Shown here one piece after another: positions 1 through 64,000 of a stretch of DNA of 64,000 bases; within the stretch, counting starts at the first letter, position 1, and every line of letters begins with the position of its first letter. The notes beneath the pieces were generated by a model, which saw only the letters and a list, made by a program, of their open reading frames with translations, made no database searches and was not told where the DNA came from. Position numbers and translations under genes: made by a program. Where the stretch lies: assembly GCF_026004055.1 (NCBI RefSeq), contig NZ_BPIJ01000001.1, positions 310,001-374,000 on the forward strand. The letters run 5' to 3'. The DNA is from Meiothermus sp. (GTDB taxonomy: Bacteria > Deinococcota > Deinococci > Deinococcales > Thermaceae).

Positions 1-18
1 CGCTACAGTCGCGCTCAT
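1..18 (-). CDS. 5' end of a gene leaving the window on the left
   Basis: An ATG at 18-16 on the minus strand is preceded by AAGGAG at good spacing and opens a frame reading MSATVA before the window ends. It lies 60 nt downstream of the E1-like gene on the same strand, so it is probably the next gene of that operon. Six residues cannot identify it; a ubiquitin-like/MoaD partner would fit the context but this is speculation. Confidence 0.4.
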
Positions 19-78
19 GGTTTCTCCTTGAACTTTCCCGACCGATGTCGGTTTCAGCCTGTGTATTCTATCGCGTTC

Positions 79-879
79 TTACACCGAAATACCGCAGAAC
101 AGCTCATAATCTTGCAGTGTAGTTACACTGGGTTGGTCGCCACACACCAAGCAGTCTTGCCGCCGCGAAAACCGGATGTGGCTAAAGCGGGCTTGCAGCC
201 CGTCGTAGAGCAGCAGTTTGCCCGAGAGCACTTCGCCTTGGCCTAGCAAAAGCTTGAGCGCCTCGGTAGCCATTAAGCTGCCGATCACCCCAGGGAGAAC
301 CCCAAACACCCCGGCCTCGGAGCAGTTCGGCACGGTTCCGGGTTGGGGTGGGTTGGGGAACAAACAGCGATAGCACGGCCCGCCTTGGTAGTGGAACACC
401 GAAAGCTGGCCTTCAAACTGGTGAATGGCGCCGTATACCAGCGGCTTATCCAGCAATACACAAGCATCGTTCACCAGATAGCGGGTGGGGAAATTGTCGG
501 AGCAATCTACCACCAGATCGTAAGGGGCCAAAATCTCCAGGGCATTGTGCGAATCGAGCTTGAGGGTATGGGTGTGTATCTCTATGTGGGGGTTGAGGCC
601 ATTTAGGCGCGCCCTGGCCACTTCGGCCTTGGGTTGCCCGATATGCTCGGTATCGAACAGCACCTGCCGTTGGAGGTTCGAAAGCGCGACCCTGTCCATT
701 TCTACAATCCCCAGGCGGCCCACGCCGGCAGCCGCCAGGTACATCAGAACCGGCGAACCCAGGCCACCGGCGCCTACTACCAGCACCGAGCTCTGTTTTA
801 GCCGGGCCTGGCCCGCTCCCCCCACCCCGGGCAGCACGATGTGCCGGGCGTAGCGATCGAGCTCTTCTTTACTCCACAT
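79..879 (-). CDS. moeB: E1-like adenylyltransferase, MoeB/ThiF/TtuC family
   Basis: A 266-residue ThiF/MoeB-type enzyme that adenylates the C-terminal glycine of small ubiquitin-fold sulfur carriers. Visible features are the nucleotide-binding loop GAGGLGSP near residue 37, the segment NLQRQVLF, a VPNCSEAGVFG segment holding the likely catalytic Cys, and two zinc-binding pairs, CYRC and CLVC. Length is normal for the family. In Thermus the single E1-like protein TtuC serves molybdopterin, thiamine and tRNA 2-thiolation carriers and supports protein conjugation by TtuB; I infer the same multi-role use here. It follows the JAMM protease gene with a 12-nt gap on the same strand, so the two are probably co-transcribed. 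MoeB-only function remains possible. Confidence 0.85.
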   Translation of the reverse strand: MWSKEELDRYARHIVLPGVGGAGQARLKQSSVLVVGAGGLGSPVLMYLAAAGVGRLGIVEMDRVALSNLQRQVLFDTEHIGQPKAEVARARLNGLNPHIEIHTHTLKLDSHNALEILAPYDLVVDCSDNFPTRYLVNDACVLLDKPLVYGAIHQFEGQLSVFHYQGGPCYRCLFPNPPQPGTVPNCSEAGVFGVLPGVIGSLMATEALKLLLGQGEVLSGKLLLYDGLQARFSHIRFSRRQDCLVCGDQPSVTTLQDYELFCGISV

Positions 880-891
880 ACTTTAGACAGA

Positions 892-1308
892 CTAACCGCT
901 GCGGCTGAGGTCTGTCACCCTCGAGCGTTCGGGTTGTATGGCTACCTCGTCGCCTTCGGGCAAGCTATAGGCCCGCGCCTCACCGGTTTGCATGTCGAAG
1001 ATTACATAAGGAACCCGCCAAAAGGCTTGGGAGCGGTCGCTTTCACTGGGCCGCGCTGGGCCCAAAGGATGTGAATGATAGATGGCTAGGAGCTCGAGGC
1101 CCGCTACCTCAATGCACCGTAGCGCCTCGAGCAGGGCTTGTGGATTGGCCTCGTAGTACGCTTGGGGCGCCGGATGCACATTTTCCAACGGCCAGACCTG
1201 CCTCACCACACCGCGCCGGCCGGCCCAGAGCCCTACGCCTTCGTTGGGCAAGGCGGTCTTGAGATGCACCAGGGTTTGCTCCAGACAATCTTGTGGCACC
1301 CACAGCAT
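892..1308 (-). CDS. JAMM/MPN-domain metalloprotease (Mov34/MPN/PAD-1-like)
   Basis: A stand-alone 138-residue JAMM domain. The complete metal and catalytic signature is visible: Glu23, then His78-Ser-His80-Pro, Ser88 and Asp91 (HSHPLGPARPSESD). Family members are zinc isopeptidases or processing proteases that cut after the C-terminal glycine of ubiquitin-like proteins, or process C-terminally extended sulfur carriers. It lies between the DUF2461 gene (2-nt gap) and the E1-like gene (12-nt gap) on the same strand, so activation and deconjugation functions are paired. Its substrate is inferred, not shown. Cys8 and Cys65 have no obvious role. Confidence 0.85.
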   Translation of the reverse strand: MLWVPQDCLEQTLVHLKTALPNEGVGLWAGRRGVVRQVWPLENVHPAPQAYYEANPQALLEALRCIEVAGLELLAIYHSHPLGPARPSESDRSQAFWRVPYVIFDMQTGEARAYSLPEGDEVAIQPERSRVTDLSRSG

Positions 1309-1310
1309 GG

Positions 1311-1994
1311 CTATTCTCCTACCTTCAACAGCAATACCTCGCTCAAAAACTGGTTAAGCGGTAATAGCTCGCCAAAAACCTTCTCCACCTTATCCGGTAA
1401 CTTCTCCGAAAACACCTCGTCCTCTGTGAGGGGGTATGAAACCGTAAAACTACGCTGTTTGAGGTCTTCGATTAAGGGGTGGTCTGCGCTATACCCCTTG
1501 GGCGGGCGGATTAGTTTGCCCTCCCCATCCAGCTCAAATTGCCTGCGCAGCCGTAGCCAACGGGGGTCTTGCCGCGCGATGACAAGTCGGATGCGCCGGA
1601 GGTTTTCCGGTTCAGGCATCCACATCCCGGCCCCCAAAAAGCAGTTGTCGGGCTCCAGATGGATATAAAACCCCGGCAGGTGGACGTCCTGACCCAGTCG
1701 GTGGCGAAATTGCGCAGCAACATGGGTCTTGTAGGGCGCTTTGTGGGGGCTAAAACGGGTATCGCGCTGGATGCGGAAAAGGCTACGCGCATTGGCGATG
1801 TAGTCGGGGCTAATACGCCCCAGGCGGGGAGCAAAATCCTCGATAAAGCGCAAAAACGGCTGGCGAACCAGGGCCTCGTAGCGGGGTTTGTTGGCCTGAA
1901 ACCAAGTGCGATGGTTGTTGAAGCGCAACTCTATCAAGAACGCAAACAGTTCCGGCTTAAAATAGGCTTGTTTGTTGGATAGCACTCGAGGCAC
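1311..1994 (-). CDS. DUF2461 family protein
   Basis: A 227-residue protein resembling the DUF2461/TIGR02453 family: it opens with FLIELRFNNHRTWFQANKPRY and contains the family-like segment RDTRFSPHKAPYKTH. The biochemical role of this family is not established. The GTG at 1994 is used for the coordinates, but a second in-frame GTG at 1985 has better spacing from the upstream GGAGG and may be the true start. It is the first gene of the apparent JAMM-E1 operon. No signal peptide or membrane segment is seen. Confidence 0.75.
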   Translation of the reverse strand: MPRVLSNKQAYFKPELFAFLIELRFNNHRTWFQANKPRYEALVRQPFLRFIEDFAPRLGRISPDYIANARSLFRIQRDTRFSPHKAPYKTHVAAQFRHRLGQDVHLPGFYIHLEPDNCFLGAGMWMPEPENLRRIRLVIARQDPRWLRLRRQFELDGEGKLIRPPKGYSADHPLIEDLKQRSFTVSYPLTEDEVFSEKLPDKVEKVFGELLPLNQFLSEVLLLKVGE

Positions 1995-2199
1995 CCTCCA
2001 ACACTAACGCCCGTTTCGAGGCCAAATTGTTAGAAGTCCCAGATTTGGCCGCTCGAGCGGGAAGCTCCATTCTGGTTGCTACGGGAACTGCAACAGTTGG
2101 CTCGAGTCGCGGCTGTTGCGTCTTGCCGACCCGGTCATTCCGAGGAAGCGTCGTCGAGGGTTCGGTAAACCTCATTTGTAAAAGGGGAAAACGGGCGGT

Positions 2200-2706
2200 C
2201 TAATTGAGCTGGGCCAGAGCCGCCTGGAGTTGCTCCGGACTCATGTAGCCCCGTACTTCCCCGACCAGCTTGCCCTTGGAATTAAAAAAGAAGTTGGAAG
2301 GATACCCGTTTACGCGCAGCGACTTGGAAACCGTGCGAAGCACATCTTGGTAGACCACCGCGCTGGCGAACCCCCGGGTGTCGTGAAACTGCCTCACCAA
2401 CTGGGCAGGCTCGCCATCGTTTACAAAAGCAAACTGCACATCGGAACGCTGTCGGGCCATCTGCTCGAACTCGGGCAACTGCCGCTGGCAGTAAGTACAC
2501 CAAGTAGCCCAGACCGTGAGTACGAGGGGTTTGCCGCTCTGCAGTAGCACCGTGCTACCGTCCAGACGAACGAGCGGGGCTTGCGGCAGATCTCCGGTGT
2601 GCCGAGGCGGCGATGAAAGCAGGGCCAGTACAGCTAAGCCGAGCACAATAAGCCCCACCAAACCCAGTTGCAAGGCGGGGGATAGTCTTTTGGGGGTCGC
2701 TTCCAT
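2200..2706 (-). CDS. TlpA-like membrane-anchored thioredoxin
   Basis: A 168-residue protein with one N-terminal membrane segment (about residues 12-30, LQLGLVGLIVLGLAVLALL) followed by a thioredoxin fold whose active site is WCTYC (Cys70/Cys73). It resembles TlpA/ResA proteins, which act outside the membrane to reduce disulfides, for example in cytochrome c maturation. The start at 2706 is preferred over an in-frame ATG 33 nt upstream because a -10 box TAGACT lies exactly 7 nt before it. No cytochrome-maturation genes are adjacent, so the partner is unknown. Confidence 0.8.
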   Translation of the reverse strand: MEATPKRLSPALQLGLVGLIVLGLAVLALLSSPPRHTGDLPQAPLVRLDGSTVLLQSGKPLVLTVWATWCTYCQRQLPEFEQMARQRSDVQFAFVNDGEPAQLVRQFHDTRGFASAVVYQDVLRTVSKSLRVNGYPSNFFFNSKGKLVGEVRGYMSPEQLQAALAQLN

Positions 2707-2713
2707 CCTTTCA

Positions 2714-2719
2714 AGTCTA
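2714..2719 (-). promoter_or_regulatory. -10 box for the TlpA-like gene (leaderless)
   Basis: TAGACT on the minus strand ends 7 nt before the ATG at 2706, so transcription would begin at or next to the start codon. No convincing -35 box is seen. Confidence 0.5.
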
Positions 2720-2786
2720 GCAGGGTTCACCCACTCCAAATGTTCGCAACCTCCGAAGTCGGGGCACCCAACCAGAAAATCAAGCG

Positions 2787-2792
2787 TATACT
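2787..2792 (+). promoter_or_regulatory. -10 box for the MFS gene (leaderless)
   Basis: TATACT ends 6 nt before the GTG at 2799. This fixes the GTG as the likely start and implies a leaderless transcript. The TlpA and MFS promoters are divergent and lie about 70 nt apart. Confidence 0.55.
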
Positions 2793-2798
2793 GCCCTT

Positions 2799-4070
2799 GT
2801 GTCCGTGCAGCCCAGCTCTCAAGCCCATCCCGAAGTTCCGATTCCCCCTCTAGTCAAGAAAAACACCTGGCTTTTAGCCATCACCCAGGCCATCAATGGA
2901 GCGGGTATGCAGCTGGTACCTGCTTTTGGTGCCATCCAGGTGGTAATGTTGCTGGGCAGCGCCACCTTCGCTGGGCTGGCTACCAGTTTGCTGGCATTGG
3001 CCCGGGCCCTGACCGCTTATTTTGTGGGCCGCATGACCGACCGCCGGGGCCGAAAAGCCGGGCTTTACTTGGGGTTGTGGCTGTCCATGGTGGGTGCTTT
3101 GTTGATCGGGACGGCCACCCTGCTTGGTTCTTTTGTGCTTTTCTGTATGGGTGTTTTGGTGTTTGGTACCGGGGTGGGAGCCATCCAACAGATGCGCGTA
3201 GCGGCTGCCGATATGTACCCTCCCAGCCGGCGGGCCGAGGGCCTTAGCCTGGTGGTCATGGGATCGCTACTGGGTGCGGGCCTTTCGCCGCTTTTGGTCT
3301 GGCTGGCCGAGCGCCTGAGCCTGGCCCTGGGAACAAGCGAAATTGCCCTGGCCTGGTTGCTGGTTCCGCTGCTGATACTTCCCAGCTTTGGGCTGGTGTG
3401 GAGGATTCGGCCCGACCCAAAGCAGATGGCCCTCGAGCTCGAACGCTACTATCCTGCCTGGGCCCTGCAAGGCCCCGCCCAAACCACTCCCAACCTAAAG
3501 CATAACCACCAAACCGGCGTCCGGGTTGCAGCGATTCTCTCGGCGGTGACGGTACAAGGCCAGATGGTGATGATGATGTCCATGACCGCCCTGGCCCTCA
3601 AGGCGTTGGACTGCAGTCTTTCGCAGATCTCCTTCTCGGTGGCTTTGCACGTGATGGGCATGTTTGCTTTTTCCTGGCCCCTTGGCCGGCTGGCCGACCA
3701 TATCGGGCGCAAGCCGGTGGTTCTGGCCGGGCTGGGAGTAGCGGGCCTGGGGGCTCTTTTGGTGGGTTTGGGAGGGGGCTACTGGCTCATTACCGCCGGC
3801 ACCTTTTTAGTGGGGCTGGGCTGGTCTGGGGCCTTCCTGGCTTCCAATACCATGCTGACCGATATCACCCCCCCTACTCAGCGCGGGCAGGCGATAGGGG
3901 TGCTCGATTTCTGGTCAAACGCCGTAGGTATGACCCTACCCATCCTGGGAGGCTTTATTGTCGAAGGGTTTGACCTGCGGGTCTTGGGCTTCTTTGGCGC
4001 TTTGTTGATGCTGGTACCGCTGTACCGCTTGGCCAGGGTGCAGGAGCAAAGGCCAGGAGACTACCGCTAA
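2799..4070 (+). CDS. MFS transporter
   Basis: A 423-residue major facilitator with about 12 hydrophobic segments. The cytoplasmic motif A occurs twice, once per half: GRMTDRRGRKAGL near residue 70 and GRLADHIGRKPVV near residue 300, as expected for two six-helix halves. Substrate specificity cannot be read from the sequence; drug or metabolite efflux are both possible. It is divergent from the TlpA-like gene and is followed by a 113-nt gap before the helicase gene, so it appears monocistronic. Confidence 0.85.
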   Translation: MSVQPSSQAHPEVPIPPLVKKNTWLLAITQAINGAGMQLVPAFGAIQVVMLLGSATFAGLATSLLALARALTAYFVGRMTDRRGRKAGLYLGLWLSMVGALLIGTATLLGSFVLFCMGVLVFGTGVGAIQQMRVAAADMYPPSRRAEGLSLVVMGSLLGAGLSPLLVWLAERLSLALGTSEIALAWLLVPLLILPSFGLVWRIRPDPKQMALELERYYPAWALQGPAQTTPNLKHNHQTGVRVAAILSAVTVQGQMVMMMSMTALALKALDCSLSQISFSVALHVMGMFAFSWPLGRLADHIGRKPVVLAGLGVAGLGALLVGLGGGYWLITAGTFLVGLGWSGAFLASNTMLTDITPPTQRGQAIGVLDFWSNAVGMTLPILGGFIVEGFDLRVLGFFGALLMLVPLYRLARVQEQRPGDYR

Positions 4071-4183
4071 GCGGCCCATCAGGCTTGCTCTTTATTTCGC
4101 CTGCACCTGGGGCCGCTCACAGGTTACACTTACGACAGAAGTGCACTCTGAGGTTAGAATCGTTTTTCGCTTTGTGAATCCCC

Positions 4184-6502
4184 GTGTTACCCAAAGAACT
4201 TCTTCCATACAGTACCTACGCCGAGTGGCTCAAAGAGCTAGAAGGCTATGCGGGCCAAATTGCCTTCGTACAGGTGTTGCCCACCAACCCACCCCAGAAA
4301 ACAGCCTATGACGGGGCTTTTTCGGGGGTGTTGATGGCATTGGCCCTCCAACCTTTTACCTTTCAGGCCCAGGCACTCGAGCATCTGGAACAAGGCCATC
4401 ACCTGGTGCTCTCGACCTCTACGGCCTCGGGCAAGAGCCTGGTCTTTCAGGTGCCGGTGCTCAAGGCGACGCTCGAGGGCGCAACTTCACTCCTGCTTTA
4501 CCCCACCAAGGCCCTGGCCCACGACCAACTAGGGCGTCTGCGGCAGATGGCCAAACCGCTGGGGGTAGATGACCGAATTTACCCCTATGATGGGGACACT
4601 TCCGATGCTGAGCGCAAAAAAGCCAGAGAAAAAGGCCGGGCCCTCCTCACCAACCCCGACATGCTGCACTTTGGACTCCTGCCCCGCCATGGCGACTGGG
4701 CCATCTTTTTATCTAAGTTGCGCTACATTGTCTTGGACGAGCTGCACGCCTATCGAGGGGTGTTTGGCACCCACACCGCGCTGATTTTGCAACGCTTGCT
4801 GCGGCTGGCCTGGCACTATGGGGCCACCCCCCAGGTGATTGCCGCCAGTGCGACCATTGCCAACCCTAGCGAACACGCACACAACCTGACAGGGCTGGGG
4901 TTTCATGAAGTGGTGGCCAACCCCTCGAGGGCCGAGCGGGAGTTTGTCGTCTGGGTACCCAAAGCCCTGGACAAAGAAGGCAAGAACCGTCGCAGTGCCA
5001 ACCTCGAGGCCGCCCTCTTGGCCCGTCATGCTGCGGAACAGGGCCTCAAAACCCTGATCTTTACCAACGCCCGACGCACCGCCGAACTGGTTGCCCGCTA
5101 CGCCGCCGATGAGCGAGTGCGGCCATACCGGGCTGGCTACACCGCAGCAGAGCGCAGAAAGCTCGAGCAGGCTCTGCAAGAAGGAACGGTGCGGGTTTTG
5201 GTGAGCACCAGCGCGCTCGAGCTGGGGGTGGATATCGGCGGGCTGGACGCGGTGATTCTGCTGGGCTATCCGGGCTCGGTGAGCTCCTTCTGGCAGCGGG
5301 CCGGGCGGGCCGGGCGCTCGAGTCGGCGGGCACTGGTGCTGTGGATACCCCGTGAAGACCCTCTGGATGCCTTCTTCGAGCAACACCCCGAACTGCTGCT
5401 GAAAAGCCCCCCCGAGTCGGCGGTGGCCGACCCGGACAACCCGATTCTGTATCCCCTCCATGCCCACTGCGCGGCACGCGAGCTGCCCATTGCACTGCCG
5501 GGGGCTGGGGGCGAAGAAACGCCTGCAAAACCGACCCTGGATCCTTTGTACAAGCCCTGGCTCAATATAAAGCCCCCGCTGGTGGAGAGATACGGGCGGC
5601 TTTACTCGCCCAAGCGCTCCCCGCACCGTGACCTGATTCTGCGTGGGCTGGGCCAGGGCTTCAGCCTGCGCGACAACACCGGCCAGTTGCTGGGCACCCT
5701 GGACGAGCGACAAGCCTACTGGGAGGCCCACCCCGGTGCAGTCTACCTGCACCAGGGCGAGAGCTATCTGGTGCGCAACCTCGACCCCGAAAAGCGCGAG
5801 ATTGTGCTGTTGCCGGGCCTCGAGGACTACTACACCCAGCCCCGGGCCCAGACCGAGATCGAAGTCTTGCAAGGCGAAGAGATTCTGGAGGGTATCTGGG
5901 TGGGGCCGGTGCTGCTACGGGAGCGGGTCACGGGTTATGTGAAAAAGCGCTTTATGAGCGAGACCGTGCTGGAAGAGGTGCTGCTCGTCATGCCCGAGCT
6001 CACCTTCCAGACCGAGGCGATGTGGTTCCATCCCTGTGAGGGCCTGACGGTGCTCCCCACCCTGGAAACGGGAGAGGGTATCGAAGCCCGCTGGCCCGAC
6101 CAAAGCTTCCTGACCGAAGCCCAGGTGCCCTCGGCCATCCACGCCCTCGAGCACACCCTGATTGGCCTACTGCCCCTGTTTGTGCTGGCTGAGCGACAGG
6201 ATGTGGGAGGGGTCTCGTATCCCTTTTACCCCAGGCCCCTCCCCTCCGGCAGTGGCCCGACCATCTTCATCTACGATGGCTACCCAGGCGGGGTAGGGTA
6301 TGCTAGGGCCGCTGCGCGGCAGTTTTCCCGTTGGGTAAACGCCGCCCGCGATCTGCTACAAGGTTGCCCTTGCGAGGAGGGTTGTCCCCGCTGCATCCTG
6401 TCGCCCAAGTGTGGCAACGGCAACCAGTTTCTCGACAAGCAAACCGCCTGGATGCTGGCCGAAGCGCTCAGCAGCCGCTATAGCCTTAGAAAGCCCAACT
6501 GA
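4184..6502 (+). CDS. MrfA-like DEAD/DEAH helicase with DUF1998 domain
   Basis: A 772-residue superfamily 2 helicase. Motif I is STASGKS near residue 77, motif II is LDELH near 184, and motif VI is QRAGRAGRSS. The C-terminal DUF1998 region carries a four-cysteine cluster (CPCEEGCPRCILSPKC, from about residue 728), matching the zinc site of Bacillus MrfA/YprA, a 3'-5' DNA helicase used in mitomycin-type lesion repair. No MrfB-type exonuclease is adjacent, although a DEDDh exonuclease lies at 42.2 kb. The gene overlaps the next by one base (TGATG), suggesting translational coupling. Confidence 0.85.
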   Translation: MLPKELLPYSTYAEWLKELEGYAGQIAFVQVLPTNPPQKTAYDGAFSGVLMALALQPFTFQAQALEHLEQGHHLVLSTSTASGKSLVFQVPVLKATLEGATSLLLYPTKALAHDQLGRLRQMAKPLGVDDRIYPYDGDTSDAERKKAREKGRALLTNPDMLHFGLLPRHGDWAIFLSKLRYIVLDELHAYRGVFGTHTALILQRLLRLAWHYGATPQVIAASATIANPSEHAHNLTGLGFHEVVANPSRAEREFVVWVPKALDKEGKNRRSANLEAALLARHAAEQGLKTLIFTNARRTAELVARYAADERVRPYRAGYTAAERRKLEQALQEGTVRVLVSTSALELGVDIGGLDAVILLGYPGSVSSFWQRAGRAGRSSRRALVLWIPREDPLDAFFEQHPELLLKSPPESAVADPDNPILYPLHAHCAARELPIALPGAGGEETPAKPTLDPLYKPWLNIKPPLVERYGRLYSPKRSPHRDLILRGLGQGFSLRDNTGQLLGTLDERQAYWEAHPGAVYLHQGESYLVRNLDPEKREIVLLPGLEDYYTQPRAQTEIEVLQGEEILEGIWVGPVLLRERVTGYVKKRFMSETVLEEVLLVMPELTFQTEAMWFHPCEGLTVLPTLETGEGIEARWPDQSFLTEAQVPSAIHALEHTLIGLLPLFVLAERQDVGGVSYPFYPRPLPSGSGPTIFIYDGYPGGVGYARAAARQFSRWVNAARDLLQGCPCEEGCPRCILSPKCGNGNQFLDKQTAWMLAEALSSRYSLRKPN

Positions 6503-7161
6503 TGGAACACGTGATTGCCCAGGTTGTAGAGGTGCTCAAGTCCGACCCCAAGGTGATGGGGGTACTGCTCACGGGCTCCCGCGCCCGGGGCGACGCCACC
6601 CCCGGCTCCGATGTGGACTTCTGGGTGCTTTTGGGTGGGGTCAACGAGCGCAGGTTTCGCAGTGAAGAACAGCAAGGGTATTTGATTGAAATCCACTTTC
6701 GCAACCTAGTACAGGCCCGCGACCAGATGCGTCGCACCCCGATGGAGCTGTATAGCCACCTCGACGGCAGAATTCTTTACGACCCCGAGGGCAAGCTGCT
6801 CGAGCTAAAAAGTGAGGCTCAGCAACTCTTTGAGGTCTATCAGATGCCTGAAGCCGAACGCCAGGCCCTGGCCTACTGGCTGGAAAGCGCCCGGCGCAAG
6901 CTCCAGACTGCCCTCCACGAGCAGGCCCAGCTCAAGATGGGCTACCTGGTCAGCACCCAGAGCTGGAAAATCCTCGAGGGCCTATGGGCGGCCAACCAGA
7001 AGCCCATGCCCCCCGCCGGGGCCGTGTTTGCCCGCATCACCCAGCTCGAGGCCCCCCTTCCCCACTTCGAGTTGATGAACGGCCTGTTTGCCGCGGATCC
7101 CTTGACCCGCAGCAAAACTGCCCTGAGGCTCATTGACTGGATTTTGCCGCGCATACACTAG
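6502..7161 (+). CDS. Pol-beta-type nucleotidyltransferase with helical C-terminal domain
   Basis: A 219-residue protein. The N-terminal third is a minimal nucleotidyltransferase fold with the motif GSRARGDATPGSDVDFWVL (GS followed by the metal-binding DxD). The C-terminal half is helical and HEPN-like in appearance (YWLESARRKLQTAL). Such proteins transfer nucleotides to small molecules or proteins, or are antitoxins of HEPN/MNT pairs, but here both parts sit in one chain and no separate toxin gene is present. It is translationally coupled to the helicase and followed 6 nt later by mnmE. Substrate unknown. Confidence 0.75.
   Translation: MEHVIAQVVEVLKSDPKVMGVLLTGSRARGDATPGSDVDFWVLLGGVNERRFRSEEQQGYLIEIHFRNLVQARDQMRRTPMELYSHLDGRILYDPEGKLLELKSEAQQLFEVYQMPEAERQALAYWLESARRKLQTALHEQAQLKMGYLVSTQSWKILEGLWAANQKPMPPAGAVFARITQLEAPLPHFELMNGLFAADPLTRSKTALRLIDWILPRIH
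7154..7159 (+). promoter_or_regulatory. possible internal -10 box for mnmE
   Basis: TACACT within the last codons of the nucleotidyltransferase gene lies 8 nt before the mnmE GTG, resembling the leaderless promoters elsewhere in the window. Weak evidence because it overlaps coding sequence. Confidence 0.3.
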
Positions 7162-7167
7162 AACCTT

Positions 7168-8481
7168 GTGGGCCTGCCTTCGCTAAACGACGTGATTGCC
7201 GCCATTGCGACCGCCCCCGGCAAGGGCGCGGTGGGGGTCGTGCGAGTCTCGGGAACGGGCTGTCTGGAACTCGTCTCGAGGCTCTGGCAGGGCAAAGACC
7301 CCTGCAAGCTACCCGGCGGCCGCTTTACCTACGGCAAAATCCGGGATCCCCGCACCCAGGAAATCCTGGACGAAGCGCTCTTGCTGGTTTTTCGCAAGCC
7401 CCATTCCTATACCGGCCAGGACAGCGCCGAGCTGCACACCCACGGCTCTCCGGCAGTGCTGCGCCGGGTTTTACAGACCCTATTTGAACTGGGGGCCCGC
7501 CCGGCCCAGCCGGGCGAGTTCACCCTGCGGGCCTACCTGAACGGCAAAATGGATCTGGCCCAGGCCGAGGCGGTGTTGAACCTGGTGGAATCCGAGTCGG
7601 ACGCGGCCCGGCGGCAAGCCTTGCGCGGCCTGAGCGCGGGTTTGTCGCAAAAGATCTCGGCCCTTTCCGAACAGCTCTTCACCCTGCTGGCCCACATCCA
7701 GGCCTGGCTCGACTACCCCGAGGAAGGGGTGGAGCCGGCCCGGATTCAAGAAACCCTGGAGCCCGTTTTGCAGGAAATCCAGCACCTGCTTGCTACCGCC
7801 CCTGCCGGACGCATCGCCCAGAAAGGGGCCCGCATCGCCTTAGTGGGGGCTCCCAACGCGGGTAAGTCCAGCTTGCTTAATGCGCTTTTGGGCTACGAGC
7901 GGGCCATCGTGACCCCCATTCCCGGCACCACCCGCGACTACCTGGAAGCCCCCCTGGAAATTGCCGGGGTGCCGCTGGTAGCCATAGACACTGCGGGCCT
8001 GCGGGAAACCGAGGATGAAGTCGAAAAAAGTGGCGTGGAGCGGGCTTTGCAAATTGCCCAGGAGGCCGACCTGGTTTTGTACCTGGCCGATCAGAGCCAG
8101 CCCCGACCGGCCCCGCCACCGCTGCCCTGGGAGCGCACCCTGAAGGTTGCGACCAAGGCCGACCTACCTCCGGTTTGGTTGGACGATTCATTTGTAAGGG
8201 TCTCGAGCCAGAGCGGGCTGGGCCTGGATAACCTACGCCAGAAGATCCACCACCAGCTCTTGGGTCAGGCCCCCGAGGGCGAGATCTGGATTAGCAACGA
8301 GCGCCACGTGGAAGCCTTGCGACGGGCCGAAGCGCATCTGTTGGAAGCCCTGGAGGCCCCCGAAGACCTGGCCGGGGTTTCCATCGAGATGGCCCTGGAC
8401 GCGCTCTCCGAAATCCTGGGCAAGGATGTGTCGGAAGAGGTGATTGACCGGGTATTCCGCAACTTCTGTGTGGGCAAATGA
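7168..8481 (+). CDS. mnmE: tRNA modification GTPase MnmE
   Basis: A 437-residue MnmE/TrmE. With MnmG it installs the aminomethyl-type group at C5 of the wobble uridine of certain tRNAs. The N-terminal tetrahydrofolate-binding domain begins DVIAAIATAPGKGAVGVVR. The GTPase domain shows G1 GAPNAGKSS, G3 DTAGLRE and the G4-like TKAD. The C-terminus FCVGK matches the family's FC[IV]GK tail, whose Cys is essential. The GTG start immediately precedes a conserved N-terminus. mnmG is not in this window. Confidence 0.96.
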   Translation: MGLPSLNDVIAAIATAPGKGAVGVVRVSGTGCLELVSRLWQGKDPCKLPGGRFTYGKIRDPRTQEILDEALLLVFRKPHSYTGQDSAELHTHGSPAVLRRVLQTLFELGARPAQPGEFTLRAYLNGKMDLAQAEAVLNLVESESDAARRQALRGLSAGLSQKISALSEQLFTLLAHIQAWLDYPEEGVEPARIQETLEPVLQEIQHLLATAPAGRIAQKGARIALVGAPNAGKSSLLNALLGYERAIVTPIPGTTRDYLEAPLEIAGVPLVAIDTAGLRETEDEVEKSGVERALQIAQEADLVLYLADQSQPRPAPPPLPWERTLKVATKADLPPVWLDDSFVRVSSQSGLGLDNLRQKIHHQLLGQAPEGEIWISNERHVEALRRAEAHLLEALEAPEDLAGVSIEMALDALSEILGKDVSEEVIDRVFRNFCVGK

Positions 8482-8551
8482 ATGCCTGTCGACAGCCAGC
8501 AACCCGACCGCGGTACTGCCCCCCTGCGACCTATCACGGTGCGCTTGAGGC

Positions 8552-8580
8552 TTGTCGAACCGCCGTTTCCTTCGTACACT
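8552..8580 (+). promoter_or_regulatory. promoter of the small membrane-protein gene
   Basis: TTGTCG (8552-8557) and TACACT (8575-8580) are separated by 17 nt, and TACACT ends 7 nt before the ATG at 8588. This is one of the clearest leaderless promoters in the window and rules out the longer reading starting at 8552. Confidence 0.7.
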
Positions 8581-8587
8581 TGCGCCA

Positions 8588-9097
8588 ATGCGGGCTCAGA
8601 AAATCACCTCCAGGCGCAGCGTACAGACCTACCTGATGGCGGTCGGACTGATGATTTTGGGTTTGGCGCTGCTGGCGCTTTGTGTAGCGGCCTGGTTCCA
8701 GGGCGTCGAACCGCTTTGGTCACCGATTTTGTTTGGGTTACTGGGGGTTTACATGGTGGCGCTGGGGGTGGACGAGGGTTGGTTGAGTGGCCTCGAGGTC
8801 ACCCCCAACCACCTGCGCATCCAAAGTTTTGGTCGTTGGCAGGAGTACCCTTTGGCTCGAGTGGAGGCCGTAGACAGGCTGCGAGACATCTTGGGGGGCG
8901 GCTTACAGCTAGTCCTGATCGGCCCGGAAGGTTTGGCGATTCGGGTACCCCTACGGCGCTACGCCAACGCGGTCCAACTGACCCAAGCGCTGCTCGACGT
9001 GCTCTGGCTGAAGAACCGCAACCTGATTCTAATGCCCCGTCTGGCCCGACAGTTTGGGTCGCCGCCTTATGGGGTGTTGGCGGCCACCGACAAATAA
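8588..9097 (+). CDS. small membrane protein of unknown function
   Basis: A 169-residue protein with two hydrophobic segments near the N-terminus (about residues 13-37 and 45-60) followed by a mainly beta-predicted soluble part (LEVTPNHLRIQSFGRW, RVEAVDRLRDILGGG) that looks like a bacterial PH-type domain. I do not recognise a specific family. The start at 8588 is supported by the promoter placement. A strong inverted repeat follows the stop codon. Confidence 0.65.
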   Translation: MRAQKITSRRSVQTYLMAVGLMILGLALLALCVAAWFQGVEPLWSPILFGLLGVYMVALGVDEGWLSGLEVTPNHLRIQSFGRWQEYPLARVEAVDRLRDILGGGLQLVLIGPEGLAIRVPLRRYANAVQLTQALLDVLWLKNRNLILMPRLARQFGSPPYGVLAATDK

Positions 9098-9107
9098 TAC
9101 CAGATTC

Positions 9108-9141
9108 GGTTAGTTTGTCACCGTTCGGTGACAAACTAACC
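9108..9141 (+). terminator. perfect 16-bp inverted repeat, terminator-like
   Basis: GGTTAGTTTGTCACCG and its exact complement are separated only by TT, beginning 10 nt after the stop of the membrane-protein gene. There is no T-tract on either side, so it is not a canonical intrinsic terminator; it may work with Rho, stabilise the 3' end, or be a protein-binding site. Confidence 0.5.
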
Positions 9142-9309
9142 CGACCGAAGGGAGTGCTCTAGGATTCAAAAAGATAACCACCAGAAGCAATGCAGCAACC
9201 GTGTTTGGCGTTTTGTTGGTGGCAGCTAAACAACATTGCTTGTAGCGAGTCGGCGTTATGTGAGCGATTCTCATGCCGGATTCACCGTGTGGCGCTAGAT
9301 TTCTAACGA

Positions 9310-9861
9310 ATGGAGCGAATGCACGGCACCACCATTGTGGCAGTACGTCGGGACGGTGTCACGGCAATCGCCGGCGATGGGCAGGTTACCCTGGGACAGA
9401 CCATCCTGAAAACCGGGGCCATCAAGGTGCGACGCCTGGAACATGGGGGGGGCGTTTTGGTGGGGTTTGCCGGTGCGGTGGCCGACGCCCTGACGCTTTT
9501 GGAGAAGTTCGAGGGGGCGCTGTCGGGGGCCAAGGGCAACTTGCAGCGGGCTGCCATCGAGACCGCCAAGCTCTGGCGCACCGACCGGGTGCTGCGCAAC
9601 CTCGAGGCCATGCTGGTGCTGGCCGACCGCGACACCCTGCTCTTGCTCTCCGGGAACGGCGAGGTGCTGAGCCCCGATGAGCCTGTTATTGCCGTGGGCT
9701 CGGGCGGCCCTTACGCCCTTACGGCGGCCAAGGCGCTGTTGCGGTATTCCAACCTCTCGGCTGCCGAGATTGTCGAACAGGCCATCCGTCTGGCGGGCGA
9801 GATTGACCTTTACACCAGTGGGCAGCCTACCCAGGTGCTGAGCATTGGGGGTACTCCATGA
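9310..9861 (+). CDS. hslV: HslV, ATP-dependent protease peptidase subunit
   Basis: The proteolytic component of the HslUV (ClpYQ) complex, a threonine protease of the proteasome type. The sequence begins [16 protein letters not shown]; the catalytic residue should be the first Thr of TTIVAV, so residues before it must be removed. An internal ATG at 9319 gives MHGTTIV, the form seen in some thermophile homologues. GDGQVTLG and the [15 protein letters not shown] segment are conserved. The gene overlaps hslU (ATGA), indicating translational coupling. A TAGATT box lies 8 nt before the start at 9310. Confidence 0.95.
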
Positions 9862-11111
9862 ACCTGACCCCTGCCGAGATCGTGCGTGAGTTGGACAAGC
9901 ACATCGTGGGTCAGGCCGCCGCCAAGCGGGCGGTGGCCGTTGCGCTTCGTAACCGGGTACGGCGAAAAAAGCTGCCGCCCGAGCTCGCCCGCGAGGTTAT
10001 GCCCAAGAACATCCTGATGATCGGCCCGACCGGGGTGGGCAAGACCGAGATTGCCCGACGGCTGGCCCGGCTGGCGGGAGCCCCGTTCCTAAAAGTTGAA
10101 GCCACCAAGTTTACCGAGGTGGGCTATGTGGGCCGCGACGTGGACTCTATTGTGCGCGACCTGGCCGAGGCCTCGTATCAGCTTGTCATGCAGGAAATGA
10201 AGGCCAAGGTGGAGGGGCGGGCCCAGAGCTTAGCCGAAGAAGAGGTGGCCTCGCTGTTGCGGGTGCCGCCTTTTGAATTGCGCTCGGGCCGCTACCACGA
10301 CCAGATTGTGGAAATTGAGGTGGCCGAGGAAGCCAAACTCCCGATGGTGGGCATGTTTGGCGGCGAGCAGATGCAGGGTCTGCAAGACATGCTCAAAGGG
10401 CTGATGCCTCAGCGCAAGGTACGGCGCAAAGTGCGGGTTAGGGAGGCTCTGGAAATCCTCAAAAACCAGGAGGCCGAGCGCTTGGTGGATAAGGAAGAAG
10501 CCACTCAGGAAGCTTTGCGCCGGGCCCAGGAAGAGGGCATTGTGTTCATTGATGAGATGGACAAGATTGCCCGGGCCAAGGGCGCCATGAGCGGCCCGGA
10601 TGTCTCGGGCGAGGGGGTGCAACGGGATCTTCTTCCCATCGTGGAGGGCACGGTGGTCTCGACCCGTCTGGGGCCGGTCTCGACCGACCATGTGCTGTTT
10701 ATTGCCGCCGGGGCTTTTCACGTTTCCAAGCCTTCTGACCTGATCCCCGAGTTGCAGGGCCGTTTTCCCATCCGGGTGGAGCTCGAGCCTTTGGGCCCGC
10801 AAGAGTTTGAACGCATCCTGCGCGAGCCAGAGAACTCTCTGGTCAAGCAATACAGCGCTTTGCTGGCCGCCGACGATACCGAGTTGCACTTCACCCCCGA
10901 GGCCATCGAAGCGGTGGCCCGCTTTGCTCACCAAGCTAACCAAGAGTTGGAGGATATTGGCGCCAGGCGGCTTTCCACCGTTCTGGAACGGCTGCTCGAG
11001 GAAGTCTCGTTTCAGACCAGTCTGGGACGGGTGGAAATAACCAAAGAATATGTGGAAGCAAGGCTCGAGAACGTGCTGGCGTCGCCCGACCTTTCCCGCT
11101 ACATTCTTTGA
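9858..11111 (+). CDS. hslU: HslU, ATPase subunit of HslUV protease
   Basis: A 417-residue AAA+ unfoldase that forms hexamers docking on HslV. Walker A is GPTGVGKTE near residue 56, Walker B is [10 protein letters not shown] near residue 231, and the inter-segment I domain lies between. The pore motif GYVGRD is present ([11 protein letters not shown]). The C-terminus LSRYIL matches the conserved tail that inserts into HslV and activates it. Somewhat shorter than the E. coli protein (443 aa), mainly in the I domain. The start overlaps the hslV stop. Confidence 0.96.
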
Positions 11112-11207
11112 GTTTTGGATGGTGTACATGAAGCCGATGCCGACAAACTGTGCTCAGCCCCGCACGCGCAAGCGATGGCCAAATGGGCTGGGATGTGTGG
11201 GAGGAAG

Positions 11208-12272
11208 ATGATGCGTTTTTGGTTCTTTGTCGTGTTGCTACTAGGGGGTGTGCTGGCTCAGCAAAACCCGGCCCAAACTCCACCCAAACCGCAAACCCAG
11301 GCCAACCTGTGCGCCCTGCTTTACGAGGCCGGGCGCCCCGAGGCGGCCCTTACCGCCTGTGAGCGGGCAGTCAAGGATGCTCCCAGCGCCGAAAACCTGT
11401 ATTTGCTGGCACGGGTGCAGTCCGAGCTCAACCGCTTTACCGCGGCCGTCGAGAACCTGCGCCGCTCGATTACCCTCAACAGCAGCTTCATTCAGTCGTA
11501 TGTCGCATTAGCCCAAGTGTACCTGCGGCAGTATCTGCTATCCGAAAACCGCGAGGCCTCCAAGAATCTGCTGGATCAGGCTCTAAACGTTCTGCGCGAG
11601 GCCGAGAAGGTCAACCCCAAGTATGCCCCCATCTATGCGACCCGGGGTACGGTGTTGGTTTACCAAAACCGCCTCGAGCAGGCGGTTGAGGCCATCAACC
11701 GTTCGCTGGCCATCAAGGACGAACCCATTGTCCGGGCCTTGCTGGCCGATATTTACATCCGCCAGGGCAAGTGGGATGAGGCCCTGAAGAACTACGACGA
11801 TGCGGTCAAGGCGGCCCCCAAAAACGCCGGGCTGCGGGTCAAGTACGGCAGCTTGTTGCTGCTTCGCGGCAACGTAGACCTAGCGGTCGAGCACCTGGAT
11901 CAGGCGGTAATTCTGGCCCCCGGCAACGCCGAGGCCTGGCTGCGCCGGGGGGACGCCTACTACGAGAAAAAAGACTGGCAGCAGGCGGGGGTTTCCTATC
12001 AGCAAACGGTGGCCCTCTCTCCGGTGCGTTTTCCCGATGCCTACATCGGCTTGGGCCAGGTTCTGATTGAGCTCAAGGACTACCAAAAAGCCCGCTTCAA
12101 CTTTACCAAGGCGGTGGCCCTGGAACAGGACAACCCGGTGTACCGCTACTGGCTCTGCCGAGCCAACGAACTCTTGGGTGACAAAGCCGGTGCCCGCACC
12201 CAGTGCGAGCAGGCCCTCAAGCTGCGGCCCGATTTTAAAGAGGCCCAGGAGATACTGACCCGACTGAAGTGA
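11208..12272 (+). CDS. secreted or membrane-anchored TPR-repeat protein
   Basis: A protein of about 354 residues with an N-terminal signal (MMRFWFFVVLLLGGVLAQ) and a long array of tetratricopeptide repeats, e.g. YLLARVQSELNRFTAAVENL, LRVKYGSLLLLRGNVDLAVE, AWLRRGDAYYEKKDWQQAG. TPR arrays act as protein-interaction scaffolds; the partner is unknown. The ATG at 11208 (or 11211) is chosen because GGAGGAAG precedes it and a signal peptide follows; the frame stays open upstream to 11115 but without a good start. It follows hslU by about 95 nt. Confidence 0.8.
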   Translation: MMRFWFFVVLLLGGVLAQQNPAQTPPKPQTQANLCALLYEAGRPEAALTACERAVKDAPSAENLYLLARVQSELNRFTAAVENLRRSITLNSSFIQSYVALAQVYLRQYLLSENREASKNLLDQALNVLREAEKVNPKYAPIYATRGTVLVYQNRLEQAVEAINRSLAIKDEPIVRALLADIYIRQGKWDEALKNYDDAVKAAPKNAGLRVKYGSLLLLRGNVDLAVEHLDQAVILAPGNAEAWLRRGDAYYEKKDWQQAGVSYQQTVALSPVRFPDAYIGLGQVLIELKDYQKARFNFTKAVALEQDNPVYRYWLCRANELLGDKAGARTQCEQALKLRPDFKEAQEILTRLK

Positions 12273-12297
12273 ATCTGTTGTTTGCATAAAACAGATT
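12272..12297 (+). terminator. hairpin after the TPR gene
   Basis: AATCTGTT and AACAGATT form an 8-bp stem with a 10-nt loop directly after the TPR stop codon. The stem is A/T-rich and followed by TTAG rather than a long T-run, so it is a weak terminator candidate. Confidence 0.45.
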
Positions 12298-12303
12298 TAG
12301 ATA

Positions 12304-12333
12304 TTGCTTCCAGACATAGAGTATGGATATAAT
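12304..12333 (+). promoter_or_regulatory. nurA promoter (leaderless)
   Basis: TTGCTT (12304-12309) and a consensus TATAAT (12328-12333) with an 18-nt spacer; TATAAT ends 6 nt before the ATG at 12340. It supports that start over the upstream in-frame codon at 12304. Confidence 0.65.
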
Positions 12334-12339
12334 CGCTCT

Positions 12340-13284
12340 ATGCCATGGAAACTTGAAGCCTGGAACCCCGAGTATGCCCTGCCCGAGCGGGTAGAGGAAC
12401 AAGACGAAGGGAGTGGCCTCGAGGACATCAAAACCCACTACGAAGGTGACTGGACAGCCCGTACCCCGGCCAGGAGGCAGCCTGATGACTGGCCGATTGT
12501 GTATCTGGTGGATGGGCGGCAACGCATAGATGCCCAGATTGCCGATTCCAGGGGACGCCGTGCGCTGCTGGCAACGGTGATTGCCGGGGCGGTATTGCGC
12601 GACGGGGCTGGTATTCGCCCGATAGGGGAGCCCCTCAAGCAACACATCCTGCTGCACAGCGCCGACCTCGAGGAACCCCTACCCCCGGGCCTAGGTCACT
12701 ACAAACCTGTGAAAGTACAAAAGTCCGACCCCGCCAGCTTGCGGGCCAAGGTGACCGAGGTGATGCGATGCCTGGAAGCCCGCCTGGTGAATGAGCTCGA
12801 GGGGGGTCTGGTGATTGTGGACGGGCAGATATTCCCAGGGGAAGAGCCCTACAAGGCGCTCGAGCAGATCCTGGGCTATACCAAGACCCAGGCCGCAACC
12901 TACCTGGGGCCGGAGGAACAGGCTTTACTGCACACCCTGCAACCCCATCAGCGCACCCCGATTTTTTCGATTCCGGGCTATGCCCTGCGCCGCCCGCTGG
13001 ATGTTTTTTCCTGGTACGTGCGCCTGCCCTTGGAGCCCAGCGCCCCCTTCTACGGTGGGGCCGCGCTTTTGCGGGTGGAAACCCCTACTCCCGAGCCTGC
13101 CGAGGCCCGCAAGCTGGCCGACTTATCGGTGAGCCTCTTTTGTACCCTGGCCTCCTCACCCGCCCGCGACCCCCGCGCCCCCCAAAACCTGATTCCCATT
13201 GGGGGCTTGGAGCAGTGGCTGGGCCGGCAAATGGGCCAGGGTGAGGTAATCCGGCGTAGAATCGTGCAGGCGTTATTTGCATAA
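12340..13284 (+). CDS. nurA: NurA-like nuclease
   Basis: A 314-residue protein whose acidic motif VYLVDGRQRIDAQI is the family-typical first metal-binding segment of NurA 5'-3' nucleases. NurA works with the HerA translocase in DNA end processing. The assignment rests on this motif, the size, and the immediately following herA gene (12-nt gap). The C-terminal part (LPLEPSAPFYGGAALLRVE) also fits NurA, where the end of the chain returns to the active site. Sequence conservation in this family is low, so genomic context carries weight. Confidence 0.8.
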   Translation: MPWKLEAWNPEYALPERVEEQDEGSGLEDIKTHYEGDWTARTPARRQPDDWPIVYLVDGRQRIDAQIADSRGRRALLATVIAGAVLRDGAGIRPIGEPLKQHILLHSADLEEPLPPGLGHYKPVKVQKSDPASLRAKVTEVMRCLEARLVNELEGGLVIVDGQIFPGEEPYKALEQILGYTKTQAATYLGPEEQALLHTLQPHQRTPIFSIPGYALRRPLDVFSWYVRLPLEPSAPFYGGAALLRVETPTPEPAEARKLADLSVSLFCTLASSPARDPRAPQNLIPIGGLEQWLGRQMGQGEVIRRRIVQALFA

Positions 13285-13296
13285 GCAGGAGGTTGT

Positions 13297-15060
13297 GTGA
13301 GACAGGTAGGAATGGTACTGGGCAGCCGCGAAGCCGGCGCGCTGGATTTTTGGGTGGCGGTGGAAGAAGGGCAGTATTTGCGCCTGGATGACCTGGTCTA
13401 TGTCGAGTTTCGCCACCCCGACCCGGGCAAAGGCGACGAAAACGGCAACGTGCGCTACTACGGCATGGTAGACCAGGTTATCAAGCTCTACGAGGGGGCG
13501 CAGTTCGACACCGACGTATTTCTGGCCCGGCGCGACCTGTTGCCCGTTAGCCTGTCCTACGCCGCCCATGTGCAGGTGACCCGGCTTTTCCCCGAGGAGT
13601 ACCTGCCCCCCGATCCCGGCTCGCCGGTGTTTCTGGCCCAGCAGGAGGCCCTGGGCATGGCCCTGTACTACGACCGCATGCAAGACCAGCGACTCCCGGT
13701 GGGCCTTCTCAAGAATGGCGAGGTGGCCTACATCAACTTCGAGTTCCTCAATGGCTTCAAAGGGGGGCACGTCAACATCTCGGGGGTCTCCGGGGTGGCG
13801 GCCAAGACCAGTTACGCGACTTTTTTGCTGCACAGCCTGTTCCAGTCGCCCGCTAACCGGCAAAAGGCCAACACCAAGGCCCTGATTTTCAACGTGAAAG
13901 GCGAAGACCTCTTTTACCTCGACAAAGACAACCGCGGCCTGAACGACGAGGCCCGGGCCACCTACCAAAAGCTGGGGCTGCCGGCCCAGGCGTTCCGGAG
14001 CGTGGCCTTCCTGGCCCCACCGCGCAAAACGCCGGGGGACATCCTGGCCGATGTGAGCCGTCCCGACACCAGCGCCTATTACTGGGATCTGGTGCAGTTT
14101 TGCCGCGAGGGGCTTTTGCCTTTTTTGTTCACCGACCGCGGGGCCATGAGCAACCTGGGCTTCCTGATCGACCAGGTGACCGAGCGCCTGCGCCGCCTGG
14201 TGGGCGACGAGAAGGGCGGGCAAAAAGGCCCTGCGCTGCTGGTAGAGGACTGGTCGGACGAGCTTTCGGTCCAGGAGGCCGACGTGAATTTCAACGACCT
14301 AGGCAAGCTCAAACTTACGACCTTTGCCCAGTTGGTACGTTACATCGAGTTCAAACTCCTGGGTCCCGAATCTGCCGAGGAGGACGAGAAGCCCAAAGGT
14401 GACCCCCGCTGGACGGCCCGCCAGGCCAGGGGCACCCTCGAGGCCTTCGTGCGCCGCCTACGGGCTTCCATCGGGAATGTGGAGCACCTGATTCGGGGGG
14501 ACAAACCCGGCAACCGGCCCAACCCCCTGGGTAGCCAGGCCCAGGTTAGCGTAGTGGACATTCACCAGTTATCGGCCCAGGGGCAGATGTTTGTGGTGGG
14601 CTCCATTTTGCGCGAGGTGTTTGGCCGCAAGGAGCGGGGCGAATACCAGGGTCAGGTGTTCGTGGTGCTCGACGAGCTCAACAAATACGCCCCCCGCGAG
14701 GGCGATAGCCCCATCAAGGACATTCTGCTCGACATTGCCGAGCGCGGGCGCAGCCTGGGGGTGATCCTGATTGGAGCCCAGCAGACCGCCTCGGAGGTGG
14801 AAAGCCGGGTGGTGGGCAACGCGGCCATCCGGGTGGTGGGCCGCCTCGACGCCGCCGAGGCCGAGCGACCCGAGTACCGCTACCTTCCGCCCTCCTTCCG
14901 CCAGCGGGCCGTTATCTTGCCGCAGGGCACCATGATTCTGCACCAGCCCGAGGTGCCGGTGCCCCTAGCCCTTACCTTCCCGCTACCGGCCTGGGCCATG
15001 AAAAAAGACGAGGTCAGAGAAGATGTCTCGGCAGCGGCTATATCCAAGCTGATAGATTAG
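13297..15060 (+). CDS. herA: HerA-like DNA translocase ATPase
   Basis: A 587-residue FtsK/HerA-type hexameric ATPase. The N-terminal HAS-barrel-like region (about 1-140) is followed by a Walker A-like segment SGVSGVAAKTSYATF near residue 163. It is a P-loop variant in which AAKTS replaces the usual GKT/S context. Walker B is QVFVVLDELNKY near residue 453, and a conserved GNAAIRVVGRLDAAEAE follows. HerA pumps DNA and stimulates NurA. The GTG start has AGGAGG at close spacing. nurA and herA are clearly one operon. Confidence 0.85.
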   Translation: MRQVGMVLGSREAGALDFWVAVEEGQYLRLDDLVYVEFRHPDPGKGDENGNVRYYGMVDQVIKLYEGAQFDTDVFLARRDLLPVSLSYAAHVQVTRLFPEEYLPPDPGSPVFLAQQEALGMALYYDRMQDQRLPVGLLKNGEVAYINFEFLNGFKGGHVNISGVSGVAAKTSYATFLLHSLFQSPANRQKANTKALIFNVKGEDLFYLDKDNRGLNDEARATYQKLGLPAQAFRSVAFLAPPRKTPGDILADVSRPDTSAYYWDLVQFCREGLLPFLFTDRGAMSNLGFLIDQVTERLRRLVGDEKGGQKGPALLVEDWSDELSVQEADVNFNDLGKLKLTTFAQLVRYIEFKLLGPESAEEDEKPKGDPRWTARQARGTLEAFVRRLRASIGNVEHLIRGDKPGNRPNPLGSQAQVSVVDIHQLSAQGQMFVVGSILREVFGRKERGEYQGQVFVVLDELNKYAPREGDSPIKDILLDIAERGRSLGVILIGAQQTASEVESRVVGNAAIRVVGRLDAAEAERPEYRYLPPSFRQRAVILPQGTMILHQPEVPVPLALTFPLPAWAMKKDEVREDVSAAAISKLID

Positions 15061-15066
15061 GGAGTG

Positions 15067-15164
15067 TCAGAGCGGTTCCCACGAATACCCCCAACAGCGG
15101 TGTATGCTGGTGGGGGTAAAACACTGGCCGCCGCGAGGGCAGTGTTTGTGGGAAACGCGATCAG
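15067..15164 (+). repeat. family C mobile repeat, copy 1, with TCAG target duplication
   Basis: A 90-bp element (15071-15160) with terminal inverted repeats AGCGGTTCCCAC and GTGGGAAACGCGA. TCAG flanks it at 15067-15070 and 15161-15164. The inner sequence differs from the other copies but forms its own hairpin (ACACTGGC / GGCAGTGT). No ORF. It sits 6 nt after the herA stop codon. Confidence 0.75.
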
Positions 15165-15247
15165 GGGTCAATACCGGTTGAAAGCAAGTACAAAGTCTTT
15201 GGCCGGTATCGGATAGCTAGCAAGATAAAACGCTCGAGCCTTGACGC

Positions 15248-15253
15248 TAACCT
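15248..15253 (+). promoter_or_regulatory. -10 box for aat (leaderless)
   Basis: TAACCT ends 6 nt before the GTG at 15260. Confidence 0.4.
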
Positions 15254-15259
15254 TTCTTT

Positions 15260-15868
15260 GTGGACAGGAAGAATTTACAGGCCGTGCTCCGAATGTATGC
15301 CCAGGGGTATTTTCCCCTGGGGATGGAGGAGGGGATTGGCTGGTTCGACCAGCGGGCCTACGGTACGCCCTACCGGGCCCTGATGCCCCTGGACGAGCGT
15401 TTTCATGTGCCACGCAGCCTGCGGCGGGTGCTCAACGCCGGGCGCTTCGAAGTGCATATCAACCGGGATTTTGCCGGGGTACTCGAGGGTTGCGCGACCA
15501 GGGGCTGGAGCTACCGCAGCGAGACCTGGATCAACCCTGCGATTGCCGAGCTTTACCTGGGCCTGCACCGCTACGGCTTTGCTCATAGCTTTGAAACCTG
15601 GCAGGGGAACGTGCTGGCCGGAGGAATTCTGGGTGTGGCGCTGGGGGCGGCTTTTATCGGCGACAGCATGTTTTACCGTGTACCCCATGCCTCCAAGGTG
15701 GCAATGGTGCGGCTGGTGGAGTACCTGCGGATGAGGGGCTTTGAGCTATTCGATGTGCAGGTGCAAAACCCCCACCTGGCCCGCTTTGGCGCGGTGGAGG
15801 TAGAACCGCATCAGTTCCAGCAAAAACTGCTTCAGGCCATTGCGAAGCCCGCCCGGTTTGTGGACTGA
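15260..15868 (+). CDS. aat: leucyl/phenylalanyl-tRNA-protein transferase
   Basis: A 202-residue Aat enzyme, which adds Leu or Phe from aminoacyl-tRNA to N-terminal Lys/Arg of proteins and so marks them for ClpAP-type degradation by the N-end rule. Conserved features are the N-terminal YAQGYFPLG, RGWSYRSETWINPAIAELY, HSFETWQGNVLAGGILGVALGAAFIGDSMF and the C-terminal FELFDVQVQNPHLARFGA. Length is near the family norm. It lies near hslUV in a proteolysis-rich stretch but has its own promoter. Confidence 0.95.
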   Translation: MDRKNLQAVLRMYAQGYFPLGMEEGIGWFDQRAYGTPYRALMPLDERFHVPRSLRRVLNAGRFEVHINRDFAGVLEGCATRGWSYRSETWINPAIAELYLGLHRYGFAHSFETWQGNVLAGGILGVALGAAFIGDSMFYRVPHASKVAMVRLVEYLRMRGFELFDVQVQNPHLARFGAVEVEPHQFQQKLLQAIAKPARFVD

Positions 15869-15906
15869 TGGACATTCCAAAGCCCACTGCTGCACCCGTT
15901 AGGACG

Positions 15907-15912
15907 TAGGAT
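15907..15912 (+). promoter_or_regulatory. -10 box for the DUF1028 gene (leaderless)
   Basis: TAGGAT ends 7 nt before the ATG at 15920. Confidence 0.45.
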
Positions 15913-15919
15913 AAGGCCC

Positions 15920-16789
15920 ATGAACGTGAACTTGCCCATCCACACTTTTTCGCTGGTGGCCCGCGACCCGGAAACCGGCGACCTGGGGATTGCTGTGGCC
16001 AGTAAGTTCCTGGCGGTGGGTTTTGTGGTGCCCTGGGCCAAGGCTGGGGTGGGCGCGGTGGCTACGCAGTCTTATGTGAACCCCCGTTTTGGCCCCACAG
16101 GGCTGGCCCTGATGGAAGCGGGGGCCGGCCCGGAGGACATTTTGGCGGTGTTTGCCCGCAACGACCCCGACCTGGCCAAGCGGCAGTTTGGCTACGTGCT
16201 GGCCAGCGGCGAGAGCCTCTCCTACACCGGGCCCGAATGCCACGGCTGGGCCGGAGGCCGGTGGGGGCCGGGCTATGCCGCCCAGGGCAACCTGCTGGTA
16301 GGCCCCGAGGTGGTGGAGGCCCTCGAGCACACTTTCCTGAGCCGTACCGACCTAACTTTCCCCGAGCGGCTTCTGGAAGCCCTGCTGCAAGCCGACCGGG
16401 CCGGGGGCGACAAGCGTGGGCGGCAGTCGGCGGCCTTGCTGGTGGTGGGGGAGGGCAAGGGCTACGGCGGGATGGAGCGCTGGATTGATCTGCGGGTAGA
16501 CGACCATCCCGACCCGGTGCTGGAGTTACAGCGTCTGTTGGGCATCCACCGGCTGCTCTTTGGGGCTGGCGAGCCGGCCCGTCCCCTGAGCCCTGAAGAA
16601 ATCCTCTGGCTTCAGACCCTGCTAACGCGCCAGGGACACTATACCGGCCCCATCAGCGGTGCGTGGGACGAGGCGACCGAGCAGGCCTTTACAACGCTCA
16701 TCGGCATGGAAAACCTGGAAGAACGCTACCAGGGAGGCCCCGCGCTGGACGAGGTCGCGCTACGCTACTTGAAGGAGAAGTTTGCATGA
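15920..16789 (+). CDS. DUF1028 family protein with C-terminal peptidoglycan-binding-like domain
   Basis: A 289-residue protein. Residues 1-215 match DUF1028, an Ntn-hydrolase-like fold: HTFSLVARDPETGDLGIAVAS and AVATQSYVNPRFGPTGL are typical. The last ~70 residues (EEILWLQTLLTRQGHYTGPI and onward) resemble a peptidoglycan-binding helical repeat, as noted for some DUF1028 members. Enzymatic activity is not established. No signal peptide is seen, which is odd for a wall-binding module. Its stop overlaps the start of the Nudix gene (ATGA). Confidence 0.8.
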   Translation: MNVNLPIHTFSLVARDPETGDLGIAVASKFLAVGFVVPWAKAGVGAVATQSYVNPRFGPTGLALMEAGAGPEDILAVFARNDPDLAKRQFGYVLASGESLSYTGPECHGWAGGRWGPGYAAQGNLLVGPEVVEALEHTFLSRTDLTFPERLLEALLQADRAGGDKRGRQSAALLVVGEGKGYGGMERWIDLRVDDHPDPVLELQRLLGIHRLLFGAGEPARPLSPEEILWLQTLLTRQGHYTGPISGAWDEATEQAFTTLIGMENLEERYQGGPALDEVALRYLKEKFA

Positions 16790-17193
16790 AGACGCCGGTA
16801 CTAGGGGCGGGTGGGGTGCTTTTTGACCCCGAGGGAAAGGTCTTGCTGATTCGGGATCGGCAGGGTTACTGGTGTTTTCCCAAAGGGCATCTGGACGAAG
16901 GGGAGCGTCTCGAGCAGGCTGCGCTTCGGGAAGTCGAGGAAGAAACCGGCATCCAGGGCAGGGTCAAGCAGGCGCTTTCGGTGACCCGCTACCAAAACAA
17001 CAAAGGTATCCCTCGAGAAATTCACTGGTTTTTGATGGAGGGGCAGGGAAGCCTGCGCCTGGAAAAAGGGCTACAGGGGGCCGGTTTTTTTGATCCCGCC
17101 GAGGCTAGAAGGTTGCTGGCCTTTCCCGAGGATGTGCGCTTGCTGGACGAAGCCCTGCGCCATATTCAGGGACGCAATTTCGACATAGACTGA
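16786..17193 (+). CDS. Nudix hydrolase, Ap6A-hydrolase-like
   Basis: A 135-residue Nudix protein. The complete Nudix box GX5EX7REVXEEXG runs from Gly34 to Gly55 (GHLDEGERLEQAALREVEEE and onward). It resembles the small Thermus diadenosine-hexaphosphate hydrolase Ndx1 in size and in the stretch DRQGYWCFPKGH. The substrate is therefore probably a dinucleoside polyphosphate, but Nudix specificity is hard to predict. The ATG at 16786 overlaps the preceding stop, so the longer reading beginning at 16663 is a shadow. Confidence 0.85.
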   Translation: MKTPVLGAGGVLFDPEGKVLLIRDRQGYWCFPKGHLDEGERLEQAALREVEEETGIQGRVKQALSVTRYQNNKGIPREIHWFLMEGQGSLRLEKGLQGAGFFDPAEARRLLAFPEDVRLLDEALRHIQGRNFDID

Positions 17194-17213
17194 GTTGCAT
17201 TAAAGGAGTGAGT

Positions 17214-17912
17214 ATGGCTGTTTACCGGCTGGACGATCACGTACCCCAGATTCACCCCAGCGCCTTTATTGCACCCAATGCGCTCATAGTGGGACAGGCC
17301 GAAATTGGCGAGAACGCCTCGGTCTGGTTTGGCGCGGTGGTGCGCTCGGACACCGAGAAAGTGATTATCGGTGCGGGCAGCAATGTGCAAGACGGTGCGA
17401 TTTTGCATGCCGACCCGGGCGACCCCTGCATTTTGGGCCAAAACGTGACCGTGGGGCACCGGGCCGTGGTGCACGGGGCTTTGGTGGAAGATGGTGCGCT
17501 GATCGGCATTGGCGCGGTGGTGCTCAACCAGGCCCGGGTGGGCAAAGGAGCCATGGTGGGGGCCGGGGCGGTGGTGCCGCCGGGCATGGAAATACCGGCG
17601 GGTATGCTGGCCATCGGTATCCCGGCCAAGGTGCGGGGGCCGGTCGAGCCCACCCAGAACGCCGAGCGCTACATAGAGCTCTCCCGCCATTACCTGGCCC
17701 ACTTAGCCCCCATTACCCCCATTGGGCGCTACCAGATCACCCTGCGCGGGCAGGATGCCCTGAACCCCTTTAGCGACCTGCATTTGCAGCTCAAGCGGGG
17801 CGAGCCGGAGGCGCTTCTGGCCCTCAAGGCCATTGTGGAAGGGCGAACCGGTGATGCCAAACCCGAGGTATTGCACGAGCTGGTGCGCGAGGGCCTGATT
17901 CGGCCGATTTGA
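17214..17912 (+). CDS. gamma-class carbonic anhydrase-like protein, C-terminally extended
   Basis: A 232-residue left-handed beta-helix protein of the gamma carbonic anhydrase/YrdA group. Hexapeptide repeats run from about residue 15 to 155, with candidate zinc-binding His residues in ILHADPGDPC and TVGHRAVVHGA. The family is usually about 170-180 residues; here about 60 more follow (GRYQITLRGQDALNPFSDLH and onward), a helical tail I cannot assign. The ATG at 17214 is chosen because AAAGGAG lies 5 nt upstream; a GTG at 17208 overlaps that site. The stop overlaps the start of the next gene. Confidence 0.85.
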   Translation: MAVYRLDDHVPQIHPSAFIAPNALIVGQAEIGENASVWFGAVVRSDTEKVIIGAGSNVQDGAILHADPGDPCILGQNVTVGHRAVVHGALVEDGALIGIGAVVLNQARVGKGAMVGAGAVVPPGMEIPAGMLAIGIPAKVRGPVEPTQNAERYIELSRHYLAHLAPITPIGRYQITLRGQDALNPFSDLHLQLKRGEPEALLALKAIVEGRTGDAKPEVLHELVREGLIRPI

Positions 17913-18328
17913 CCACCCCTAACCCTCTGTTTGGAATCCCCCTGCTCAATCAACGCTTTGGAGTACAGTGTTTTTGGGTGATTGTGCGCAGCGCCGGCCC
18001 TGGAATTACCCCATGCACCCTCGTGATGGGGTTGGTAGGGGTGGTTTTGTTGACTTCGCTGCTGTTTGGGCTGCGCGGGGTGGTAATGTTTCCCCCAGAG
18101 CCTGTTCAGATAAAGCACCACCCAGCTGCTCATAGCGATTCGGATCGGGCGCACGAACACCAGGGGCACTGCCCGTTGTGCTTTTTGCAGATGCTCTTAC
18201 CTACCATAGCCCCCGAGCAGGGCGTGGGACAGGTTGCTACCTTTGCGCTCCAAATATGGTTGGGGGAGAGCCGTGCCAAGGATGAATTCCTGAGGGCAGT
18301 AACGGCTCGAGGGCCACCCAATAGCTAA
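17909..18328 (+). CDS. His/Cys-rich small membrane protein, DUF2946-like
   Basis: A protein of up to 139 residues with one clear membrane segment (MGLVGVVLLTSLLFGL) and then a metal-ligand-rich stretch: several His residues followed by EHQGHCPLCFLQ. The HCPLC element resembles the DUF2946 family often found near copper genes. The TTG at 17909 overlaps the upstream stop; an in-frame GTG at 17978 is an equally reasonable start. It precedes copC by 80 nt, and a role in copper binding or delivery is inferred from composition and context only. Confidence 0.55.
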   Translation: MTTPNPLFGIPLLNQRFGVQCFWVIVRSAGPGITPCTLVMGLVGVVLLTSLLFGLRGVVMFPPEPVQIKHHPAAHSDSDRAHEHQGHCPLCFLQMLLPTIAPEQGVGQVATFALQIWLGESRAKDEFLRAVTARGPPNS

Positions 18329-18407
18329 CCGGAAATCTGGCCTCGAGTCCTTTCTTGCCGGGCGTTCGACTATGCCCAACGCTTAGGGGTTTCTCTCAGG
18401 AGACGCA

Positions 18408-18845
18408 GTGAGAAAAGCGTTCTTTATCTGCTTGGTGCTGCTAGGGTTGGCGCTGGCCCATGCCGAGTACCGCAGCTCCACGCCGGCTGCCGGCGCGAGC
18501 GTCAAAGCAGCCCCTCAAACCGTGGTCATTAACTTCAGCGAGGCCGTGGAGGTACGGCTCTCCACGTTCAAGGTCTATCCACTCGGCGCGCCACCGGAGG
18601 CCTGGGGTAGCTCGACCCGGCTGCGCCGGCTGGCGCAGCCCCTGGTACGCCAGGTGCTCTTGCTGCGGGGCGATGCAGCCCGCCGCGTAGACGCGGGCGT
18701 AACCACCACTGCCCGCACCAGCAAAACCGTTACCCTAGCACTCAAACCGGGGCTTCGGCCGGGGGCCTATGTGGTGATGTGGAAGAACCTGGGGGTAGAC
18801 GGCCACACCGAGACCGATTTCTTCGTATTCGTTTACAAGCCCTAA
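18408..18845 (+). CDS. copC: CopC copper-binding protein
   Basis: A 145-residue exported CopC/YobA protein. The signal peptide ends ...LALA, leaving His18 as the new N-terminus (HAEYRSSTPAAGASV), and the conserved DGH of VDGHTETDFF near the C-terminus supplies the other Cu(II) ligands. PQTVVINFSEAVE is a typical CopC strand. CopC binds copper outside the membrane and passes it to CopD, encoded next. GTG start preceded by CAGGAGAC. Confidence 0.92.
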   Translation: MRKAFFICLVLLGLALAHAEYRSSTPAAGASVKAAPQTVVINFSEAVEVRLSTFKVYPLGAPPEAWGSSTRLRRLAQPLVRQVLLLRGDAARRVDAGVTTTARTSKTVTLALKPGLRPGAYVVMWKNLGVDGHTETDFFVFVYKP

Positions 18846-18937
18846 GCTTTGGGTGAAACAGCATCCGGTGGGGCCTTATGCGGGTTTGCAAAGAGCCCGT
18901 GCCCCTTAGCTTGACCGAGTTAGACCCGGTTGTGACC

Positions 18938-20089
18938 ATGTCCCACGAACACGACAACACCCAGTCCGTTTTGCGGGCCACCCTTTACCTGGGGGTCTTC
19001 CTGCTGTTGGGCGCGGGGGTGTTCGCCCGCTATGTGGGGCTCGAGGCCGCCAGAGCCCAGCCCTGGCGACTGTGGTATTTGATATCGGGGGGCTTCTTGC
19101 TGGCGCTGGGGGCCACGCTGTACGGGGTGTACCACGTGACCTGGATGCTGGGCGACACCTCGCTGATGGCTAGCTACTTGCTCGAGACCCGTCAGGGGAA
19201 CCTCTTGCTGCTGCGGCTGGGCTTGCTAACCGGCCTGCTGGGGCTCTCGATGGGCTGGTTCCGGCTGGATCGGTGGGTCTATCCGCCCCTGGCGCTGGGC
19301 CTCCTGCTCACCCTGACCTTCACCTCCCACGCCGGCGCAGCCGGGGGGCTGCAACCCTGGGCCGATCTGCTGCATCTGGGTTTTGGGGTGGTGTGGGCGG
19401 GCTGTGTGCTGGCCCTGGCGGTGGTCTGGCCGGGCACCCGCTACGAGGCCCTCATGCGGGCCCTTCGCCGCCTTTCGGCGCTGGGGCTGCTGGCGGTGAT
19501 CCTGGTAGCGCTAATGGGAACCTACCTGTCCTGGACACGGCTGGGCGAGCTTTCCAATCTCTGGAACACGCCCTACGGCCAACGCCTGTTGATCAAGCTG
19601 GCGCTGGTAGCTCTGGTGGTGGGGGTCGCTGCCGTGAACCGCCTCTGGCTCCTGCCCCGCCTACAGGCCAAGCGGGCCCGGGGGTTGCAAACCGTGAGCC
19701 TCGAGGCCGCCCTGATTCTGGGGGTGCTGGTGGTGAGCGGCTTTGTGGCCACCACCGAACCCCCTCCACCGCCGGGGCAGGCGGCACCCCGCCTCGTGAA
19801 CATCTCCGAAACCGTGGGCAACCAGCGGTATGTAGGCCAGTTGTTCAGTCAGGCGGGCCTCATTCACCTCTATCTCGACCTGCGCGATACCGAGGGCAAT
19901 CTGCTCGAGGGGGGGCCTGCCCTCAAGGTACGGGCCGAACGTGGCACCGAAGTCCGGGAGGATGCGCTGGTGCCCTTCTACAAGTCGCAGTACCACAGCG
20001 CCCTGATAGCCGAACAGCAAGGGGTGTGGGAGGTAACGGTGGAACTGCCGGGGAAGACCCTTCGGTTCGCCCTGGATGTGCGGCGTTGA
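18938..20089 (+). CDS. copD: CopD-family copper transport membrane protein
   Basis: A 383-residue protein with about eight membrane segments, followed by a C-terminal extracytoplasmic domain (about residue 275 onward, VNISETVGNQRYVGQLFSQA). The membrane part matches CopD/YcnJ, including LHLGFGVVWAGCVLA and the His-containing TFTSHAGAAGG. It accepts copper from CopC for import or homeostasis. I use the ATG at 18938 (MSHEHD), just before the first membrane segment; the reading from 18878 lacks support. Confidence 0.88.
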   Translation: MSHEHDNTQSVLRATLYLGVFLLLGAGVFARYVGLEAARAQPWRLWYLISGGFLLALGATLYGVYHVTWMLGDTSLMASYLLETRQGNLLLLRLGLLTGLLGLSMGWFRLDRWVYPPLALGLLLTLTFTSHAGAAGGLQPWADLLHLGFGVVWAGCVLALAVVWPGTRYEALMRALRRLSALGLLAVILVALMGTYLSWTRLGELSNLWNTPYGQRLLIKLALVALVVGVAAVNRLWLLPRLQAKRARGLQTVSLEAALILGVLVVSGFVATTEPPPPPGQAAPRLVNISETVGNQRYVGQLFSQAGLIHLYLDLRDTEGNLLEGGPALKVRAERGTEVREDALVPFYKSQYHSALIAEQQGVWEVTVELPGKTLRFALDVRR

Positions 20090-20148
20090 AGCCTGATTCA
20101 CACGAATCTATGTTCTATTTTGCTAACCTCAAGAGAGGAGTCGTGAGC

Positions 20149-20889
20149 ATGAAAGCGTGGCTTTCCCTTCTACCGCTATTCCTGGCCGGGGCCCTAGCGG
20201 CACCGGTTGAGCTCAAGATCAACCTGCGTATTGGCGACCAGCCGCTTCGCTTTGGCCAGACCTACCAGACCCCCCAGGGCCAGCGTTATCAGATTGAGCT
20301 GCTCAAGTTCTATATTTCGGAGGTAGCGCTGGTGCGCCCGGATGGCGGCGAGGTAAAGACGGCGGGTCTGGCGCTGGCCGAGTTTAAGCGCGACGGCCCC
20401 ACCCAGGGCGTAAGTGTGATGAAAATGGACGTGCCGACGGGGCAGTACCGGGGTATTCGCTTCAATGTGGGGGTACCGCGCGAACTCAACCACCTCGACG
20501 CCGGCACCCAGCAGATGCCGCTGGGGGTGAACTCTGGTATGTACTGGGCCTGGAACCCCGGCTACATCTTTTACCGCCTCGAGGGCCTCGCGCTATTGCC
20601 GGAGGGCAACCAGAGGTGGGTCATCCACATGGGCACCGATGCCTTCCGTATCCCGGTGCGCCTGCAAGACCTCCAGACCCGGAGGGTGCAGATCAACATC
20701 CCCCCCAGTGGCGGCGCCATCACCCTCAACCTGGATGTGTCCAAAGCCTTCCAGCCGGGGCCGGGAGGGGCTTTTGTGGATTGGCGCAAGCAGTCGCTAA
20801 GGCAGTTGCACGGCCTCAGCCCCGAGACCAGCCTCTTGATGTCGGTGGTGTACTACCACATGCAGTCGGCTTTCTCGCTGGCACAATAG
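20149..20889 (+). CDS. MbnP family protein
   Basis: A 246-residue exported protein (signal MKAWLSLLPLFLAGALA). It matches the MbnP family: PLRFGQTYQTPQGQRYQIELLK-like opening, LNHLDAG, and the aromatic motif MYWAWNPGYIFYRLEG at 131-146, which includes tryptophans. In methanotrophs, MbnH oxidises a Trp of MbnP to kynurenine, creating a copper site. The start is set at the ATG with AGAGGAG 8 nt upstream. It is followed 7 nt later by the di-haem MbnH-like gene. Confidence 0.85.
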   Translation: MKAWLSLLPLFLAGALAAPVELKINLRIGDQPLRFGQTYQTPQGQRYQIELLKFYISEVALVRPDGGEVKTAGLALAEFKRDGPTQGVSVMKMDVPTGQYRGIRFNVGVPRELNHLDAGTQQMPLGVNSGMYWAWNPGYIFYRLEGLALLPEGNQRWVIHMGTDAFRIPVRLQDLQTRRVQINIPPSGGAITLNLDVSKAFQPGPGGAFVDWRKQSLRQLHGLSPETSLLMSVVYYHMQSAFSLAQ

Positions 20890-20896
20890 CAGGTAT

Positions 20897-21958
20897 ATGC
20901 GGCGCGGACTACTGGGATGGGCGGGCTTGCTTCTGCTGGGGGCGGGACTCCTGGCCTTCTATTTCTGGCCCCGACCCAAGCCGGCCACCACCCCCCCCGA
21001 ACCCCCGCCCGCCGCCCACCAGGCCAGCCCCCGCATTCTTTTTGCCGAGCGAACAGTGCCGGTGCCCGACGACAACCCCCAGACCCCCGCCAAGGTGACG
21101 CTCGGGCGGCAGCTCTTCTACGACCCCCGGCTTTCCAAGGACGGCCAGGTGGCCTGCGCAAGCTGCCACCGGCCCCAGTTTGCTTTTAGCGACGGGGGTA
21201 AGCCCGTTAGTGCGGGCATCTTTGGCCGCCAGGGCAGCCGCAACGCGCCCTCCCTAACCAACGTGGGCTTTCGCCGGCACCTGTTCTGGGAGGGTCGCTC
21301 GCCCCGGCTCGAGCTCCAGGCGGTAGGCCCCCTTACCGCCCACGACGAGATGGGCATGGAACCCGAGGAACTGGCCCAGCGGCTAAGGGCCATTCCCGAG
21401 TACGCCAGGGCCTTTCAGGAGGTTTTTGGCGAACCCCCGTCCCTCAAGTCTGTAACCTATGCCATTGCCGCCTTCGAGCGCACCCTGCTCTCCTACAACA
21501 GCCCCTTCGACCGCTACCAGGCCGGCGACGACAAAGCCATGTCCGCGGCGGCCCTGCGGGGCATGGAGCTTTTCTTCAGCGAGAAAGGCGACTGCTTCCA
21601 CTGCCATGTGGGCCCCGACTTTACCGACGACGAGCCCCGCAACACCGCGCTGTACACGGTATATAAGGACATCGGCCTGGCCCGTGCTACCGACAAGGAC
21701 GAAGACGTGGGCAAGTTCAAAACCCCCACCCTGCGCAACGTGGCCCTTACCGCCCCCTACATGCACGACGGCTCCATCCAAACCCTGCACGAAGTGGTGC
21801 AGCACTACAACCAGGGCGGGCAACCCAACCTCAACGCCGACGCCCTCGTCAGGCCCTTGGGTTTGACCGATGCGGAGGTAGACGATCTGGTCGCCTTTTT
21901 GAAGTCTCTAACCGATGAAAGCTTTACCACCAACCCGGCCTTCTTGCCGCCACGATAG
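20897..21958 (+). CDS. MbnH-like di-haem cytochrome c peroxidase family protein
   Basis: A 353-residue MauG/cytochrome c peroxidase-type enzyme. One N-terminal membrane segment (residues 8-24) is followed by two CXXCH haem sites, CASCH at 87-91 and CFHCH at 233-237. Other conserved parts are SRNAPSLTNVGF, LFWEGR and the C-terminal FKTPTLRNVALTAPYMHDG. Adjacent to MbnP, it is best read as MbnH, which forms a bis-Fe(IV)-type state to oxidise the partner's Trp. Anchoring by an uncleaved helix is likely. Ordinary peroxidase function cannot be excluded. Confidence 0.88.
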   Translation: MRRGLLGWAGLLLLGAGLLAFYFWPRPKPATTPPEPPPAAHQASPRILFAERTVPVPDDNPQTPAKVTLGRQLFYDPRLSKDGQVACASCHRPQFAFSDGGKPVSAGIFGRQGSRNAPSLTNVGFRRHLFWEGRSPRLELQAVGPLTAHDEMGMEPEELAQRLRAIPEYARAFQEVFGEPPSLKSVTYAIAAFERTLLSYNSPFDRYQAGDDKAMSAAALRGMELFFSEKGDCFHCHVGPDFTDDEPRNTALYTVYKDIGLARATDKDEDVGKFKTPTLRNVALTAPYMHDGSIQTLHEVVQHYNQGGQPNLNADALVRPLGLTDAEVDDLVAFLKSLTDESFTTNPAFLPPR

Positions 21959-21967
21959 GGAGCGAAT

Positions 21968-22396
21968 GTGTCGATGAAGCGATGGATACTTTGGTTGTGG
22001 GCAGTGGTGGCCTGGATGGGCCTGGCCCTGGCGCACCCTTTCGAGGGCAACGGCGGCTATGTGCAGGGGGAAGTAGACTTTGAACCCAACGATGCCACCC
22101 CTGTTGCGGGTCGGGCCACCGTGGCCTGGATCGAGTATGTCCGGGTCGGCGGTCTGCCCATCAACCCCCAGGACTGCTTCTGCACGTTGCTCTTCTACCA
22201 GGGCAGGATAAGTGCTACTGCCCAGCCCGACGTCCAGGTGCGGATGCAGTTCAACCCGCGCACCAAGCGCATGGAAGGGGTGGTGAAGTTTCCTAAACCA
22301 GGCCCCTACTTCCTGATTTTGATGGGCCGCTCCATGCCCGGCAAACAAATACCCCCTTTCATTATGCATACCATCATTCAGGTGTTGCCCCGGTAA
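21968..22396 (+). CDS. small exported protein of the copper operon, unknown function
   Basis: A protein of about 142 residues with a signal peptide ending LALA, after which the mature protein would start HPFEGNGGY. The body is beta-rich (GRATVAWIEYVRVGG, MEGVVKFPKPGPYFLILMG) and contains a CFC motif. An N-terminal His exposed after cleavage is also what CopC uses for copper, so metal binding is a reasonable guess. GTG at 21968 has GGGAG upstream; ATG at 21974 is the alternative. Last gene of the copC-copD-mbnP-mbnH run. Confidence 0.6.
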   Translation: MSMKRWILWLWAVVAWMGLALAHPFEGNGGYVQGEVDFEPNDATPVAGRATVAWIEYVRVGGLPINPQDCFCTLLFYQGRISATAQPDVQVRMQFNPRTKRMEGVVKFPKPGPYFLILMGRSMPGKQIPPFIMHTIIQVLPR

Positions 22397-22553
22397 GGCG
22401 TGCGTGTGCGAATGCATTGTTGTAGCGCTGCTCGTGTCTAGTTGCATGTCTCAGGTCGCAGGTTGCAGGTTACGGAGCGCAACCAGGAGCCTACGTCAGG
22501 GGTTTGACGTGTCCAATACATCTTGCGAAGCTGTCCAAACAGATGCTCACTCA

Positions 22554-22570
22554 GTGGTCTGGTAAGTAAA
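22554..22570 (+). repeat. solitary IS630/MITE-type terminal repeat
   Basis: GTGGTCTGGTAAGTAAA matches the terminal inverted repeat of the A/B elements and the IS630 remnant. No partner end is visible nearby. It lies just upstream of the promoter of the low-G+C Mrr-like gene. Confidence 0.5.
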
Positions 22571-22580
22571 GTTCGCAACC

Positions 22581-22610
22581 TTGAAAACTTTGCAGAGATC
22601 AGGCTATACT
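22581..22610 (+). promoter_or_regulatory. promoter of the Mrr-like nuclease gene
   Basis: TTGAAA (22581-22586) and TATACT (22605-22610) with an 18-nt spacer. Transcription would start near 22617, about 20 nt before the ATG at 22637, which helps decide the start. Confidence 0.6.
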
Positions 22611-22636
22611 TCAGACTAAAAAACGGTGAAACGTTT

Positions 22637-24277
22637 ATGGGCCGTTCATTCAACTACTACGTTCGCCAACTAGCTCGAGAAGCAAGAAGAGCTGAGGCGG
22701 CCAAAAAGCATCAGCTTAGGGAAGCTGAACGGAAAAGGAAAGCAAAGGAGCGTGAAGAGCGCGCTCAGATTGCTGAGCTCAAACGTCTTGCCAAAGAATC
22801 AGAAAAGGCTAAAAAGGAGTTGGAGAAGCTCCAAAAGCAAATGTATCTTGAATCCAGATTACAAGAAGTAGAAGAAAAGAATCTGGAATTAAGTGCAAGA
22901 ATTGAAAGCTATAAAAATTTGCTTGCAGACACCTTACACAAGGATGATGCTATAAGTTTCGAGTCGTTAAAACCAAGCAAAAAATTTCCTCCCTTTGATC
23001 CACCAAGGGAACTAAGAGAACCGCTAGTTGCACCAAAAGAAGACGATTATTTCAGCGCATTAAAGCCACCAACCGGCTTAGCTAGGCTTGTTCCTGGAGC
23101 AGTAAGACGCTACGAGGATGCTCTTAATAAAGCAAGAGATAGGTACCAGCAGGCAGTTGAGGAGTACAAGCTCAAGGAACAATCTCGACTGAAAAGGTTG
23201 GAAGAACTTAGGGTTGAATATGATAAGAAGAGGCAAGCTTTTCTTGAAGAAGTTGCTGCCAAGCATTCTGAAATAGATGAATTCGAAAAACGTTATCGCT
23301 CAGGAGAAGTTGAGGCTGTAATTACCTATAACTCGATGGTGTTGGAGCGCTCTGAGTACCCTGAGGAGTTTCCACATCAATACCGAGTTGCCTATGTTCC
23401 CGAATCTAAAGAACTCGTAGTAGAGCTGGATCTGCCTGCTCCGGATGTAATTCCTAGGGAACTTGAATTCAAATACAACAAATCAAAAGACTCCATCGAT
23501 TTCAAGCTGAGGAAGGACAGTGAAATAAAGAGTTTGTATCAGGAAATTGTTTCATCTCTGGCTCTTAGGACTATTCACGAAGTCTTAGAAGCAGATCAGG
23601 AAAACCATATTCATGTAGTCACATTTAATGGTTTTGTTGATACGGTTGACCTTGCAAGTGGAAATAGCATCAGGCCTTGCATTATTTCGGTTCGGACAAC
23701 GCGTGAAGAATTTTTACGTATTAATCTCAGCCGTGTAGATAAGACTGCTTGTCTACGTAGCCTAAAGGCCCAGATATCACCTCAGGCGAGCGAGATGATA
23801 CCTGTAAAACCAGTAGTTGAGTTCAACATGGTGGATAAAAGATTCATTGAGCAAGATAACATTTTGGCGGGTTTGGATAGTAGGCCTAACTTGATGGATT
23901 TACGTCCTGCTGAATTTGAAAACTTGGTAAGTAATCTATTTCAGCAGATGGGCTTGGAGTCCAAGCTAACACGTACATCCAGGGATGGTGGTGTTGATGT
24001 AGTTGCTTTTGATGTTCGCCCTGTAATTGGAGGAAAAGTTGTGATTCAGGCTAAGAGGTACAAGAACACTGTAGGCGTATCAGCAGTTAGGGATTTGTAC
24101 GGTACTATGCTCAACGAAGGTGCCAACAAAGGGATTTTGGTTACTACTAGCGGTTATGGCACGGACGCCTATGAGTTTGCCAAAGATAAACCAATTGAAC
24201 TTATTGACGGTGGAGGATTGCTGTATTTGCTTGACCAGATTGGTGTGAAGGCCAAAATTGTAATTCCATCCGTTTAG
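22637..24277 (+). CDS. coiled-coil protein with C-terminal Mrr-like restriction endonuclease domain
   Basis: A 546-residue protein. Residues 10-100 are a Lys/Glu/Arg-rich coiled coil; a central region of unknown fold follows. The last ~120 residues are an Mrr_cat-type PD-(D/E)XK nuclease: LRPAEFENLVSNLFQQMG, catalytic Asp454 in GGVDVV, and Gln471-Ala-Lys473 in VVIQAKRYK. Mrr proteins cut modified or foreign DNA. No methylase or second subunit is adjacent, so it may act alone. Its base composition is visibly A/T-rich, with codons such as AAA, GAA, ATT and TTA common, unlike every neighbour. This indicates recent transfer. Confidence 0.8.
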   Translation: MGRSFNYYVRQLAREARRAEAAKKHQLREAERKRKAKEREERAQIAELKRLAKESEKAKKELEKLQKQMYLESRLQEVEEKNLELSARIESYKNLLADTLHKDDAISFESLKPSKKFPPFDPPRELREPLVAPKEDDYFSALKPPTGLARLVPGAVRRYEDALNKARDRYQQAVEEYKLKEQSRLKRLEELRVEYDKKRQAFLEEVAAKHSEIDEFEKRYRSGEVEAVITYNSMVLERSEYPEEFPHQYRVAYVPESKELVVELDLPAPDVIPRELEFKYNKSKDSIDFKLRKDSEIKSLYQEIVSSLALRTIHEVLEADQENHIHVVTFNGFVDTVDLASGNSIRPCIISVRTTREEFLRINLSRVDKTACLRSLKAQISPQASEMIPVKPVVEFNMVDKRFIEQDNILAGLDSRPNLMDLRPAEFENLVSNLFQQMGLESKLTRTSRDGGVDVVAFDVRPVIGGKVVIQAKRYKNTVGVSAVRDLYGTMLNEGANKGILVTTSGYGTDAYEFAKDKPIELIDGGGLLYLLDQIGVKAKIVIPSV

Positions 24278-24304
24278 TGGCTGCGTTTAGTTAAACTTGT
24301 AGAT

Positions 24305-24330
24305 CAGACTGTGGATTTTCCATCAGTCTG
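24305..24330 (+). terminator. hairpin between Mrr-like and M16 genes
   Basis: CAGACTG-TGGA and TCCA-T-CAGTCTG pair around a three-base loop, with one bulged T. No T-run follows, so it could be a weak terminator of the Mrr-like transcript or a control site for the M16 operon. Confidence 0.4.
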
Positions 24331-24382
24331 GCTTGGCTATTTGGAGCGTAATGGAGGCATACTGTAAGGAAGGGGGGATACA

Positions 24383-25864
24383 GTGAGACTGAAAGTTTTG
24401 TGGTTGGTGCTGCTCCTGCTGTTGCCGGGGGCGCTGGCCCAGCAGCTCCGCGAGCAGATTCGCAAATACACACTGGACAACGGCCTGCGGGTCTTGATGG
24501 TGCCGGACAAGACTGCCCCGGTAATCCACTTCAACCTGATGTTTGATGTGGGGGGGGTGGACGAAGCGCCGGGGCTGGGGGGGATTGCCCACATGGTCGA
24601 GCATATGGCCTTCAAGGGCACCCCCAGCATCGGCAGCCTGGACTGGGCCAAGGAGAAAGCCGCCCTCGAGGCCATTGACAAAGCCAGGGCCGACCTCGAC
24701 CGGGCCCTTGCCAACCGCGCTTCGCAGGAAGAGGTGCAGCGCCTTACGGCTCTTTTCAACCAGGCCCGCGAAGAAGCCAAGAAACTGGCCCTGCCCAACG
24801 CCATCGACCAGCTCTTTACCAACAACGGCGAACAGGGCCTGAACGCCTCCACCGGCTACGACCGCACCGACTACCGGGTTTCGCTGCCTTCTAACCGGCT
24901 CGAGCTGTACTTGCGGGTCTATGCCGACGTGATGCTGAATGCGGTTTTCCGCAGCTTCTACGAAGAGGCCGATGTGGTGTTGGAAGAACGTCGCCAGCGC
25001 AGCGAGAACGACCCCAACGGGGCTTTGAGCGAGGCTTTCTTGCGAACCGCTTTCCAGGTGCATCCCTACGGGCGGCCCCTGATTGGCAGCCGGGAGGAAA
25101 TTCAGGGCTACCGGGTAGACAAAGCCCTGGAGTTCTGGAAGACCCACTACCACCCCAACCGGGCGGTGCTGGTGCTGGTAGGGGATGTGGAGCCCGAGCG
25201 GGACATTCAGCTCGTGCGCCGCTATATGGGTACGGTTCCCAGGGGCCCTGCGCGTCCTAACCTGAACATTCCCGCCGAGCCGCCCCAGACCGCCGAGCGG
25301 CGGGTAAGCATCGAGTACAACGCCCAGCCCAGCCTGCTGATGGGCTTCCACAAGCCCACCTACCCCAACCGCGAAGCTTACGTGATGGACATGATTGATT
25401 CCATCCTGACCGAGGGGCGTACCAGCCGCCTCTTCCGCCGCCTGGTGATTCAGGAGCAAGCAGCGCTCAATGTGAGCTCGAGCTCGTCCTCGCCGGGCTT
25501 TCGCTATCCCAACATGTTCACCATCTCGGCCCAGCCCCGTGCTCCGCGCACTACCGCGGATTTGGAGCGTCTCATCTACGAAGAGCTCGAGCGCCTCAAG
25601 AACGAGCCGGTCACGGCCCAAGAATTGCAGCGGGTGCGCAACCAGACCCGCGCGGCCTACCTGCGGGTGCTTCAGGGCGGCCCCGGCCTGGCCCAGACCT
25701 TGGCCTTTTATGAGCTGTTCTTTGGGGGCTACCAGCGTATCTTCGAGGAAGAAGCCATCTACAACACCATCACGCCTGAGGAAATCCAGCAGGCCGCGCG
25801 CAAATACTTCACTCCAGAGAACCGAACCGTGGCCACGCTAATAACCAAAGGAGGCAGCCGATGA
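24383..25864 (+). CDS. M16 family zinc peptidase, exported
   Basis: A 493-residue pitrilysin/processing-peptidase family protein with a signal peptide (VLWLVLLLLLPGALAQQ). The inverted zinc motif HXXEH is present as His69-Met-Val-Glu72-His73 within GIAHMVEHMAFKGTP. It should be the catalytic half of a heterodimer with the next gene, degrading peptides outside the cytoplasm. GTG start with AAGGAAGGGGG upstream. Its stop overlaps the start of the second M16 gene (ATGA). Confidence 0.92.
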   Translation: MRLKVLWLVLLLLLPGALAQQLREQIRKYTLDNGLRVLMVPDKTAPVIHFNLMFDVGGVDEAPGLGGIAHMVEHMAFKGTPSIGSLDWAKEKAALEAIDKARADLDRALANRASQEEVQRLTALFNQAREEAKKLALPNAIDQLFTNNGEQGLNASTGYDRTDYRVSLPSNRLELYLRVYADVMLNAVFRSFYEEADVVLEERRQRSENDPNGALSEAFLRTAFQVHPYGRPLIGSREEIQGYRVDKALEFWKTHYHPNRAVLVLVGDVEPERDIQLVRRYMGTVPRGPARPNLNIPAEPPQTAERRVSIEYNAQPSLLMGFHKPTYPNREAYVMDMIDSILTEGRTSRLFRRLVIQEQAALNVSSSSSSPGFRYPNMFTISAQPRAPRTTADLERLIYEELERLKNEPVTAQELQRVRNQTRAAYLRVLQGGPGLAQTLAFYELFFGGYQRIFEEEAIYNTITPEEIQQAARKYFTPENRTVATLITKGGSR

Positions 25865-27264
25865 GAGCTTTGTGGATGCTCTTGGTGGGGTTTTCGCTGG
25901 CCCTGGCCCAGGGCCTGGGGGTGCCCACCGACTGGCCCGATCCCTTCAAGATGCAGTTCCAGCGCTTGCAGCCTGCGGCTATCCAGCCCACCCGCGTACA
26001 GCTTTCCAACGGCCTGACAGTGCTGCTAATCGAAGACCGCAGCCTGCCTTTCGTGACGGGGCGCATCTACCTGCGGGCCGGCTCGATCTATGAACCCGCT
26101 GATAAGGTGGGCATGAGCAGCATCTTCTCCAGCGTGATGCGAACCGGCGGCGCGGGCAACCGCAGCGCCGACCAGATTGACGAGACCCTGGAAACCCTGG
26201 CCGCTACGGTAAGCGTCAGTACCGACAACCTCTTTACCTCGGTAGCCTTCAACACCCTGACCGAAAATCTGGATCAGGTGCTGGAAATTTGGGCCGATGT
26301 GCTGATCCGCCCCCGCTTTGCCCAGGAGCGGCTCGAGCTGGAAAAAGGCCGGGCCCTGGAGGCCATCCGCCGCCGCAACGACCAGCCTACCCAGATTGCC
26401 GTGCGTGAGTTTGTGCGGCGCATCAACGAAGGCCACCCTGCCGGACGCATCAGCAGCGCTGCCTCGGTGCAGTCCATCACCCAGGCCGACCTGCAGGCCT
26501 TCCACCAGCGCTTTTTCAAGCCCAACGTGGCGGTGCTGGCCATTACCGGCGACTTCAGCACCCAGGAGATGGTAGCCCGCCTCGAGCGCGTGCTAGGGGA
26601 TTGGCAGCGCGGCGAGGTCAGCCTGCCTAGCTTTACTCCCCCCAGTCCCAAGCCCGGCATCTACTTCGTGCAGAAGGAGACCAACCAGAGCGTCATTTAC
26701 ATGGGAAACCCCACCGTGACCGCGTATGCGCCGGGCTACAGCGAGCTGGATCTAGCGAGCCGGGTGCTAGGGGATGGTTTCAACAGCCGGCTCTTCCTGG
26801 AAGTGCGCACCAAGCGGGGCTTGGCCTACGCCACGGGCGGGGCCCAGACCCAGGGCTTCGGCTGGCCGGGCTTCTTCTACGGGGCTTCTATTTCCAGAGT
26901 AGAGAAAACTGCCGAGGTGATCGAGCTAATGTTGTCGCAGTTCCGCGACTTGCGCGAGCGCCCGGTGAGCCAGGAGGAGCTCGAGCTCTTCCGCAACAAC
27001 ATCCTGAACGCCGAGGTCTTCCGCTTCACCTCGCGCCAGGCCGTGGCCGAGCGCATCGCCCGCACCCAGATGCTGGGCCTGCCGCCCGACTACTACGAGC
27101 AGTACGTGCGCCAAATTCAGGCCGCCACCCCCGCCGATCTGCAACGGGTGATGCAGCAGTACGTGCGCCCGGAGCAGTTTGTGATTGTGGTGGTGGGCGA
27201 CCAGCGCCAGTTCGACAAGCCGCTCTCGAGCCTTGGCAACGTGATCGAGGTGCCGCTCGAGTAA
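25861..27264 (+). CDS. M16 family non-catalytic partner, exported
   Basis: A 467-residue M16-fold protein with a signal peptide (MRALWMLLVGFSLALAQ). At the position of the zinc motif it reads GMSSIFSSVMRTGG, so the HXXEH residues are absent, as in the non-catalytic subunits of other M16 pairs. The C-terminal part keeps the family Arg/Tyr-type segment (SRLFLEVRTKRGLAYATGG). It probably forms the closing half of the chamber with the upstream subunit. Translationally coupled to it. Confidence 0.9.
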   Translation: MRALWMLLVGFSLALAQGLGVPTDWPDPFKMQFQRLQPAAIQPTRVQLSNGLTVLLIEDRSLPFVTGRIYLRAGSIYEPADKVGMSSIFSSVMRTGGAGNRSADQIDETLETLAATVSVSTDNLFTSVAFNTLTENLDQVLEIWADVLIRPRFAQERLELEKGRALEAIRRRNDQPTQIAVREFVRRINEGHPAGRISSAASVQSITQADLQAFHQRFFKPNVAVLAITGDFSTQEMVARLERVLGDWQRGEVSLPSFTPPSPKPGIYFVQKETNQSVIYMGNPTVTAYAPGYSELDLASRVLGDGFNSRLFLEVRTKRGLAYATGGAQTQGFGWPGFFYGASISRVEKTAEVIELMLSQFRDLRERPVSQEELELFRNNILNAEVFRFTSRQAVAERIARTQMLGLPPDYYEQYVRQIQAATPADLQRVMQQYVRPEQFVIVVVGDQRQFDKPLSSLGNVIEVPLE

Positions 27265-27277
27265 CCTGCGCTCGAGT

Positions 27278-27497
27278 TAGTGTTCTGGTAACTTAATTAT
27301 CGCTACATCTTTTAGGGTAAAGCCTGGCCAGCTTGATCCGCGCATCGGCGGTGGTGAAGCGCCACTGGATGATGGTTCGTTGTTGGTTGCGTCGCTCGGC
27401 CCATGCCTCGGCCTCCAGGCGCAGGGTGGGCAGATCGGGGATACGGCGATCCAAACACTGGCGCTTAATACACTGGACTAAGTTACCAGACCACGTA
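27278..27497. mobile_element. deletion derivative of an IS630-family element
   Basis: A 215-bp element (27280-27494) bounded by GTGTTCTGGTAACTTA and TAAGTTACCAGACCAC, near-perfect terminal inverted repeats, with TA beside or within 1-2 nt of each end, as expected for IS630/Tc1-type transposition. Inside, only the 3' end of a transposase gene remains on the minus strand. The ends match the A and B small elements elsewhere in the window. Confidence 0.85.
27293..27480 (-). pseudogene. C-terminal fragment of IS630-family transposase
   Basis: Reading the minus strand gives VQCIKRQCLDRRIPD, then LPTLRLEAEAWAERRNQQ, then IIQWRFTTADARIKLARLYP and a stop just inside the terminal repeat. DARIKL-RLYP and the RIPD...AW..RN pattern are typical of IS630 transposase C-termini. 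The DDE catalytic core is missing, so it cannot be active. Confidence 0.85.
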
Positions 27498-27499
27498 GT

Positions 27500-27534
27500 T
27501 CCGGATGGCTCGATATTTGTGAAGATCGTTCTAA
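27500..27534 (+). repeat. fragment of family D mobile repeat (right end)
   Basis: The stretch from CCGGATGGCTCGATATTTGT through GAAGATCGTTCTAA closely matches the right end of the family D element at 54597-54629. The rest is absent. Confidence 0.6.
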
Positions 27535-27540
27535 AGCGAT

Positions 27541-28539
27541 CTACCCGACCACCGGCTTTTGCAACAATTCGGCAATCTGTACGGCGTTGAGGGCAGCACC
27601 TTTGAGCAGTTGGTCGCCGGCAACAAAAAAGTCCAGCCCGTTGTCGAAGACCAGGCTCTGGCGAATGCGGCCCACCTCTACGTTAAACTTGCCGGTCGCG
27701 GTGAGCGGCAGCGGGTAGCGCTTCTGCGCCGGATCATCTACTAGGTCGACCCCAGGCGCACCTTTTAGCACCTCACGGGCCGCTTCGGGGCTCACCGGAC
27801 GTTCAAACTCCACCGTTACGGCCTCGGCGTGTACCCGCAGGGTTGGCACCCGAACCGCCGTGCAAGAAACCCGAATCTGTGAATCCCCCATGATTTTTTG
27901 GGTCTCCCAAAGCACCTTCATCTCTTCCTTGGTGTAGCCGTTCTCTTGGAAGGCGTCTATATGGGGAATGACGTTAAAGGGCAAGGGGTAAGCAAAGGTT
28001 TTGTGCTCCACAGGCTGGCCTGCCAGATACTGCCGGGTACCTTGCAGCAACTCCTCCATTCCACTCGCACCGGCGCCCGACGAGCTTTGGTAGGTGCTCA
28101 CAATCACCCGCTTGGCCCCAAAAGCTCTGTGCAGTGGATAAAGGGCCATTACCAGGATGGCCGTGGTGCAGTTGGGGTTGGCGATGATGTTTTTGTGCCC
28201 TTTAATTGCATGGGCGTTGATCTCTGGCACAATGAGCGGCACCGCCGGGTCGTAACGGAAGGCCGAGGAATTATCTATCACCACCGATTGTTGCGCCCAG
28301 AGCGGAGCATACTGCTTGGAGATACTCGCTCCCGCACTTGCAAGCACCACATCGACCGGCAAGGGAGTTTCGGGCAGCGCCTCGATGCCTATCTCCCTAC
28401 CACGAAACTTTTGGCTTTTGCCCGCCGAACGGGCCGAAGCATACAGCCGTAGCTCCGAAACAGGAAAGTTGCGCTTTTCCAGTACGCTCAGCAGCTCTTT
28501 GCCTACGGCTCCGGTTGCCCCCACGATTCCGATTCGCAT
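27541..28539 (-). CDS. asd: aspartate-semialdehyde dehydrogenase
   Basis: A 332-residue enzyme reducing aspartyl phosphate to aspartate semialdehyde, the branch point to lysine, methionine and threonine. It has the NADP-binding [14 protein letters not shown] at the N-terminus, catalytic Cys124 in [10 protein letters not shown], and [14 protein letters not shown]. The ATG at 28539 is chosen because AGGAG precedes it by 7 nt and the dinucleotide fold begins at once; an in-frame reading continues upstream to 28632 through the leader and is not coding. Expression is probably controlled by the leader terminator just upstream. Confidence 0.95.
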
Positions 28540-28555
28540 AGCACACTCCTTTAGG

Positions 28556-28584
28556 AAACAAAAAACCTGCCGGGATAGGCAGGC
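28556..28584 (-). terminator. leader terminator (attenuator candidate) upstream of asd
   Basis: On the minus strand, CCTGCC and GGCAGG form a 6-bp stem with a 6-nt loop followed by TTTTTTGTTT. It lies between the asd promoter and the asd ribosome-binding site, so it would stop transcription before asd unless bypassed. A further hairpin with 7-bp stem (GGCGACC/GGTCGCC, 28587-28613) sits between it and the leader peptide. Confidence 0.75.
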
Positions 28585-28613
28585 ATGGCGACCACTCGAG
28601 CTAAGCGGTCGCC

Positions 28614-28637
28614 TTAGGTAGTGGTATACCAAACCAT
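28614..28637 (-). CDS. candidate leader peptide MVWYTTT upstream of asd
   Basis: A seven-codon reading frame (ATG at 28637, stop TAA at 28614) whose last three codons are ACC ACT ACC, all threonine. The -10 box of the asd promoter ends 9 nt before its ATG, so it would be translated from a nearly leaderless mRNA, matching the start architecture of many genes here. It is followed directly by a hairpin and then an intrinsic terminator. This arrangement is that of amino-acid attenuation. The peptide is very short and translation is not proven. Confidence 0.5.
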
Positions 28638-28646
28638 CTCAGTAAA

Positions 28647-28675
28647 ACCATATGTGGAAGTCAAACAAAAGTCAA
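28647..28675 (-). promoter_or_regulatory. asd promoter
   Basis: On the minus strand, TTGACT (28675-28670) and TATGGT (28652-28647) with exactly 17 nt between. The predicted start near 28640 places the Thr-rich leader peptide at the 5' end of the transcript and gives a leader of about 100 nt before asd. Confidence 0.7.
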
Positions 28676-28735
28676 CCACCCCTGAAGCTCCAGTCAGATG
28701 GCCGCCTCATGGCAGGGAGGCCCGCGAACAAGCCA

Positions 28736-29167
28736 TCAGATGGTCTGATCGTCTACGATGAGCTCGAGCTGCACCCCATCGATCTTCCAACTGCCATTGG
28801 GCTGGCGCTCCATCAGGTAGTAGGCGACCGCCCTCTTGCCGTCCAGGCCAACCAGGTGCACCACCTGGCGCACCTGCTGCAATGCTCCTACCGAGCGGCT
28901 AGCAGGCCCAAACTCCACCTTGAGCGGCCGGTAAATCTGGGGATAGCCCGACCTGACCATCTCGAGGAAGCGTTCGGGGGTCTGAAAAACCCGGCGAATG
29001 CCCGGCGAAGCAAAGGAGAAAGCCCGAACCGCATCATCTTTTTTGAAAGCCTCGATCTGCGCGCTGATGATGGCTTGAATGGCTGCGCGGTCTGGCGGCG
29101 GTACGTCTTGCAGGCGCTGGGCCTGCCCTCCCAGCAAGAGCAGAACCAGGACAACCAGCGCTTTCAT
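28736..29167 (-). CDS. DUF4864 family exported protein
   Basis: A 143-residue protein with a signal peptide (MKALVVLVLLLLGGQAQ). The pattern AIISAQIEAFKKDDAVRAFS then ASPGIRRVFQTPERFLEMVR is typical of DUF4864, a family of unknown function with an NTF2-like appearance. It stands alone between asd and the M20 gene on the same strand. Confidence 0.75.
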   Translation of the reverse strand: MKALVVLVLLLLGGQAQRLQDVPPPDRAAIQAIISAQIEAFKKDDAVRAFSFASPGIRRVFQTPERFLEMVRSGYPQIYRPLKVEFGPASRSVGALQQVRQVVHLVGLDGKRAVAYYLMERQPNGSWKIDGVQLELIVDDQTI

Positions 29168-29261
29168 GCCCTAGTGTGTACCCTAAAGAGGCGGGCCATT
29201 TGTAATAGCTCCTACGAACCTGCCTGTCGTGAGACGCAACAGGCAACCGATCAAGGCGCCC

Positions 29262-30431
29262 TCATTGCAAAAAGTCGAGTACCGCTCGAGCCATCAGCTC
29301 GGTACCCAAGGGCAGGGCCCGTTCGTCGTCGATCCAGAAGCCGGGGTGGTGGTGGGGGCGGTTTTTGCCGGGGTCGGGGTCGCCGGCGCCCAGCCAAAAG
29401 TACACCCCTGGACGGCGGTTCAGAAACTCCGACATGTCATCGCCGCCCATCACCGGGGGCACCTCGAGCACGGCCTCCTCCCCCACCACCTGCCGGGCCA
29501 CCTGCCGGAACCGCTCAACCATCTGGGGGTTGTTGACCACAGCGGGCGAACCCGGCAGCCAGGCCACCTCGGCACGGCCCCCCATCGCGGCGGCAATCCC
29601 CTGGCTGAGTTCCTCAATCCGGCGCATGAGCCTCTCCCGCAGGTTGGCATCGAAGGTACGGAGGGTGCCTTTGAGCAGGGCGGTTTCGGGGATGATGTTG
29701 TGCGCCCCTTCACCGGCTGAGACGGTAGCAACGGTGATGACCGAGGTGGCCACCGGGTCGGTCTCGCGGCTGACCAGGCTCTGCAGGGCCACGATAATCT
29801 GCGAGGCCATCAGGACGGTATCTACCCCTTCGTGGGGCATGGCCGCATGGGCCCCCTTGCCCCACAGGTGGATGGTAAAAGCGTCGGCGGCGGCCATCGA
29901 GGGGCCAGGCCGCACCCCTACTTTGCCGGCGGGCATCAGACTATACAGGTGCAGCCCCACCACCCGATCCACCCCTTCCAGCACCCCGGCCTCCACCATC
30001 GGGCGGGCCCCCGCAACAATCTCTTCGGCCGGCTGAAAGGCAAAGCGCACCTCGCCCTCGAGCTGCTCTTTATGGCGGGCCAGCACCGCGGCCACATGCG
30101 CGGCAATGGCCGCATGTCCGTCGTGGCCGCAGGCATGCATGACGCCGGGGGTCTGGGAGCTGTAGGGTACGCCCGAGTCTTCGTGGATGGGCAGGGCATC
30201 GATATCGGCCCGCACCAGCACGGTTTTGCCCGGTTTGGCACCCTTTAGGCGCGCCACCACACCGGTCTGGGCCACCCCCCGGGTGACCTCCAAGCCCAGC
30301 CCTTCCAAGAACTCGGCCAGCTTAGTGCTGGTGCGCACTTCCTGAAAGGCCAGCTCGGGGTGCCGGTGAAAATCCCGGCGCATCTCAATCAGGCTGGGGG
30401 TCAGCTCGGCGATGGTATCTCGAAGGTTCAT
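29262..30431 (-). CDS. M20 family amidohydrolase/peptidase
   Basis: A 389-residue M20D-type metal-dependent hydrolase, the group of IAA-amino-acid hydrolases, hippuricases and N-acyl-amino-acid deacylases. The N-terminus MRRDFHRHPELAFQE, the metal-binding ACGHDGHAA, and PAEEIVAGARPMVEAG are diagnostic. It removes an acyl group from an amino acid or peptide; the exact substrate is unclear. Cytoplasmic, no signal. It is divergent from the acyl-CoA ligase gene across a 228-nt region that holds the ligase promoter and a small CTGCC/GGCAG hairpin at 30490-30503. Confidence 0.9.
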   Translation of the reverse strand: MNLRDTIAELTPSLIEMRRDFHRHPELAFQEVRTSTKLAEFLEGLGLEVTRGVAQTGVVARLKGAKPGKTVLVRADIDALPIHEDSGVPYSSQTPGVMHACGHDGHAAIAAHVAAVLARHKEQLEGEVRFAFQPAEEIVAGARPMVEAGVLEGVDRVVGLHLYSLMPAGKVGVRPGPSMAAADAFTIHLWGKGAHAAMPHEGVDTVLMASQIIVALQSLVSRETDPVATSVITVATVSAGEGAHNIIPETALLKGTLRTFDANLRERLMRRIEELSQGIAAAMGGRAEVAWLPGSPAVVNNPQMVERFRQVARQVVGEEAVLEVPPVMGGDDMSEFLNRRPGVYFWLGAGDPDPGKNRPHHHPGFWIDDERALPLGTELMARAVLDFLQ

Positions 30432-30593
30432 GGGCCTTAGTCAAACACCCAAAGCACCCGGGCGTCAACTGTGCCTGAGCGGCCACCCCCTGCCTTACGG
30501 CAGTAGCATTTTGCCGCATTGTTTATGTTCGGTAGACCATAGAGGGCCCCAAAAGGTCGTGCCGAGATAGACTTGGCGGATCGGTATTTCATC

Positions 30594-30621
30594 TTGAACT
30601 CGGTACACGATTTGCTAGACT
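30594..30621 (+). promoter_or_regulatory. promoter of the acyl-CoA ligase gene
   Basis: TTGAAC (30594-30599) and TAGACT (30616-30621), 16-nt spacer. A leader of about 32 nt with TAGGAG precedes the ATG, so this is one of the conventional, non-leaderless transcripts. Confidence 0.6.
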
Positions 30622-30659
30622 TGTAGCAAGCAAGCAGGTTTTCTTTTAGGAGCACACCC

Positions 30660-32345
30660 ATGACCAAACCCTGGCTCAAACACTACGATAAAGGCGTCCC
30701 GGCGGATATTCAGTTCCCCGAGGTACCCCTTTGGAAACTGCTGGCCGACAGCGCCCAGAAGTACCCCGATCATGTAGCCCTCGAGTTTCTGGGCAAAGTG
30801 ATGGGCTATCGGCAGCTATGGGAAGCAGTGCTGAAGTTTGCCGGGGCCCTCAAGGCCCAAGGAGTACAGCCGGGCGACCGGGTGGCCATTATGCTGCCCA
30901 ACTGCCCCCAGTTTGTGATTGCCTTCTACGGCACACTGGTGGCGGGGGGGGTCTGCGTGAACATCAACCCCCTGTACACCCCACGCGAGCTGCGACACCA
31001 GCTCTCCGACGCCGGGGCCGAGACCCTGATCATCTTGGATATGCTCTGGCCTCGCTACGCCGAGATCGAGCAGGAGGTGCCGGTCAAGCGGGTCTTCACT
31101 ACCGGTATCCAAGACTACCTACCCTTCCCCAAAAACCTGCTCTTCCCCCTCAAAGCCCGGCGGGAAAAACGCTGGGTCAACCTCCCACAGCATCCTAAGC
31201 GTCTGGACTTTGGCAAAGCCCTGCGGGCTGCAACCCCCATCGCCGAACCTCACCCGGCCAAACCGGACGACCTAGCCCTTTTGCAGTACACCGGCGGCAC
31301 CACCGGCCTTTCCAAGGGAGCCATGCTCACCCACCGCAACCTGGTGGCCAACACCTACCAGAGCCTGGCCTGGGGCGGGGACGAAGTGAAGGATCTCGAG
31401 GGCAAAGGCGTCATGCTGGGGGCCATTCCCTTCTTCCACGTGTACGGCATGACCGTGGCCATGAACTACGGCCTGGCGGCCGGCTACAAGCTCGTGCTGT
31501 TGCCCCGCCCCGAGGTTAAGCCCAGCATCGAGGCCATCGAAAAGCACGGGGTCACCCATTTTCCCGGCGTTCCCACGCTCTATATCGGGTTTATCAATTT
31601 CCCCGGCATCGAAAAACGCAAAGTAGGCAGCGTTCGGGTGTGCATCTCCGGCTCCGCTGCGCTGCCGGTAGAAGTAGCCCGCAAGTTCGAAGAGCTCACC
31701 GGGGGCAAGCTGGTCGAGGGCTACGGCCTCACCGAAGCAGCGCCCTGCACCCACTGTAACCCGCTCTCGGGGCAGCGCAAGATGGGTAGCATCGGCATCC
31801 CCATGCCCGGCATCGATGCCAAGATTCTGGACGAGAACCTGCACGAGCTGCCTCCCGGCGAAGTAGGTGAGCTGGCCGTGCGCGGGCCCAACGTGATGCT
31901 GGGCTACTGGCAGCGCCCCGACGAGACCAACAAAACCATCAAGATCGACTGGCTCCTTACGGGCGACATGGCCCGCATGGACGAGGACGGCTACTTCTAC
32001 ATTGTGGATCGCAAGAAAGACATGATCATTGCCGGAGGTTACAACATCTACCCGCGTGAGGTCGAGGAGGTGCTCTTTGCCCACCCCGGCGTGGCCGAAG
32101 CAGCGGTAGTGGGCTTGCCGGATGCGTACCGGGGCGAAACGGTAGCGGCCTTTATCGTGCCGAAGCCGGGCGTCACCCTAACCGCAGAAGAGCTGGATCA
32201 ATACTGTCGCGAGAACCTGGCCGCTTACAAGGTGCCACGTATCTACGAGTTTCGCAGCGAGCTACCCAAAAGCGCGGTGGGCAAGGTGCTCAGGCGCGAG
32301 CTGCGCGAGGCCGCCCTCAAGGAGCGGCAGAAGGTAGGAAGCTAA
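30660..32345 (+). CDS. long-chain fatty acid-CoA ligase (AMP-forming)
   Basis: A 561-residue ANL-superfamily ligase that activates a carboxylic acid, probably a long-chain fatty acid, through an acyl-adenylate to acyl-CoA. The P-loop YTGGTTGLSKGAMLTH, the A5 motif GYGLTEAAP, the A7 motif LLTGDMARMDEDGYF and the C-terminal catalytic lysine region LPKSAVGKVLRRELRE are all present. Chain-length preference cannot be read directly. Its stop overlaps the 3' end of the convergent cysteine desulfurase gene by a few bases. Confidence 0.93.
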   Translation: MTKPWLKHYDKGVPADIQFPEVPLWKLLADSAQKYPDHVALEFLGKVMGYRQLWEAVLKFAGALKAQGVQPGDRVAIMLPNCPQFVIAFYGTLVAGGVCVNINPLYTPRELRHQLSDAGAETLIILDMLWPRYAEIEQEVPVKRVFTTGIQDYLPFPKNLLFPLKARREKRWVNLPQHPKRLDFGKALRAATPIAEPHPAKPDDLALLQYTGGTTGLSKGAMLTHRNLVANTYQSLAWGGDEVKDLEGKGVMLGAIPFFHVYGMTVAMNYGLAAGYKLVLLPRPEVKPSIEAIEKHGVTHFPGVPTLYIGFINFPGIEKRKVGSVRVCISGSAALPVEVARKFEELTGGKLVEGYGLTEAAPCTHCNPLSGQRKMGSIGIPMPGIDAKILDENLHELPPGEVGELAVRGPNVMLGYWQRPDETNKTIKIDWLLTGDMARMDEDGYFYIVDRKKDMIIAGGYNIYPREVEEVLFAHPGVAEAAVVGLPDAYRGETVAAFIVPKPGVTLTAEELDQYCRENLAAYKVPRIYEFRSELPKSAVGKVLRRELREAALKERQKVGS

Positions 32346-33463
32346 GAGACCCTCGAGCGTCCCACGGCTTCGGCAAAAGCGGCGGCGGCGCTGTCCACTT
32401 CCTCTAGGGTGGTGTAGCGCCCCAGGCTGAACCGTACCGAGGCCCTGGCCTCATCTTTGCTCCGCCCGATGGCCAGGAGTACGTGGGAGGGCTCGAGGCT
32501 CCCACTGCTGCAGGCCGAGCCCGAGGAGGCCGCCACCCCCAGCAGGTCGAGGTTGAGCAGGAGCCCCTCGCCATCGGCCCCTCTGGCCGTCACGTTGACG
32601 TGCTTGGGGCTGCGCAGGGTAGGGTGGCCGTTAAGCTCCACATCTGGAATGGCTAGAAGCTGCGATTCCAAACGTTCTCGCAGCTCCAGCAACCGCCTGG
32701 ACTCCTGGGGCAGCATGGCCACGGCCTTCTCGGCGGCCAGGCCCATCCCGTGAACCGCCGGCAGGTTCTCGGTGCCCCCCCGGTAGCCCTGTTCCTGCTT
32801 GCCGGGCATCAGGGGGAAAAGCTCAATGCCTTTCCGCACATAAAGCGCCCCCGCCCCCTTGGGCCCATAGAACTTGTGGGCGGCGATAGAGATGAGATCG
32901 GCCCCCAGGTCTTCGACCCGGCTGGGCACCGTGCCAAAGGCCTGCACCGCGTCGGTATGGAACAGCACGCCCCTGGCCTGGCAAAGCTCAGCCACCGCTT
33001 TAACCGGATACAGGGTGCCGATTTCGTTGTTGACGGCCATGAGCGAGACCAGCAGCGTATCGGAGCGCAGGGCCTCGGCCACCTGTTCAGGATAGATCAG
33101 GCCGTGTCGGTCGGGCTCTAGCAGGGTCACCGCAAAACCCAGCCGCTCGAGGTTTTTGAGGGCGGTTAGGACGGCGGAGTGCTCGAGGGTGCTGCTTACC
33201 AGGTGGCCCCGCCCCCGGGCCAGCGCCACCCCATAAATCGCCAACGCATCGGACTCGGTACCGCCACTGGTAAGCACCAACTCGCGGGGCTTACACCCCA
33301 AGGCTCCGGCCACACGCTCCCGACCCTCTTCGAGCAACTGCCGCGCCCGTCGGCCCACCCCATGCACCGAGCTGGGGTTGCCATAGACCGACAAAACCTC
33401 CTGCACGGCGGCCTTTACCTCGGGGTCGAGGGGGGTGGTAGCAGCGTAGTCGAGGTAGATCAT
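32342..33463 (-). CDS. iscS: cysteine desulfurase (NifS/IscS family)
   Basis: A 373-residue PLP enzyme that takes sulfur from cysteine as a protein persulfide for Fe-S cluster and thio-modification pathways. The PLP-lysine region is SIAAHKFYGPKGAGALY and the active-site loop is SSGSACSSGSLEPSH with Cys318. It lies downstream of an Rrf2 regulator on the same strand, 121 nt away, after the iron transporter genes, suggesting an iron/Fe-S regulatory block. Whether it is a true IscS or a NifS-type paralogue is unclear. Confidence 0.9.
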   Translation of the reverse strand: MIYLDYAATTPLDPEVKAAVQEVLSVYGNPSSVHGVGRRARQLLEEGRERVAGALGCKPRELVLTSGGTESDALAIYGVALARGRGHLVSSTLEHSAVLTALKNLERLGFAVTLLEPDRHGLIYPEQVAEALRSDTLLVSLMAVNNEIGTLYPVKAVAELCQARGVLFHTDAVQAFGTVPSRVEDLGADLISIAAHKFYGPKGAGALYVRKGIELFPLMPGKQEQGYRGGTENLPAVHGMGLAAEKAVAMLPQESRRLLELRERLESQLLAIPDVELNGHPTLRSPKHVNVTARGADGEGLLLNLDLLGVAASSGSACSSGSLEPSHVLLAIGRSKDEARASVRFSLGRYTTLEEVDSAAAAFAEAVGRSRVS

Positions 33464-33538
33464 GGGATCCCGGTAGATTCAGATGACCCTTCAGAGGCTC
33501 AGGTACGCCCCTCGAGGAAAGCCTTGCTAACAACCAAC

Positions 33539-33569
33539 GACTATAGACCACGGACTACGGACTATAGAC
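33539..33569. repeat. short direct repeat between Rrf2 and iscS genes
   Basis: GACTATAGAC occurs at 33539-33548 and again at 33560-33569, separated by CACGGACTACG. This gives an A/T-richer patch of imperfect tandem repeats of unknown origin between two same-strand genes. Confidence 0.5.
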
Positions 33570-33584
33570 ATATAACCTATTGAC

Positions 33585-34049
33585 CTATCGGCCATAGGCC
33601 AGCGGCGGCACGGGCTCGAGCTGCACCAGCTTGCGGGCCTCGATTTGCTTGCGTTCCTCGATTAAATTTTTCAGGGTAGTCTGTTGCAGTACCTCCCGCA
33701 TGGCCTCATCCACCCGCTTCCAGAGGGTTTCCGTGGAGCAGTGGCCGGTCTGCCAGCAGGACTCGGGGTCGTCCAGACAGACCACCGGGGCTAAGCTGCC
33801 CTCCAAGGCCTCGACCACCTCTAAGGCGGTGATTTTCTCGCTGGGCCGGCCCAGCCTGTAGCCGCCCCGGGCCCCCCGCACGCTGCGGATGAAGCCGGCC
33901 CGGCGGAGCTGGGCAGCAATCTGCTCCAGGTAGTGCTGGCTGATGCCCTGGGCCTCGGCCACCTCCTTGAGCGGCACCGCTGCCGGTTGCCGCAGGCCAA
34001 TCTCGACCAGGGCCCGCAGGCCGTACTGGGCTTTGGTAGAGACCCACAT
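33585..34049 (-). CDS. Rrf2 family regulator, IscR-like
   Basis: A 154-residue winged-helix Rrf2 protein beginning MWVSTKAQYGLRALVEIGLR. The DNA-recognition part is HYLEQIAAQLRRAGFIRSVRGARGGY, typical of the family. Three cysteines, Cys91, Cys98 and Cys104 (CLDDPESCWQTGHC), are placed as [2Fe-2S] ligands, so it likely senses cluster status, sulfur or redox. It lies upstream of the cysteine desulfurase gene and downstream of fbpC. A consensus TATAAT ends 6 nt before this ATG, favouring it over an in-frame ATG 21 nt upstream. Confidence 0.88.
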   Translation of the reverse strand: MWVSTKAQYGLRALVEIGLRQPAAVPLKEVAEAQGISQHYLEQIAAQLRRAGFIRSVRGARGGYRLGRPSEKITALEVVEALEGSLAPVVCLDDPESCWQTGHCSTETLWKRVDEAMREVLQQTTLKNLIEERKQIEARKLVQLEPVPPLAYGR

Positions 34050-34055
34050 GGCCCC

Positions 34056-34061
34056 ATTATA
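34056..34061 (-). promoter_or_regulatory. -10 box of the Rrf2 gene (leaderless)
   Basis: TATAAT on the minus strand, 6 nt before the ATG at 34049. The -35 region is weak, which would fit an activator- or repressor-controlled promoter, possibly autoregulated as IscR genes often are. Confidence 0.55.
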
Positions 34062-34095
34062 AACCCACAAAACCAGTATGGAATAGGGGGTATTT

Positions 34096-35124
34096 TTAGG
34101 CTGGGTAGGCCGCGGCCCAGCCGATGTGGAAGGGCACCTCCTGGCCTGCTAGGGGCCTCTTGGGGGGTTCTTGATAGGCCAGAAGCAGGCCCCAGGGGGT
34201 CTCGAGCTGCACCTCCAGCCGCTCGCCCAGGTACGAGGTGTGCCGAACCCGGCCCGAAAGTTCCCCCTGGCCCAGCCGCACTTCCTCGGGCCGCACCACC
34301 AGAAGGGCTGCCCCGCGGAAGGGCGTTGGAGCAAAGGCCGGCAGCCGCACCCCGCCCAGGTGGGCCCAAACCCCCTCTTCCCGGGGCTCGGCTTGGGCCT
34401 CGAGGGTGGAGCTCATCCCAATGAACGAGGCCACGAACGGGTTGGCCGGGTAGCGGTAGACCTCCTCGGGGGTGCCGAGCTGCTGCAACCGGCCGGCGTT
34501 CATCACCGCAATCAGGTCGGAGAGGGCCAGGGCTTCTTCCTGGTCGTGGGTGACGTAGAGGGCGGTGATGCCCAGCTCCTGCTGTAGGGCCCGCAGCTCG
34601 GTCCGCACGCTGCGGCGCAGCTTGGCGTCCAGGTTGGAAAGCGGCTCGTCGAAGAGCAACAGGGGGGGCTCGAGCACCAGCGCCCGGGCCACCGCCACCC
34701 GCTGCTGCTGCCCCCCGGAGAGGGTATGGGGGGGTCGGGCCCCCAGGCCGCCCAGGCCCACCCGCTGGAGGGCTGCCTCCACCCGCCGGGCCACCTCGGA
34801 GGCCGCCAGCCCCCGGTTTTTCAGGCCGTAGGCCACGTTCTCAAAGACCGACATGTGGGGGAAGAGGGCGTAGCTCTGGAAAACCATCCCCAGCCCCCGG
34901 CGGTAGGCGGGCAGCTCGGTGATGTCCTGGGTTCCTAGCCGGATGTGGCCGCCGTCGGGGATCTCGAGGCCCGCCACCATCCGCAGGGTGGTGGTCTTGC
35001 CACACCCCGAGGGCCCCAGCAAGGTGAGGAGCTGGCCCGCCGGCACCGTGAGCGAGAGGTTATCTACCGCGATGGTCTCCCCAAAGCGCTTGGTCAAGCC
35101 TTCTATTTCCAAGGCCAGGCTCAT
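34096..35124 (-). CDS. fbpC: ABC transporter ATPase, ferric iron type (FbpC)
   Basis: A 342-residue ATPase of the iron/putrescine/sulfate import class. Walker A GPSGCGKTT, signature LSGGQQQRVAVARAL, Walker B LLLFDEPLSNLD, and a C-terminal TOBE-like regulatory domain (about residue 235 on) are visible. Start overlaps the fbpB stop (ATGA). With fbpA and fbpB it forms a complete importer; iron is inferred from the binding protein type and the downstream Rrf2/iscS context. Confidence 0.9.
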   Translation of the reverse strand: MSLALEIEGLTKRFGETIAVDNLSLTVPAGQLLTLLGPSGCGKTTTLRMVAGLEIPDGGHIRLGTQDITELPAYRRGLGMVFQSYALFPHMSVFENVAYGLKNRGLAASEVARRVEAALQRVGLGGLGARPPHTLSGGQQQRVAVARALVLEPPLLLFDEPLSNLDAKLRRSVRTELRALQQELGITALYVTHDQEEALALSDLIAVMNAGRLQQLGTPEEVYRYPANPFVASFIGMSSTLEAQAEPREEGVWAHLGGVRLPAFAPTPFRGAALLVVRPEEVRLGQGELSGRVRHTSYLGERLEVQLETPWGLLLAYQEPPKRPLAGQEVPFHIGWAAAYPA

Positions 35125-37241
35125 GGCATCGGCCCTCCCATCCGCACGTCAAAGCGCCGGCTCAGCGGGAACAACAGCAGCACCACCAACAGCAGGCTCA
35201 GAATCATCACCGTGCTCATGGCCGCGGCCCGGCCCATCTGCCCCTGCTCCACCCAGCCCAAAAGGAGCACCGTGGCCAGCAGGTTGCCAGGACCCACCAG
35301 GAAGATCACCTGGCTCACCGCGGTCATGCCCCGCACGAAGGCGAAGGCCAGCCCCCCGATGAAGGCCGGGAGCAGCAGGGGGAAGACGATGCGGCCCAGG
35401 GTGCGCGGGGTGGAGGCCCCCAGGCTGGCCGAGGCCTCCTCCAGGGCCGGGTCAATCTGGGCCAGGCCGGCCACCCCGGCCCGGATGCCCACCGGCACCT
35501 CGCGGAAGATGAGGGCCAGCACGATGAGGGCCGTGGTGCCCGTAAGCACCCAGGGCTCGGTGTTGAAGGCCAGCACATACCCCACCCCCATCACCGTGCC
35601 CGGCAGGGCGAAGGACAGCAGGGCGGCGAACTCCAAAGCCCGCCGGCCCACGAAGGCCTGGCGGAAGACCAAATAGGCCAGCAGCAGCCCTAGCAAAGCG
35701 GTGGGCACCGCCGCCAGCAGGGCGATTTTGAAGGTGTTGAGGAAGACCGGGAGGCCCACGGTTAGGAAGTCTTGGTAGTGCTTTAGGGTGGGGGTGTAGT
35801 TGAAGCCCCATAGCTGCACCAAGGAGCCCACCATCACGCTGCCGTAAAGCCCTAGCACCAGCGCTCCCCACAGGAGCAAAAGCGCGGTGGAGAGGCCCTC
35901 GAGCCAGCCCGGTAGGGGCTGGGGCCGGCCTCCGCCGGGCTTCCCGGTGGTGGTGACGAAGGAGGTCTGGCCTAGCCAGCGGTACTGCAGCCAGAAGACC
36001 AGGAGCACCAATAGGAGCAGCACCAGCCCATACACCGCCGCCTCCACCGGGTCGTAGCGCCCGGTGAAGGCGATGAAGACCTCGGTGGCTAAGTAGTTGC
36101 GGTCGCCCCCCAGGATGAGGGGATTGCCGAAGTCGGAAAGCGACTCAATCACGCTGAGCAAAAGCGCGTTGGCCAGGCCAGGGCGCAGCAGGGGCCAGGT
36201 TACGCTGCGGAAGACGCGGCCTGGCCCGGCCCCCAGGGTGCCGGCGGCTTCCTCGAGGGCAGCGCTCAGGTTCTGCACGCTCCCCCGCAACACCAGGTAG
36301 GCCACCGGGGTAAAGGCCAGCACCTGGGCGGCCACCAGGCCCACCGGCCCGAAGAGAAAGTTTTGGTCGAGGCCCAGCACACCTGCGGTGATGAAGCCAT
36401 TGCGCCCGAACATGAGGATGAGGGCGAAGGCCAGCACAAAAGGCGGGGTGATGAGGGGCAGGAGGGCCAGGCCGTTCAGCAGGGGCCCCAGCCAGCGCAG
36501 CCGGGTGCGCTGCTGCAAGAGGGCGAAGAGCAGGCCCAAGAGGGTGGACAGCGGGGCCACCACCGCCGCCACCAGCAGGCTCGAGGCCAGCGCCCCGCGT
36601 CCAAACAGGGCCACCCCCAGCGCCCCACCCAGCAAAAAGCCCAGCCCCAGCCCCCTCAGTCGCCGGTCGAGCCAGCCCGCCAACAGGGCCCCCAGCCCGG
36701 CCAGGCCCAGCGTCCAGGCCAGTTCCGAGCGGGGGGTGTAGGGGTTTTCCAGCATCAAGAATCGGGTGTCGCCCAGCACGGCCAGCACCCGCTCCAGAGT
36801 CACAGTGCGCACCAGGCCCAGCAGGGGGTAGACGATGAACAAGAAGATCAGCAGGGCCGAGAGCAGTACGAGGGCCCCCAGCAGGGAGTCGCGGAAGTAC
36901 CGGGCCTCGGCCAGGGCGTAGCCCAGGGCCACCATCAGCAAAAGCCCTACCCCCGCGCTGCCCAGCCCCAGCGTCCAGGAGGCCAGATACAAGCCGCCCA
37001 CCAGGGTCAAAAAGGTCAGCAGGGCCAGAAAAGCCACCCCTAGCGCCCGGGGCCTGCGCGGCCCGGGGAGGCTCGAGGCCACCAGGGCCAGGGCCAGGAA
37101 AACCCCCACCGCCCAAGCCCAGGGGCCGGCCTGCACCGCCAGGGGCCAGCCCCCTCCCTGCCAGGGCAGCGCCGCCCAGACCAACAGGGCCAGGAGCAAG
37201 GGGTTGCGGGCCACAGAGGGGATATAGACGGGGGCGCTCAT
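35121..37241 (-). CDS. fbpB: ABC transporter permease, fused two-domain ferric iron type (FbpB)
   Basis: A 706-residue membrane protein with more than 12 hydrophobic segments. Two EAA loops show that two permease halves are fused: EEAAGTLGAGPGRVFRSVTW in the first and EEASASLGASTPRTLGRIVF in the second. This fusion is normal for FbpB/SfuB-type iron permeases. An extra set of about six N-terminal hydrophobic segments (residues ~10-180) precedes the first permease domain. Its stop overlaps fbpC. Confidence 0.9.
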   Translation of the reverse strand: MSAPVYIPSVARNPLLLALLVWAALPWQGGGWPLAVQAGPWAWAVGVFLALALVASSLPGPRRPRALGVAFLALLTFLTLVGGLYLASWTLGLGSAGVGLLLMVALGYALAEARYFRDSLLGALVLLSALLIFLFIVYPLLGLVRTVTLERVLAVLGDTRFLMLENPYTPRSELAWTLGLAGLGALLAGWLDRRLRGLGLGFLLGGALGVALFGRGALASSLLVAAVVAPLSTLLGLLFALLQQRTRLRWLGPLLNGLALLPLITPPFVLAFALILMFGRNGFITAGVLGLDQNFLFGPVGLVAAQVLAFTPVAYLVLRGSVQNLSAALEEAAGTLGAGPGRVFRSVTWPLLRPGLANALLLSVIESLSDFGNPLILGGDRNYLATEVFIAFTGRYDPVEAAVYGLVLLLLVLLVFWLQYRWLGQTSFVTTTGKPGGGRPQPLPGWLEGLSTALLLLWGALVLGLYGSVMVGSLVQLWGFNYTPTLKHYQDFLTVGLPVFLNTFKIALLAAVPTALLGLLLAYLVFRQAFVGRRALEFAALLSFALPGTVMGVGYVLAFNTEPWVLTGTTALIVLALIFREVPVGIRAGVAGLAQIDPALEEASASLGASTPRTLGRIVFPLLLPAFIGGLAFAFVRGMTAVSQVIFLVGPGNLLATVLLLGWVEQGQMGRAAAMSTVMILSLLLVVLLLFPLSRRFDVRMGGPMP

Positions 37242-37277
37242 TGGAAGGGCGTTGGGGCCCGGGCAGCCACAGAGGTC

Positions 37278-38291
37278 TCAGCGCGGCTGCGGGAAGATTT
37301 CCTTGGTCCAGCGGCCCACCACCCGGTCGCGCACCTCGCTGGAGCCAAACTTAGCGAAGTCGTACTTGATGAGGGTGATGGAGGCCAGCCGGGGGGAGTT
37401 GGGGGGGATGGGGGTCTTTTTGTTGGACTGGATTTGCAGCGAGCCCACCTTGGCCGCGATGGCCTGGGCCTCGGGGGTCAGGGCCCACTCGATGAAGCGG
37501 ATGGCCGCCTCGCGGTTGGGGGCCCCTTTGATTAGGCTCAGGCCGCCAATCTCGTAGCCGGTGCCCTCGAGGGGAAAGTAAACCTTGAGGGGAAAGCCCT
37601 CCTGGGCAAACTTCACCCCGTCGTGGGCGAACTGCACCGCGATGGCCACATCGCCCCGGCCCGCGAGCTGGCCTGGGGCCGAGCCCGAGCGGGTGTACTG
37701 GGCGATGTTGCGGTGAATCTGGGCCAGCAGCCGGAAGGCCTGCTCCTCGCCGTAGATTTGGATGAGGGTGGCCAGGATGGTGTAGCCGGTGCCCGAGGTG
37801 TTGGGGTCGGGCATGGCGATGAGCCCCTTGTAGCGGGGGTCGGCCAGGTCGGTCCAGCGCTTGGGCTCGGGCAGGCCCCGCCGCTGCAGAACCTGGGTGT
37901 TTACCACAAACCCGATGGCCCCGGTGTAGAGGGGAATGTAGGTCTCGCCCACCGCCTGGCGCAAATCCTCGCGCAGGTCGTTCCAGGCCCGGGGTTTGTA
38001 GAACTCGGTCAGGCCCTCCCGGAAGGCAATCAGGTGGGGGTCGCCGGTGCCGCCGAACCAAACGTCAAACTGCGGGCGCTGGGCCTCGGCCCGCAGCCGG
38101 GCTAAGGCCTCCCCGGAACTCAGCCGCACAAAGCGCAGCTCGATGCCGGTGGCCTGCCGGAAGGCCGGAACCAAGGCCTCGCACCAGGCCAGGTCAGGGC
38201 TGCACAACACGTTCACCCGTTGCTGGGCCCAACCCGCGCCCAGCAACAGGATTGCCGCCAGCCAGAAGCTTCTAATCGCCCATAGGTTCAT
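37278..38291 (-). CDS. fbpA: ABC transporter substrate-binding protein, Fe(3+) type (FbpA)
   Basis: A 337-residue exported binding protein with signal peptide (MNLWAIRSFWLAAILLLGAGWAQ). The fold is of the FutA/FbpA class: VNVLCSPDLAWCEALVPAF, FDVWFGGTGDPHLIAFREGL, and WTDLADPRYKGLIAMPDPNTSGTG. The expected paired tyrosines are not obvious by eye, and the family also includes thiamine and 2-aminoethylphosphonate binders, so iron is the likely but not the proven ligand. It leads the fbpABC operon and has a strong promoter. Confidence 0.85.
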   Translation of the reverse strand: MNLWAIRSFWLAAILLLGAGWAQQRVNVLCSPDLAWCEALVPAFRQATGIELRFVRLSSGEALARLRAEAQRPQFDVWFGGTGDPHLIAFREGLTEFYKPRAWNDLREDLRQAVGETYIPLYTGAIGFVVNTQVLQRRGLPEPKRWTDLADPRYKGLIAMPDPNTSGTGYTILATLIQIYGEEQAFRLLAQIHRNIAQYTRSGSAPGQLAGRGDVAIAVQFAHDGVKFAQEGFPLKVYFPLEGTGYEIGGLSLIKGAPNREAAIRFIEWALTPEAQAIAAKVGSLQIQSNKKTPIPPNSPRLASITLIKYDFAKFGSSEVRDRVVGRWTKEIFPQPR

Positions 38292-38326
38292 CGCACACCT
38301 CGGTTGGGTTTTAGACTGCGGCTCAT

Positions 38327-38355
38327 AATCTACCCCACCTTGCCTTGCCTGTCAA
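38327..38355 (-). promoter_or_regulatory. fbpABC promoter
   Basis: On the minus strand, a perfect TTGACA (38355-38350), 17-nt spacer, and TAGATT (38332-38327). The transcript would start near 38320, giving a ~30-nt leader with GAGGTG before the ATG at 38291. No clear Fur box was recognised around it. Confidence 0.75.
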
Positions 38356-38535
38356 AGCCATGCGAGGTTGCCTGCGGCCTTTAGGGAACGCCAACCTGGG
38401 CTGGACTGGCACAAGGTTGCCGACTGAGAGATATTCTCGTTCAAGAGTCCTTTTGGAATGAATTTGGGATTTCGCCCGAAACAAAGCACCCGAGCTTCAG
38501 CGCTTTGCAGAACGGATTGTGCGCACAAAGATATT

Positions 38536-38757
38536 ATGGCTCAACCCATCCGTTTTGCGCTGATTTTGGCTATCTTGATGCTTGGAGGGGCTATGGCCCA
38601 GGCCGCCCAGACCGCTTCTCAGCCCATCGCCGCCCAGCCCACCTTGCAAGCCCTGGTGCTGCCGGCGGGAGTGGAGCCAGCGGATGAGGAGCTGGTGGAG
38701 GTTGAAGAGAGATGGGTTTGGGCGGCTGCTGAGGTATGGAGGTACTGCTCAGAGTGA
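38536..38757 (+). CDS. small exported protein with bacteriocin-leader-like segment
   Basis: A 73-residue reading frame starting MAQPIRFALILAILMLGGAMAQ, a good signal peptide. The mature part contains EPADEELVEVEERWVW, which recalls the acidic 'sDEEL..VeG' segment of double-glycine leaders but lacks the Gly pair. It ends WRYCSE. A C39-peptidase-like gene lies 290 nt downstream, which is the reason for noting the resemblance. There is no ribosome-binding site of note. It may be a decayed precursor-peptide gene or not expressed at all. Confidence 0.4.
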   Translation: MAQPIRFALILAILMLGGAMAQAAQTASQPIAAQPTLQALVLPAGVEPADEELVEVEERWVWAAAEVWRYCSE

Positions 38758-38796
38758 AGGGGAGTTTCCGATTCCTTACTTTCGGGAGCCGTGCGC

Positions 38797-38994
38797 ATGA
38801 CCCTCTTCGCTGCGCTTATTTGGTTCTTTGGTTCGCTCATTGATGGGTTGGAGAGCCGGGCCAGGCGAAAGAACCCTAGAGGCTATGACCTTTTGGATTC
38901 GCTCGTTGCTTCCCTGGCGTTTTACTTGGATTTTGGGCGGCATGAAGACGGATGCCTTCTGGATTGGGGTCGGTGTGGCTTACCACTGGGTTAA
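38797..38994 (+). CDS. small hypothetical reading frame, possible remnant
   Basis: A 65-residue frame starting MTLFAALIWFFGSLIDGLES with one hydrophobic N-terminal segment. A second frame over the same bases (from 38828, ending GVAYHWVKRLVVR) looks equally peptide-like, so a frameshifted gene is possible. I do not recognise either product. It lies between the small exported protein and the C39-like gene. Confidence 0.25.
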   Translation: MTLFAALIWFFGSLIDGLESRARRKNPRGYDLLDSLVASLAFYLDFGRHEDGCLLDWGRCGLPLG

Positions 38995-39041
38995 AAGGCT
39001 CGTGGTGCGCTAGCCGGGTGGCGGCCGTGGGTGGCTTTAGG

Positions 39042-39506
39042 ATGTTCGCCAAGCTTATAGTTGCGGTGCTCCTTGCGTCCCTGGCGGCGGCCCAGCCGGT
39101 ACGGGACTGGCGCTCCTTGCGCTACGAGGGGGTGGTCGGCCAGAGCGACTGGTTCACCTGCGGCCCGGCAGCGGTGGCCACGCTGCTCAGGCACTACTAC
39201 GGGATGGAGGGGGTGGACGAGGAACAGGTGTTGGCGCTTGCCCTGAGGTTCATGGGGAAGACGGAGGCCCAGGTGCGGCCCTCGGGGATTACCGCCCTGG
39301 CCCAGCGGATAAGCCTAAGCCTCTCCAGTACCCTGGGCTGGGCCCTAGACGCGCTGCGGTTCCCGAGCGCGGGCCTGGGCCTGCGAACGGTGTATGCCTT
39401 AGAGCCCTCCGCAGAGCGGCAGATAGCGGCCCTCAGCCGCTTAAGCTGGCAGGGGCAGGAGCTGCGGTGGGGCTGGGGCCTGGAGTTTTCGGGGCAGCTG
39501 CCTTAG
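39042..39506 (+). CDS. C39-peptidase-like protein, probably truncated or fused
   Basis: A 154-residue exported protein (signal MFAKLIVAVLLASLAAAQ). Residues 22-60 match the start of the bacteriocin-processing C39 fold: VVGQSDWFTCGPAAVATLLR, with oxyanion Gln34 and nucleophile Cys40. The family's catalytic His and Asp further on are missing. Instead the chain turns into amphipathic strands (LGLRTVYALEP, LRWGWGLEFSGQLP) resembling an outer-membrane barrel end. An internal deletion joining a C39 domain to a barrel is my reading. Activity is doubtful. Confidence 0.55.
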   Translation: MFAKLIVAVLLASLAAAQPVRDWRSLRYEGVVGQSDWFTCGPAAVATLLRHYYGMEGVDEEQVLALALRFMGKTEAQVRPSGITALAQRISLSLSSTLGWALDALRFPSAGLGLRTVYALEPSAERQIAALSRLSWQGQELRWGWGLEFSGQLP

Positions 39507-39525
39507 CCTGGGATGGAGTGCTGGG

Positions 39526-40320
39526 TTAGAAGCGGCGTAGGGCTAAAGCCAGCAGGAAGAAAAGGGCCTGGGTGAGCACGATGGCGCTTCCGGCGGGGAT
39601 GTCGAAGAGGTAGGCAGCGGCCAGGCCTGGCAGCACCGAGAAGGCCCCTATCCCGACCGCCCGCAGGGTCATGGCGGCGAAGGTCTGGCTCACCAAGCGG
39701 GCGGTGGCTGCGGGTATCACGATGAAAGCAGCAATCAAGACAATTCCCACCACCTTCACCGAGACCACCACCACCAAGGCGACGAGGGCCGCGAGCAGGT
39801 AGTCGTGCAGGAGAACCGGCCGCCGGTCGGCCAGGGCCAGCTCGCGGTCGAAGGTGGCGTAGGCCCAGTCGGGCCACAAGGGCAGCAGCGCCATCACCCC
39901 CAGGGCCACCAGGCCCATGGCCCAGAGGTCGGTGGGGGTTACGGTGAGGATGGAGCCGAACAGGTAGGCCACCGCGTCAGGGGCGAAGCCCTGGCGCAAA
40001 GACATAAAGAGCACCCCCAAAGCCACCGAGACCGCGAAGAAGATGCCGATGGCGGTGTCGTCGCCCAGGCTACTCTGCTCGCGCACCCAGGTGATGGCCA
40101 ACGAGACCCCCACCGCAAAGGGAATGGCCACCCATAGCGGTTCTTGGTGCAGCAGAAGCCCCAGGGCCACCCCCGCGAAGGCCGCGTGGGCCAGCCCGTC
40201 GCCCAGGAAGGAGAGGCGGCGTTGCACCACCATCACCCCCAAGTAGCTGGCCAGGCTTCCCACCAGCAGGCCGGCCAGCAGGGCCCGCTGCATGAAGGGC
40301 AGTTGCAGGGCTTCTAGCAT
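39526..40320 (-). CDS. metal ABC transporter permease, ZnuB/MntB family
   Basis: A 264-residue ABC-3 family permease with eight or so membrane segments (ALLAGLLVGSLASYLGVMVV at the start). The conserved stretch FLGDGLAHAAFAGVALGLLL is diagnostic for zinc/manganese permeases. The ATG at 40320 overlaps the stop of the ATPase gene (ATGA), so the longer open frame upstream is a shadow. Zinc versus manganese cannot be decided. Confidence 0.9.
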   Translation of the reverse strand: MLEALQLPFMQRALLAGLLVGSLASYLGVMVVQRRLSFLGDGLAHAAFAGVALGLLLHQEPLWVAIPFAVGVSLAITWVREQSSLGDDTAIGIFFAVSVALGVLFMSLRQGFAPDAVAYLFGSILTVTPTDLWAMGLVALGVMALLPLWPDWAYATFDRELALADRRPVLLHDYLLAALVALVVVVSVKVVGIVLIAAFIVIPAATARLVSQTFAAMTLRAVGIGAFSVLPGLAAAYLFDIPAGSAIVLTQALFFLLALALRRF

Positions 40321-41090
40321 CAATCCCCCTTTAGCACCAGGCTGTGCCCGTGGCCCACGTGACCGAAGGCCTGGCTCAGGCACTCGTGGCAGAGCACCCG
40401 CTCGGGGGGGCCGTAGCCCACCACCCGCCGGTTCAGCACCAGCACCGCCGAGGCGTGGTGCTGGGCGGCCTCCCAATCGTGGGTGATCATCAGGATGGTG
40501 GCCCCGGTTTCGCGCTGGTAGGCCTCGAGGTGCCGATACAGGTCGGCCTCCCCCACCGCGTCCACCCCCGTGGCGGGCTCATCCAAGAGGAGCAGCCGGG
40601 GCTCGCGGATTAGGCTCCGGGCCAGGTAGACCCGCTGGAGCTCTCCACCCGAGAGGCGGCCCAGCCGACGGTTGGCCAGGGCCAGGGCCCCCACTTTATC
40701 CAGCATGGCCTCGGCCTTTTTGCGTTCCTGAGCGGTGATGATAAAGGGCCAGCGGCGCCGCAGCCCTGAGACCACCACCTCCAAGGCTAGGGCGGGAAAA
40801 CTGCGGTCAAAGCCCTTGACCTGCGGCACATACCCCACCCAGCCGGGGGGCACCTGCCGAGGCGGTAGCCCCATCACCCGTACCGTACCCGAAACCTGGG
40901 TGGGCCCATCGCGCAGGGCACTCCGTTCCAGGCCTAGCAGCGCCTTGAGCAGGGTACTTTTCCCGGCCCCGTTGGGCCCCACAATGGCCACAAAAGCCCC
41001 CTGGGGCACGCTCAGGTTTACTTCTTGCAGCGCCTGGAACTCCCCAAAGCGCACCGAATACTGCTGCATCTCCACCGCGGCAGCGGTCAT
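40320..41090 (-). CDS. metal ABC transporter ATPase, ZnuC/MntA family
   Basis: A 256-residue ATPase: Walker A GPNGAGKST, signature LSGGELQRVYLARSL, Walker B LLLLDEPATGVD, and the switch His in MITHDWEA. The start at 41090 (MTAAAVEMQQYSVRF) is preferred to 41186 because a -10-like TATTAT with an overlapping palindrome lies just upstream. No substrate-binding protein gene is next to this pair, so it must be encoded elsewhere. Confidence 0.88.
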   Translation of the reverse strand: MTAAAVEMQQYSVRFGEFQALQEVNLSVPQGAFVAIVGPNGAGKSTLLKALLGLERSALRDGPTQVSGTVRVMGLPPRQVPPGWVGYVPQVKGFDRSFPALALEVVVSGLRRRWPFIITAQERKKAEAMLDKVGALALANRRLGRLSGGELQRVYLARSLIREPRLLLLDEPATGVDAVGEADLYRHLEAYQRETGATILMITHDWEAAQHHASAVLVLNRRVVGYGPPERVLCHECLSQAFGHVGHGHSLVLKGD

Positions 41091-41096
41091 ATTTTC

Positions 41097-41112
41097 TGAT
41101 AATACGCTATCA
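41097..41112 (-). promoter_or_regulatory. palindrome overlapping the -10 of the metal transporter operon
   Basis: TGATAGCGTATTATCA (minus strand) has 5-bp arms TGATA/TATCA and contains TATTAT, which ends 8 nt before the ATG at 41090. Its position suits an operator for a metal-sensing repressor such as Zur or MntR; no family can be named from this alone. Confidence 0.45.
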
Positions 41113-41221
41113 ATAGCCTGTTCGGATAGGGGGGTGGGCTGCGGTGAAAGCGTTGCGGCAGTGCCCCGATTCAGAGGGCGTTTCAAGGCTACTGGTCTTC
41201 AGGCTTGGTAAGCCATTTTTA

Positions 41222-41497
41222 GTGGTCTGGTAACACAGTATGTGACCCCACTTTTTCCGTCATTGCGAGCATCCGCAGGATGCGAAGCAATCCAGAACGA
41301 ACTCCCACGAATACCCGGTACAGCGAACTTTGCTGTATCGGGGACATTACGGTGGGAGACGCGACAGAATCTCTGCCCCGGCCAGCCTGCACAAGGCTAT
41401 CTGGATTGCTTCGTCGGCCGGGGCCTCCTCGCAATGACAAGGTGCTCACGTTTGGATTTGTCAGGGCAAAGTGACGTAAACCGGATTATCAGACCAC
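41222..41497. mobile_element. family A element, copy 1, carrying a nested family C element
   Basis: Ends are GTGGTCTGGTAAC and its near-complement ATTATCAGACCAC, flanked by TA. Inside are the arms CATTGCGAGCATCCGCAGG and GCGAAGCAATCCAG with their complements near 41410-41440. A 69-bp block at 41296-41364 interrupts it compared with copy 2 at 46182. No coding capacity. Confidence 0.8.
41296..41364 (+). repeat. family C repeat nested in family A element
   Basis: Degenerate C element (AACGAACTCCCACGAA ... GGTGGGAGACGCGA). CAG is repeated on both sides (41293-41295, 41365-41367). The uninterrupted sequence CCAGAATCTCTG is present in copy 2 of family A at 46255, showing the empty site. Confidence 0.7.
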
Positions 41498-41500
41498 TAA

Positions 41501-41840
41501 GTGGTCTGGTAACTAAATTTCCGAAGTTATGTACCGCACCCCGAATACATCGTTGTAGAGATTCCATCCCACTTCGGCCCCCGAGATGGCCTAAAAACGC
41601 CCTCCCTACCGCGTAGGGAGGGTGGGGGAGGGTATCAGGCAAGGCCCCCAATCCGCTGCGTGAAGGGCCAGGTCAGCCACCCCACCTGGCCTCCCCTACG
41701 CAGTAGGGGAGGGAAGGGGCGAAGCGGGGTGGGGTGCTTTTTGCATGACCGTACAGGCAAGACACCGAAGGCCCAGGTTTACGAGACACGGCGCGTTCTG
41801 AAGGCTAAACCCCATACTGCGTATTTTGTTACCAGACCAC
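41501..41840 (-). mobile_element. family B element, copy 1 (340 bp)
   Basis: Bounded by GTGGTCTGGTAAC and GTTACCAGACCAC and shares the same length (340 bp) and nearly the same sequence as the copies at 46390 and 54630, but in the opposite orientation. It contains two strong stem-loops (CCCTCCCTACC/GGTAGGGAGGG type and CTCCCCTAC/GTAGGGGAG). Open frames inside are not thought to be coding. Confidence 0.85.
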
Positions 41841-41937
41841 TAAGAGCGGTTTCCACGAACAGTCCCTACAGGGGTTTTTGCGGTAGGGACTACCATACGA
41901 GCCACCGCGTGGGCCCTTTTGGTGGAAACGCGATAAG
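41841..41937 (+). repeat. family C repeat, copy with TAAG target duplication
   Basis: An 89-bp element at 41845-41933 (AGCGGTTTCCACGAACAG ... GGTGGAAACGCGA) with TAAG at 41841-41844 and 41934-41937. It abuts the family B element. The following ~270 nt up to the exonuclease gene hold no feature I can support. Confidence 0.75.
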
Positions 41938-42207
41938 ACTACATACACCTGAGGTAATAGACGGTGCGCAGCGGTGCGGTTAGCGCCATAAAAAGCCCGA
42001 AATGCCGATGAAACGGTGCGCTTAACGTTCAAGCGTTAAGCTCTGTGAAGCCCTGTCATATCAGTGTAAGCTGCGGTATACTCGGCCCGAGACCTTGTAT
42101 TCTGGTGAACTCCGATAATTCTATGGCTTGCTATCGGGTCTCCAAGCATCCCTCGAGGTTTCGAGCTTATGCCGAATGTTCCGCTGGTTTCCAGCTTTCG
42201 CCCTTCC

Positions 42208-42981
42208 ATGAGTCCGACCCATTATCGTCTTTCGACCCGACTTGCCCGTCATCTTCGCAGCATGGGTTGTCAACTACCCCCCAAAGACCTGGCCGAGCAA
42301 CTGCTGGCTTCGCCGGGTCTGCCCAAGGGGGCTTGGGCTGGCGATCTCTTGCAGGACTTGTTGGACGGCCGTTTTGAGCAAAATGAGGCCGGGATTGGTT
42401 TGTGGGAGTGGAAGTATCCCTTTCCGGCTCAGGGAGAAGCCATTGTGGTGCTGGATATAGAGACCACCGGTCTTTCGCCCGAACAAAACGAGATCATCGA
42501 GCTGGCCCTGGTGCGGTTGGAAAAGGGGCAGCGCACGGTGTTTGAACGCCTGGTAAACCCCGGTGTTTCCATTCCCCCTTTTATCAGCCGCCTAACCGGG
42601 ATTCGCAACCAAGATGTGCGCGATGCAGCGGACATCCACACGGTTTTACAGCAAGCCCTGCCCCTGCTGGAGGATGCGACCCTGATTATTCAGAACGCTG
42701 GTTTTGACCTGGGCTTTTTAAAGCCTCGCCTCAGGCGGCTGGGGTACCAACTGGAGAATCCGGTAGTAGACACGATAAACTGGGCGCGCAAGGCGCTGCC
42801 GGGGTTGAGCAAACGCGGCTTAGATTCCCTTGCTTGGGCTTTCGACCTTGGCCCTATTGCGGATCGCCACCGAGCTTTAGGCGATGTAGAGACCACCCTT
42901 CAGGTAGCCCATGAGATGTACTACATGCTAACCGCAGGCAGACCCGTCCCGGCCCATCAACTTGCAGCAAGAGCCTACTAG
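42208..42981 (+). CDS. DEDDh 3'-5' exonuclease (DnaQ-like)
   Basis: A 257-residue protein. An N-terminal ~70-residue helical part is followed by an exonuclease domain: ExoI VVLDIETTG (Asp83, Glu85), ExoII around IIQNAGFDLGFL, and ExoIII HRALGDVETT (His221, Asp226). It may be a polymerase III epsilon-like proofreader or a separate repair exonuclease; the N-terminal part is not seen in E. coli epsilon. The ATG at 42208 is a choice; another in-frame ATG lies at 42169. Confidence 0.85.
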   Translation: MSPTHYRLSTRLARHLRSMGCQLPPKDLAEQLLASPGLPKGAWAGDLLQDLLDGRFEQNEAGIGLWEWKYPFPAQGEAIVVLDIETTGLSPEQNEIIELALVRLEKGQRTVFERLVNPGVSIPPFISRLTGIRNQDVRDAADIHTVLQQALPLLEDATLIIQNAGFDLGFLKPRLRRLGYQLENPVVDTINWARKALPGLSKRGLDSLAWAFDLGPIADRHRALGDVETTLQVAHEMYYMLTAGRPVPAHQLAARAY

Positions 42982-43037
42982 GATACCGTATGATCGCGCG
43001 CTACGTCCTCACCAGTACCTGTCTTAGCAGTGGAACC

Positions 43038-44108
43038 ATGAACCTGACCCAGTCGCTGCGGGTTTTTTTGCAGGGCAAAGATCGCATCGCCTTACGCGAC
43101 GAGGAGGGCGAAATCTACGATGGAATCGTAAACTGGCGGCAAAACCGCCTCGAGGGCCTGGCACCTTACTATGCCAAGCGGCGGTTGAACGTCAACGACA
43201 AAATTGCCCTGCACTTGGAGGGTGACGAGATAGGCCTGGAGGCCCTTACCCCGACGGCTAAGTCTGCAAGACCCCGCGCCACCGAGGTTGAGCGCTCGAG
43301 GCCACAGCTCCCTGAGCCTACCCCCGAAAAAACCGAGAAGCGGATCAAGGTCACGCCCTATCCCAAAGAGGTGATTTTCCCGCACAAGCCCGTGGCCAGC
43401 GAAGCGCCGGCGTTTTCGGCAGACCTCGAGGCCCTGGGTTTTTCCCGTGAGTCGGGAAGTGCACCCTGGGTGTTTAGGGCTGCTTTGGGCCGCCGAACCT
43501 TTCACCTGGCCCTAGCCAAGTTTGGCGAGATGGACGCCAAGGAATTGCTGGCCTACCGCCAGCAAGGCCGGGTGCAGTATGCCGCTATTGTGGCCGGAGA
43601 GTCCTCCAAACCCGAAGCCTTGGCCGAAATTGCCGCAGTGCGCCCTTCGGGACTGGTACAGATGGGCTTGGGTTTTGTTTCCCCGGAAGCCTTGCAGCGC
43701 CTGGTCAAGCTGCGGACTGCCTTTCCGGTAGGCCCCCTGGACGTCGAGCGGCTACTGCGGGAAGGCCGCATAGACCTGGAGTCCATTCAGGGCCTCGAGC
43801 GCGAAATCTCGGCGGTCTTGCGCGAGCGCAGTCACTTTTCGGCGGTCTTGACCCTGCTGGCAGAAATGCCGCCCCAGCAGGTTTTTTTGCTGGCTGATCT
43901 GATGCCCATGGCGCGGGAAATGTATCTCGAGGCCGACCACCTACAACAGGTGCTCGAGAGCCTCAGCAACCCCCCTTTTCTGCTGCTAAAGCGCCTTTCT
44001 CCGGGTGAGTTCCTGATGCGACAATCAGTAGAGCAGACCCTGGCCGACTGGGTCGAGTACGCCGAGGTTATGGCCCGCCGTCTGCAAGGGGTTTTGCAAG
44101 ATAAGTAA
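43038..44108 (+). CDS. hypothetical protein, about 356 residues
   Basis: I do not recognise this protein. Residues 1-75 form a small beta-rich unit (LRVFLQGKDRIALRDEEGEI) ending in EGLAPYYAKRRL; then a Pro/Lys/Arg-rich linker (about 80-125); then an alpha/beta region (ADLEALGFSRESGSAPWVFR, YAAIVAGESSKPEALAEIAA) that could be a nuclease-like or sensor domain; and a helical C-terminus. No signal peptide. It follows the exonuclease gene by about 57 nt and may share its transcript. The ATG at 43038 has no strong ribosome-binding site. Confidence 0.6.
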   Translation: MNLTQSLRVFLQGKDRIALRDEEGEIYDGIVNWRQNRLEGLAPYYAKRRLNVNDKIALHLEGDEIGLEALTPTAKSARPRATEVERSRPQLPEPTPEKTEKRIKVTPYPKEVIFPHKPVASEAPAFSADLEALGFSRESGSAPWVFRAALGRRTFHLALAKFGEMDAKELLAYRQQGRVQYAAIVAGESSKPEALAEIAAVRPSGLVQMGLGFVSPEALQRLVKLRTAFPVGPLDVERLLREGRIDLESIQGLEREISAVLRERSHFSAVLTLLAEMPPQQVFLLADLMPMAREMYLEADHLQQVLESLSNPPFLLLKRLSPGEFLMRQSVEQTLADWVEYAEVMARRLQGVLQDK

Positions 44109-44467
44109 ATGCCCGCTTCAAAAGGCTATCTTTTTGAACCCCGGAGCGGTTCAAACTCTGCCCAAACCGAGTACTGCACATCCCTGGTCACCAGGGAGTG
44201 GGGAGCGGCAGAGAAGACGCCTTTTTGAATCACGAAACTCCGACCAGACTGCGGTAGCGGTTGGTCGTGGGTAGTTCATCAGCACAGGGGTCTCCTGGAA
44301 ACTTGAAACCCAAACACCCGTGGGCCCGGCCCACGCTTGGGTGCGCTACCTGCTGGCCCAGACGCATTCTCGGTTTCGTGGGTGGCCGCGTCTGTTAGCG
44401 CGATGGGGTTGAGCCGACCCATTGCGAAGTTTGCAAGCAAAAAGTACCGATTTTTTGAAGCGCTTTA
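44109..44467. other. gene-free region with repeat fragments
   Basis: This 359-nt stretch holds an inverted pair TTCAAAAGGC (about 44116) and GCCTTTTTGAA (about 44219), and a partial, reversed copy of the family D element at about 44285-44403. I see no gene or RNA in it. Confidence 0.5.
44285..44403 (-). repeat. partial family D repeat
   Basis: Reversed, it reads CAGACGCGGCCACCCACGAA, GCGTCTGGGCCAGCA, then CGTGGGCCGGGCCCACGGGT and GTTTCAAGTTTCCAGG. This matches the bodies of the copies at 48503 and 54350. Only a damaged left end and no right end are visible. Confidence 0.6.
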
Positions 44468-44836
44468 CTATTGCGCACTCTCGAGATCCGGCCGCAAGCG
44501 CACCGCCTCGCGCAAATACACGTGCTTGACCTGCTTTTGAGGAACCTCGGTGTTCCATAGCATCATCACCCGGATGACCCTGGGCAAAGCGCCCGGCACC
44601 GGTATTTCGCGGGAGTTAATGAGGGGAACCATCTGCATTCCTAGCTGCCGGGCGGCCTCGGCGGGAAAGGCCGCGCGAAGGTCGTCGGTCAGGGTGAAAA
44701 ACATGGCTCCAATGGTGTCAAAGTCTGTGATCTGGTTGACCTCGAGCATCTTCTGCAATAGCTCGCGGGTCGCACTCAGAATAGCCTCGCGCGTATCTTC
44801 TTCAACCGTAATAGCGCCCCGCACCCCTCGCATCAT
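44468..44836 (-). CDS. aroH: chorismate mutase AroH
   Basis: A 122-residue AroH-class monofunctional chorismate mutase, which converts chorismate to prephenate for Phe and Tyr synthesis. [35 protein letters not shown], and [12 protein letters not shown] are diagnostic of this trimeric fold. The start ATG at 44836 is followed by a second ATG; TAAAAT lies 7 nt upstream on the minus strand, implying a leaderless transcript. It is divergent from rpmE. Confidence 0.94.
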
Positions 44837-44843
44837 CGCGGCG

Positions 44844-44849
44844 ATTTTA
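44844..44849 (-). promoter_or_regulatory. -10 box of aroH (leaderless)
   Basis: TAAAAT on the minus strand, 7 nt before the ATG at 44836. Confidence 0.5.
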
Positions 44850-44856
44850 TCCCAGC

Positions 44857-44885
44857 TTGCCCTTCCCGCCTAGACCTGTTATAGT
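44857..44885 (+). promoter_or_regulatory. rpmE promoter
   Basis: TTGCCC (44857-44862), 17-nt spacer, TATAGT (44880-44885). Transcription should start near 44892, leaving a leader of about 37 nt with GGGAG before rpmE. The aroH and rpmE promoters lie back to back. Confidence 0.6.
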
Positions 44886-44928
44886 GCATAAGTTGACTGC
44901 ACGGCCAAATCCGTGCCCGGGAGAGAGC

Positions 44929-45156
44929 ATGAAAGAGAAAATTCACCCCAAGCTGGTTCCCTGCAAAATCATCTGCAACGGTGAAGTAGTCATGCAGACC
45001 TACAGCACCAAGCCCGAGATTCATGTCGAGGTTTGGAGCGGTAACCACCCCTTCTGGACAGGCCAGCAACGCTTTGTGGACACCGAGGGCCGGGTCGAGA
45101 AGTTCCAGAAGAAGTTCGGCGGCACCTACGGCAAGAAAGCCAACAAAAAGCAGTAA
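44929..45156 (+). CDS. rpmE: 50S ribosomal protein L31
   Basis: A 75-residue L31 ([20 protein letters not shown]). Conserved parts include [36 protein letters not shown]. Only Cys12 and Cys16 remain; the later CXXC pair that completes the zinc site in C+ forms is replaced by WSGN. It is therefore a zinc-independent or impaired form. The ATG is set by the upstream GGGAGAGAG and by the conserved N-terminus; the open frame extends upstream without meaning. Confidence 0.95.
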
Positions 45157-45172
45157 TCCCCTCCGATTGCAG

Positions 45173-45202
45173 ACAGGCGAGCCTTTGCTCGCCTGTTTTT
45201 TG
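45173..45202 (+). terminator. rpmE intrinsic terminator
   Basis: ACAGGCGAGC and GCTCGCCTGT form a 10-bp stem with a CTTT loop region, followed by six T. It lies 17 nt after the rpmE stop codon. Confidence 0.9.
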
Positions 45203-45570
45203 CCGGGGTTGGTTGAGGTAAGCACGCCTGGTTTTTGGCGTCCTTGGTTGAGTTTTCCCTCATCCCGGCGGGAAGTGTGAAGCCCCACACCGATGGAACA
45301 ACTGGTTAGGCGCTAAACCAACGCCGGAGTTGAAACTTCCCGTCGGGTACTTGTTGTGTTTCTCACCATCACACCTCACTTGGTGAGGCGTGATGTACCC
45401 GCTACAGCAAAGCACTGTACCGGGTGCTCTTAGAAGGGTTGTTCGCGGCATCTGCAATGCCTCTGGGTCGGCTATAGGCGATGGACTACTGACCTTCGAA
45501 GGGATGCCAGCGGTCGAGGCTTTATCATCTGCCAGCAGTGCCCCCCCATGCGATATGCTAGGCCCCGGCT
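45203..45570. other. gene-free region with nested inverted repeats
   Basis: This 368-nt stretch contains CGGGTAC (45344-45350) and GTACCCG (45395-45401) enclosing a second palindrome CACCTCACTTGGTGAGG, and a pair GGCGGGAAGT / ACTTCCCGTC further left. These look like remains of another small element. TATGCT at about 45555 may be the tdk -10 box. No gene seen. Confidence 0.45.
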
Positions 45571-46179
45571 ATGAGCATGCCCCATCTTCCGCACCACCAG
45601 GGTTGGATTGAAGTTGTGGTTGGGCCGATGTTCTCGGGAAAGTCCGACGAGCTAATTCGGCGTATCAAGCGGGCCTTAATTGCCCGGCAGCGGGTGCTGG
45701 TATTCAAGCCGCGCCTGGACGACCGCTACCATGCCACCGACGTCTTTAGCCACGATGGCAGGCGGGCCGAAGCCGTCCCGGTGCGGGACTCGGCTGAGCT
45801 TCGGGTTCATTTGACCGACCCCCTGCCCGATGTGGTGGCCGTGGACGAGGCGCAGTTTTTCGATGCAGGCCTGGTCGGGCTGGTGCTCGAACTCGCCGAC
45901 AAGGGGGTACGGGTAATTTGCGCCGGGCTGGATATGGATTTTCGGGGAGAGCCCTTTGGCATCATGCCCGACCTGCTGAGCCGGGCCGAATACGTGGAGA
46001 AACTCTACGCGGTGTGTCCGGTATGCGGAGCCCCCGCAACCCGCACCCAGCGCTTCGTCAACGGAAAACCCGCCCGATACGACGATCCGGTCATTTTGGT
46101 GGGGGCCAGCGAAGCCTACGAACCGCGCTGCCGCAAGTGCCACACCGTGGTGACCCAGGAGGTGCAGGAGATTCTCTAA
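45571..46179 (+). CDS. tdk: thymidine kinase
   Basis: A 202-residue type II thymidine kinase of the salvage pathway. P-loop [19 protein letters not shown], the lasso-region aromatic residues around [14 protein letters not shown], and a zinc site formed by CPVC and CRKC are present. A family A element begins within 3 nt of its stop codon. ATG at 45571 is followed by another at 45577; either may be used. Confidence 0.95.
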
Positions 46180-46181
46180 AT

Positions 46182-46386
46182 GCTCTGGTAACAAAGTATG
46201 TGACGCTGGCCTTCTCCCGCCATTGCGAGCATCCGCAGGATGCGAAGCAATCCAGAATCTCTGGCGCAGCTAGCCAGGTCAAACCTAATCTGGATTGCTT
46301 CGTCGGCGGGGGCCTCCTCGCAATGACAAGGTAGTCACATTTGGATTTGTAAGGGCAAAGTGACGAAAATCAGATTACCAGACCAC
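46182..46386. mobile_element. family A element, copy 2 (205 bp, uninterrupted)
   Basis: Ends GCTCTGGTAAC and ATTACCAGACCAC. It contains CATTGCGAGCATCCGCAGG, GCGAAGCAATCCAG, then the complementary arm ATTGCTTCGTCGG...CTCGCAATGACAA. It lacks the 72-bp insertion of copy 1 and so represents the empty form. It starts directly after the tdk stop codon. Confidence 0.8.
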
Positions 46387-46389
46387 TTA

Positions 46390-46729
46390 GTGGTCTGGTA
46401 ACAAAATACGCAGTATGGGGTTTAGCCTTCAGAACGCGCCGTGTCTCGTAAACCTGGGCCTTCGGTGCCTTGCCTGTACGGTCATGCAAAAAGCACCCCA
46501 CCCCGCTTCGCCCCTTCCCTCCCCTACTGCGTAGGGGAGGCCAGGTGGGGTGGCTGACTTGGCCCTTCACGCAGCGGATTGGGGGCCTTGCCTGATACCC
46601 TCCCCCACCCTCCCTACGCGGTAGGGAGGGCGTTTTTAGGCCATCTCGGGGGCCGAAGTGGGATGGAATCTTTACATCGATGTATTCGGTGTGCGGTACA
46701 TAACTTCGGAAATTTAGTTACCAGACCAC
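46390..46729 (+). mobile_element. family B element, copy 2 (340 bp)
   Basis: Same ends and length as copies 1 and 3. It is separated from the family A element only by TTA, so the two elements share a TA-type junction. Contains the two palindromic G/C-rich stem-loops. Confidence 0.85.
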
Positions 46730-46822
46730 TAAAAGACCTTGGTATTTGCTGCCCCGTCGTATAGGTGCCTATGCACTCTCAGAGGAATCCTAAAAGTCGT
46801 TGCGAGCGTCCGCAGTAATCTA

Positions 46823-46912
46823 TCGCGGTTCCCACCAAAAGGGCCCACGCGGTGACTCGTATTGTAGTCCCTACAGCAAAAACCGCTGTAGGGACTATTT
46901 GTAGGAACCGCT
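46823..46912 (-). repeat. family C repeat, copy on the minus strand
   Basis: A 90-bp copy in reverse orientation (TCGCGGTTCCCACC ... GTAGGAACCGCT). The flanks share CTA (46820-46822 and 46913-46915). AGTCCCTAC and its complement form the inner hairpin. Confidence 0.7.
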
Positions 46913-46954
46913 CTAAGACCAAGCAAGCCGACGGTTGCCCGGCCAAATTTCGAT

Positions 46955-47359
46955 TTACTTCTTGCGCTTGTGGGGGGTTTTACGGGCTTTTTGCAGGATT
47001 AGCTCGAGCACCCCCCCTTTGAGGGAAGCCTGGGCGCTATTGGGGCGGATGGCCTCGGGCAAGGTGAGGGTACGGCGGAACGAGCCTGCGGGACGTTCCT
47101 GGCGGGCATAACTGCCTATTACTGAATGCCGCACACCAGCCAAGGTAATGGTCTGGCCCTCCTCGAGCAGCTCCAGATCCTCGTTTTTTACACCGGGCAC
47201 GTCTACCAAAATGCGAAACTGCGTTCCTTCGTCCAATACGTCTACTGCCGGCACCCATTCGCCCAGGGCTTCTTGCGAAGCAAAGCGCCTCGAGAGCTCG
47301 TCGAGTTGCTGGCGGATGGCTTGTAGACGCTCAACTGCGTCATAGCGCTCGATGGTCAT
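46955..47359 (-). CDS. Hsp20/alpha-crystallin small heat-shock protein
   Basis: A 134-residue small heat-shock protein, an ATP-independent holdase. The alpha-crystallin domain occupies about residues 35-125: FRILVDVPGVKNEDLELLEE, SFRRTLTLPEAI, and the typical GGVLELILQK. A C-terminal KKTPHKRKK-like basic tail follows. Start at 47359 is chosen because TATCCT ends 7 nt before it. It is divergent from miaA with starts about 40 nt apart. Confidence 0.88.
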   Translation of the reverse strand: MTIERYDAVERLQAIRQQLDELSRRFASQEALGEWVPAVDVLDEGTQFRILVDVPGVKNEDLELLEEGQTITLAGVRHSVIGSYARQERPAGSFRRTLTLPEAIRPNSAQASLKGGVLELILQKARKTPHKRKK

Positions 47360-47366
47360 GGCGTTG

Positions 47367-47372
47367 AGGATA
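47367..47372 (-). promoter_or_regulatory. -10 box of the hsp20 gene (leaderless)
   Basis: TATCCT on the minus strand, 7 nt before the ATG at 47359. No heat-shock operator was recognised. Confidence 0.4.
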
Positions 47373-47400
47373 TCATGATTGGAGCAAGTTGCCATGAGCC

Positions 47401-48333
47401 ATGCCTGATACCCCCCAGCCCCCTCATCTCATCCCTGTCCTAACCGGACCAACGGCGACCGGCAAGACCGAGCTGGCCTTGCGCTTGGGTCGTTTGTTTC
47501 CGCTGGCGGTGGTCTCTGCTGATGCCAGCATGGTGTACCAGGGAATGGACATCGGAACCGCCAAGCCCAGTCTGGCCGAGCGACAGCAGGTCAGGCATTA
47601 TCTGATAGACCTTCTACACCCCGACCAACCCTTTAGCGTCTGGGATTATGTGCGCGAGGCCGAAGCAGCCATCGCTACCATCCTCGAGCAAAATCAAATC
47701 CCCCTGGTAGTGGGCGGAAGCGGTTATTACATCAGGGCCCTATCGGAGGGGCTCCACCCGCTTCCCCCACCCGACCTAGAGCTCCAGACCCAGCTTTGGG
47801 AGGTGATAGCGACGCGGGGGCCAGGCTCTTTGTTGGCCGAGCTCGAGGCGGCCAGCCCCGAGGATGCTGTGCGGGTGCAGCGCAACCCCCGCCGATTGGT
47901 ACGGGCGGTAGAGGTTTTACGCCGCACCGGCGTGCCGCCGGCCAAGATTCCCAGACGGGCACCCCGGTTCCGGTATCAAAAACTAATCTTGTGGCCCCCC
48001 TGGGAATGGCTCGAGCCTCGCCTAAAAGCCCGGGTCGAACAGATGTTCGAGCAAGGCCTGGTGCAGGAAGTCGAAGGCTTGCTGGTTAGGTATCCTCAAA
48101 TGCCCACCGCTCTGCAGAGTATCGGCTACAAGGAAGTTGCGGGCTTTTTGCAGGGAAAATACACGCTCGAGGAAGCCCAGGAGGCCGTAGTGTTGGCTAC
48201 GCGGGCCTATGCCAAACGCCAGTACACCTGGTTCCGCAAGGAACCCGGCCGGGTAAGCTTTTTGCCTTTTGGCGCCGATGCAGCCTGGGCTGGGGTGCAG
48301 AGCTGGTTTGAAAGCAGCATCCAGGGTTTTTGA
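47401..48333 (+). CDS. miaA: tRNA dimethylallyltransferase MiaA
   Basis: A 310-residue enzyme adding the isopentenyl group to A37 of tRNAs reading UNN codons. P-loop [46 protein letters not shown], and [13 protein letters not shown] are diagnostic; the C-terminal [15 protein letters not shown] is also typical. Together with mnmE and tsaB it makes this window rich in tRNA-modification genes. Confidence 0.95.
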
Positions 48334-48859
48334 TCTGAATTCTGGCTCTCTGGTCTGCTATCCCTGAACCACCCCTCGAGGTTGCCCATTCGCTGCAGCG
48401 TGCATTACCGGCTACAGCAACAGCCTCTGTAGGCAGTATGCGTGGGAATCGGCTTTGGAAGGGAAACGCTCTCCTCGCCGACTGTCAGGAGGGGGCGCTT
48501 TATTGCACTCTTCACAGACGCGGCCGCCCACGAAAACTAGAACGCGTCTGGGCCAGCATGCAGCACACCCAAGCCTGGGCTGGGCCCGGCCCACGGGTGT
48601 TTGGGGTTCGAGTTTCCAGGCGGCCCGTATTTTGTGTGGGACAAAGCTTTCTCGAAGTCGAATGGCCCAAAATAGGTGAAGAGCGCTCTTACAGATTGTC
48701 CCATCGACCCACAAGTTGGCTCGTCTTGCGGGGCCCCAAAGAGAAGTTCGAATAGGAGGGAACCACACCTCGGCGCCTACCGGCGCGAAGGCGAATCGCT
48801 CGGATGGGGCTTTCCACGGAGCTTCCCTTGCTTTGTCCACACCTGCTAGACTTGGGGCC
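48334..48859. other. gene-free region holding a family D element
   Basis: Apart from the family D element (48503-48688) this region carries no gene I can support. TAGACT at 48847-48852 ends 7 nt before the proC ATG and is probably its -10 box. Confidence 0.5.
48503..48688 (+). mobile_element. family D element, copy of about 186 bp
   Basis: Left end GCACTCTTCACAGA (degenerate) and right end GGTGAAGAGCGCTC. The body CGCGGCCGCCCACGAAAAC ... CGCGTCTGGGCCAGCA ... GGGCCCGGCCCACGGGTGTT matches the copies at 44285 and 54350. No ORF of note. Confidence 0.7.
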
Positions 48860-49642
48860 ATGAAATTGGCCATTGTGGGTGTGGGCAAGATGGGCAAAAG
48901 CATTTTAGAGGGGTTGCTGCGGGCCGAGATGCTCGAGCCGGGCGAGATTGGCATCCTGGATACCCCCGAGCGCACCCAAGAGGTGGTTTATGAGACCGGG
49001 GTCACGCCCCTCACACTCGAAGACTTGCGCCGCTGTGAGCGGATCCTGCTGAGTGTGCAACCCAAGGATATTGCGACCCTGGCTCCCCAGATTGCCCACC
49101 CCAACACCGGCTACATCTCCATTATGGCCGGGGTGTCTACAGCTGTGCTTTCGCGCCGTCTGGGCACCCGGCGGGTGGTACGCTGCATGCCCAACCTGGC
49201 CGCCACCATCGGCAAAAGCTCTACCGCCATCACCGGCCCCCGCGAGGCCGAGGAGGCCGGCGATCTGGCTTTTGCAAGGGCTTTGTTCACCACAGTAGGT
49301 GACGTTTACGACCTACCCGAACGCCTGTTCGATGCCTTTACCGGTATGTCGGCCTCGGCCCCGGCTTATGTGGCGGTGGTGGCGGAAGCCCTGGCCGACG
49401 GGGGAGTTAGGCAAGGTATCCCGCGGGCCCAGGCCCTGCGGCTTGCGGCGGATGTGCTTATTGCCACTGGCGAGCTCTTACGCAAGAAGCACCCGGCGGT
49501 GCTCAAGGATGAGGTCAGTAGCCCTGGTGGCACCACCATCTACGGCTTGGCAGCGCTCGAGGCCCGCGCCGTGCGGGCAGCCCTGATCGAGGCCGTGGAG
49601 GCTGCAACCCTGCGGGGTCACGAGTTGGGCAGGGAAGAGTAG
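48860..49642 (+). CDS. proC: pyrroline-5-carboxylate reductase
   Basis: A 260-residue enzyme for the last step of proline synthesis. Rossmann motif [44 protein letters not shown], and the C-terminal [17 protein letters not shown] are characteristic. The start is fixed by the Rossmann strand and by TAGACT 7 nt upstream (leaderless); the longer open frame from 48716 is not coding. Confidence 0.95.
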
Positions 49643-49791
49643 TTATCGGGTTGTGGTGAAACCCTTGCACACTACCGCCAGCGAGCCAAAAGCAAACCAC
49701 TGCGACCGCTTAAGGGCCTCTCTACGGCAGGAGGTTTGAGTTTAGTTCGAATGCACCCCTATTTGCCTCGAGTGGGCGTAGCATAAAACAG

Positions 49792-50343
49792 ATGAAGCGC
49801 TTCTTGACCCTTGGATTGCTGCTGTTGGGGACGCTGGCGGCACCTACGGCCTACTACCCCAATGGCCTCGGCTACTCCTGGACGTACTCCTCCGGCATGG
49901 AGCAAGTGTTTACCCGCGAGCAAAACGGAATGTTGGTGTTTGAGCGGCGCCTGGCCAAGCAGCCGGTGAGCGCCGACCTGCTGCGCTACACCCCGGATAA
50001 GGGGGTGCTTTTGGAAGGCCTGATAGTGGGAAAGGCAGTGCAGCGTTATAACCCACCGCTACAGTTATTTCCGGCCCCGCTCCTGGTACTAGGGCAGGAG
50101 TGGGGCGGTCGCAGCAACTTCGAGGGCCAGAGTGTGGCCCTGCTGGGCAAAGTTTTGCGCATCGAGGGCGTCAATGTGCCGGCAGGCCGCTTCAATGCCT
50201 ATGTGATCCGCACCTCCACCGTGACCAGTGGGGGTGGTAGCCAGGTGATGGAAATTTATTTTGTTCCTGGGGTGGGTATTGTTCGCTACGCCACGCCAGA
50301 TGGCGCTACAGTTGACCTGGTGAAGTTCAGTGTGCCTAAATAG
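49792..50343 (+). CDS. exported protein of unknown function
   Basis: A 183-residue protein with signal peptide (MKRFLTLGLLLLGTLAAPTA). The mature part is beta-rich (GLGYSWTYSSGMEQVF, GRFNAYVIRTSTVTSGGG, EIYFVPGVGIVRYATPDGAT), similar in style to secreted lipid- or ligand-binding barrels whose last strands read 'apGvGivk'. I cannot name the family. TAGCAT ends 7 nt before the ATG. It is followed 3 nt later by the adenosine-kinase-like gene. Confidence 0.7.
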   Translation: MKRFLTLGLLLLGTLAAPTAYYPNGLGYSWTYSSGMEQVFTREQNGMLVFERRLAKQPVSADLLRYTPDKGVLLEGLIVGKAVQRYNPPLQLFPAPLLVLGQEWGGRSNFEGQSVALLGKVLRIEGVNVPAGRFNAYVIRTSTVTSGGGSQVMEIYFVPGVGIVRYATPDGATVDLVKFSVPK

Positions 50344-50346
50344 GGT

Positions 50347-50835
50347 ATGGAGCTTCAAATTGTACGGGTCGAGAAACCGGAGAATCTGAACGTTATCCTG
50401 GGCATGAGCCACTTCATCAAGACCGTCGAGGACTTGCACGAGGCCCTGGTAACGGCGGTTCCGGGAATCAAATTTGGACTCGCTTTTTGCGAAGCCTCCG
50501 GCAAGCGCCTGATTCGCAAGAGCGGCACCTCGGAGGAGCTCGTCGATCTGGCCGTCCGGAACGCCTTAGCCATTGGGGCAGGCCACTCCTTTCTAATCGT
50601 GCTGGGAGAGGGGTATTTTCCCATCAACGTTTTGCACGCTGTCAGGGCGTGCCCTGAGGTGGTTCGGGTCTTTGCCGCTACCGCCAACCCGCTTTCGGTA
50701 ATTGTGGCCGAACAAGACGACCAGCGCGGAATTGTAGGAGTTTTGGATGGCCAGAAGCCGCTCGGGGTGGAAGCGGAGGAGGACATTCGGTGGCGCAAGG
50801 ACATCCTGCGCAGGTTTGGTTACAAGCTCGGTTAG
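50347..50835 (+). CDS. adenosine-specific kinase family protein (PF04008 type)
   Basis: A 162-residue protein of the small family known as adenosine-specific kinase. Typical parts are NVILGMSHFIKTVEDLHEAL, GAGHSFLIVLGEGYFPINVL, FAATANPLSVIVAE and GIVGVLDGQKPLGVE. The family is found in archaea and thermophiles; the kinase activity claim rests on limited work. It lies in a likely two-gene unit with the preceding exported protein. Confidence 0.85.
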   Translation: MELQIVRVEKPENLNVILGMSHFIKTVEDLHEALVTAVPGIKFGLAFCEASGKRLIRKSGTSEELVDLAVRNALAIGAGHSFLIVLGEGYFPINVLHAVRACPEVVRVFAATANPLSVIVAEQDDQRGIVGVLDGQKPLGVEAEEDIRWRKDILRRFGYKLG

Positions 50836-50906
50836 GTACGGCGCTTCAGGGGAGTAGCTAGGGGCTTGGAATGTGGACAACACTGGAATGTGCGGCATTG
50901 GTTTAT

Positions 50907-50912
50907 TATGCT
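50907..50912 (+). promoter_or_regulatory. -10 box of bcp (leaderless)
   Basis: TATGCT ends 6 nt before the ATG at 50919, favouring that start over the longer frame from 50871. Confidence 0.45.
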
Positions 50913-50918
50913 TTTGCT

Positions 50919-51395
50919 ATGCTGAACCCCGGCGATCCCGCACCAAACTTTAGCCTGCCCGACCAAGAAGGTCATCTGCACACCCTCGAGGGCTACCGGG
51001 GGCAGTGGGTGGTGCTTTACTTCTATCCCAAAGACGATACCCCCGGCTGCACCAAAGAAGCCTGCAACTTCCGCGACGAAAAGAGCCGCTTAGAAGAGCT
51101 AGGTGCGGTGGTGCTAGGGGTTTCTGCCGACGACGTAGAGAGCCACGGCAAGTTTCACGGCAAATATAGCCTTAACTTTCCCCTTTTGGCCAACCCAGAA
51201 AAAGACGTCATTCGTGCGTATGGCGCCTGGGGCCGCAAGACCCTGTACGGCAAGGAATATGAGGGGGTGTTCCGCTATACCTACCTGATTGACCCCGAGG
51301 GCAGGGTGGCCAAGGTATGGGATAAGGTCAAACCCGACGAGCACGCCCTCGAGGTGGCCGAAGCCCTGCTCGAGCTGCAAAAGCAAGCGGTGTAA
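50919..51395 (+). CDS. bcp: peroxiredoxin Bcp
   Basis: A 158-residue AhpC/TSA-fold thiol peroxidase. The active site YPKDDTPGCTKEAC contains peroxidatic Cys44 and Cys49, the close spacing typical of the atypical two-Cys Bcp type. It reduces peroxides using thioredoxin. NFRDEKSRLEELGAVVLGVS and SLNFPLLANPEKDVIRAYG are also typical. Confidence 0.94.
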   Translation: MLNPGDPAPNFSLPDQEGHLHTLEGYRGQWVVLYFYPKDDTPGCTKEACNFRDEKSRLEELGAVVLGVSADDVESHGKFHGKYSLNFPLLANPEKDVIRAYGAWGRKTLYGKEYEGVFRYTYLIDPEGRVAKVWDKVKPDEHALEVAEALLELQKQAV

Positions 51396-51466
51396 AGCAA
51401 AGGCAACCCTGAACAGCTAACGAGCGATTGGCCAAGTCGCTGGCCCAAATTCGGTAAGCTGATTAA

Positions 51467-52180
<714 letters not shown>

Positions 52181-52189
52181 TTGGGATGC

Positions 52190-52219
52190 TTGTCAAAGCT
52201 GGGTTTGCACGAATAAAAT
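52190..52219 (+). promoter_or_regulatory. metG promoter
   Basis: TTGTCA (52190-52195), 18-nt spacer, TAAAAT (52214-52219). TAAAAT ends 7 nt before the GTG of the candidate leader peptide, leaving a ~155-nt leader before metG. Confidence 0.65.
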
Positions 52220-52226
52220 AGCCTTT

Positions 52227-52274
52227 GTGAAAGGGTGCTTTTTCGCGCGAATGCTGCGAATGTCCCGACGATAG
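52227..52274 (+). CDS. candidate leader peptide MKGCFFARMLRMSRR upstream of metG
   Basis: A 15-codon frame starting GTG at 52227, placed as a leaderless start 7 nt after the -10 box, and ending TAG at 52274. It contains two internal Met codons at 52251 and 52260. Its stop codon lies in the left arm of a 7-bp hairpin and is followed by an intrinsic terminator, then metG. Met-codon-dependent attenuation of methionyl-tRNA synthetase is the inference; translation is not proven. Confidence 0.4.
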   Translation: MKGCFFARMLRMSRR

Positions 52275-52320
52275 CAAGCAGCGGGCTATCGGCGGGGCGC
52301 ATTTGCGCCCCGGTTTTTTT
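52269..52320 (+). terminator. hairpin plus intrinsic terminator in the metG leader
   Basis: CGATAGC/GCTATCG (52269-52291) forms a 7-bp stem. Directly after it CGGGGCGC/GCGCCCCG (52293-52312) forms an 8-bp G/C stem with an ATTT loop, followed by eight T. The terminator lies 62 nt before the metG GTG and after the metG promoter. It could also end readthrough from rpiA. Confidence 0.8.
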
Positions 52321-52349
52321 CCAAGCGCTCCAGTTCTGCCATTCCCTGA

Positions 52350-54284
<1,935 letters not shown>

Positions 54285-54349
54285 CAGAGCCGGTAGCCAG
54301 CGTGGTTTTGAGACCTCCGTTATAGGTAAGGCCTGCTCCAAGGCCTTAC

Positions 54350-54626
54350 AGCGCTCTTCACAGACCTGGCCGCCCACGAAAACGAGAAGGGACAAGCAGA
54401 CGTGCCTCACCGAGGTGAGGCACGCTTGTCTGCGTTGCGTCTGGGCCAGGTTAGCCACGTTGTGGCTATGGCATAAGCCATTCCCTGGCAGACGCATGTT
54501 ACGCACTGGGGCGTGGGCTGGGCCCGGCCCACGGGTGCTTGGGTTTCGAGTTTCCCGGCGGCCACTGTTCTGTCCTGGACAAAAGATTCTTAGCCCCCGA
54601 TGGCTCGATATTTGTGAAGAGCGCTC
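54350..54626 (+). mobile_element. family D element with intact terminal repeats (about 277 bp)
   Basis: Left AGCGCTCTTCACAGA and right TTTGTGAAGAGCGCTC are inverted repeats of 13 or more bp, flanked by TTA and TAA, so a TA target is possible. Relative to the copy at 48503 it carries an extra block of about 50 bp around a long hairpin (54391-54430, GACAAGC..GTGCCTCACC and its complement). Confidence 0.75.
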
Positions 54627-54629
54627 TAA

Positions 54630-54969
54630 GTGGTCTGGTAACAAAATACGCAGTATGGGGTTTAGCCTTCAGAACGCGCCGTGTCTCGTAAACCTGGGCC
54701 TTCGGTGCCTTGCCTGTACGGTCATGCAAAAAGCACCCCACCCCGCTTCGCCCCTTTCCTCCCCTACTGCGTAGGGGAGGCCAGGTGGGGTGGCTGACCT
54801 GGCCCTTCACGCAGCGGATTGGGGGCCTTGCCTGATACCCTCCCCCACCCTCCCTACGCGGTAGGGAGGGCGTTTTTAGGCCATCTCGGGGGCCGAAGTG
54901 GGATGGAATCTCTACAACGATGTATTCGGGGTGCGGTACAAAACTTCGGAAATTTAGTTACCAGACCAT
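54630..54969 (+). mobile_element. family B element, copy 3 (340 bp)
   Basis: Third 340-bp copy, same orientation as copy 2, ends GTGGTCTGGTAAC and GTTACCAGACCAT. It abuts the family D element on the left and a family A fragment on the right. Confidence 0.85.
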
Positions 54970-54972
54970 TTA

Positions 54973-55046
54973 GTGGCCCGGTAACAAAGGTTGTGACCCC
55001 ACTTTTTCCGTCATTGTGAGTATCCGCAGGATGCGAAGCAATCCAG
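54973..55046 (+). repeat. left part of a family A element, cut by a family C element
   Basis: GTGGCCCGGTAAC, then the A-family left arm TCATTGTGAGTATCCGCAGG and GCGAAGCAATCCAG; the right half is missing and a family C element follows at the same base (after CCAG) at which it is nested in copy 1. Confidence 0.7.
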
Positions 55047-55139
55047 AGCGGTTCCCACGAATAGTCCCTATGGCGGTTTTTGCTGTAGGGACTACAATAC
55101 GAGTCACCGCGAGGGCCCTTTGGGTGGGAACGCGATGAG
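55047..55139 (+). repeat. family C repeat, copy next to tsaB
   Basis: An 89-bp copy (55047-55135), AGCGGTTCCCACGAATAG ... GGTGGGAACGCGA, followed by TGAG. Left flank is CCAG, so the target duplication is not intact. It lies about 40 nt before tsaB. Confidence 0.75.
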
Positions 55140-55163
55140 TCCTCACGCTTCTCGGCTCATTGC

Positions 55164-55169
55164 TATACT
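55164..55169 (+). promoter_or_regulatory. -10 box of tsaB (leaderless)
   Basis: TATACT ends 6 nt before a GTG at 55176. Confidence 0.5.
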
Positions 55170-55175
55170 TCTTTG

Positions 55176-55706
55176 GTGCTGGTACTTGCCTTGGACACTG
55201 CGACCCCCTATTTGGTGCTGGGCCTTCCCCAGGCCGAGCGGTCTATCCGCTTGGGACGCCGCCACGCCGAGGCGCTTTGGGCAGAGCTCGAGGCTTTCTT
55301 GCGCCAAGCTGGGGTTGGGCTGCGCGACCTTGAGGGCATTGCAGTGGGGCGTGGGCCGGGCTCTTATACCGGGCTCCGGGTGGGCATTGCGGCCGGGCTG
55401 GGGCTGGCCCGAGGGCTGGGGGTGCGGGTTGTCGGGGTCGATACGCTCGAGGCCACCGCGATGCGTTACCGGGGCCAGGTTACCGTGGCCCATAGCACGC
55501 GCAACGGACTTTGTTATACCGCTAGTTATCAAGTGGAAGCCGATCATGCTACCCTTCTGCAAGCCCCGCAGCGCAGCCGACTCAATGCCTTACAGCCTGC
55601 CGGACTGCTTACGCTGGACGAGCCGCCCTCCGGTAAAGGCCTGACCCGACTGGGTATCCGCGCATTGCAATCCGGCCTTACACAGATTGAACCGCTGTAT
55701 CTATGA
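55176..55706 (+). CDS. tsaB: TsaB, tRNA threonylcarbamoyladenosine synthesis protein
   Basis: A 176-residue ASKHA-fold protein that helps TsaD transfer the threonylcarbamoyl group to A37 of ANN-decoding tRNAs. LVLALDTATPYLVLGL, IAVGRGPGSYTGLRVGIAAGLGLARGLG and DTLEATAM are diagnostic. The GTG at 55176 is preferred because of the -10 spacing; a TTG at 55173 is in frame one codon earlier. Its stop overlaps the start of the next gene (ATGA). Confidence 0.92.
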   Translation: MLVLALDTATPYLVLGLPQAERSIRLGRRHAEALWAELEAFLRQAGVGLRDLEGIAVGRGPGSYTGLRVGIAAGLGLARGLGVRVVGVDTLEATAMRYRGQVTVAHSTRNGLCYTASYQVEADHATLLQAPQRSRLNALQPAGLLTLDEPPSGKGLTRLGIRALQSGLTQIEPLYL

Positions 55707-56806
55707 CCCTCGAGGAATACCACTCCCTACGCAAGACCCCTGTCCCCGGGGGCTATCTGTATGTCAAGGCCGGCGCCAGGGGCCTATCCGACCCGGCCTA
55801 CGAACTGCTCGCGCGATACCTCGAGCCCCACGGTCAGAGCGCCCTCGATCTCAACCCGGGTATCGGGCGGGTCACCTATACCCTGCGCCAGCACGGGCTT
55901 CTGACCCAGGCGATTGAAACCTCGAGGGCCTCCTTGCGCTCTTTAGAAGCCAGCTTTGGTCCATCGGTAGCCGTAAGAGGGCTACCCTGGGAGACCCAGC
56001 CCGACTCGGCCGATTTGGTAGCCCTGGTGCTGCCGGCCAACCGTGGCACCCGGTATGTGGAGCTGTCGCTGCTGGGCGCAGCTTTAGCCTTGCGCAAGGG
56101 CGGCCGACTCTGGATTGCCGGTAGCAAGGATAAAGGCTTTGAGCACTATTTCAGACTGGCCCAGGAATGGCTGGGCTTTGGCCTGCTGGTCAAACGCCAG
56201 GGGGCTTTGCGAGTGGCCGTACTAGAAAAAGAAAGACCGGCCCCAGGCTTGCCGCCGGTGTGGCATTCTTTTGACTGGGAGTTTGCGGGCCACAGTATGA
56301 TTTTTGCATATCTGCCAGGGGTTTTTTCGGCGGGGCATATAGATCCTGGCAGCGCCTTGCTGTTACGTGAACTGTTCGAATCAAGTGATCCGCTCGGGCA
56401 TGTGCTGGATATCGGTGGGGGCTATGGCGCCCTGAGCCGCCCTTTGGTAGGTCGGGCCCAGAGCCTAACCCTGCTCGAGGACGACTGGCCCAGCGTGCTC
56501 TCGGCCCGGCGCAACCTGGGCGAAAAAGCCACGGTACTGCACTCCGACGTGGACGAGGCCTTGACACCGGGCCAAACATTTACTACCATTGTTTCGAACC
56601 CCCCGTTCCACGTGGGGGGCCTTGTCGTGTTAGAAACCGCCGCCGCGTTTGTAGAAGCCGCCTACGCCCGCCTGGAGAGGGGCGGGAAATTTTATCTTGT
56701 GGCAAACCGTTTCCTCCCCTACGAGCCCTTGCTCGAGGCCCGCTTTGCCACCGTGCGTACCCTGGCTGTGGATAGCCACAAAGTGCTGTTGGCCCGCAAG
56801 ACCTAA
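55703..56806 (+). CDS. class I SAM-dependent methyltransferase, RsmC-like
   Basis: A 367-residue protein with two methyltransferase-like halves. The C-terminal half has the SAM motif LDIGGGYGALSRPL and the catalytic NPPFH motif (IVSNPPFHVGG), typical of RsmC-type guanine-N2 methyltransferases of 16S rRNA G1207. The N-terminal half is a degenerate copy (ALDLNPGIGRVTYTLR). RlmG is a close alternative. Translationally coupled to tsaB. Confidence 0.85.
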   Translation: MTLEEYHSLRKTPVPGGYLYVKAGARGLSDPAYELLARYLEPHGQSALDLNPGIGRVTYTLRQHGLLTQAIETSRASLRSLEASFGPSVAVRGLPWETQPDSADLVALVLPANRGTRYVELSLLGAALALRKGGRLWIAGSKDKGFEHYFRLAQEWLGFGLLVKRQGALRVAVLEKERPAPGLPPVWHSFDWEFAGHSMIFAYLPGVFSAGHIDPGSALLLRELFESSDPLGHVLDIGGGYGALSRPLVGRAQSLTLLEDDWPSVLSARRNLGEKATVLHSDVDEALTPGQTFTTIVSNPPFHVGGLVVLETAAAFVEAAYARLERGGKFYLVANRFLPYEPLLEARFATVRTLAVDSHKVLLARKT

Positions 56807-56863
56807 CATCCGTAGTACCGGCATCGTCGGGGGCCTTGCGCCCTCCACTGGGAGGTGAACTGC

Positions 56864-58849
<1,986 letters not shown>

Positions 58850-58865
58850 TCTGCTGTTCGAGACG

Positions 58866-58963
58866 TGAGAGCGGTTCCCACGAATAGTCCCTATGGCGGT
58901 TTTTGCTGTAGGGACTACAATACGAGCCACCGCGAGGGCCCTTTGGGTGGGAACCGCGATGAG
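58866..58963 (+). repeat. family C repeat with TGAG target duplication
   Basis: A 90-bp element (58870-58959), AGCGGTTCCCACGAATAG ... GGTGGGAACCGCGA, with TGAG at 58866-58869 and 58960-58963. Nearly identical to the copy at 55047 and the best-preserved one. Confidence 0.85.
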
Positions 58964-59019
58964 AGCGGTGTTGGGCTGCTCTCACATTTTTGCTTTAGGC
59001 TATGGCCTCGAGGTGACGT

Positions 59020-59697
59020 GTGAAACTTTACCTGCTCGTCGGAATCGCAGCGCTGGGCCTCTTGAGCGGCTGCTCGAGCACCCCCCAGGCCAAACTTCAG
59101 GCCTCCATCGGTACCTACAATGCCGCTACCACAGGCAGAGCCTACATTCTGGTGCTGCGGCCCCAACAACAGCCCAATAGCTTTAGCGTGAGCGTGAGCG
59201 GGCCAGGTGGCTACAGCGAGACCCTAACCCTGCAAAGCGCTTCGGCCCGCACCCCCTCGGGGGTTTGGTGGGAGATTGGGTGGGATGCCTCCAAAACCCT
59301 CACGAGCGGCACCTATACGTTTTCGGCCACCATTGACGGGCAAACCGAACAAGTTAGCCTGAGCGTGGATGCCAGCGCCACCCTCGCCAAGCCCACCGTG
59401 ACCATTGGCAGCAACCCCACCACCAAAAATGTATCGGCCTCCTGGACGGCCAGCCCAGGGGCCCCCGCCTACCTGGTGCGCCTGGTAAACCGTACCACCA
59501 GTACCGTGGTGGCCCGCAACATCATCGCGGCCCTCAGCACCAGCTTCAGCAACCTGAACCTAAACACTTCCGATTCCTATGTGGTGGAGGTCTATCCGGC
59601 CAGCAGCAACATCAGCACCGACCCCCCCATTGTGCCGGGCCAGTTCAACATGGCCCTGGGAGAGAGTGCACCTTTTACCGTGAACCCTGCACCGTAG
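59020..59697 (+). CDS. lipoprotein with fibronectin-type-III-like C-terminal domain
   Basis: A 225-residue protein with a lipobox (LLSGCSS, Cys18) after a hydrophobic signal, so it should be lipid-anchored outside the cytoplasm. The mature protein is Ser/Thr-rich and all-beta; the C-terminal half (VSASWTASPGAPAYLVRLVN ... SYVVEVYPASS) reads like an FN3 domain. No enzymatic motif. GTG start with GAGGTGA upstream. Function unknown. Confidence 0.75.
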   Translation: MKLYLLVGIAALGLLSGCSSTPQAKLQASIGTYNAATTGRAYILVLRPQQQPNSFSVSVSGPGGYSETLTLQSASARTPSGVWWEIGWDASKTLTSGTYTFSATIDGQTEQVSLSVDASATLAKPTVTIGSNPTTKNVSASWTASPGAPAYLVRLVNRTTSTVVARNIIAALSTSFSNLNLNTSDSYVVEVYPASSNISTDPPIVPGQFNMALGESAPFTVNPAP

Positions 59698-59765
59698 TGG
59701 GGGTTCCCCTGGTGTTTTGCGTTCGACTTTGAGCCGCCGGCCTTGCAAAAGTAGGTGATCGAGTT

Positions 59766-60029
59766 GTGGATGACATCAATGTTCGGGTTCAAACCTACCT
59801 GCAAATCTACGACCCCCTGGGTATGGGCGAGCTGGTGCCGCCGGAGCAGCTCTACGGGCCGGTGGTGGCTGAAATCGTGCAGAAAATTGCGGCGGTTCAG
59901 ACTGCCCAGGAAGCTGCCGAGGCCGTTCACAGGGTCTTGTACCTGACCTACGGCAACCAGGCCGGACACCTGCGCAACTACGCCGACCTGGGCCGGGACT
60001 TGTTCAAACTGGTGCGTCCAGGTTCTTGA
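59766..60029 (+). CDS. small conserved-looking hypothetical protein
   Basis: An 87-residue soluble protein (MDDINVRVQTYLQIYDPLGM), helical in character, with segments VVAEIVQKIAAVQTAQEAAE and HLRNYADLGRDLF. I do not recognise it. It lies just before sufE on the same strand. GTG start with GATCGAG upstream. Confidence 0.55.
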   Translation: MDDINVRVQTYLQIYDPLGMGELVPPEQLYGPVVAEIVQKIAAVQTAQEAAEAVHRVLYLTYGNQAGHLRNYADLGRDLFKLVRPGS

Positions 60030-60075
60030 CCACCGTACCGTGCACAAAACCCTAGACCCTTTCCTCTTCGCCCCG

Positions 60076-60081
60076 TACGCT
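60076..60081 (+). promoter_or_regulatory. -10 box of sufE (leaderless)
   Basis: TACGCT ends 7 nt before the ATG at 60089. Confidence 0.4.
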
Positions 60082-60088
60082 GTTGTCT

Positions 60089-60517
60089 ATGGAAGAACGT
60101 TTGGCCTCGTTGCCCCCCAAACTCCAGCGTGTCGTACAGACGCTGGGCAGTGCGCCCAAGGTCATCAAGACCGAGATGCTGCTCGAGTTCGCCAAGAAGA
60201 TGCCCCCTCTGCCCGAAGGAATGCAGGGCAAGCTCGAGCAAGTCCACGAGTGCACCACACCCTTTTTCGTCCACGCCGAGCTGCAAGAAGGCAAGGTGCA
60301 CCTCTTCTTCGATGCCCCCAAGGAAGCCCCCACGGTGCGGGCCTTTGCCGGACTGCTGGCCGAGGGGCTCGAGGACGAAAGCCCCGAAGCTGTGCTGGGT
60401 GTGCCGGAGGACTTTTATACCCTGGCCCGGCTCGAGGAAATCATCACTCCCTTGCGGTTGCGCGGCTTGCAAGCCGTACTGACCCGCATCAAGCGGCAGG
60501 TGCGCGAAGCGCTGTGA
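60089..60517 (+). CDS. sufE: SufE-like sulfur acceptor
   Basis: A 142-residue SufE-family protein, which takes persulfide sulfur from a cysteine desulfurase (SufS type) for Fe-S cluster assembly. The acceptor Cys55 lies in VHECTTPFFVHAEL. The sequence KVHLFFDAPKEAPTVRAFAGLL is typical. No sufS is adjacent; the desulfurase at 32.3 kb is the only candidate in the window. Confidence 0.9.
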   Translation: MEERLASLPPKLQRVVQTLGSAPKVIKTEMLLEFAKKMPPLPEGMQGKLEQVHECTTPFFVHAELQEGKVHLFFDAPKEAPTVRAFAGLLAEGLEDESPEAVLGVPEDFYTLARLEEIITPLRLRGLQAVLTRIKRQVREAL

Positions 60518-60524
60518 GCACGGG

Positions 60525-62567
60525 CTACAGCCCCTCTGGCCTGCGTGCCACCAGGGTCAGGATGTCGTAGAGGGCCACGGTTTTGCCCTCCTGGTTGGTA
60601 ATTTCCACTGCCCAGGTCACCACGCCGGTGGGTCGCTCGCCGGGCTTGGGGTCTTTGGCCGTTTTAGACTTGACCGTGAGGCGGGCCTGGATGGTATCGC
60701 CGATCCCCACCGGCTCGATAAAGCGCAGGTTTTCCAAGCCGTAGTTGGCCAGCACCGGCCCGGGGGCCGGGCTTACGAACAAACCCGCCGCCGCCGAGAT
60801 TAGGAAGTAGCCGTGGGCTACCCGCTTGCCAAAGATAGAGTCTTTGGCACCGATCTCGTCCACGTGGGCGTAGAAGTAGTCGCCCGTCACGTTGGCGAAG
60901 TTTACGATGTCGGCCTCGGTCACGGTGCGGCGGTGGGTCAGGAGGCTTTCGCCAATCTCCAACTCTTCGAAGTACTTGCGGAAAGGGTGTATCGCATCTT
61001 CTTTGAGCCGGGCTCCACGCACGTACGCTTGGGAGAGCACCATCAAGGTGGTGGGGTCGGCCTGCACGGCACAGCGCTGCATGTAGTGTTTGATGCCGCG
61101 CACCCCCCCTAGCTCCTCGCCCGCCCCGGCCCTGCCGGGCCCCCCGTGCAGCAACAGGGGTAAAGGCGAGCCGTGGCCGGTGGACTCTTTGGCGTTTTCG
61201 CGGTTCAGAATCAGCATTCTGCCGTGGTGGGTGGCGAGTCCGAAGAACAGGGTGCGGGCTTCTTCGGGCTGGTAGGTCACCACGCTCCCTACCAGGCTTC
61301 CGCGGCCTCGGCGGGCCAGGGCGATGGCCTCGTCCAGGCTTTCGTAGGGCATCAGGGTGGCCACCGGGCCAAAGGGCTCGAGGTCGTGGGCGGCGGAGTC
61401 CCAGGGTTTGGCGCTATAAAGCAGGGTGGGGGGCATGAAGCCGCCCTTTTCAAAGTCGCCGCCCAGCAGCGCGCTCGAGCCCTCCCAGGCCACCTCACAG
61501 CCGCGGGCTTTGAGTTCTTCGACCACAGCCCGCACATCGGCCCGCTGACCGGCCCCCACCAGCGGCCCCATGCGCACATCCTCGCGGCTGGGGTCGCCCA
61601 GGGTGGTCTGAGACAGCTCTTGTTTGAGGGCCTCGAGCACCGCCTCGGTCTTCTCGCGGGGCACGATAACCCGCCTTATGGCGGTGCACTTCTGCCCGGC
61701 CTTGACGGTCATCTCACGGGCCACTTCTTTCACAAATAGCCCAAACTCGGGGTCGCCCGGCTCCACCGACTGACCCAGAATGGCGCAGTTGAGGCTGTCG
61801 GCCTCCATATTGAAGGGCACCGAGTGGGCAATCAGGCTAGGGTGGGTCTTGAGCTTGCGTCCGGTGGCCGCCGAGCCGGTAAAGGTCACGCTGTCCTGCT
61901 CGTTCAGGTGCTCAAACAGGTCGCCAATCCCGCCGCAGACCAGCTGAACCGCTCCCTCGGGGAGGATGTTGGCCTCGATCATGGCCCTGAATACCGCCTC
62001 GGTCAGGTAGGCGGTCTGGGTGGCCGGTTTGACGATGGCCGGTACGCCCGCGATGAGCCCCGGTGCGAGTTTTTCCAGCATCCCCCAGACCGGGAAGTTG
62101 TAGGCGTTGATGTGCACCGCCACCCCTTCCTTGGGCACCAGGAGGTGCCGGCCCAGGAAGGTGCCCCCTTTGGAGAGGCTAAGGGGGTCGTCCTCCACCA
62201 AAAAGCGCTCGTTGGGGAGTTCGCGCCGGGCTAGGGAGGCGTAGCTGAAAAAGGTGCCGATGCCCCCGTCGATGTCGAACCAGCTATCGTAGCGGGTGGC
62301 GCCGGTCTTGTAGGATAGGGCGTAGAAGGTCTCTTTGCGCTCCAGTAGGTGCTGGGCCAGCGCCCGCAGCATGGCCGCTCGTTCGTGGAAGGTGTAGCGC
62401 CTGAGGTTTGGGCCGCCCACGTTACGGGCGTACTCGACCATGGCCTTGAAGTCGAGCCCTTCACTGCTGACCTGGGCCACCGGTTCTCCATAGACGGCGT
62501 CCCGTACCAGGGTTCCTTCGGCGGGGCTCTGGTACCAGGCCCCGGCGGCATAGCTACTTATTTTCAT
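60525..62567 (-). CDS. paaZ: PaaZ, bifunctional aldehyde dehydrogenase / enoyl-CoA hydratase-type protein
   Basis: A 680-residue fusion. Residues 1-520 are an aldehyde dehydrogenase (catalytic Cys in [30 protein letters not shown]). Residues ~540-680 are a MaoC hot-dog domain ([33 protein letters not shown]). In phenylacetate degradation PaaZ opens the oxepin-CoA ring and oxidises the aldehyde. No other paa genes are visible in the window. The start at 62567 follows a -10 box TAGAAT by 7 nt. Confidence 0.92.
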
Positions 62568-62574
62568 GTCAGGT

Positions 62575-62593
62575 ATTCTAACAAACGCTTGTT
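62575..62593 (-). promoter_or_regulatory. paaZ -10 box with overlapping palindrome
   Basis: On the minus strand TAGAAT (62580-62575) is followed 7 nt later by the ATG. Touching it is AACAA-N4-TTGTT (62593-62580, AACAAGCGTTTGTT), a candidate operator. TetR-family PaaR regulates paa genes in Thermus; this site could be for such a repressor. Confidence 0.5.
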
Positions 62594-62799
62594 TGTGTCT
62601 GGGCAAGTGGCGCGTGACCTGTGGCTTGTGGTGTCGTAGGGGTGTATATCGTTTGCCAGGGCTGGGGGCTGATCCCCTTTAGAACTGCAACAGGGCATGG
62701 GCTCCACAGCAAGGCTATTCTTGTAGCATATTTGCTTGCCTACCTCCCACTGCCAACCCCCACCTCGTGCGTCGCCGAAAGTTTGGTTAGAAGGTGGTA

Positions 62800-63798
62800 T
62801 TAGTGGGTCAGTACCTTTTGCACCGCCTCCAGCACCCGCCTGGCATCGGGGCGGTAGTAGTTTTCCACCGCGCTAAAAGGGGGATAAGGAGCATCCCAGC
62901 CGGCCACCCGCACGATGGGGGCCTGTAGATAGTCCAGGGCCTCCTCGGCGATGCGGGCGGCCACCTCGGCCCCGAAGCCGCCGGTGCGCATGGCCTCGTA
63001 GACCACCACCGCGCGGCCAGTTTTCTGCACCGAGGCGAAGATGGTCTCGGTATCCAGGGGTACGAGGGTCTCGAGATCCACCACCTCCAGCTCCACCCCT
63101 TCCCGCGCGGCCACCTCGGCGGCCTTCTGGCAGACCTCCACCATGCCGCCGTAGCAGAAGAGGCTGGCCGCGTCCCCCTCCCGCACCACTCGAGCCCGGC
63201 CCAAAGGCAGGGTGTAATAGCCCTCGGGCACCTCGGCCTTTACCCCCCGGTAGAGCTTGATGGCCTCCAGGAAGAAGACCGGGTCGGGGTCTTCGATGGC
63301 CGCGAGCAATAGCCCCTTGGCCCGCTCGGGGGAGGAGGGAATCACCACCTTTACTCCCGGCACATGGGCCAGGATGGCCTCGGGGCTATCGGCGTGTTGC
63401 TCGGGGGTCTTGACCCCTCCGCCGTAGGGGGCCCGGATGACCATGGGGATGCTGAAGCGGCCCCGAGTGCGGTGGCGCATCCGGCCCAAGTGCGAGAGAA
63501 TCTGGTCGAGCGCGGGGTAGAGGAACCCCGCGAACTGAATCTCGGCCACCGGCCGCAGCCCGGCCATGGCCAGCCCAATCCCAAAGCCCACAATGCCCGA
63601 CTCGGCCAGGGGGGTGTCGAAAACCCTCTGCTCGCCGTATTTTTGCTGCAAGCCATCGGAGGCCCGGAAGACCCCGCCCATAACGCCCACATCCTCCCCG
63701 AAGAGCACCACCCTGGGGTCGCGCTCCAGGGCTAGGTCGAGGGCCTCATTGATGGCCTGTACATTGTTCAGAACCCGGGTCTGGCGTTCGGCGATCAT
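62800..63798 (-). CDS. 2-oxoacid dehydrogenase E1 component, beta subunit
   Basis: A 332-residue TPP-dependent E1-beta of a pyruvate or branched-chain 2-oxoacid dehydrogenase. [49 protein letters not shown] and [17 protein letters not shown] are typical. It pairs with the alpha subunit upstream, its ATG overlapping that stop. The longer open frame extending to 63972 runs into the alpha gene and is not coding. Substrate cannot be fixed without the E2 gene. Confidence 0.92.
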
Positions 63799-64000
63799 AC
63801 TTCCCCCCGCAAGTAGTTCCAGGCGGCTTTCTGGTCGGGCTGCATCTCGGCGTAGACCTGCTCCACAATCTCCCAGGGTTTGGGCTCTTGGGCTTGGTCG
63901 GCCTCTTCCACGGCGGCCAGGAACTCGCCCTCGAGGGCCTCGGTGAGCTCGGCTTCCTGCGCCTCGCTCCAAAGCCCTAGGTGCAGCAAGCAGTTTTTCA
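63795..64000 (-). CDS. 2-oxoacid dehydrogenase E1 component, alpha subunit (C-terminal part, cut by window end)
   Basis: The last ~68 residues of a chain, reading [20 protein letters not shown] and [20 protein letters not shown] before the stop that overlaps the E1-beta start. This is the usual C-terminus of the alpha subunit, with the helical region after the TPP domain. The rest lies beyond 64000. Confidence 0.8.

Follow-up and report, generated by a model that had tools for sequence, protein, structure and literature searches.

A probable stand-alone defence nuclease inserted in a Meiothermus genome, with an N-terminal module that also occurs beside SNIPE

Results

Gene content and base composition

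The window analysed here, a 64,000-nucleotide stretch of a Meiothermus sp. genome (contig NZ_BPIJ01000001.1 of assembly GCF_026004055.1, positions 310,001 to 374,000), contains a nuclease gene flanked on the left by a di-haem cytochrome c peroxidase gene with a small ORF and on the right by two M16 peptidase genes, so that the intact flanks described in the original prediction were recovered on both sides (Table 1). The reading frame is open from a TTG at 22523, and the ATG at 22637 is the start that matches the N-terminal M(G/A)RR motif of the family.

Table 1. Features of the nuclease locus, in window coordinates
Feature	Residues	Position	Strand	Basis or remark
Left edge of insertion		within 22523..22553	.	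G006 empty-site homology to ~22523, possibly to the terminal repeat
Solitary MITE terminal repeat		22554..22570	+	16/17 bases; canonical C-TNA target CTCA directly before
Promoter-like TTGAAA-18-TATACT		22581..22610	+	sequence present; not above shuffle expectation
Nuclease gene	546 residues	22637..24277	+	ORF and PADLOC mREase_IV match
N-terminal basic motif and long coiled-coil helix	1-93	22637..22915	+	AlphaFold helix 3-93; motif from alignment
Second long helix	155-221	23099..23299	+	AlphaFold model
Central alpha/beta domain	224-412	23306..23872	+	alignment of 45 sequences; phrog_38135
Low-confidence linker, probably flexible	396-413	23822..23875	+	pLDDT under 50
Mrr_cat nuclease domain	421-531	23897..24229	+	Pfam PF04471, E 7.8e-33; fold matches
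Putative catalytic D454, Q471, K473	454-473	23996..24055	+	D...QxK variant of PD-(D/E)xK
TTTAGTTA, 8-base inverted match to MITE end		24286..24293	-	only window copy outside MITEs
Right edge of insertion		24304	.	empty-site homology resumes (G004, G006, G015 and others)

The predicted difference in base and codon use from the neighbours is clear: GC content over the gene is 0.41–0.44, compared with 0.57–0.69 in the adjacent intervals beyond the transition and about 0.6 in the surroundings, and GC by codon position is 0.56/0.34/0.38, the third-position value standing against 0.79–0.84 in four other genes of the window. Homologues behave similarly: in 27 of 28 loci, the gene has a lower total GC than the median for the remaining ORFs, and in 24 of 28 its GC3 is lower as well (24 genome-contig loci, three plasmid loci and G008; comparison ORFs of at least 250 aa, mechanically called; locus L124 was omitted, a full homologue being absent there). 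AT-richness is thus a trait of the family across hosts of many kinds. Low GC content, being usual for the family in many hosts, carries little information on the donor, and we rejected any assignment of a donor from base composition.

Insertion site in same-genus genomes

Comparison with 17 same-genus genomes showed that the gene is a real and recent single-gene insertion. The right flank (24383-25864) was matched in 14 of the 17 genomes and the left flank in at least 13, and in 13 (G002, G003, G004, G006-G014, and G016) both flanks were adjacent, with 87–477 bp between the matches and the gene absent. In G015, the contig begins 832 bp left of the right flank and the gene is absent from that piece; the right flank was unmatched in G001, G005, and G017, which therefore fall outside the empty-site count. 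The comparison with strains lacking the gene, proposed earlier as a way to find the boundaries, located both edges (Table 1): homology to the empty site of G006 extends to about 22523, or perhaps as far as 22554, where the repeat end lies, and starts again at 24304, giving an insert of 1.75–1.78 kb. Conservation at this site with the same composition, which the original prediction named as the finding that would count against it, was not seen, as none of the 17 genomes carries a full-length homologue there.

Only one of the 17 genomes (G008) encodes a full-length homologue elsewhere, at 59% identity, on another contig and between efflux-system genes. The tree places this copy nearer to L140 (on a viral contig) than to the window gene, suggesting separate arrivals. 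In a sample of the phylum, the family model was matched at 1e-30 in two of 111 genomes. The empty sites and the lone homologue in G008 support the proposed horizontally acquired single-gene island with a stand-alone nuclease.

A different short repeat, about 115 bp long and bounded by ATACCAA...TTGGTAT, occurs in this intergenic region in two relatives (L049, about 1251-1365, in G006, and L047 in G015), and the spacer therefore collects small insertions. In G011, a segment (L124, G011:C17:24992-25423) near an integrase-like ORF matches residues 28-175 in part and contains an internal stop; it is perhaps a decayed copy, and coiled-coil bias may contribute to the match.

Repeat end, MITE family, and promoter-like sequence

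The 17-bp repeat upstream of the gene is a genuine repeat end, matching at 16 of 17 bases, of a MITE family with complete copies of about 340 bp at 41501-41840, 46390-46729, and 54630-54969 in the window. Genome-wide (3.18 Mb searched, three contigs) the repeat was listed at 51 places, and 18 of the 19 loci fetched had paired ends. The clear flanks (CTGA...TGAG, CTAA...TAAG, and CTTA...TTAG) show a 3-bp TNA target duplication (TGA, TAA, or TTA); flanks were mixed at some loci, such as those with nested copies. IS630-type elements duplicate a 2-bp TA target, and the assignment to that type was therefore not upheld; the TNA duplication presumably points to an IS5-type element for this MITE family. 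Nesting of one copy at the end of another, with CCAGACCACTTAGTGGTCTGG junctions, was seen for several copies.

The solitary end is not peculiar to the gene, since further unpaired ends occur in the window at 41222 and 46180. At the right edge, TTTAGTTA, noticed after the fact, is a possible but weak candidate for a vestige of the right end. The complete promoter put forward earlier loses its value as evidence: the TTGAAA-18-TATACT sequence exists, but the search gave two promoter-like sites where shuffled sequence predicts 2.9.

Protein architecture

The full-length AlphaFold model (mean pLDDT 84.5) agrees with the predicted 100-residue coiled coil and approximately 300-residue region ahead of an Mrr nuclease domain, showing the coiled coil as one long helix, a pre-Mrr region of about 320 residues, and a nuclease domain at residues 424-536. 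The central domain consists of strands and helices from residue 225 to about 375, followed by the linker. Folded alone with the alignment of 45 sequences, it reached a pLDDT of 86.7 and a pTM of 0.80, and this 190-residue domain is nearly free of indels among relatives. The family of unknown function phrog_38135 matches residues 166-380.

Mrr_cat was detected by Pfam in all 25 aligned members, and D454, Q471, and K473 are invariant in the same 25 sequences; the D...QxK motif is read here after Table 3 of PMC3874153. The nuclease domain matched AF1548 (1y88; Z 13.2, 2.1 A, 108 aligned residues), AspBHI (Z 12.5, 2.8 A, 121 aligned), and MspJI (Z 10.9, 2.7 A, 119 aligned). The central domain alone had no PDB match at a Foldseek E value of 0.001 or below and a VIA Z score of at most 7.6; its best VIA rows were C-terminal domains of MamM (Z 7.6, 75 aligned, 1.9 A), below the level that the tool treats as meaningful, and neither AspBHI nor MspJI was among its VIA rows. 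An absent PDB match does not demonstrate a new fold.

Two further readings of the front part were set aside. A second nuclease in the central region was considered on account of an alpha-beta4-alpha-beta2 arrangement with an ExK motif in some members, but the motif was unconserved in alignment A1 and no confident fold match was obtained. An amphipathic N-terminal membrane anchor (hydrophobic moment 0.63 over residues 4-21 of the window protein) was dropped because the moment is only 0.17 in P0002, the Mrr-less relative described below. Distant members (L030-L044) begin with a motif of about 40 residues, HxGLxKYRVVRG...W.E.W, for which no Pfam name was found, and the window clade has M(G/A)RRxGF instead.

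Distribution and neighbourhoods of the family

The family has been transferred widely. The 24 genome-contig loci include Chloroflexota, Bacillota, Pseudomonadota, Acidobacteriota, Actinomycetota, and methanogenic archaea; 26 further loci lie on viral contigs (some are near-copies, and L142 repeats L023), and plasmid copies exist. Relatives are inserted at unrelated sites, mostly beside unrelated genes, and three Anaerolineales loci share a site with a conserved neighbourhood. PADLOC matched nine of ten neighbours, including DarTG, bSEFIR, PDC-S06, and Mokosh-type helicases; the ten were hand-picked for a defence-like look, so the proportion should not be read as a frequency. Some viral-contig neighbourhoods, such as L146, resemble prophage early regions as judged by eye from the sequences. 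On one viral contig (L141, 4129-4893), a Dam-like DNA methyltransferase gene lies 107 bp upstream of an Mrr-form gene, which could be a restriction-modification arrangement.

An N-terminal module without Mrr paired with SNIPE

The new observation of this analysis is that the front part of the protein also occurs without Mrr, paired with SNIPE. The central-region search identified a 415-aa protein of a Kocuria rosea plasmid (P0002) consisting of the coiled coil and the module without an Mrr domain. Immediately downstream, with a 1-bp overlap (L127), lies a gene for a DUF4041 and T5orf172 protein (P0003), which PADLOC identified as PD-Lambda-1 (E 2.1e-96); P0002 itself matched the mREase_IV profile over positions 19-377 only. 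SNIPE is PD-Lambda-1, a membrane-bound nuclease that cleaves phage DNA as it is being injected, with the phage injection machinery, or tape measure protein, as its cue (PMC13190303).

A search with P0002 against 396 genomes of the phylum of L030, a locus recorded as from an Actinomycetes bacterium (cut-off 1e-15), gave matches in nine: seven with Mrr (L169 and L171 only partly), G503 with an adjoining SNIPE, and G367, whose truncated ORF has neither Mrr nor SNIPE. A second search, with the G503 protein against 397 genomes of its order (cut-off 1e-30), found the module encoded in 21 genomes, 11 with Mrr in cis and 10 without; G315 and G503 turn up in both searches. SNIPE (DUF4041/GIY-YIG) adjoins the module in all 10 Mrr-less genomes of the order, downstream in nine (G503 and L183-L190) and upstream in one (L202), and in none of the 11 Mrr-in-cis loci within 1.5 kb of flank. 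With Kocuria, a separate module gene next to a SNIPE homologue was found at 11 loci in all, and same-strand gaps in 10 of these pairs, Kocuria included, range from -4 to +27 bp. No SNIPE was seen in 59 further Mrr-form loci or in the window, with flank lengths that varied and near-copies kept.

No further Mrr-less pairs appeared in viral contigs (alignment A3) or in phages. Module proteins with neither nuclease nor SNIPE do occur, namely L128 in G047, the DUF4236 forms L129, L130, and L139, and the truncated ORF of G367. L128 (1477-2553) encodes 358 aa and matches phrog_38135 at 3.7e-46, with no SNIPE among its neighbours. Conversely, P0003 was matched by 178 plasmid records, and among the 18 records of a separate search the only Mrr-less module was that of Kocuria; most plasmid SNIPE homologues thus lack the module, and SNIPE therefore does not need it. 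Full-text searches of the literature found no SNIPE partner gene and no link to Mrr, and the words "Mrr" and "coiled" have no occurrences in the SNIPE paper (PMC13190303).

Phylogeny and TerD variants

In a tree of the central domain (71 rows, 200 bootstrap trees, with a bootstrap that had not settled), ten SNIPE-paired forms made up one clade (100/100) amid actinomycete Mrr forms, and L202 stood apart. The SNIPE label requires two changes on this tree; a single origin, recovered in 2% of the 200 bootstrap trees, is compatible with the starred branches. At least two label changes are our preferred count from the tree, and because 10 of the 11 SNIPE-paired forms share one clade, the alternation reflects few events.

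TerD domains were found in both forms. The L202 module protein ends in TerD (E 6.9e-22) and there is a partial TerD (2.2e-9) at the start of its SNIPE, L180 combines Mrr with TerD (1.4e-23), and a remote DUF4236 relative adjoins TerC/TerD genes on a plasmid. The 2012 work of Anantharaman et al. on Ter systems reportedly may already list some of these proteins.

Comparison with known systems

PADLOC model PDLC03663 (mREase_IV) matched window residues 28-536 over profile positions 25-527 of 544 (E 7.7e-99). The architecture, central region included, is therefore already catalogued, and the HMM search suggested for the central region yields this model together with phrog_38135; no characterised member of the family was found. 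The label "Type IV methyl-directed" is PADLOC's own. Compared with E. coli Mrr, the window protein shares Mrr_cat with its D...QxK motif but lacks Mrr_N, for which Pfam gave no match at E values up to 10 in the window protein and up to 1 in 25 members; its N-terminus is one long helix, and the 100-residue coiled coil and 190-residue module stand in its place. The claim that the protein departs from standard Mrr thus holds against the E. coli enzyme, and the claim that its central region is unmatched gives way to the PADLOC model, which covers the whole protein. MspJI and AspBHI provide the best fold matches among characterised enzymes through their C-terminal Mrr-type nucleases, but no sign of their N-terminal SRA-like reader was seen in the window protein, by a fold search that is not decisive on this point; the coiled coil and alpha/beta module stand there instead.

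The likeness to SNIPE lies in the pre-Mrr module, which is a separate gene beside the SNIPE homologues of the 11 loci. The window protein itself lacks DUF4041 and GIY-YIG (no Pfam match; PD-Lambda-1 only at E 6.4) and has no predicted membrane helix, its highest 19-residue hydropathy being 1.31 in a crude test. E. coli SNIPE is a single membrane-bound protein, and a transmembrane anchor is present in 66% of SNIPE homologues (PMC13190303). The N-terminal 130 residues of the eleven partnered SNIPEs showed no membrane helix by the same kind of crude hydropathy test (highest value 1.34).

Proteins of the DUF4236/phrog_38135 type show remote similarity to the central region (E 7.8e-10; blastp 1e-8 and 3e-5), but they carry an N-terminal DUF4236, no nuclease domain was found in them, and they sit on a very long tree branch. 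CoCoNuTs were set aside, no McrB-like gene having been seen adjoining the window gene.

Discussion

We regard the window gene as a horizontally acquired, stand-alone defence nuclease built of a swappable sensor/adaptor and an effector, and give this reading a probability of roughly 60%. The C-terminal Mrr-type PD-(D/E)xK domain would be the effector that cuts invading DNA, and the N-terminal part, comprising the coiled coil, the second helix, and the 190-residue alpha/beta domain, would be the sensor/adaptor, with the task of recognising the invader, of keeping the nuclease inactive, or both, and would set specificity. The adaptor appears to be detachable: in the window gene it would drive Mrr in cis through the flexible linker, and in some relatives it would serve, with Mrr gone, a SNIPE-type GIY-YIG nuclease encoded in the same operon, rare forms also carrying TerD. 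Two unrelated nucleases alternating around one conserved front part are as expected of a sensor/adaptor. An anti-phage role, in which the window protein would protect its host from phage, is plausible in view of the full-length match to a PADLOC defence family, the prophage-like and defence-gene neighbourhoods of relatives, and the SNIPE pairing.

The main rival, a possible though doubtful one, is a type IV (modification-dependent) restriction enzyme, as the PADLOC family label says and as the place of AspBHI and MspJI among the nearest nuclease-domain folds would suggest. Mrr-related enzymes elsewhere restrict modified plasmids in vivo, as ScoA3Mrr/SCO4213 does on m6A, but a nuclease domain of the Mrr type is also found in enzymes such as LlaGI, whose target is not methylated DNA, and the domain by itself does not imply modification dependence (PMC3874153). 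Moreover, an SRA-like or Mrr_N region was not detected in the window protein, with a fold search that is not decisive for SRA, and the relative L141 is a near neighbour of a Dam-like methyltransferase gene. The same module also pairs with SNIPE, whose published cue is the phage injection machinery (PMC13190303). Since injection is the stage at which SNIPE acts, we lean weakly, by analogy, towards an entry- or infection-linked trigger over methylation alone. SNIPE has its own DUF4041 and mostly no module neighbour, and the module may therefore regulate, localise, or add a second cue.

A non-antiviral nuclease of stress response or DNA repair within the tellurium (Ter) network, with a module that senses a cellular signal, would account for the TerD fusions to the Mrr form (L180) and the SNIPE-paired form (L202), the partial TerD on the L202 SNIPE, and the remote DUF4236 kin beside TerC/TerD genes; these are few cases, and immunity better accounts for the sporadic occurrence as single-gene insertions, for the prophage-like contigs, and for the defence neighbours, making this reading improbable. 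We consider it very improbable that the gene encodes a nuclease of the selfish or homing kind, or travels as a passenger of the MITE family, with no benefit to the host. The MITE end with its canonical TNA target at the left edge, and the eight inverted bases at the right edge that resemble the other end, would suit a MITE-borne transposon, which we set aside and keep only as a weak rival; yet the right end is absent or decayed, the paired repeat loci (18 of 19 fetched) bound elements of about 340 bp without such a gene, and relatives lie at unrelated sites with the sensor domain kept almost indel-free.

A broader version of the defence-nuclease reading, speculative and unlikely as a whole, would make the module a general infection sensor or docking adaptor that was joined more than once to unrelated nucleases, to Mrr in cis and to the GIY-YIG enzyme SNIPE in trans, with TerD as an addition. 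On this view, the window protein would be a soluble equivalent of SNIPE in a single chain, and would cut phage DNA during entry or shortly afterwards. If this is true, the methyl-directed type IV label that a large catalogue family now carries would be wrong. For single-gene "Mrr" restriction enzymes, the domain name is the sole basis of the methyl-directed label, and the occurrence of the shared front part with either Mrr in cis or SNIPE in trans is a direct genomic reason to ask whether that part is a sensor. Through the pairing, an uncharacterised family of the catalogue is connected to a nuclease whose mode of action is known, and the AT-richness of such a gene should be taken as a family trait and no clue to its donor.

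A Mokosh-type SF1 helicase gene adjoins the nuclease gene in three relatives (L120, 4162-9431; L121, 4317-10226; and L045, 9765-12551), and the protein may therefore not always act alone; these loci possibly represent a multi-gene version. In L120, the helicase and nuclease genes overlap by 1 bp, and in L121, an NYN-OST-HTH gene also lies downstream. In another relative (L176, 3052-6508, in G315), a 2-bp gap separates an Mrr-form gene from the DarT and DarG genes that come after it.

Follow-up and report, generated by a model that had tools for sequence, protein, structure and literature searches.

In E. coli, the thrL and trpL attenuators combine a run of codons for the product of the pathway, a stop codon placed so that the ribosome masks the arm of the next hairpin, and an intrinsic terminator ahead of the first gene. 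Actinobacteria are known to have leaderless leader-peptide attenuators, which include thrL, leuL, trpL and ilvL of S. lividans, the first of which precedes thrS (PMC8079986), as well as the ilvB leader of C. diphtheriae (PMC5784534). For the C. glutamicum ilvBNC leader, mutational work supports an antiterminator and a terminator whose overlap is only about 3 nt (PMC11857589), which is the nearest precedent found for barely overlapping hairpins. Finally, leaderless short ORFs serve as polycysteine attenuators in mycobacteria (Canestrari et al. 2020, as cited in PMC9031893 and PMC13236596).

The locus considered here is the leader of asd, encoding aspartate-semialdehyde dehydrogenase, in a 64,000-nt stretch of Meiothermus DNA (the window). 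It shares with E. coli thrL and trpL the run of control codons, the hairpin arm masked at the stop codon and the terminator before the gene, but it has no Shine-Dalgarno sequence for the leader peptide, and no mutually exclusive hairpins were found in it; moreover, three to five Thr codons are packed into an ORF of seven to nine codons, whereas E. coli thrL is a longer, Thr/Ile-rich leader. With the actinobacterial leaders, which are transcribed leaderless, as the asd leader apparently is, it has in common a short ORF with control codons, followed by hairpins, often including a terminator, before amino-acid genes. It differs from them in its phylum, in its gene (asd, not thrS), in its length of 7–9 codons, in two hairpins (A and, downstream, the terminator T) without any overlap, and in a probable operator inside the ORF. 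The mycobacterial attenuators, as described in the papers that cite them, are leaderless, as the asd leader appears to be, and resemble it in pairing a short ORF and a single family of control codons with operon genes, the codons being for Cys there and for Thr here. The asd leader is best read as a Thr-codon, ribosome-mediated transcription attenuator, a reading to which we assign a probability of roughly 0.85. The principle is a known one, and what is new is the lineage, the gene, the non-overlapping hairpins and the probable operator inside the leader ORF. In the literature searched, outside which most subscription journals lay, no report was found of leaderless ribosome-mediated attenuation of amino-acid genes in Deinococcota.

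The window gene is a real asd: it lies at 27541..28539 on the minus strand, with its ATG at 28539, matches NCBIfam asd_B and PRK14874, and has its closest named relative in M. hypogaeus, at 94% identity. On the same strand, a promoter scan places a -35 box TTGACT at 28670..28675, separated by 17 nt from a -10 box TATGGT (28647..28652). The mini-ORF ATGGTTTGGTATACCACTACCTAA (28614..28637), recognizable from the sequence and from the aligned leaders of relatives, starts with an ATG at 28637 and reads ATG GTT TGG TAT ACC ACT ACC TAA, which specifies the peptide MVWYTTT, its three Thr codons (ACC ACT ACC, 28617..28625) standing directly 5' of the stop. Hairpin A (28587..28613), defined by folding and covariation, begins directly 3' of the stop codon; two bases separate it from the GC-rich stem of the intrinsic terminator T (28565..28584), to which sequence, folding and covariation all point, and a T-run (28560-28565) and the asd ribosome-binding site AGGAG (28546..28550) follow. 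An earlier, sequence-only reading of this minus-strand region had placed the promoter, the start codon, the MVWYTTT ORF, the terminator, the ribosome-binding site and asd correctly; its first hairpin is also present where it was put, but comprises 11 pairs (seven perfect plus four more) rather than the seven reported. The window leader RNA has a much more stable fold than shuffled versions of itself (z = -5.5). It gave no match to Rfam covariance models, T-box and other cis-regulatory RNA families included, either at the gathering score or at E <= 5. A T-box-like interpretation of its UGGU motif was rejected, given the lack of an Rfam match and the absence of the motif from Calidithermus and from the metagenome-assembled leader L046; so was a hairpin in region 1 (UGGUUUGGUAUACC) as a regulatory stem, which reaches only -0.3 kcal/mol at 60 C in the window and whose sequence is replaced in Calidithermus.

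The promoter scan picked up two promoter-like sites in 2.1 kb against 0.8 expected, so that the promoter by itself is weak evidence. Its arrangement relative to the mini-ORF recurs in all 23 leaders measured, each with a -35 box starting TTGA, a spacer of 17–18 nt and a TANNNT box that ends 6–9 nt short of the leader's start codon (9 nt in the window). Since transcription normally starts 6–8 nt after the -10 box, this spacing implies a 5' UTR of about 0–3 nt, and the leader transcript is thus apparently leaderless.

In order to follow the leader through its relatives, asd was identified in 50 genomes of Thermaceae and in 52 of 60 further genomes searched in the order. Every one of the 22 Thermaceae genomes that fall outside the Thermus lineage, the window's own included, has the leader, which keeps one order of elements throughout: an ATG or GTG start, a Thr run ending at the stop codon or one codon before it, the stop, hairpin A, hairpin T and a T-run. 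R1, a covariance model built from window-type leaders and their relatives, matches 22/22 Meiothermus-group genomes, 20 of which were in its training set, with E-values from 2e-17 to 3e-26 and each time upstream of asd; it is this comparison that decides the case for the leader being real. Three genomes of family f3 carry an asd leader too (MSQRFNNTTTI, MNVWYTTTTTI and MQFWNTTTTTK, each closed by a stop codon), and at least three consecutive Thr codons (three to five) occur in 25 of the 25 asd leaders from the two families taken together. Within the run the choice of codon varies between ACC, ACT, ACA and ACG, while the residues before it differ (VWY, SLAR, SQRFNN, NVWY or QFWN), as do those after it; both Calidithermus leaders, for instance, encode MSLARTTTT. 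Judged from these alignments, the Thr run is constrained and the residues around it are free to change. The Thr-codon leader, apparently leaderless and followed by a terminator before asd, that had been proposed for the window is therefore conserved across the 22 Meiothermus-group genomes, and the Thermaceae alignment which that proposal called for retains the Thr codons and the stems as neighbouring codons drift.

The converse pattern, in which the terminator is kept and the Thr codons are lost, had been named in advance as evidence against the proposal and was seen in only one genome, G052 of another family. Its asd leader, MKLASHICNIMITP, has Ile, Met and a single Thr codon, which makes it the sole exception to the Thr rule and a point against the attenuator reading. 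Upstream of Thermus-type asd no leader was seen at the eight loci inspected, and in families f4 and f5 no Thr mini-ORF with a terminator precedes the gene; Thr-rich peptides upstream of two f5 asd genes (L224 and L234) were rejected as leaders for want of a T-run terminator. Of the weak R1 matches in Thermus and other genomes (E 4e-5 to 0.009), the three inspected were set aside: L151 is a tRNA region, and neither L152 nor L153 is an asd leader. As a separate observation, locus L165 (G055:C11, about 340-440 of the locus) has the first asd codons repeated upstream of the real start, accompanied by a short insert, TACCTGATATTGACGCGAAGCGTCT, which is also found after the terminator in L166.

The two hairpins behave as conserved helices. 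Among 21 distinct leaders, 98.4% of the cells in the A and T helices are standard pairs, a proportion that falls to 29–48% when the partner columns are slid by 1–3 positions. Eight of the 18 pairs have changed on both sides, against a mean of 2.6 in shuffles, none of 500 of which reached eight. Since seven of these eight covarying pairs belong to A (7 of its 11 pairs), A is evidently under selection as a helix. An intrinsic terminator between the leader ORF and asd is predicted from sequence and folding in all leaders, and the gap from A to T is 0–3 nt in 23/23, with no base in common; the distance from T to asd, unlike this narrow gap, varies from 14 to 89 nt.

What the ribosome would do to these hairpins was computed by letting it cover 15 nt, counted from the first P-site base, a general value that may not fit Meiothermus ribosomes working on leaderless RNA. 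When the first Thr codon occupies the A site, the edge of the ribosome overlaps hairpin A by 0–1 nt in all 23 leaders, and with the ribosome at the stop codon 10–13 nt, essentially the whole 5' arm of A, are masked, again in 23/23. When the RNA is masked up to the stop-codon footprint, the folding probability of A is 0.0 in every leader. Thus, in each of the 23 leaders, the move from control codons to stop codon changes whether A can form upstream of T, and in this model A is the structure that starvation would allow and plenty would forbid. It holds the place of the antiterminator in a classical attenuator, yet has no base in common with T.

A classical attenuator of the thrL or trpL type, in which stalling of the ribosome would let a hidden alternative pairing take up one arm of T (5' or 3'), deserves consideration. 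Control codons, a hairpin beside the stop and a terminator are indeed the classical layout, and by eye short complementary GGC/GCC pieces can be made out in the 5' arms of both hairpins. Masked folding nevertheless gives T a probability of 0.93–1.0 in 22 of 23 leaders at any ribosome position (down to 0.6 in L016), and among the individual leader folds no alternative helix with T recurs, so that a classical switch seems improbable. An antiterminator of that kind was sought by manual inspection, by ribosome-masked folding and through recurrent helices, and none was found; the sequence-only reading, which had seen no obvious competing antiterminator by eye, is borne out by the masked folds of the 23 leaders. 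Its comparison with thrL holds as regards a Thr-codon leader with a terminator, and fails as regards mutually exclusive hairpins, T being predicted whether or not A is masked.

Since A and T are separate and the folds predict T in every masked state, base-pairing does not account for the switching, and the argument for it is a steric one. A terminator has to close all the way down, deep inside the RNA exit channel of the polymerase, and with a gap of only 0–3 nt there may be no room for both hairpins, hence the proposal of exclusion by adjacency. That A blocks the completion of its neighbour in this way is a tentative suggestion, somewhat short of even odds. Alternatively, A might help T or act as a pause hairpin, boosting termination or holding the polymerase for the ribosome, with ribosomes on the Thr codons disturbing it. 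Pause hairpins are known at the corresponding place in trp attenuators, A does adjoin T at 0–3 nt, and a ribosome at the stop codon would open it. However, a ribosome at the first Thr codon, the first stall point in starvation, hardly touches A in the 23 leaders, which means that starvation would not weaken it, and a pause hairpin has no need of contact with T; such a role is therefore considered unlikely.

Under the attenuator reading, the RNA would start at the leader ATG or 1–2 nt before it, and the ribosome would load directly on the 5' end. When Thr-tRNA is plentiful, the ribosome would reach the stop codon and cover the 5' arm of A, A would not form, T would be completed and transcription would end. 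When Thr is scarce, the ribosome would stall at the first Thr codon with its leading edge at or just before A, leaving A to form; T could then not also close at the RNA exit channel, and RNA polymerase would read into asd.

The mini-ORF also contains a palindrome, TGGTATACCA, which covers codons 3–5 and the first base of codon 6 (28622..28631, with no strand assigned). It occurs at nine sites in the window's own genome and at none for the reversed control sequence; it lies between the -35 and -10 boxes of two genes, leuC and a homocitrate-synthase-like one, and also upstream of a gene for a GntR/FCD regulator (G000:C3:125113-125754; L171, L123). A site of the form GGTATACC is found upstream of this regulator gene and recurs there in most orthologues; in the close ones it stands at about -18 to -37. 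The regulator itself was found in 20 of 22 genomes and is absent from two drafts, one of them 85% complete. The simplest reading of the palindrome is that a GntR/FCD operator is probably embedded in the leader ORF; the regulator gene is probably autoregulated, and its product possibly regulates asd, leuC and the homocitrate-synthase-like gene.

A more radical view would be that the mini-ORF is not translated at all, and that the leader consists of a GntR operator and a constitutive weak terminator. In 20 leaders from Meiothermus and the sister genus no variation is seen in the first 17 bases of the ORF (ATGGTTTGGTATACCAC), which span codons 1–5 and run into codon 6, and the palindrome within them is also present at the GntR gene and at two amino-acid genes, as such a view would have it. 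Yet the Calidithermus leaders and that of the metagenome-assembled genome (L046) lack the palindrome and still keep the frame, the Thr run, the stop position, A and T; because the Calidithermus leaders differ in those 17 bases, the attenuator does not need them to be invariant. In addition, one genome of family f2 (G051) has an asd and an ilvA leader that differ in their control codons as the two genes demand. An untranslated mini-ORF is, accordingly, very improbable. The attenuator reading accommodates the palindrome as a probable second input acting on the DNA, through a GntR-type operator in leader codons 3–6, and the resulting full explanation, a Thr-responsive, ribosome-mediated asd attenuator with exclusion between A and T and a second, DNA-level input, is judged likely. 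The more specific combination, in which an ON-state hairpin blocks T by contact across 0–3 nt and the same 24-nt ORF serves translation, amino-acid sensing and DNA binding, is put forward with greater reserve, as a possibility distinctly below even odds.

In the f2 genome, the asd leader MKFDSSTSNTTIF (L208) has TTI as control codons and the leader MKIQSSTPQIIIF (L163) of ilvA, which encodes threonine deaminase, has III; the two look homologous, pointing to an apparent duplication in which the control codons changed between Thr and Ile to fit the gene. Within the window's own genome, a scan for TTGAC-TANNNT promoters lying 5–9 nt before RTG returned 39 matches against 7 for the reversed control, and several of the 30 matches that were read are apparent leaderless leaders whose codons fit the downstream gene. 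For instance, an apparent leaderless Trp leader, MRIRTPRSYKWHHQRWWRGWP (L095; G000:C1:736314-736354, minus strand), precedes trpB and is accompanied by a terminator as well as by a hairpin at the stop codon. Another, MQTSRGFASQSARFFGYFYWPGVPVRLA (L097; G000:C1:804135 onward), with the Phe/Tyr pattern FF-Y-F-YW and a strong terminator, precedes the DAHP synthase of aromatic amino-acid synthesis. A Leu-Leu leader, MLVRVMQRLLSPTPGV (L101; G000:C1:907649), stands before leuC, and a Lys-Lys leader, MILSAKKSSAGGLV (L111; G000:C1:1668205), before the homocitrate-synthase-like gene; these last two have in common the word CTAGTCTG at the stop codon, in addition to TGGTATACCA between -35 and -10. The trpB leader has the stop-codon hairpin in common with the asd leader; those of the DAHP synthase, leuC and homocitrate-synthase-like genes fold differently. 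With several leaders of fitting codons in one genome, the asd device appears to be one of a set. A possible leaderless mini-ORF, MRFSARAIL (L112; G000:C2:33146-33185, minus strand), was also observed ahead of an aminotransferase-like gene; stable hairpins and a T-run follow it.

The Meiothermus lineage probably synthesizes lysine through the aminoadipate pathway, which would leave asd to serve Thr and Met, and control codons for Thr only fit this division. A Lys-Lys leader before a homocitrate-synthase-like gene is likewise consistent with lysine being made by that route. More broadly, the asd leader would bring leaderless ribosome-mediated attenuation of amino-acid genes to Deinococcota, and its very short leaders, with a rigid, conserved hairpin geometry and no antiterminator of shared bases, make it directly testable whether a neighbouring hairpin can stop a terminator on its own.
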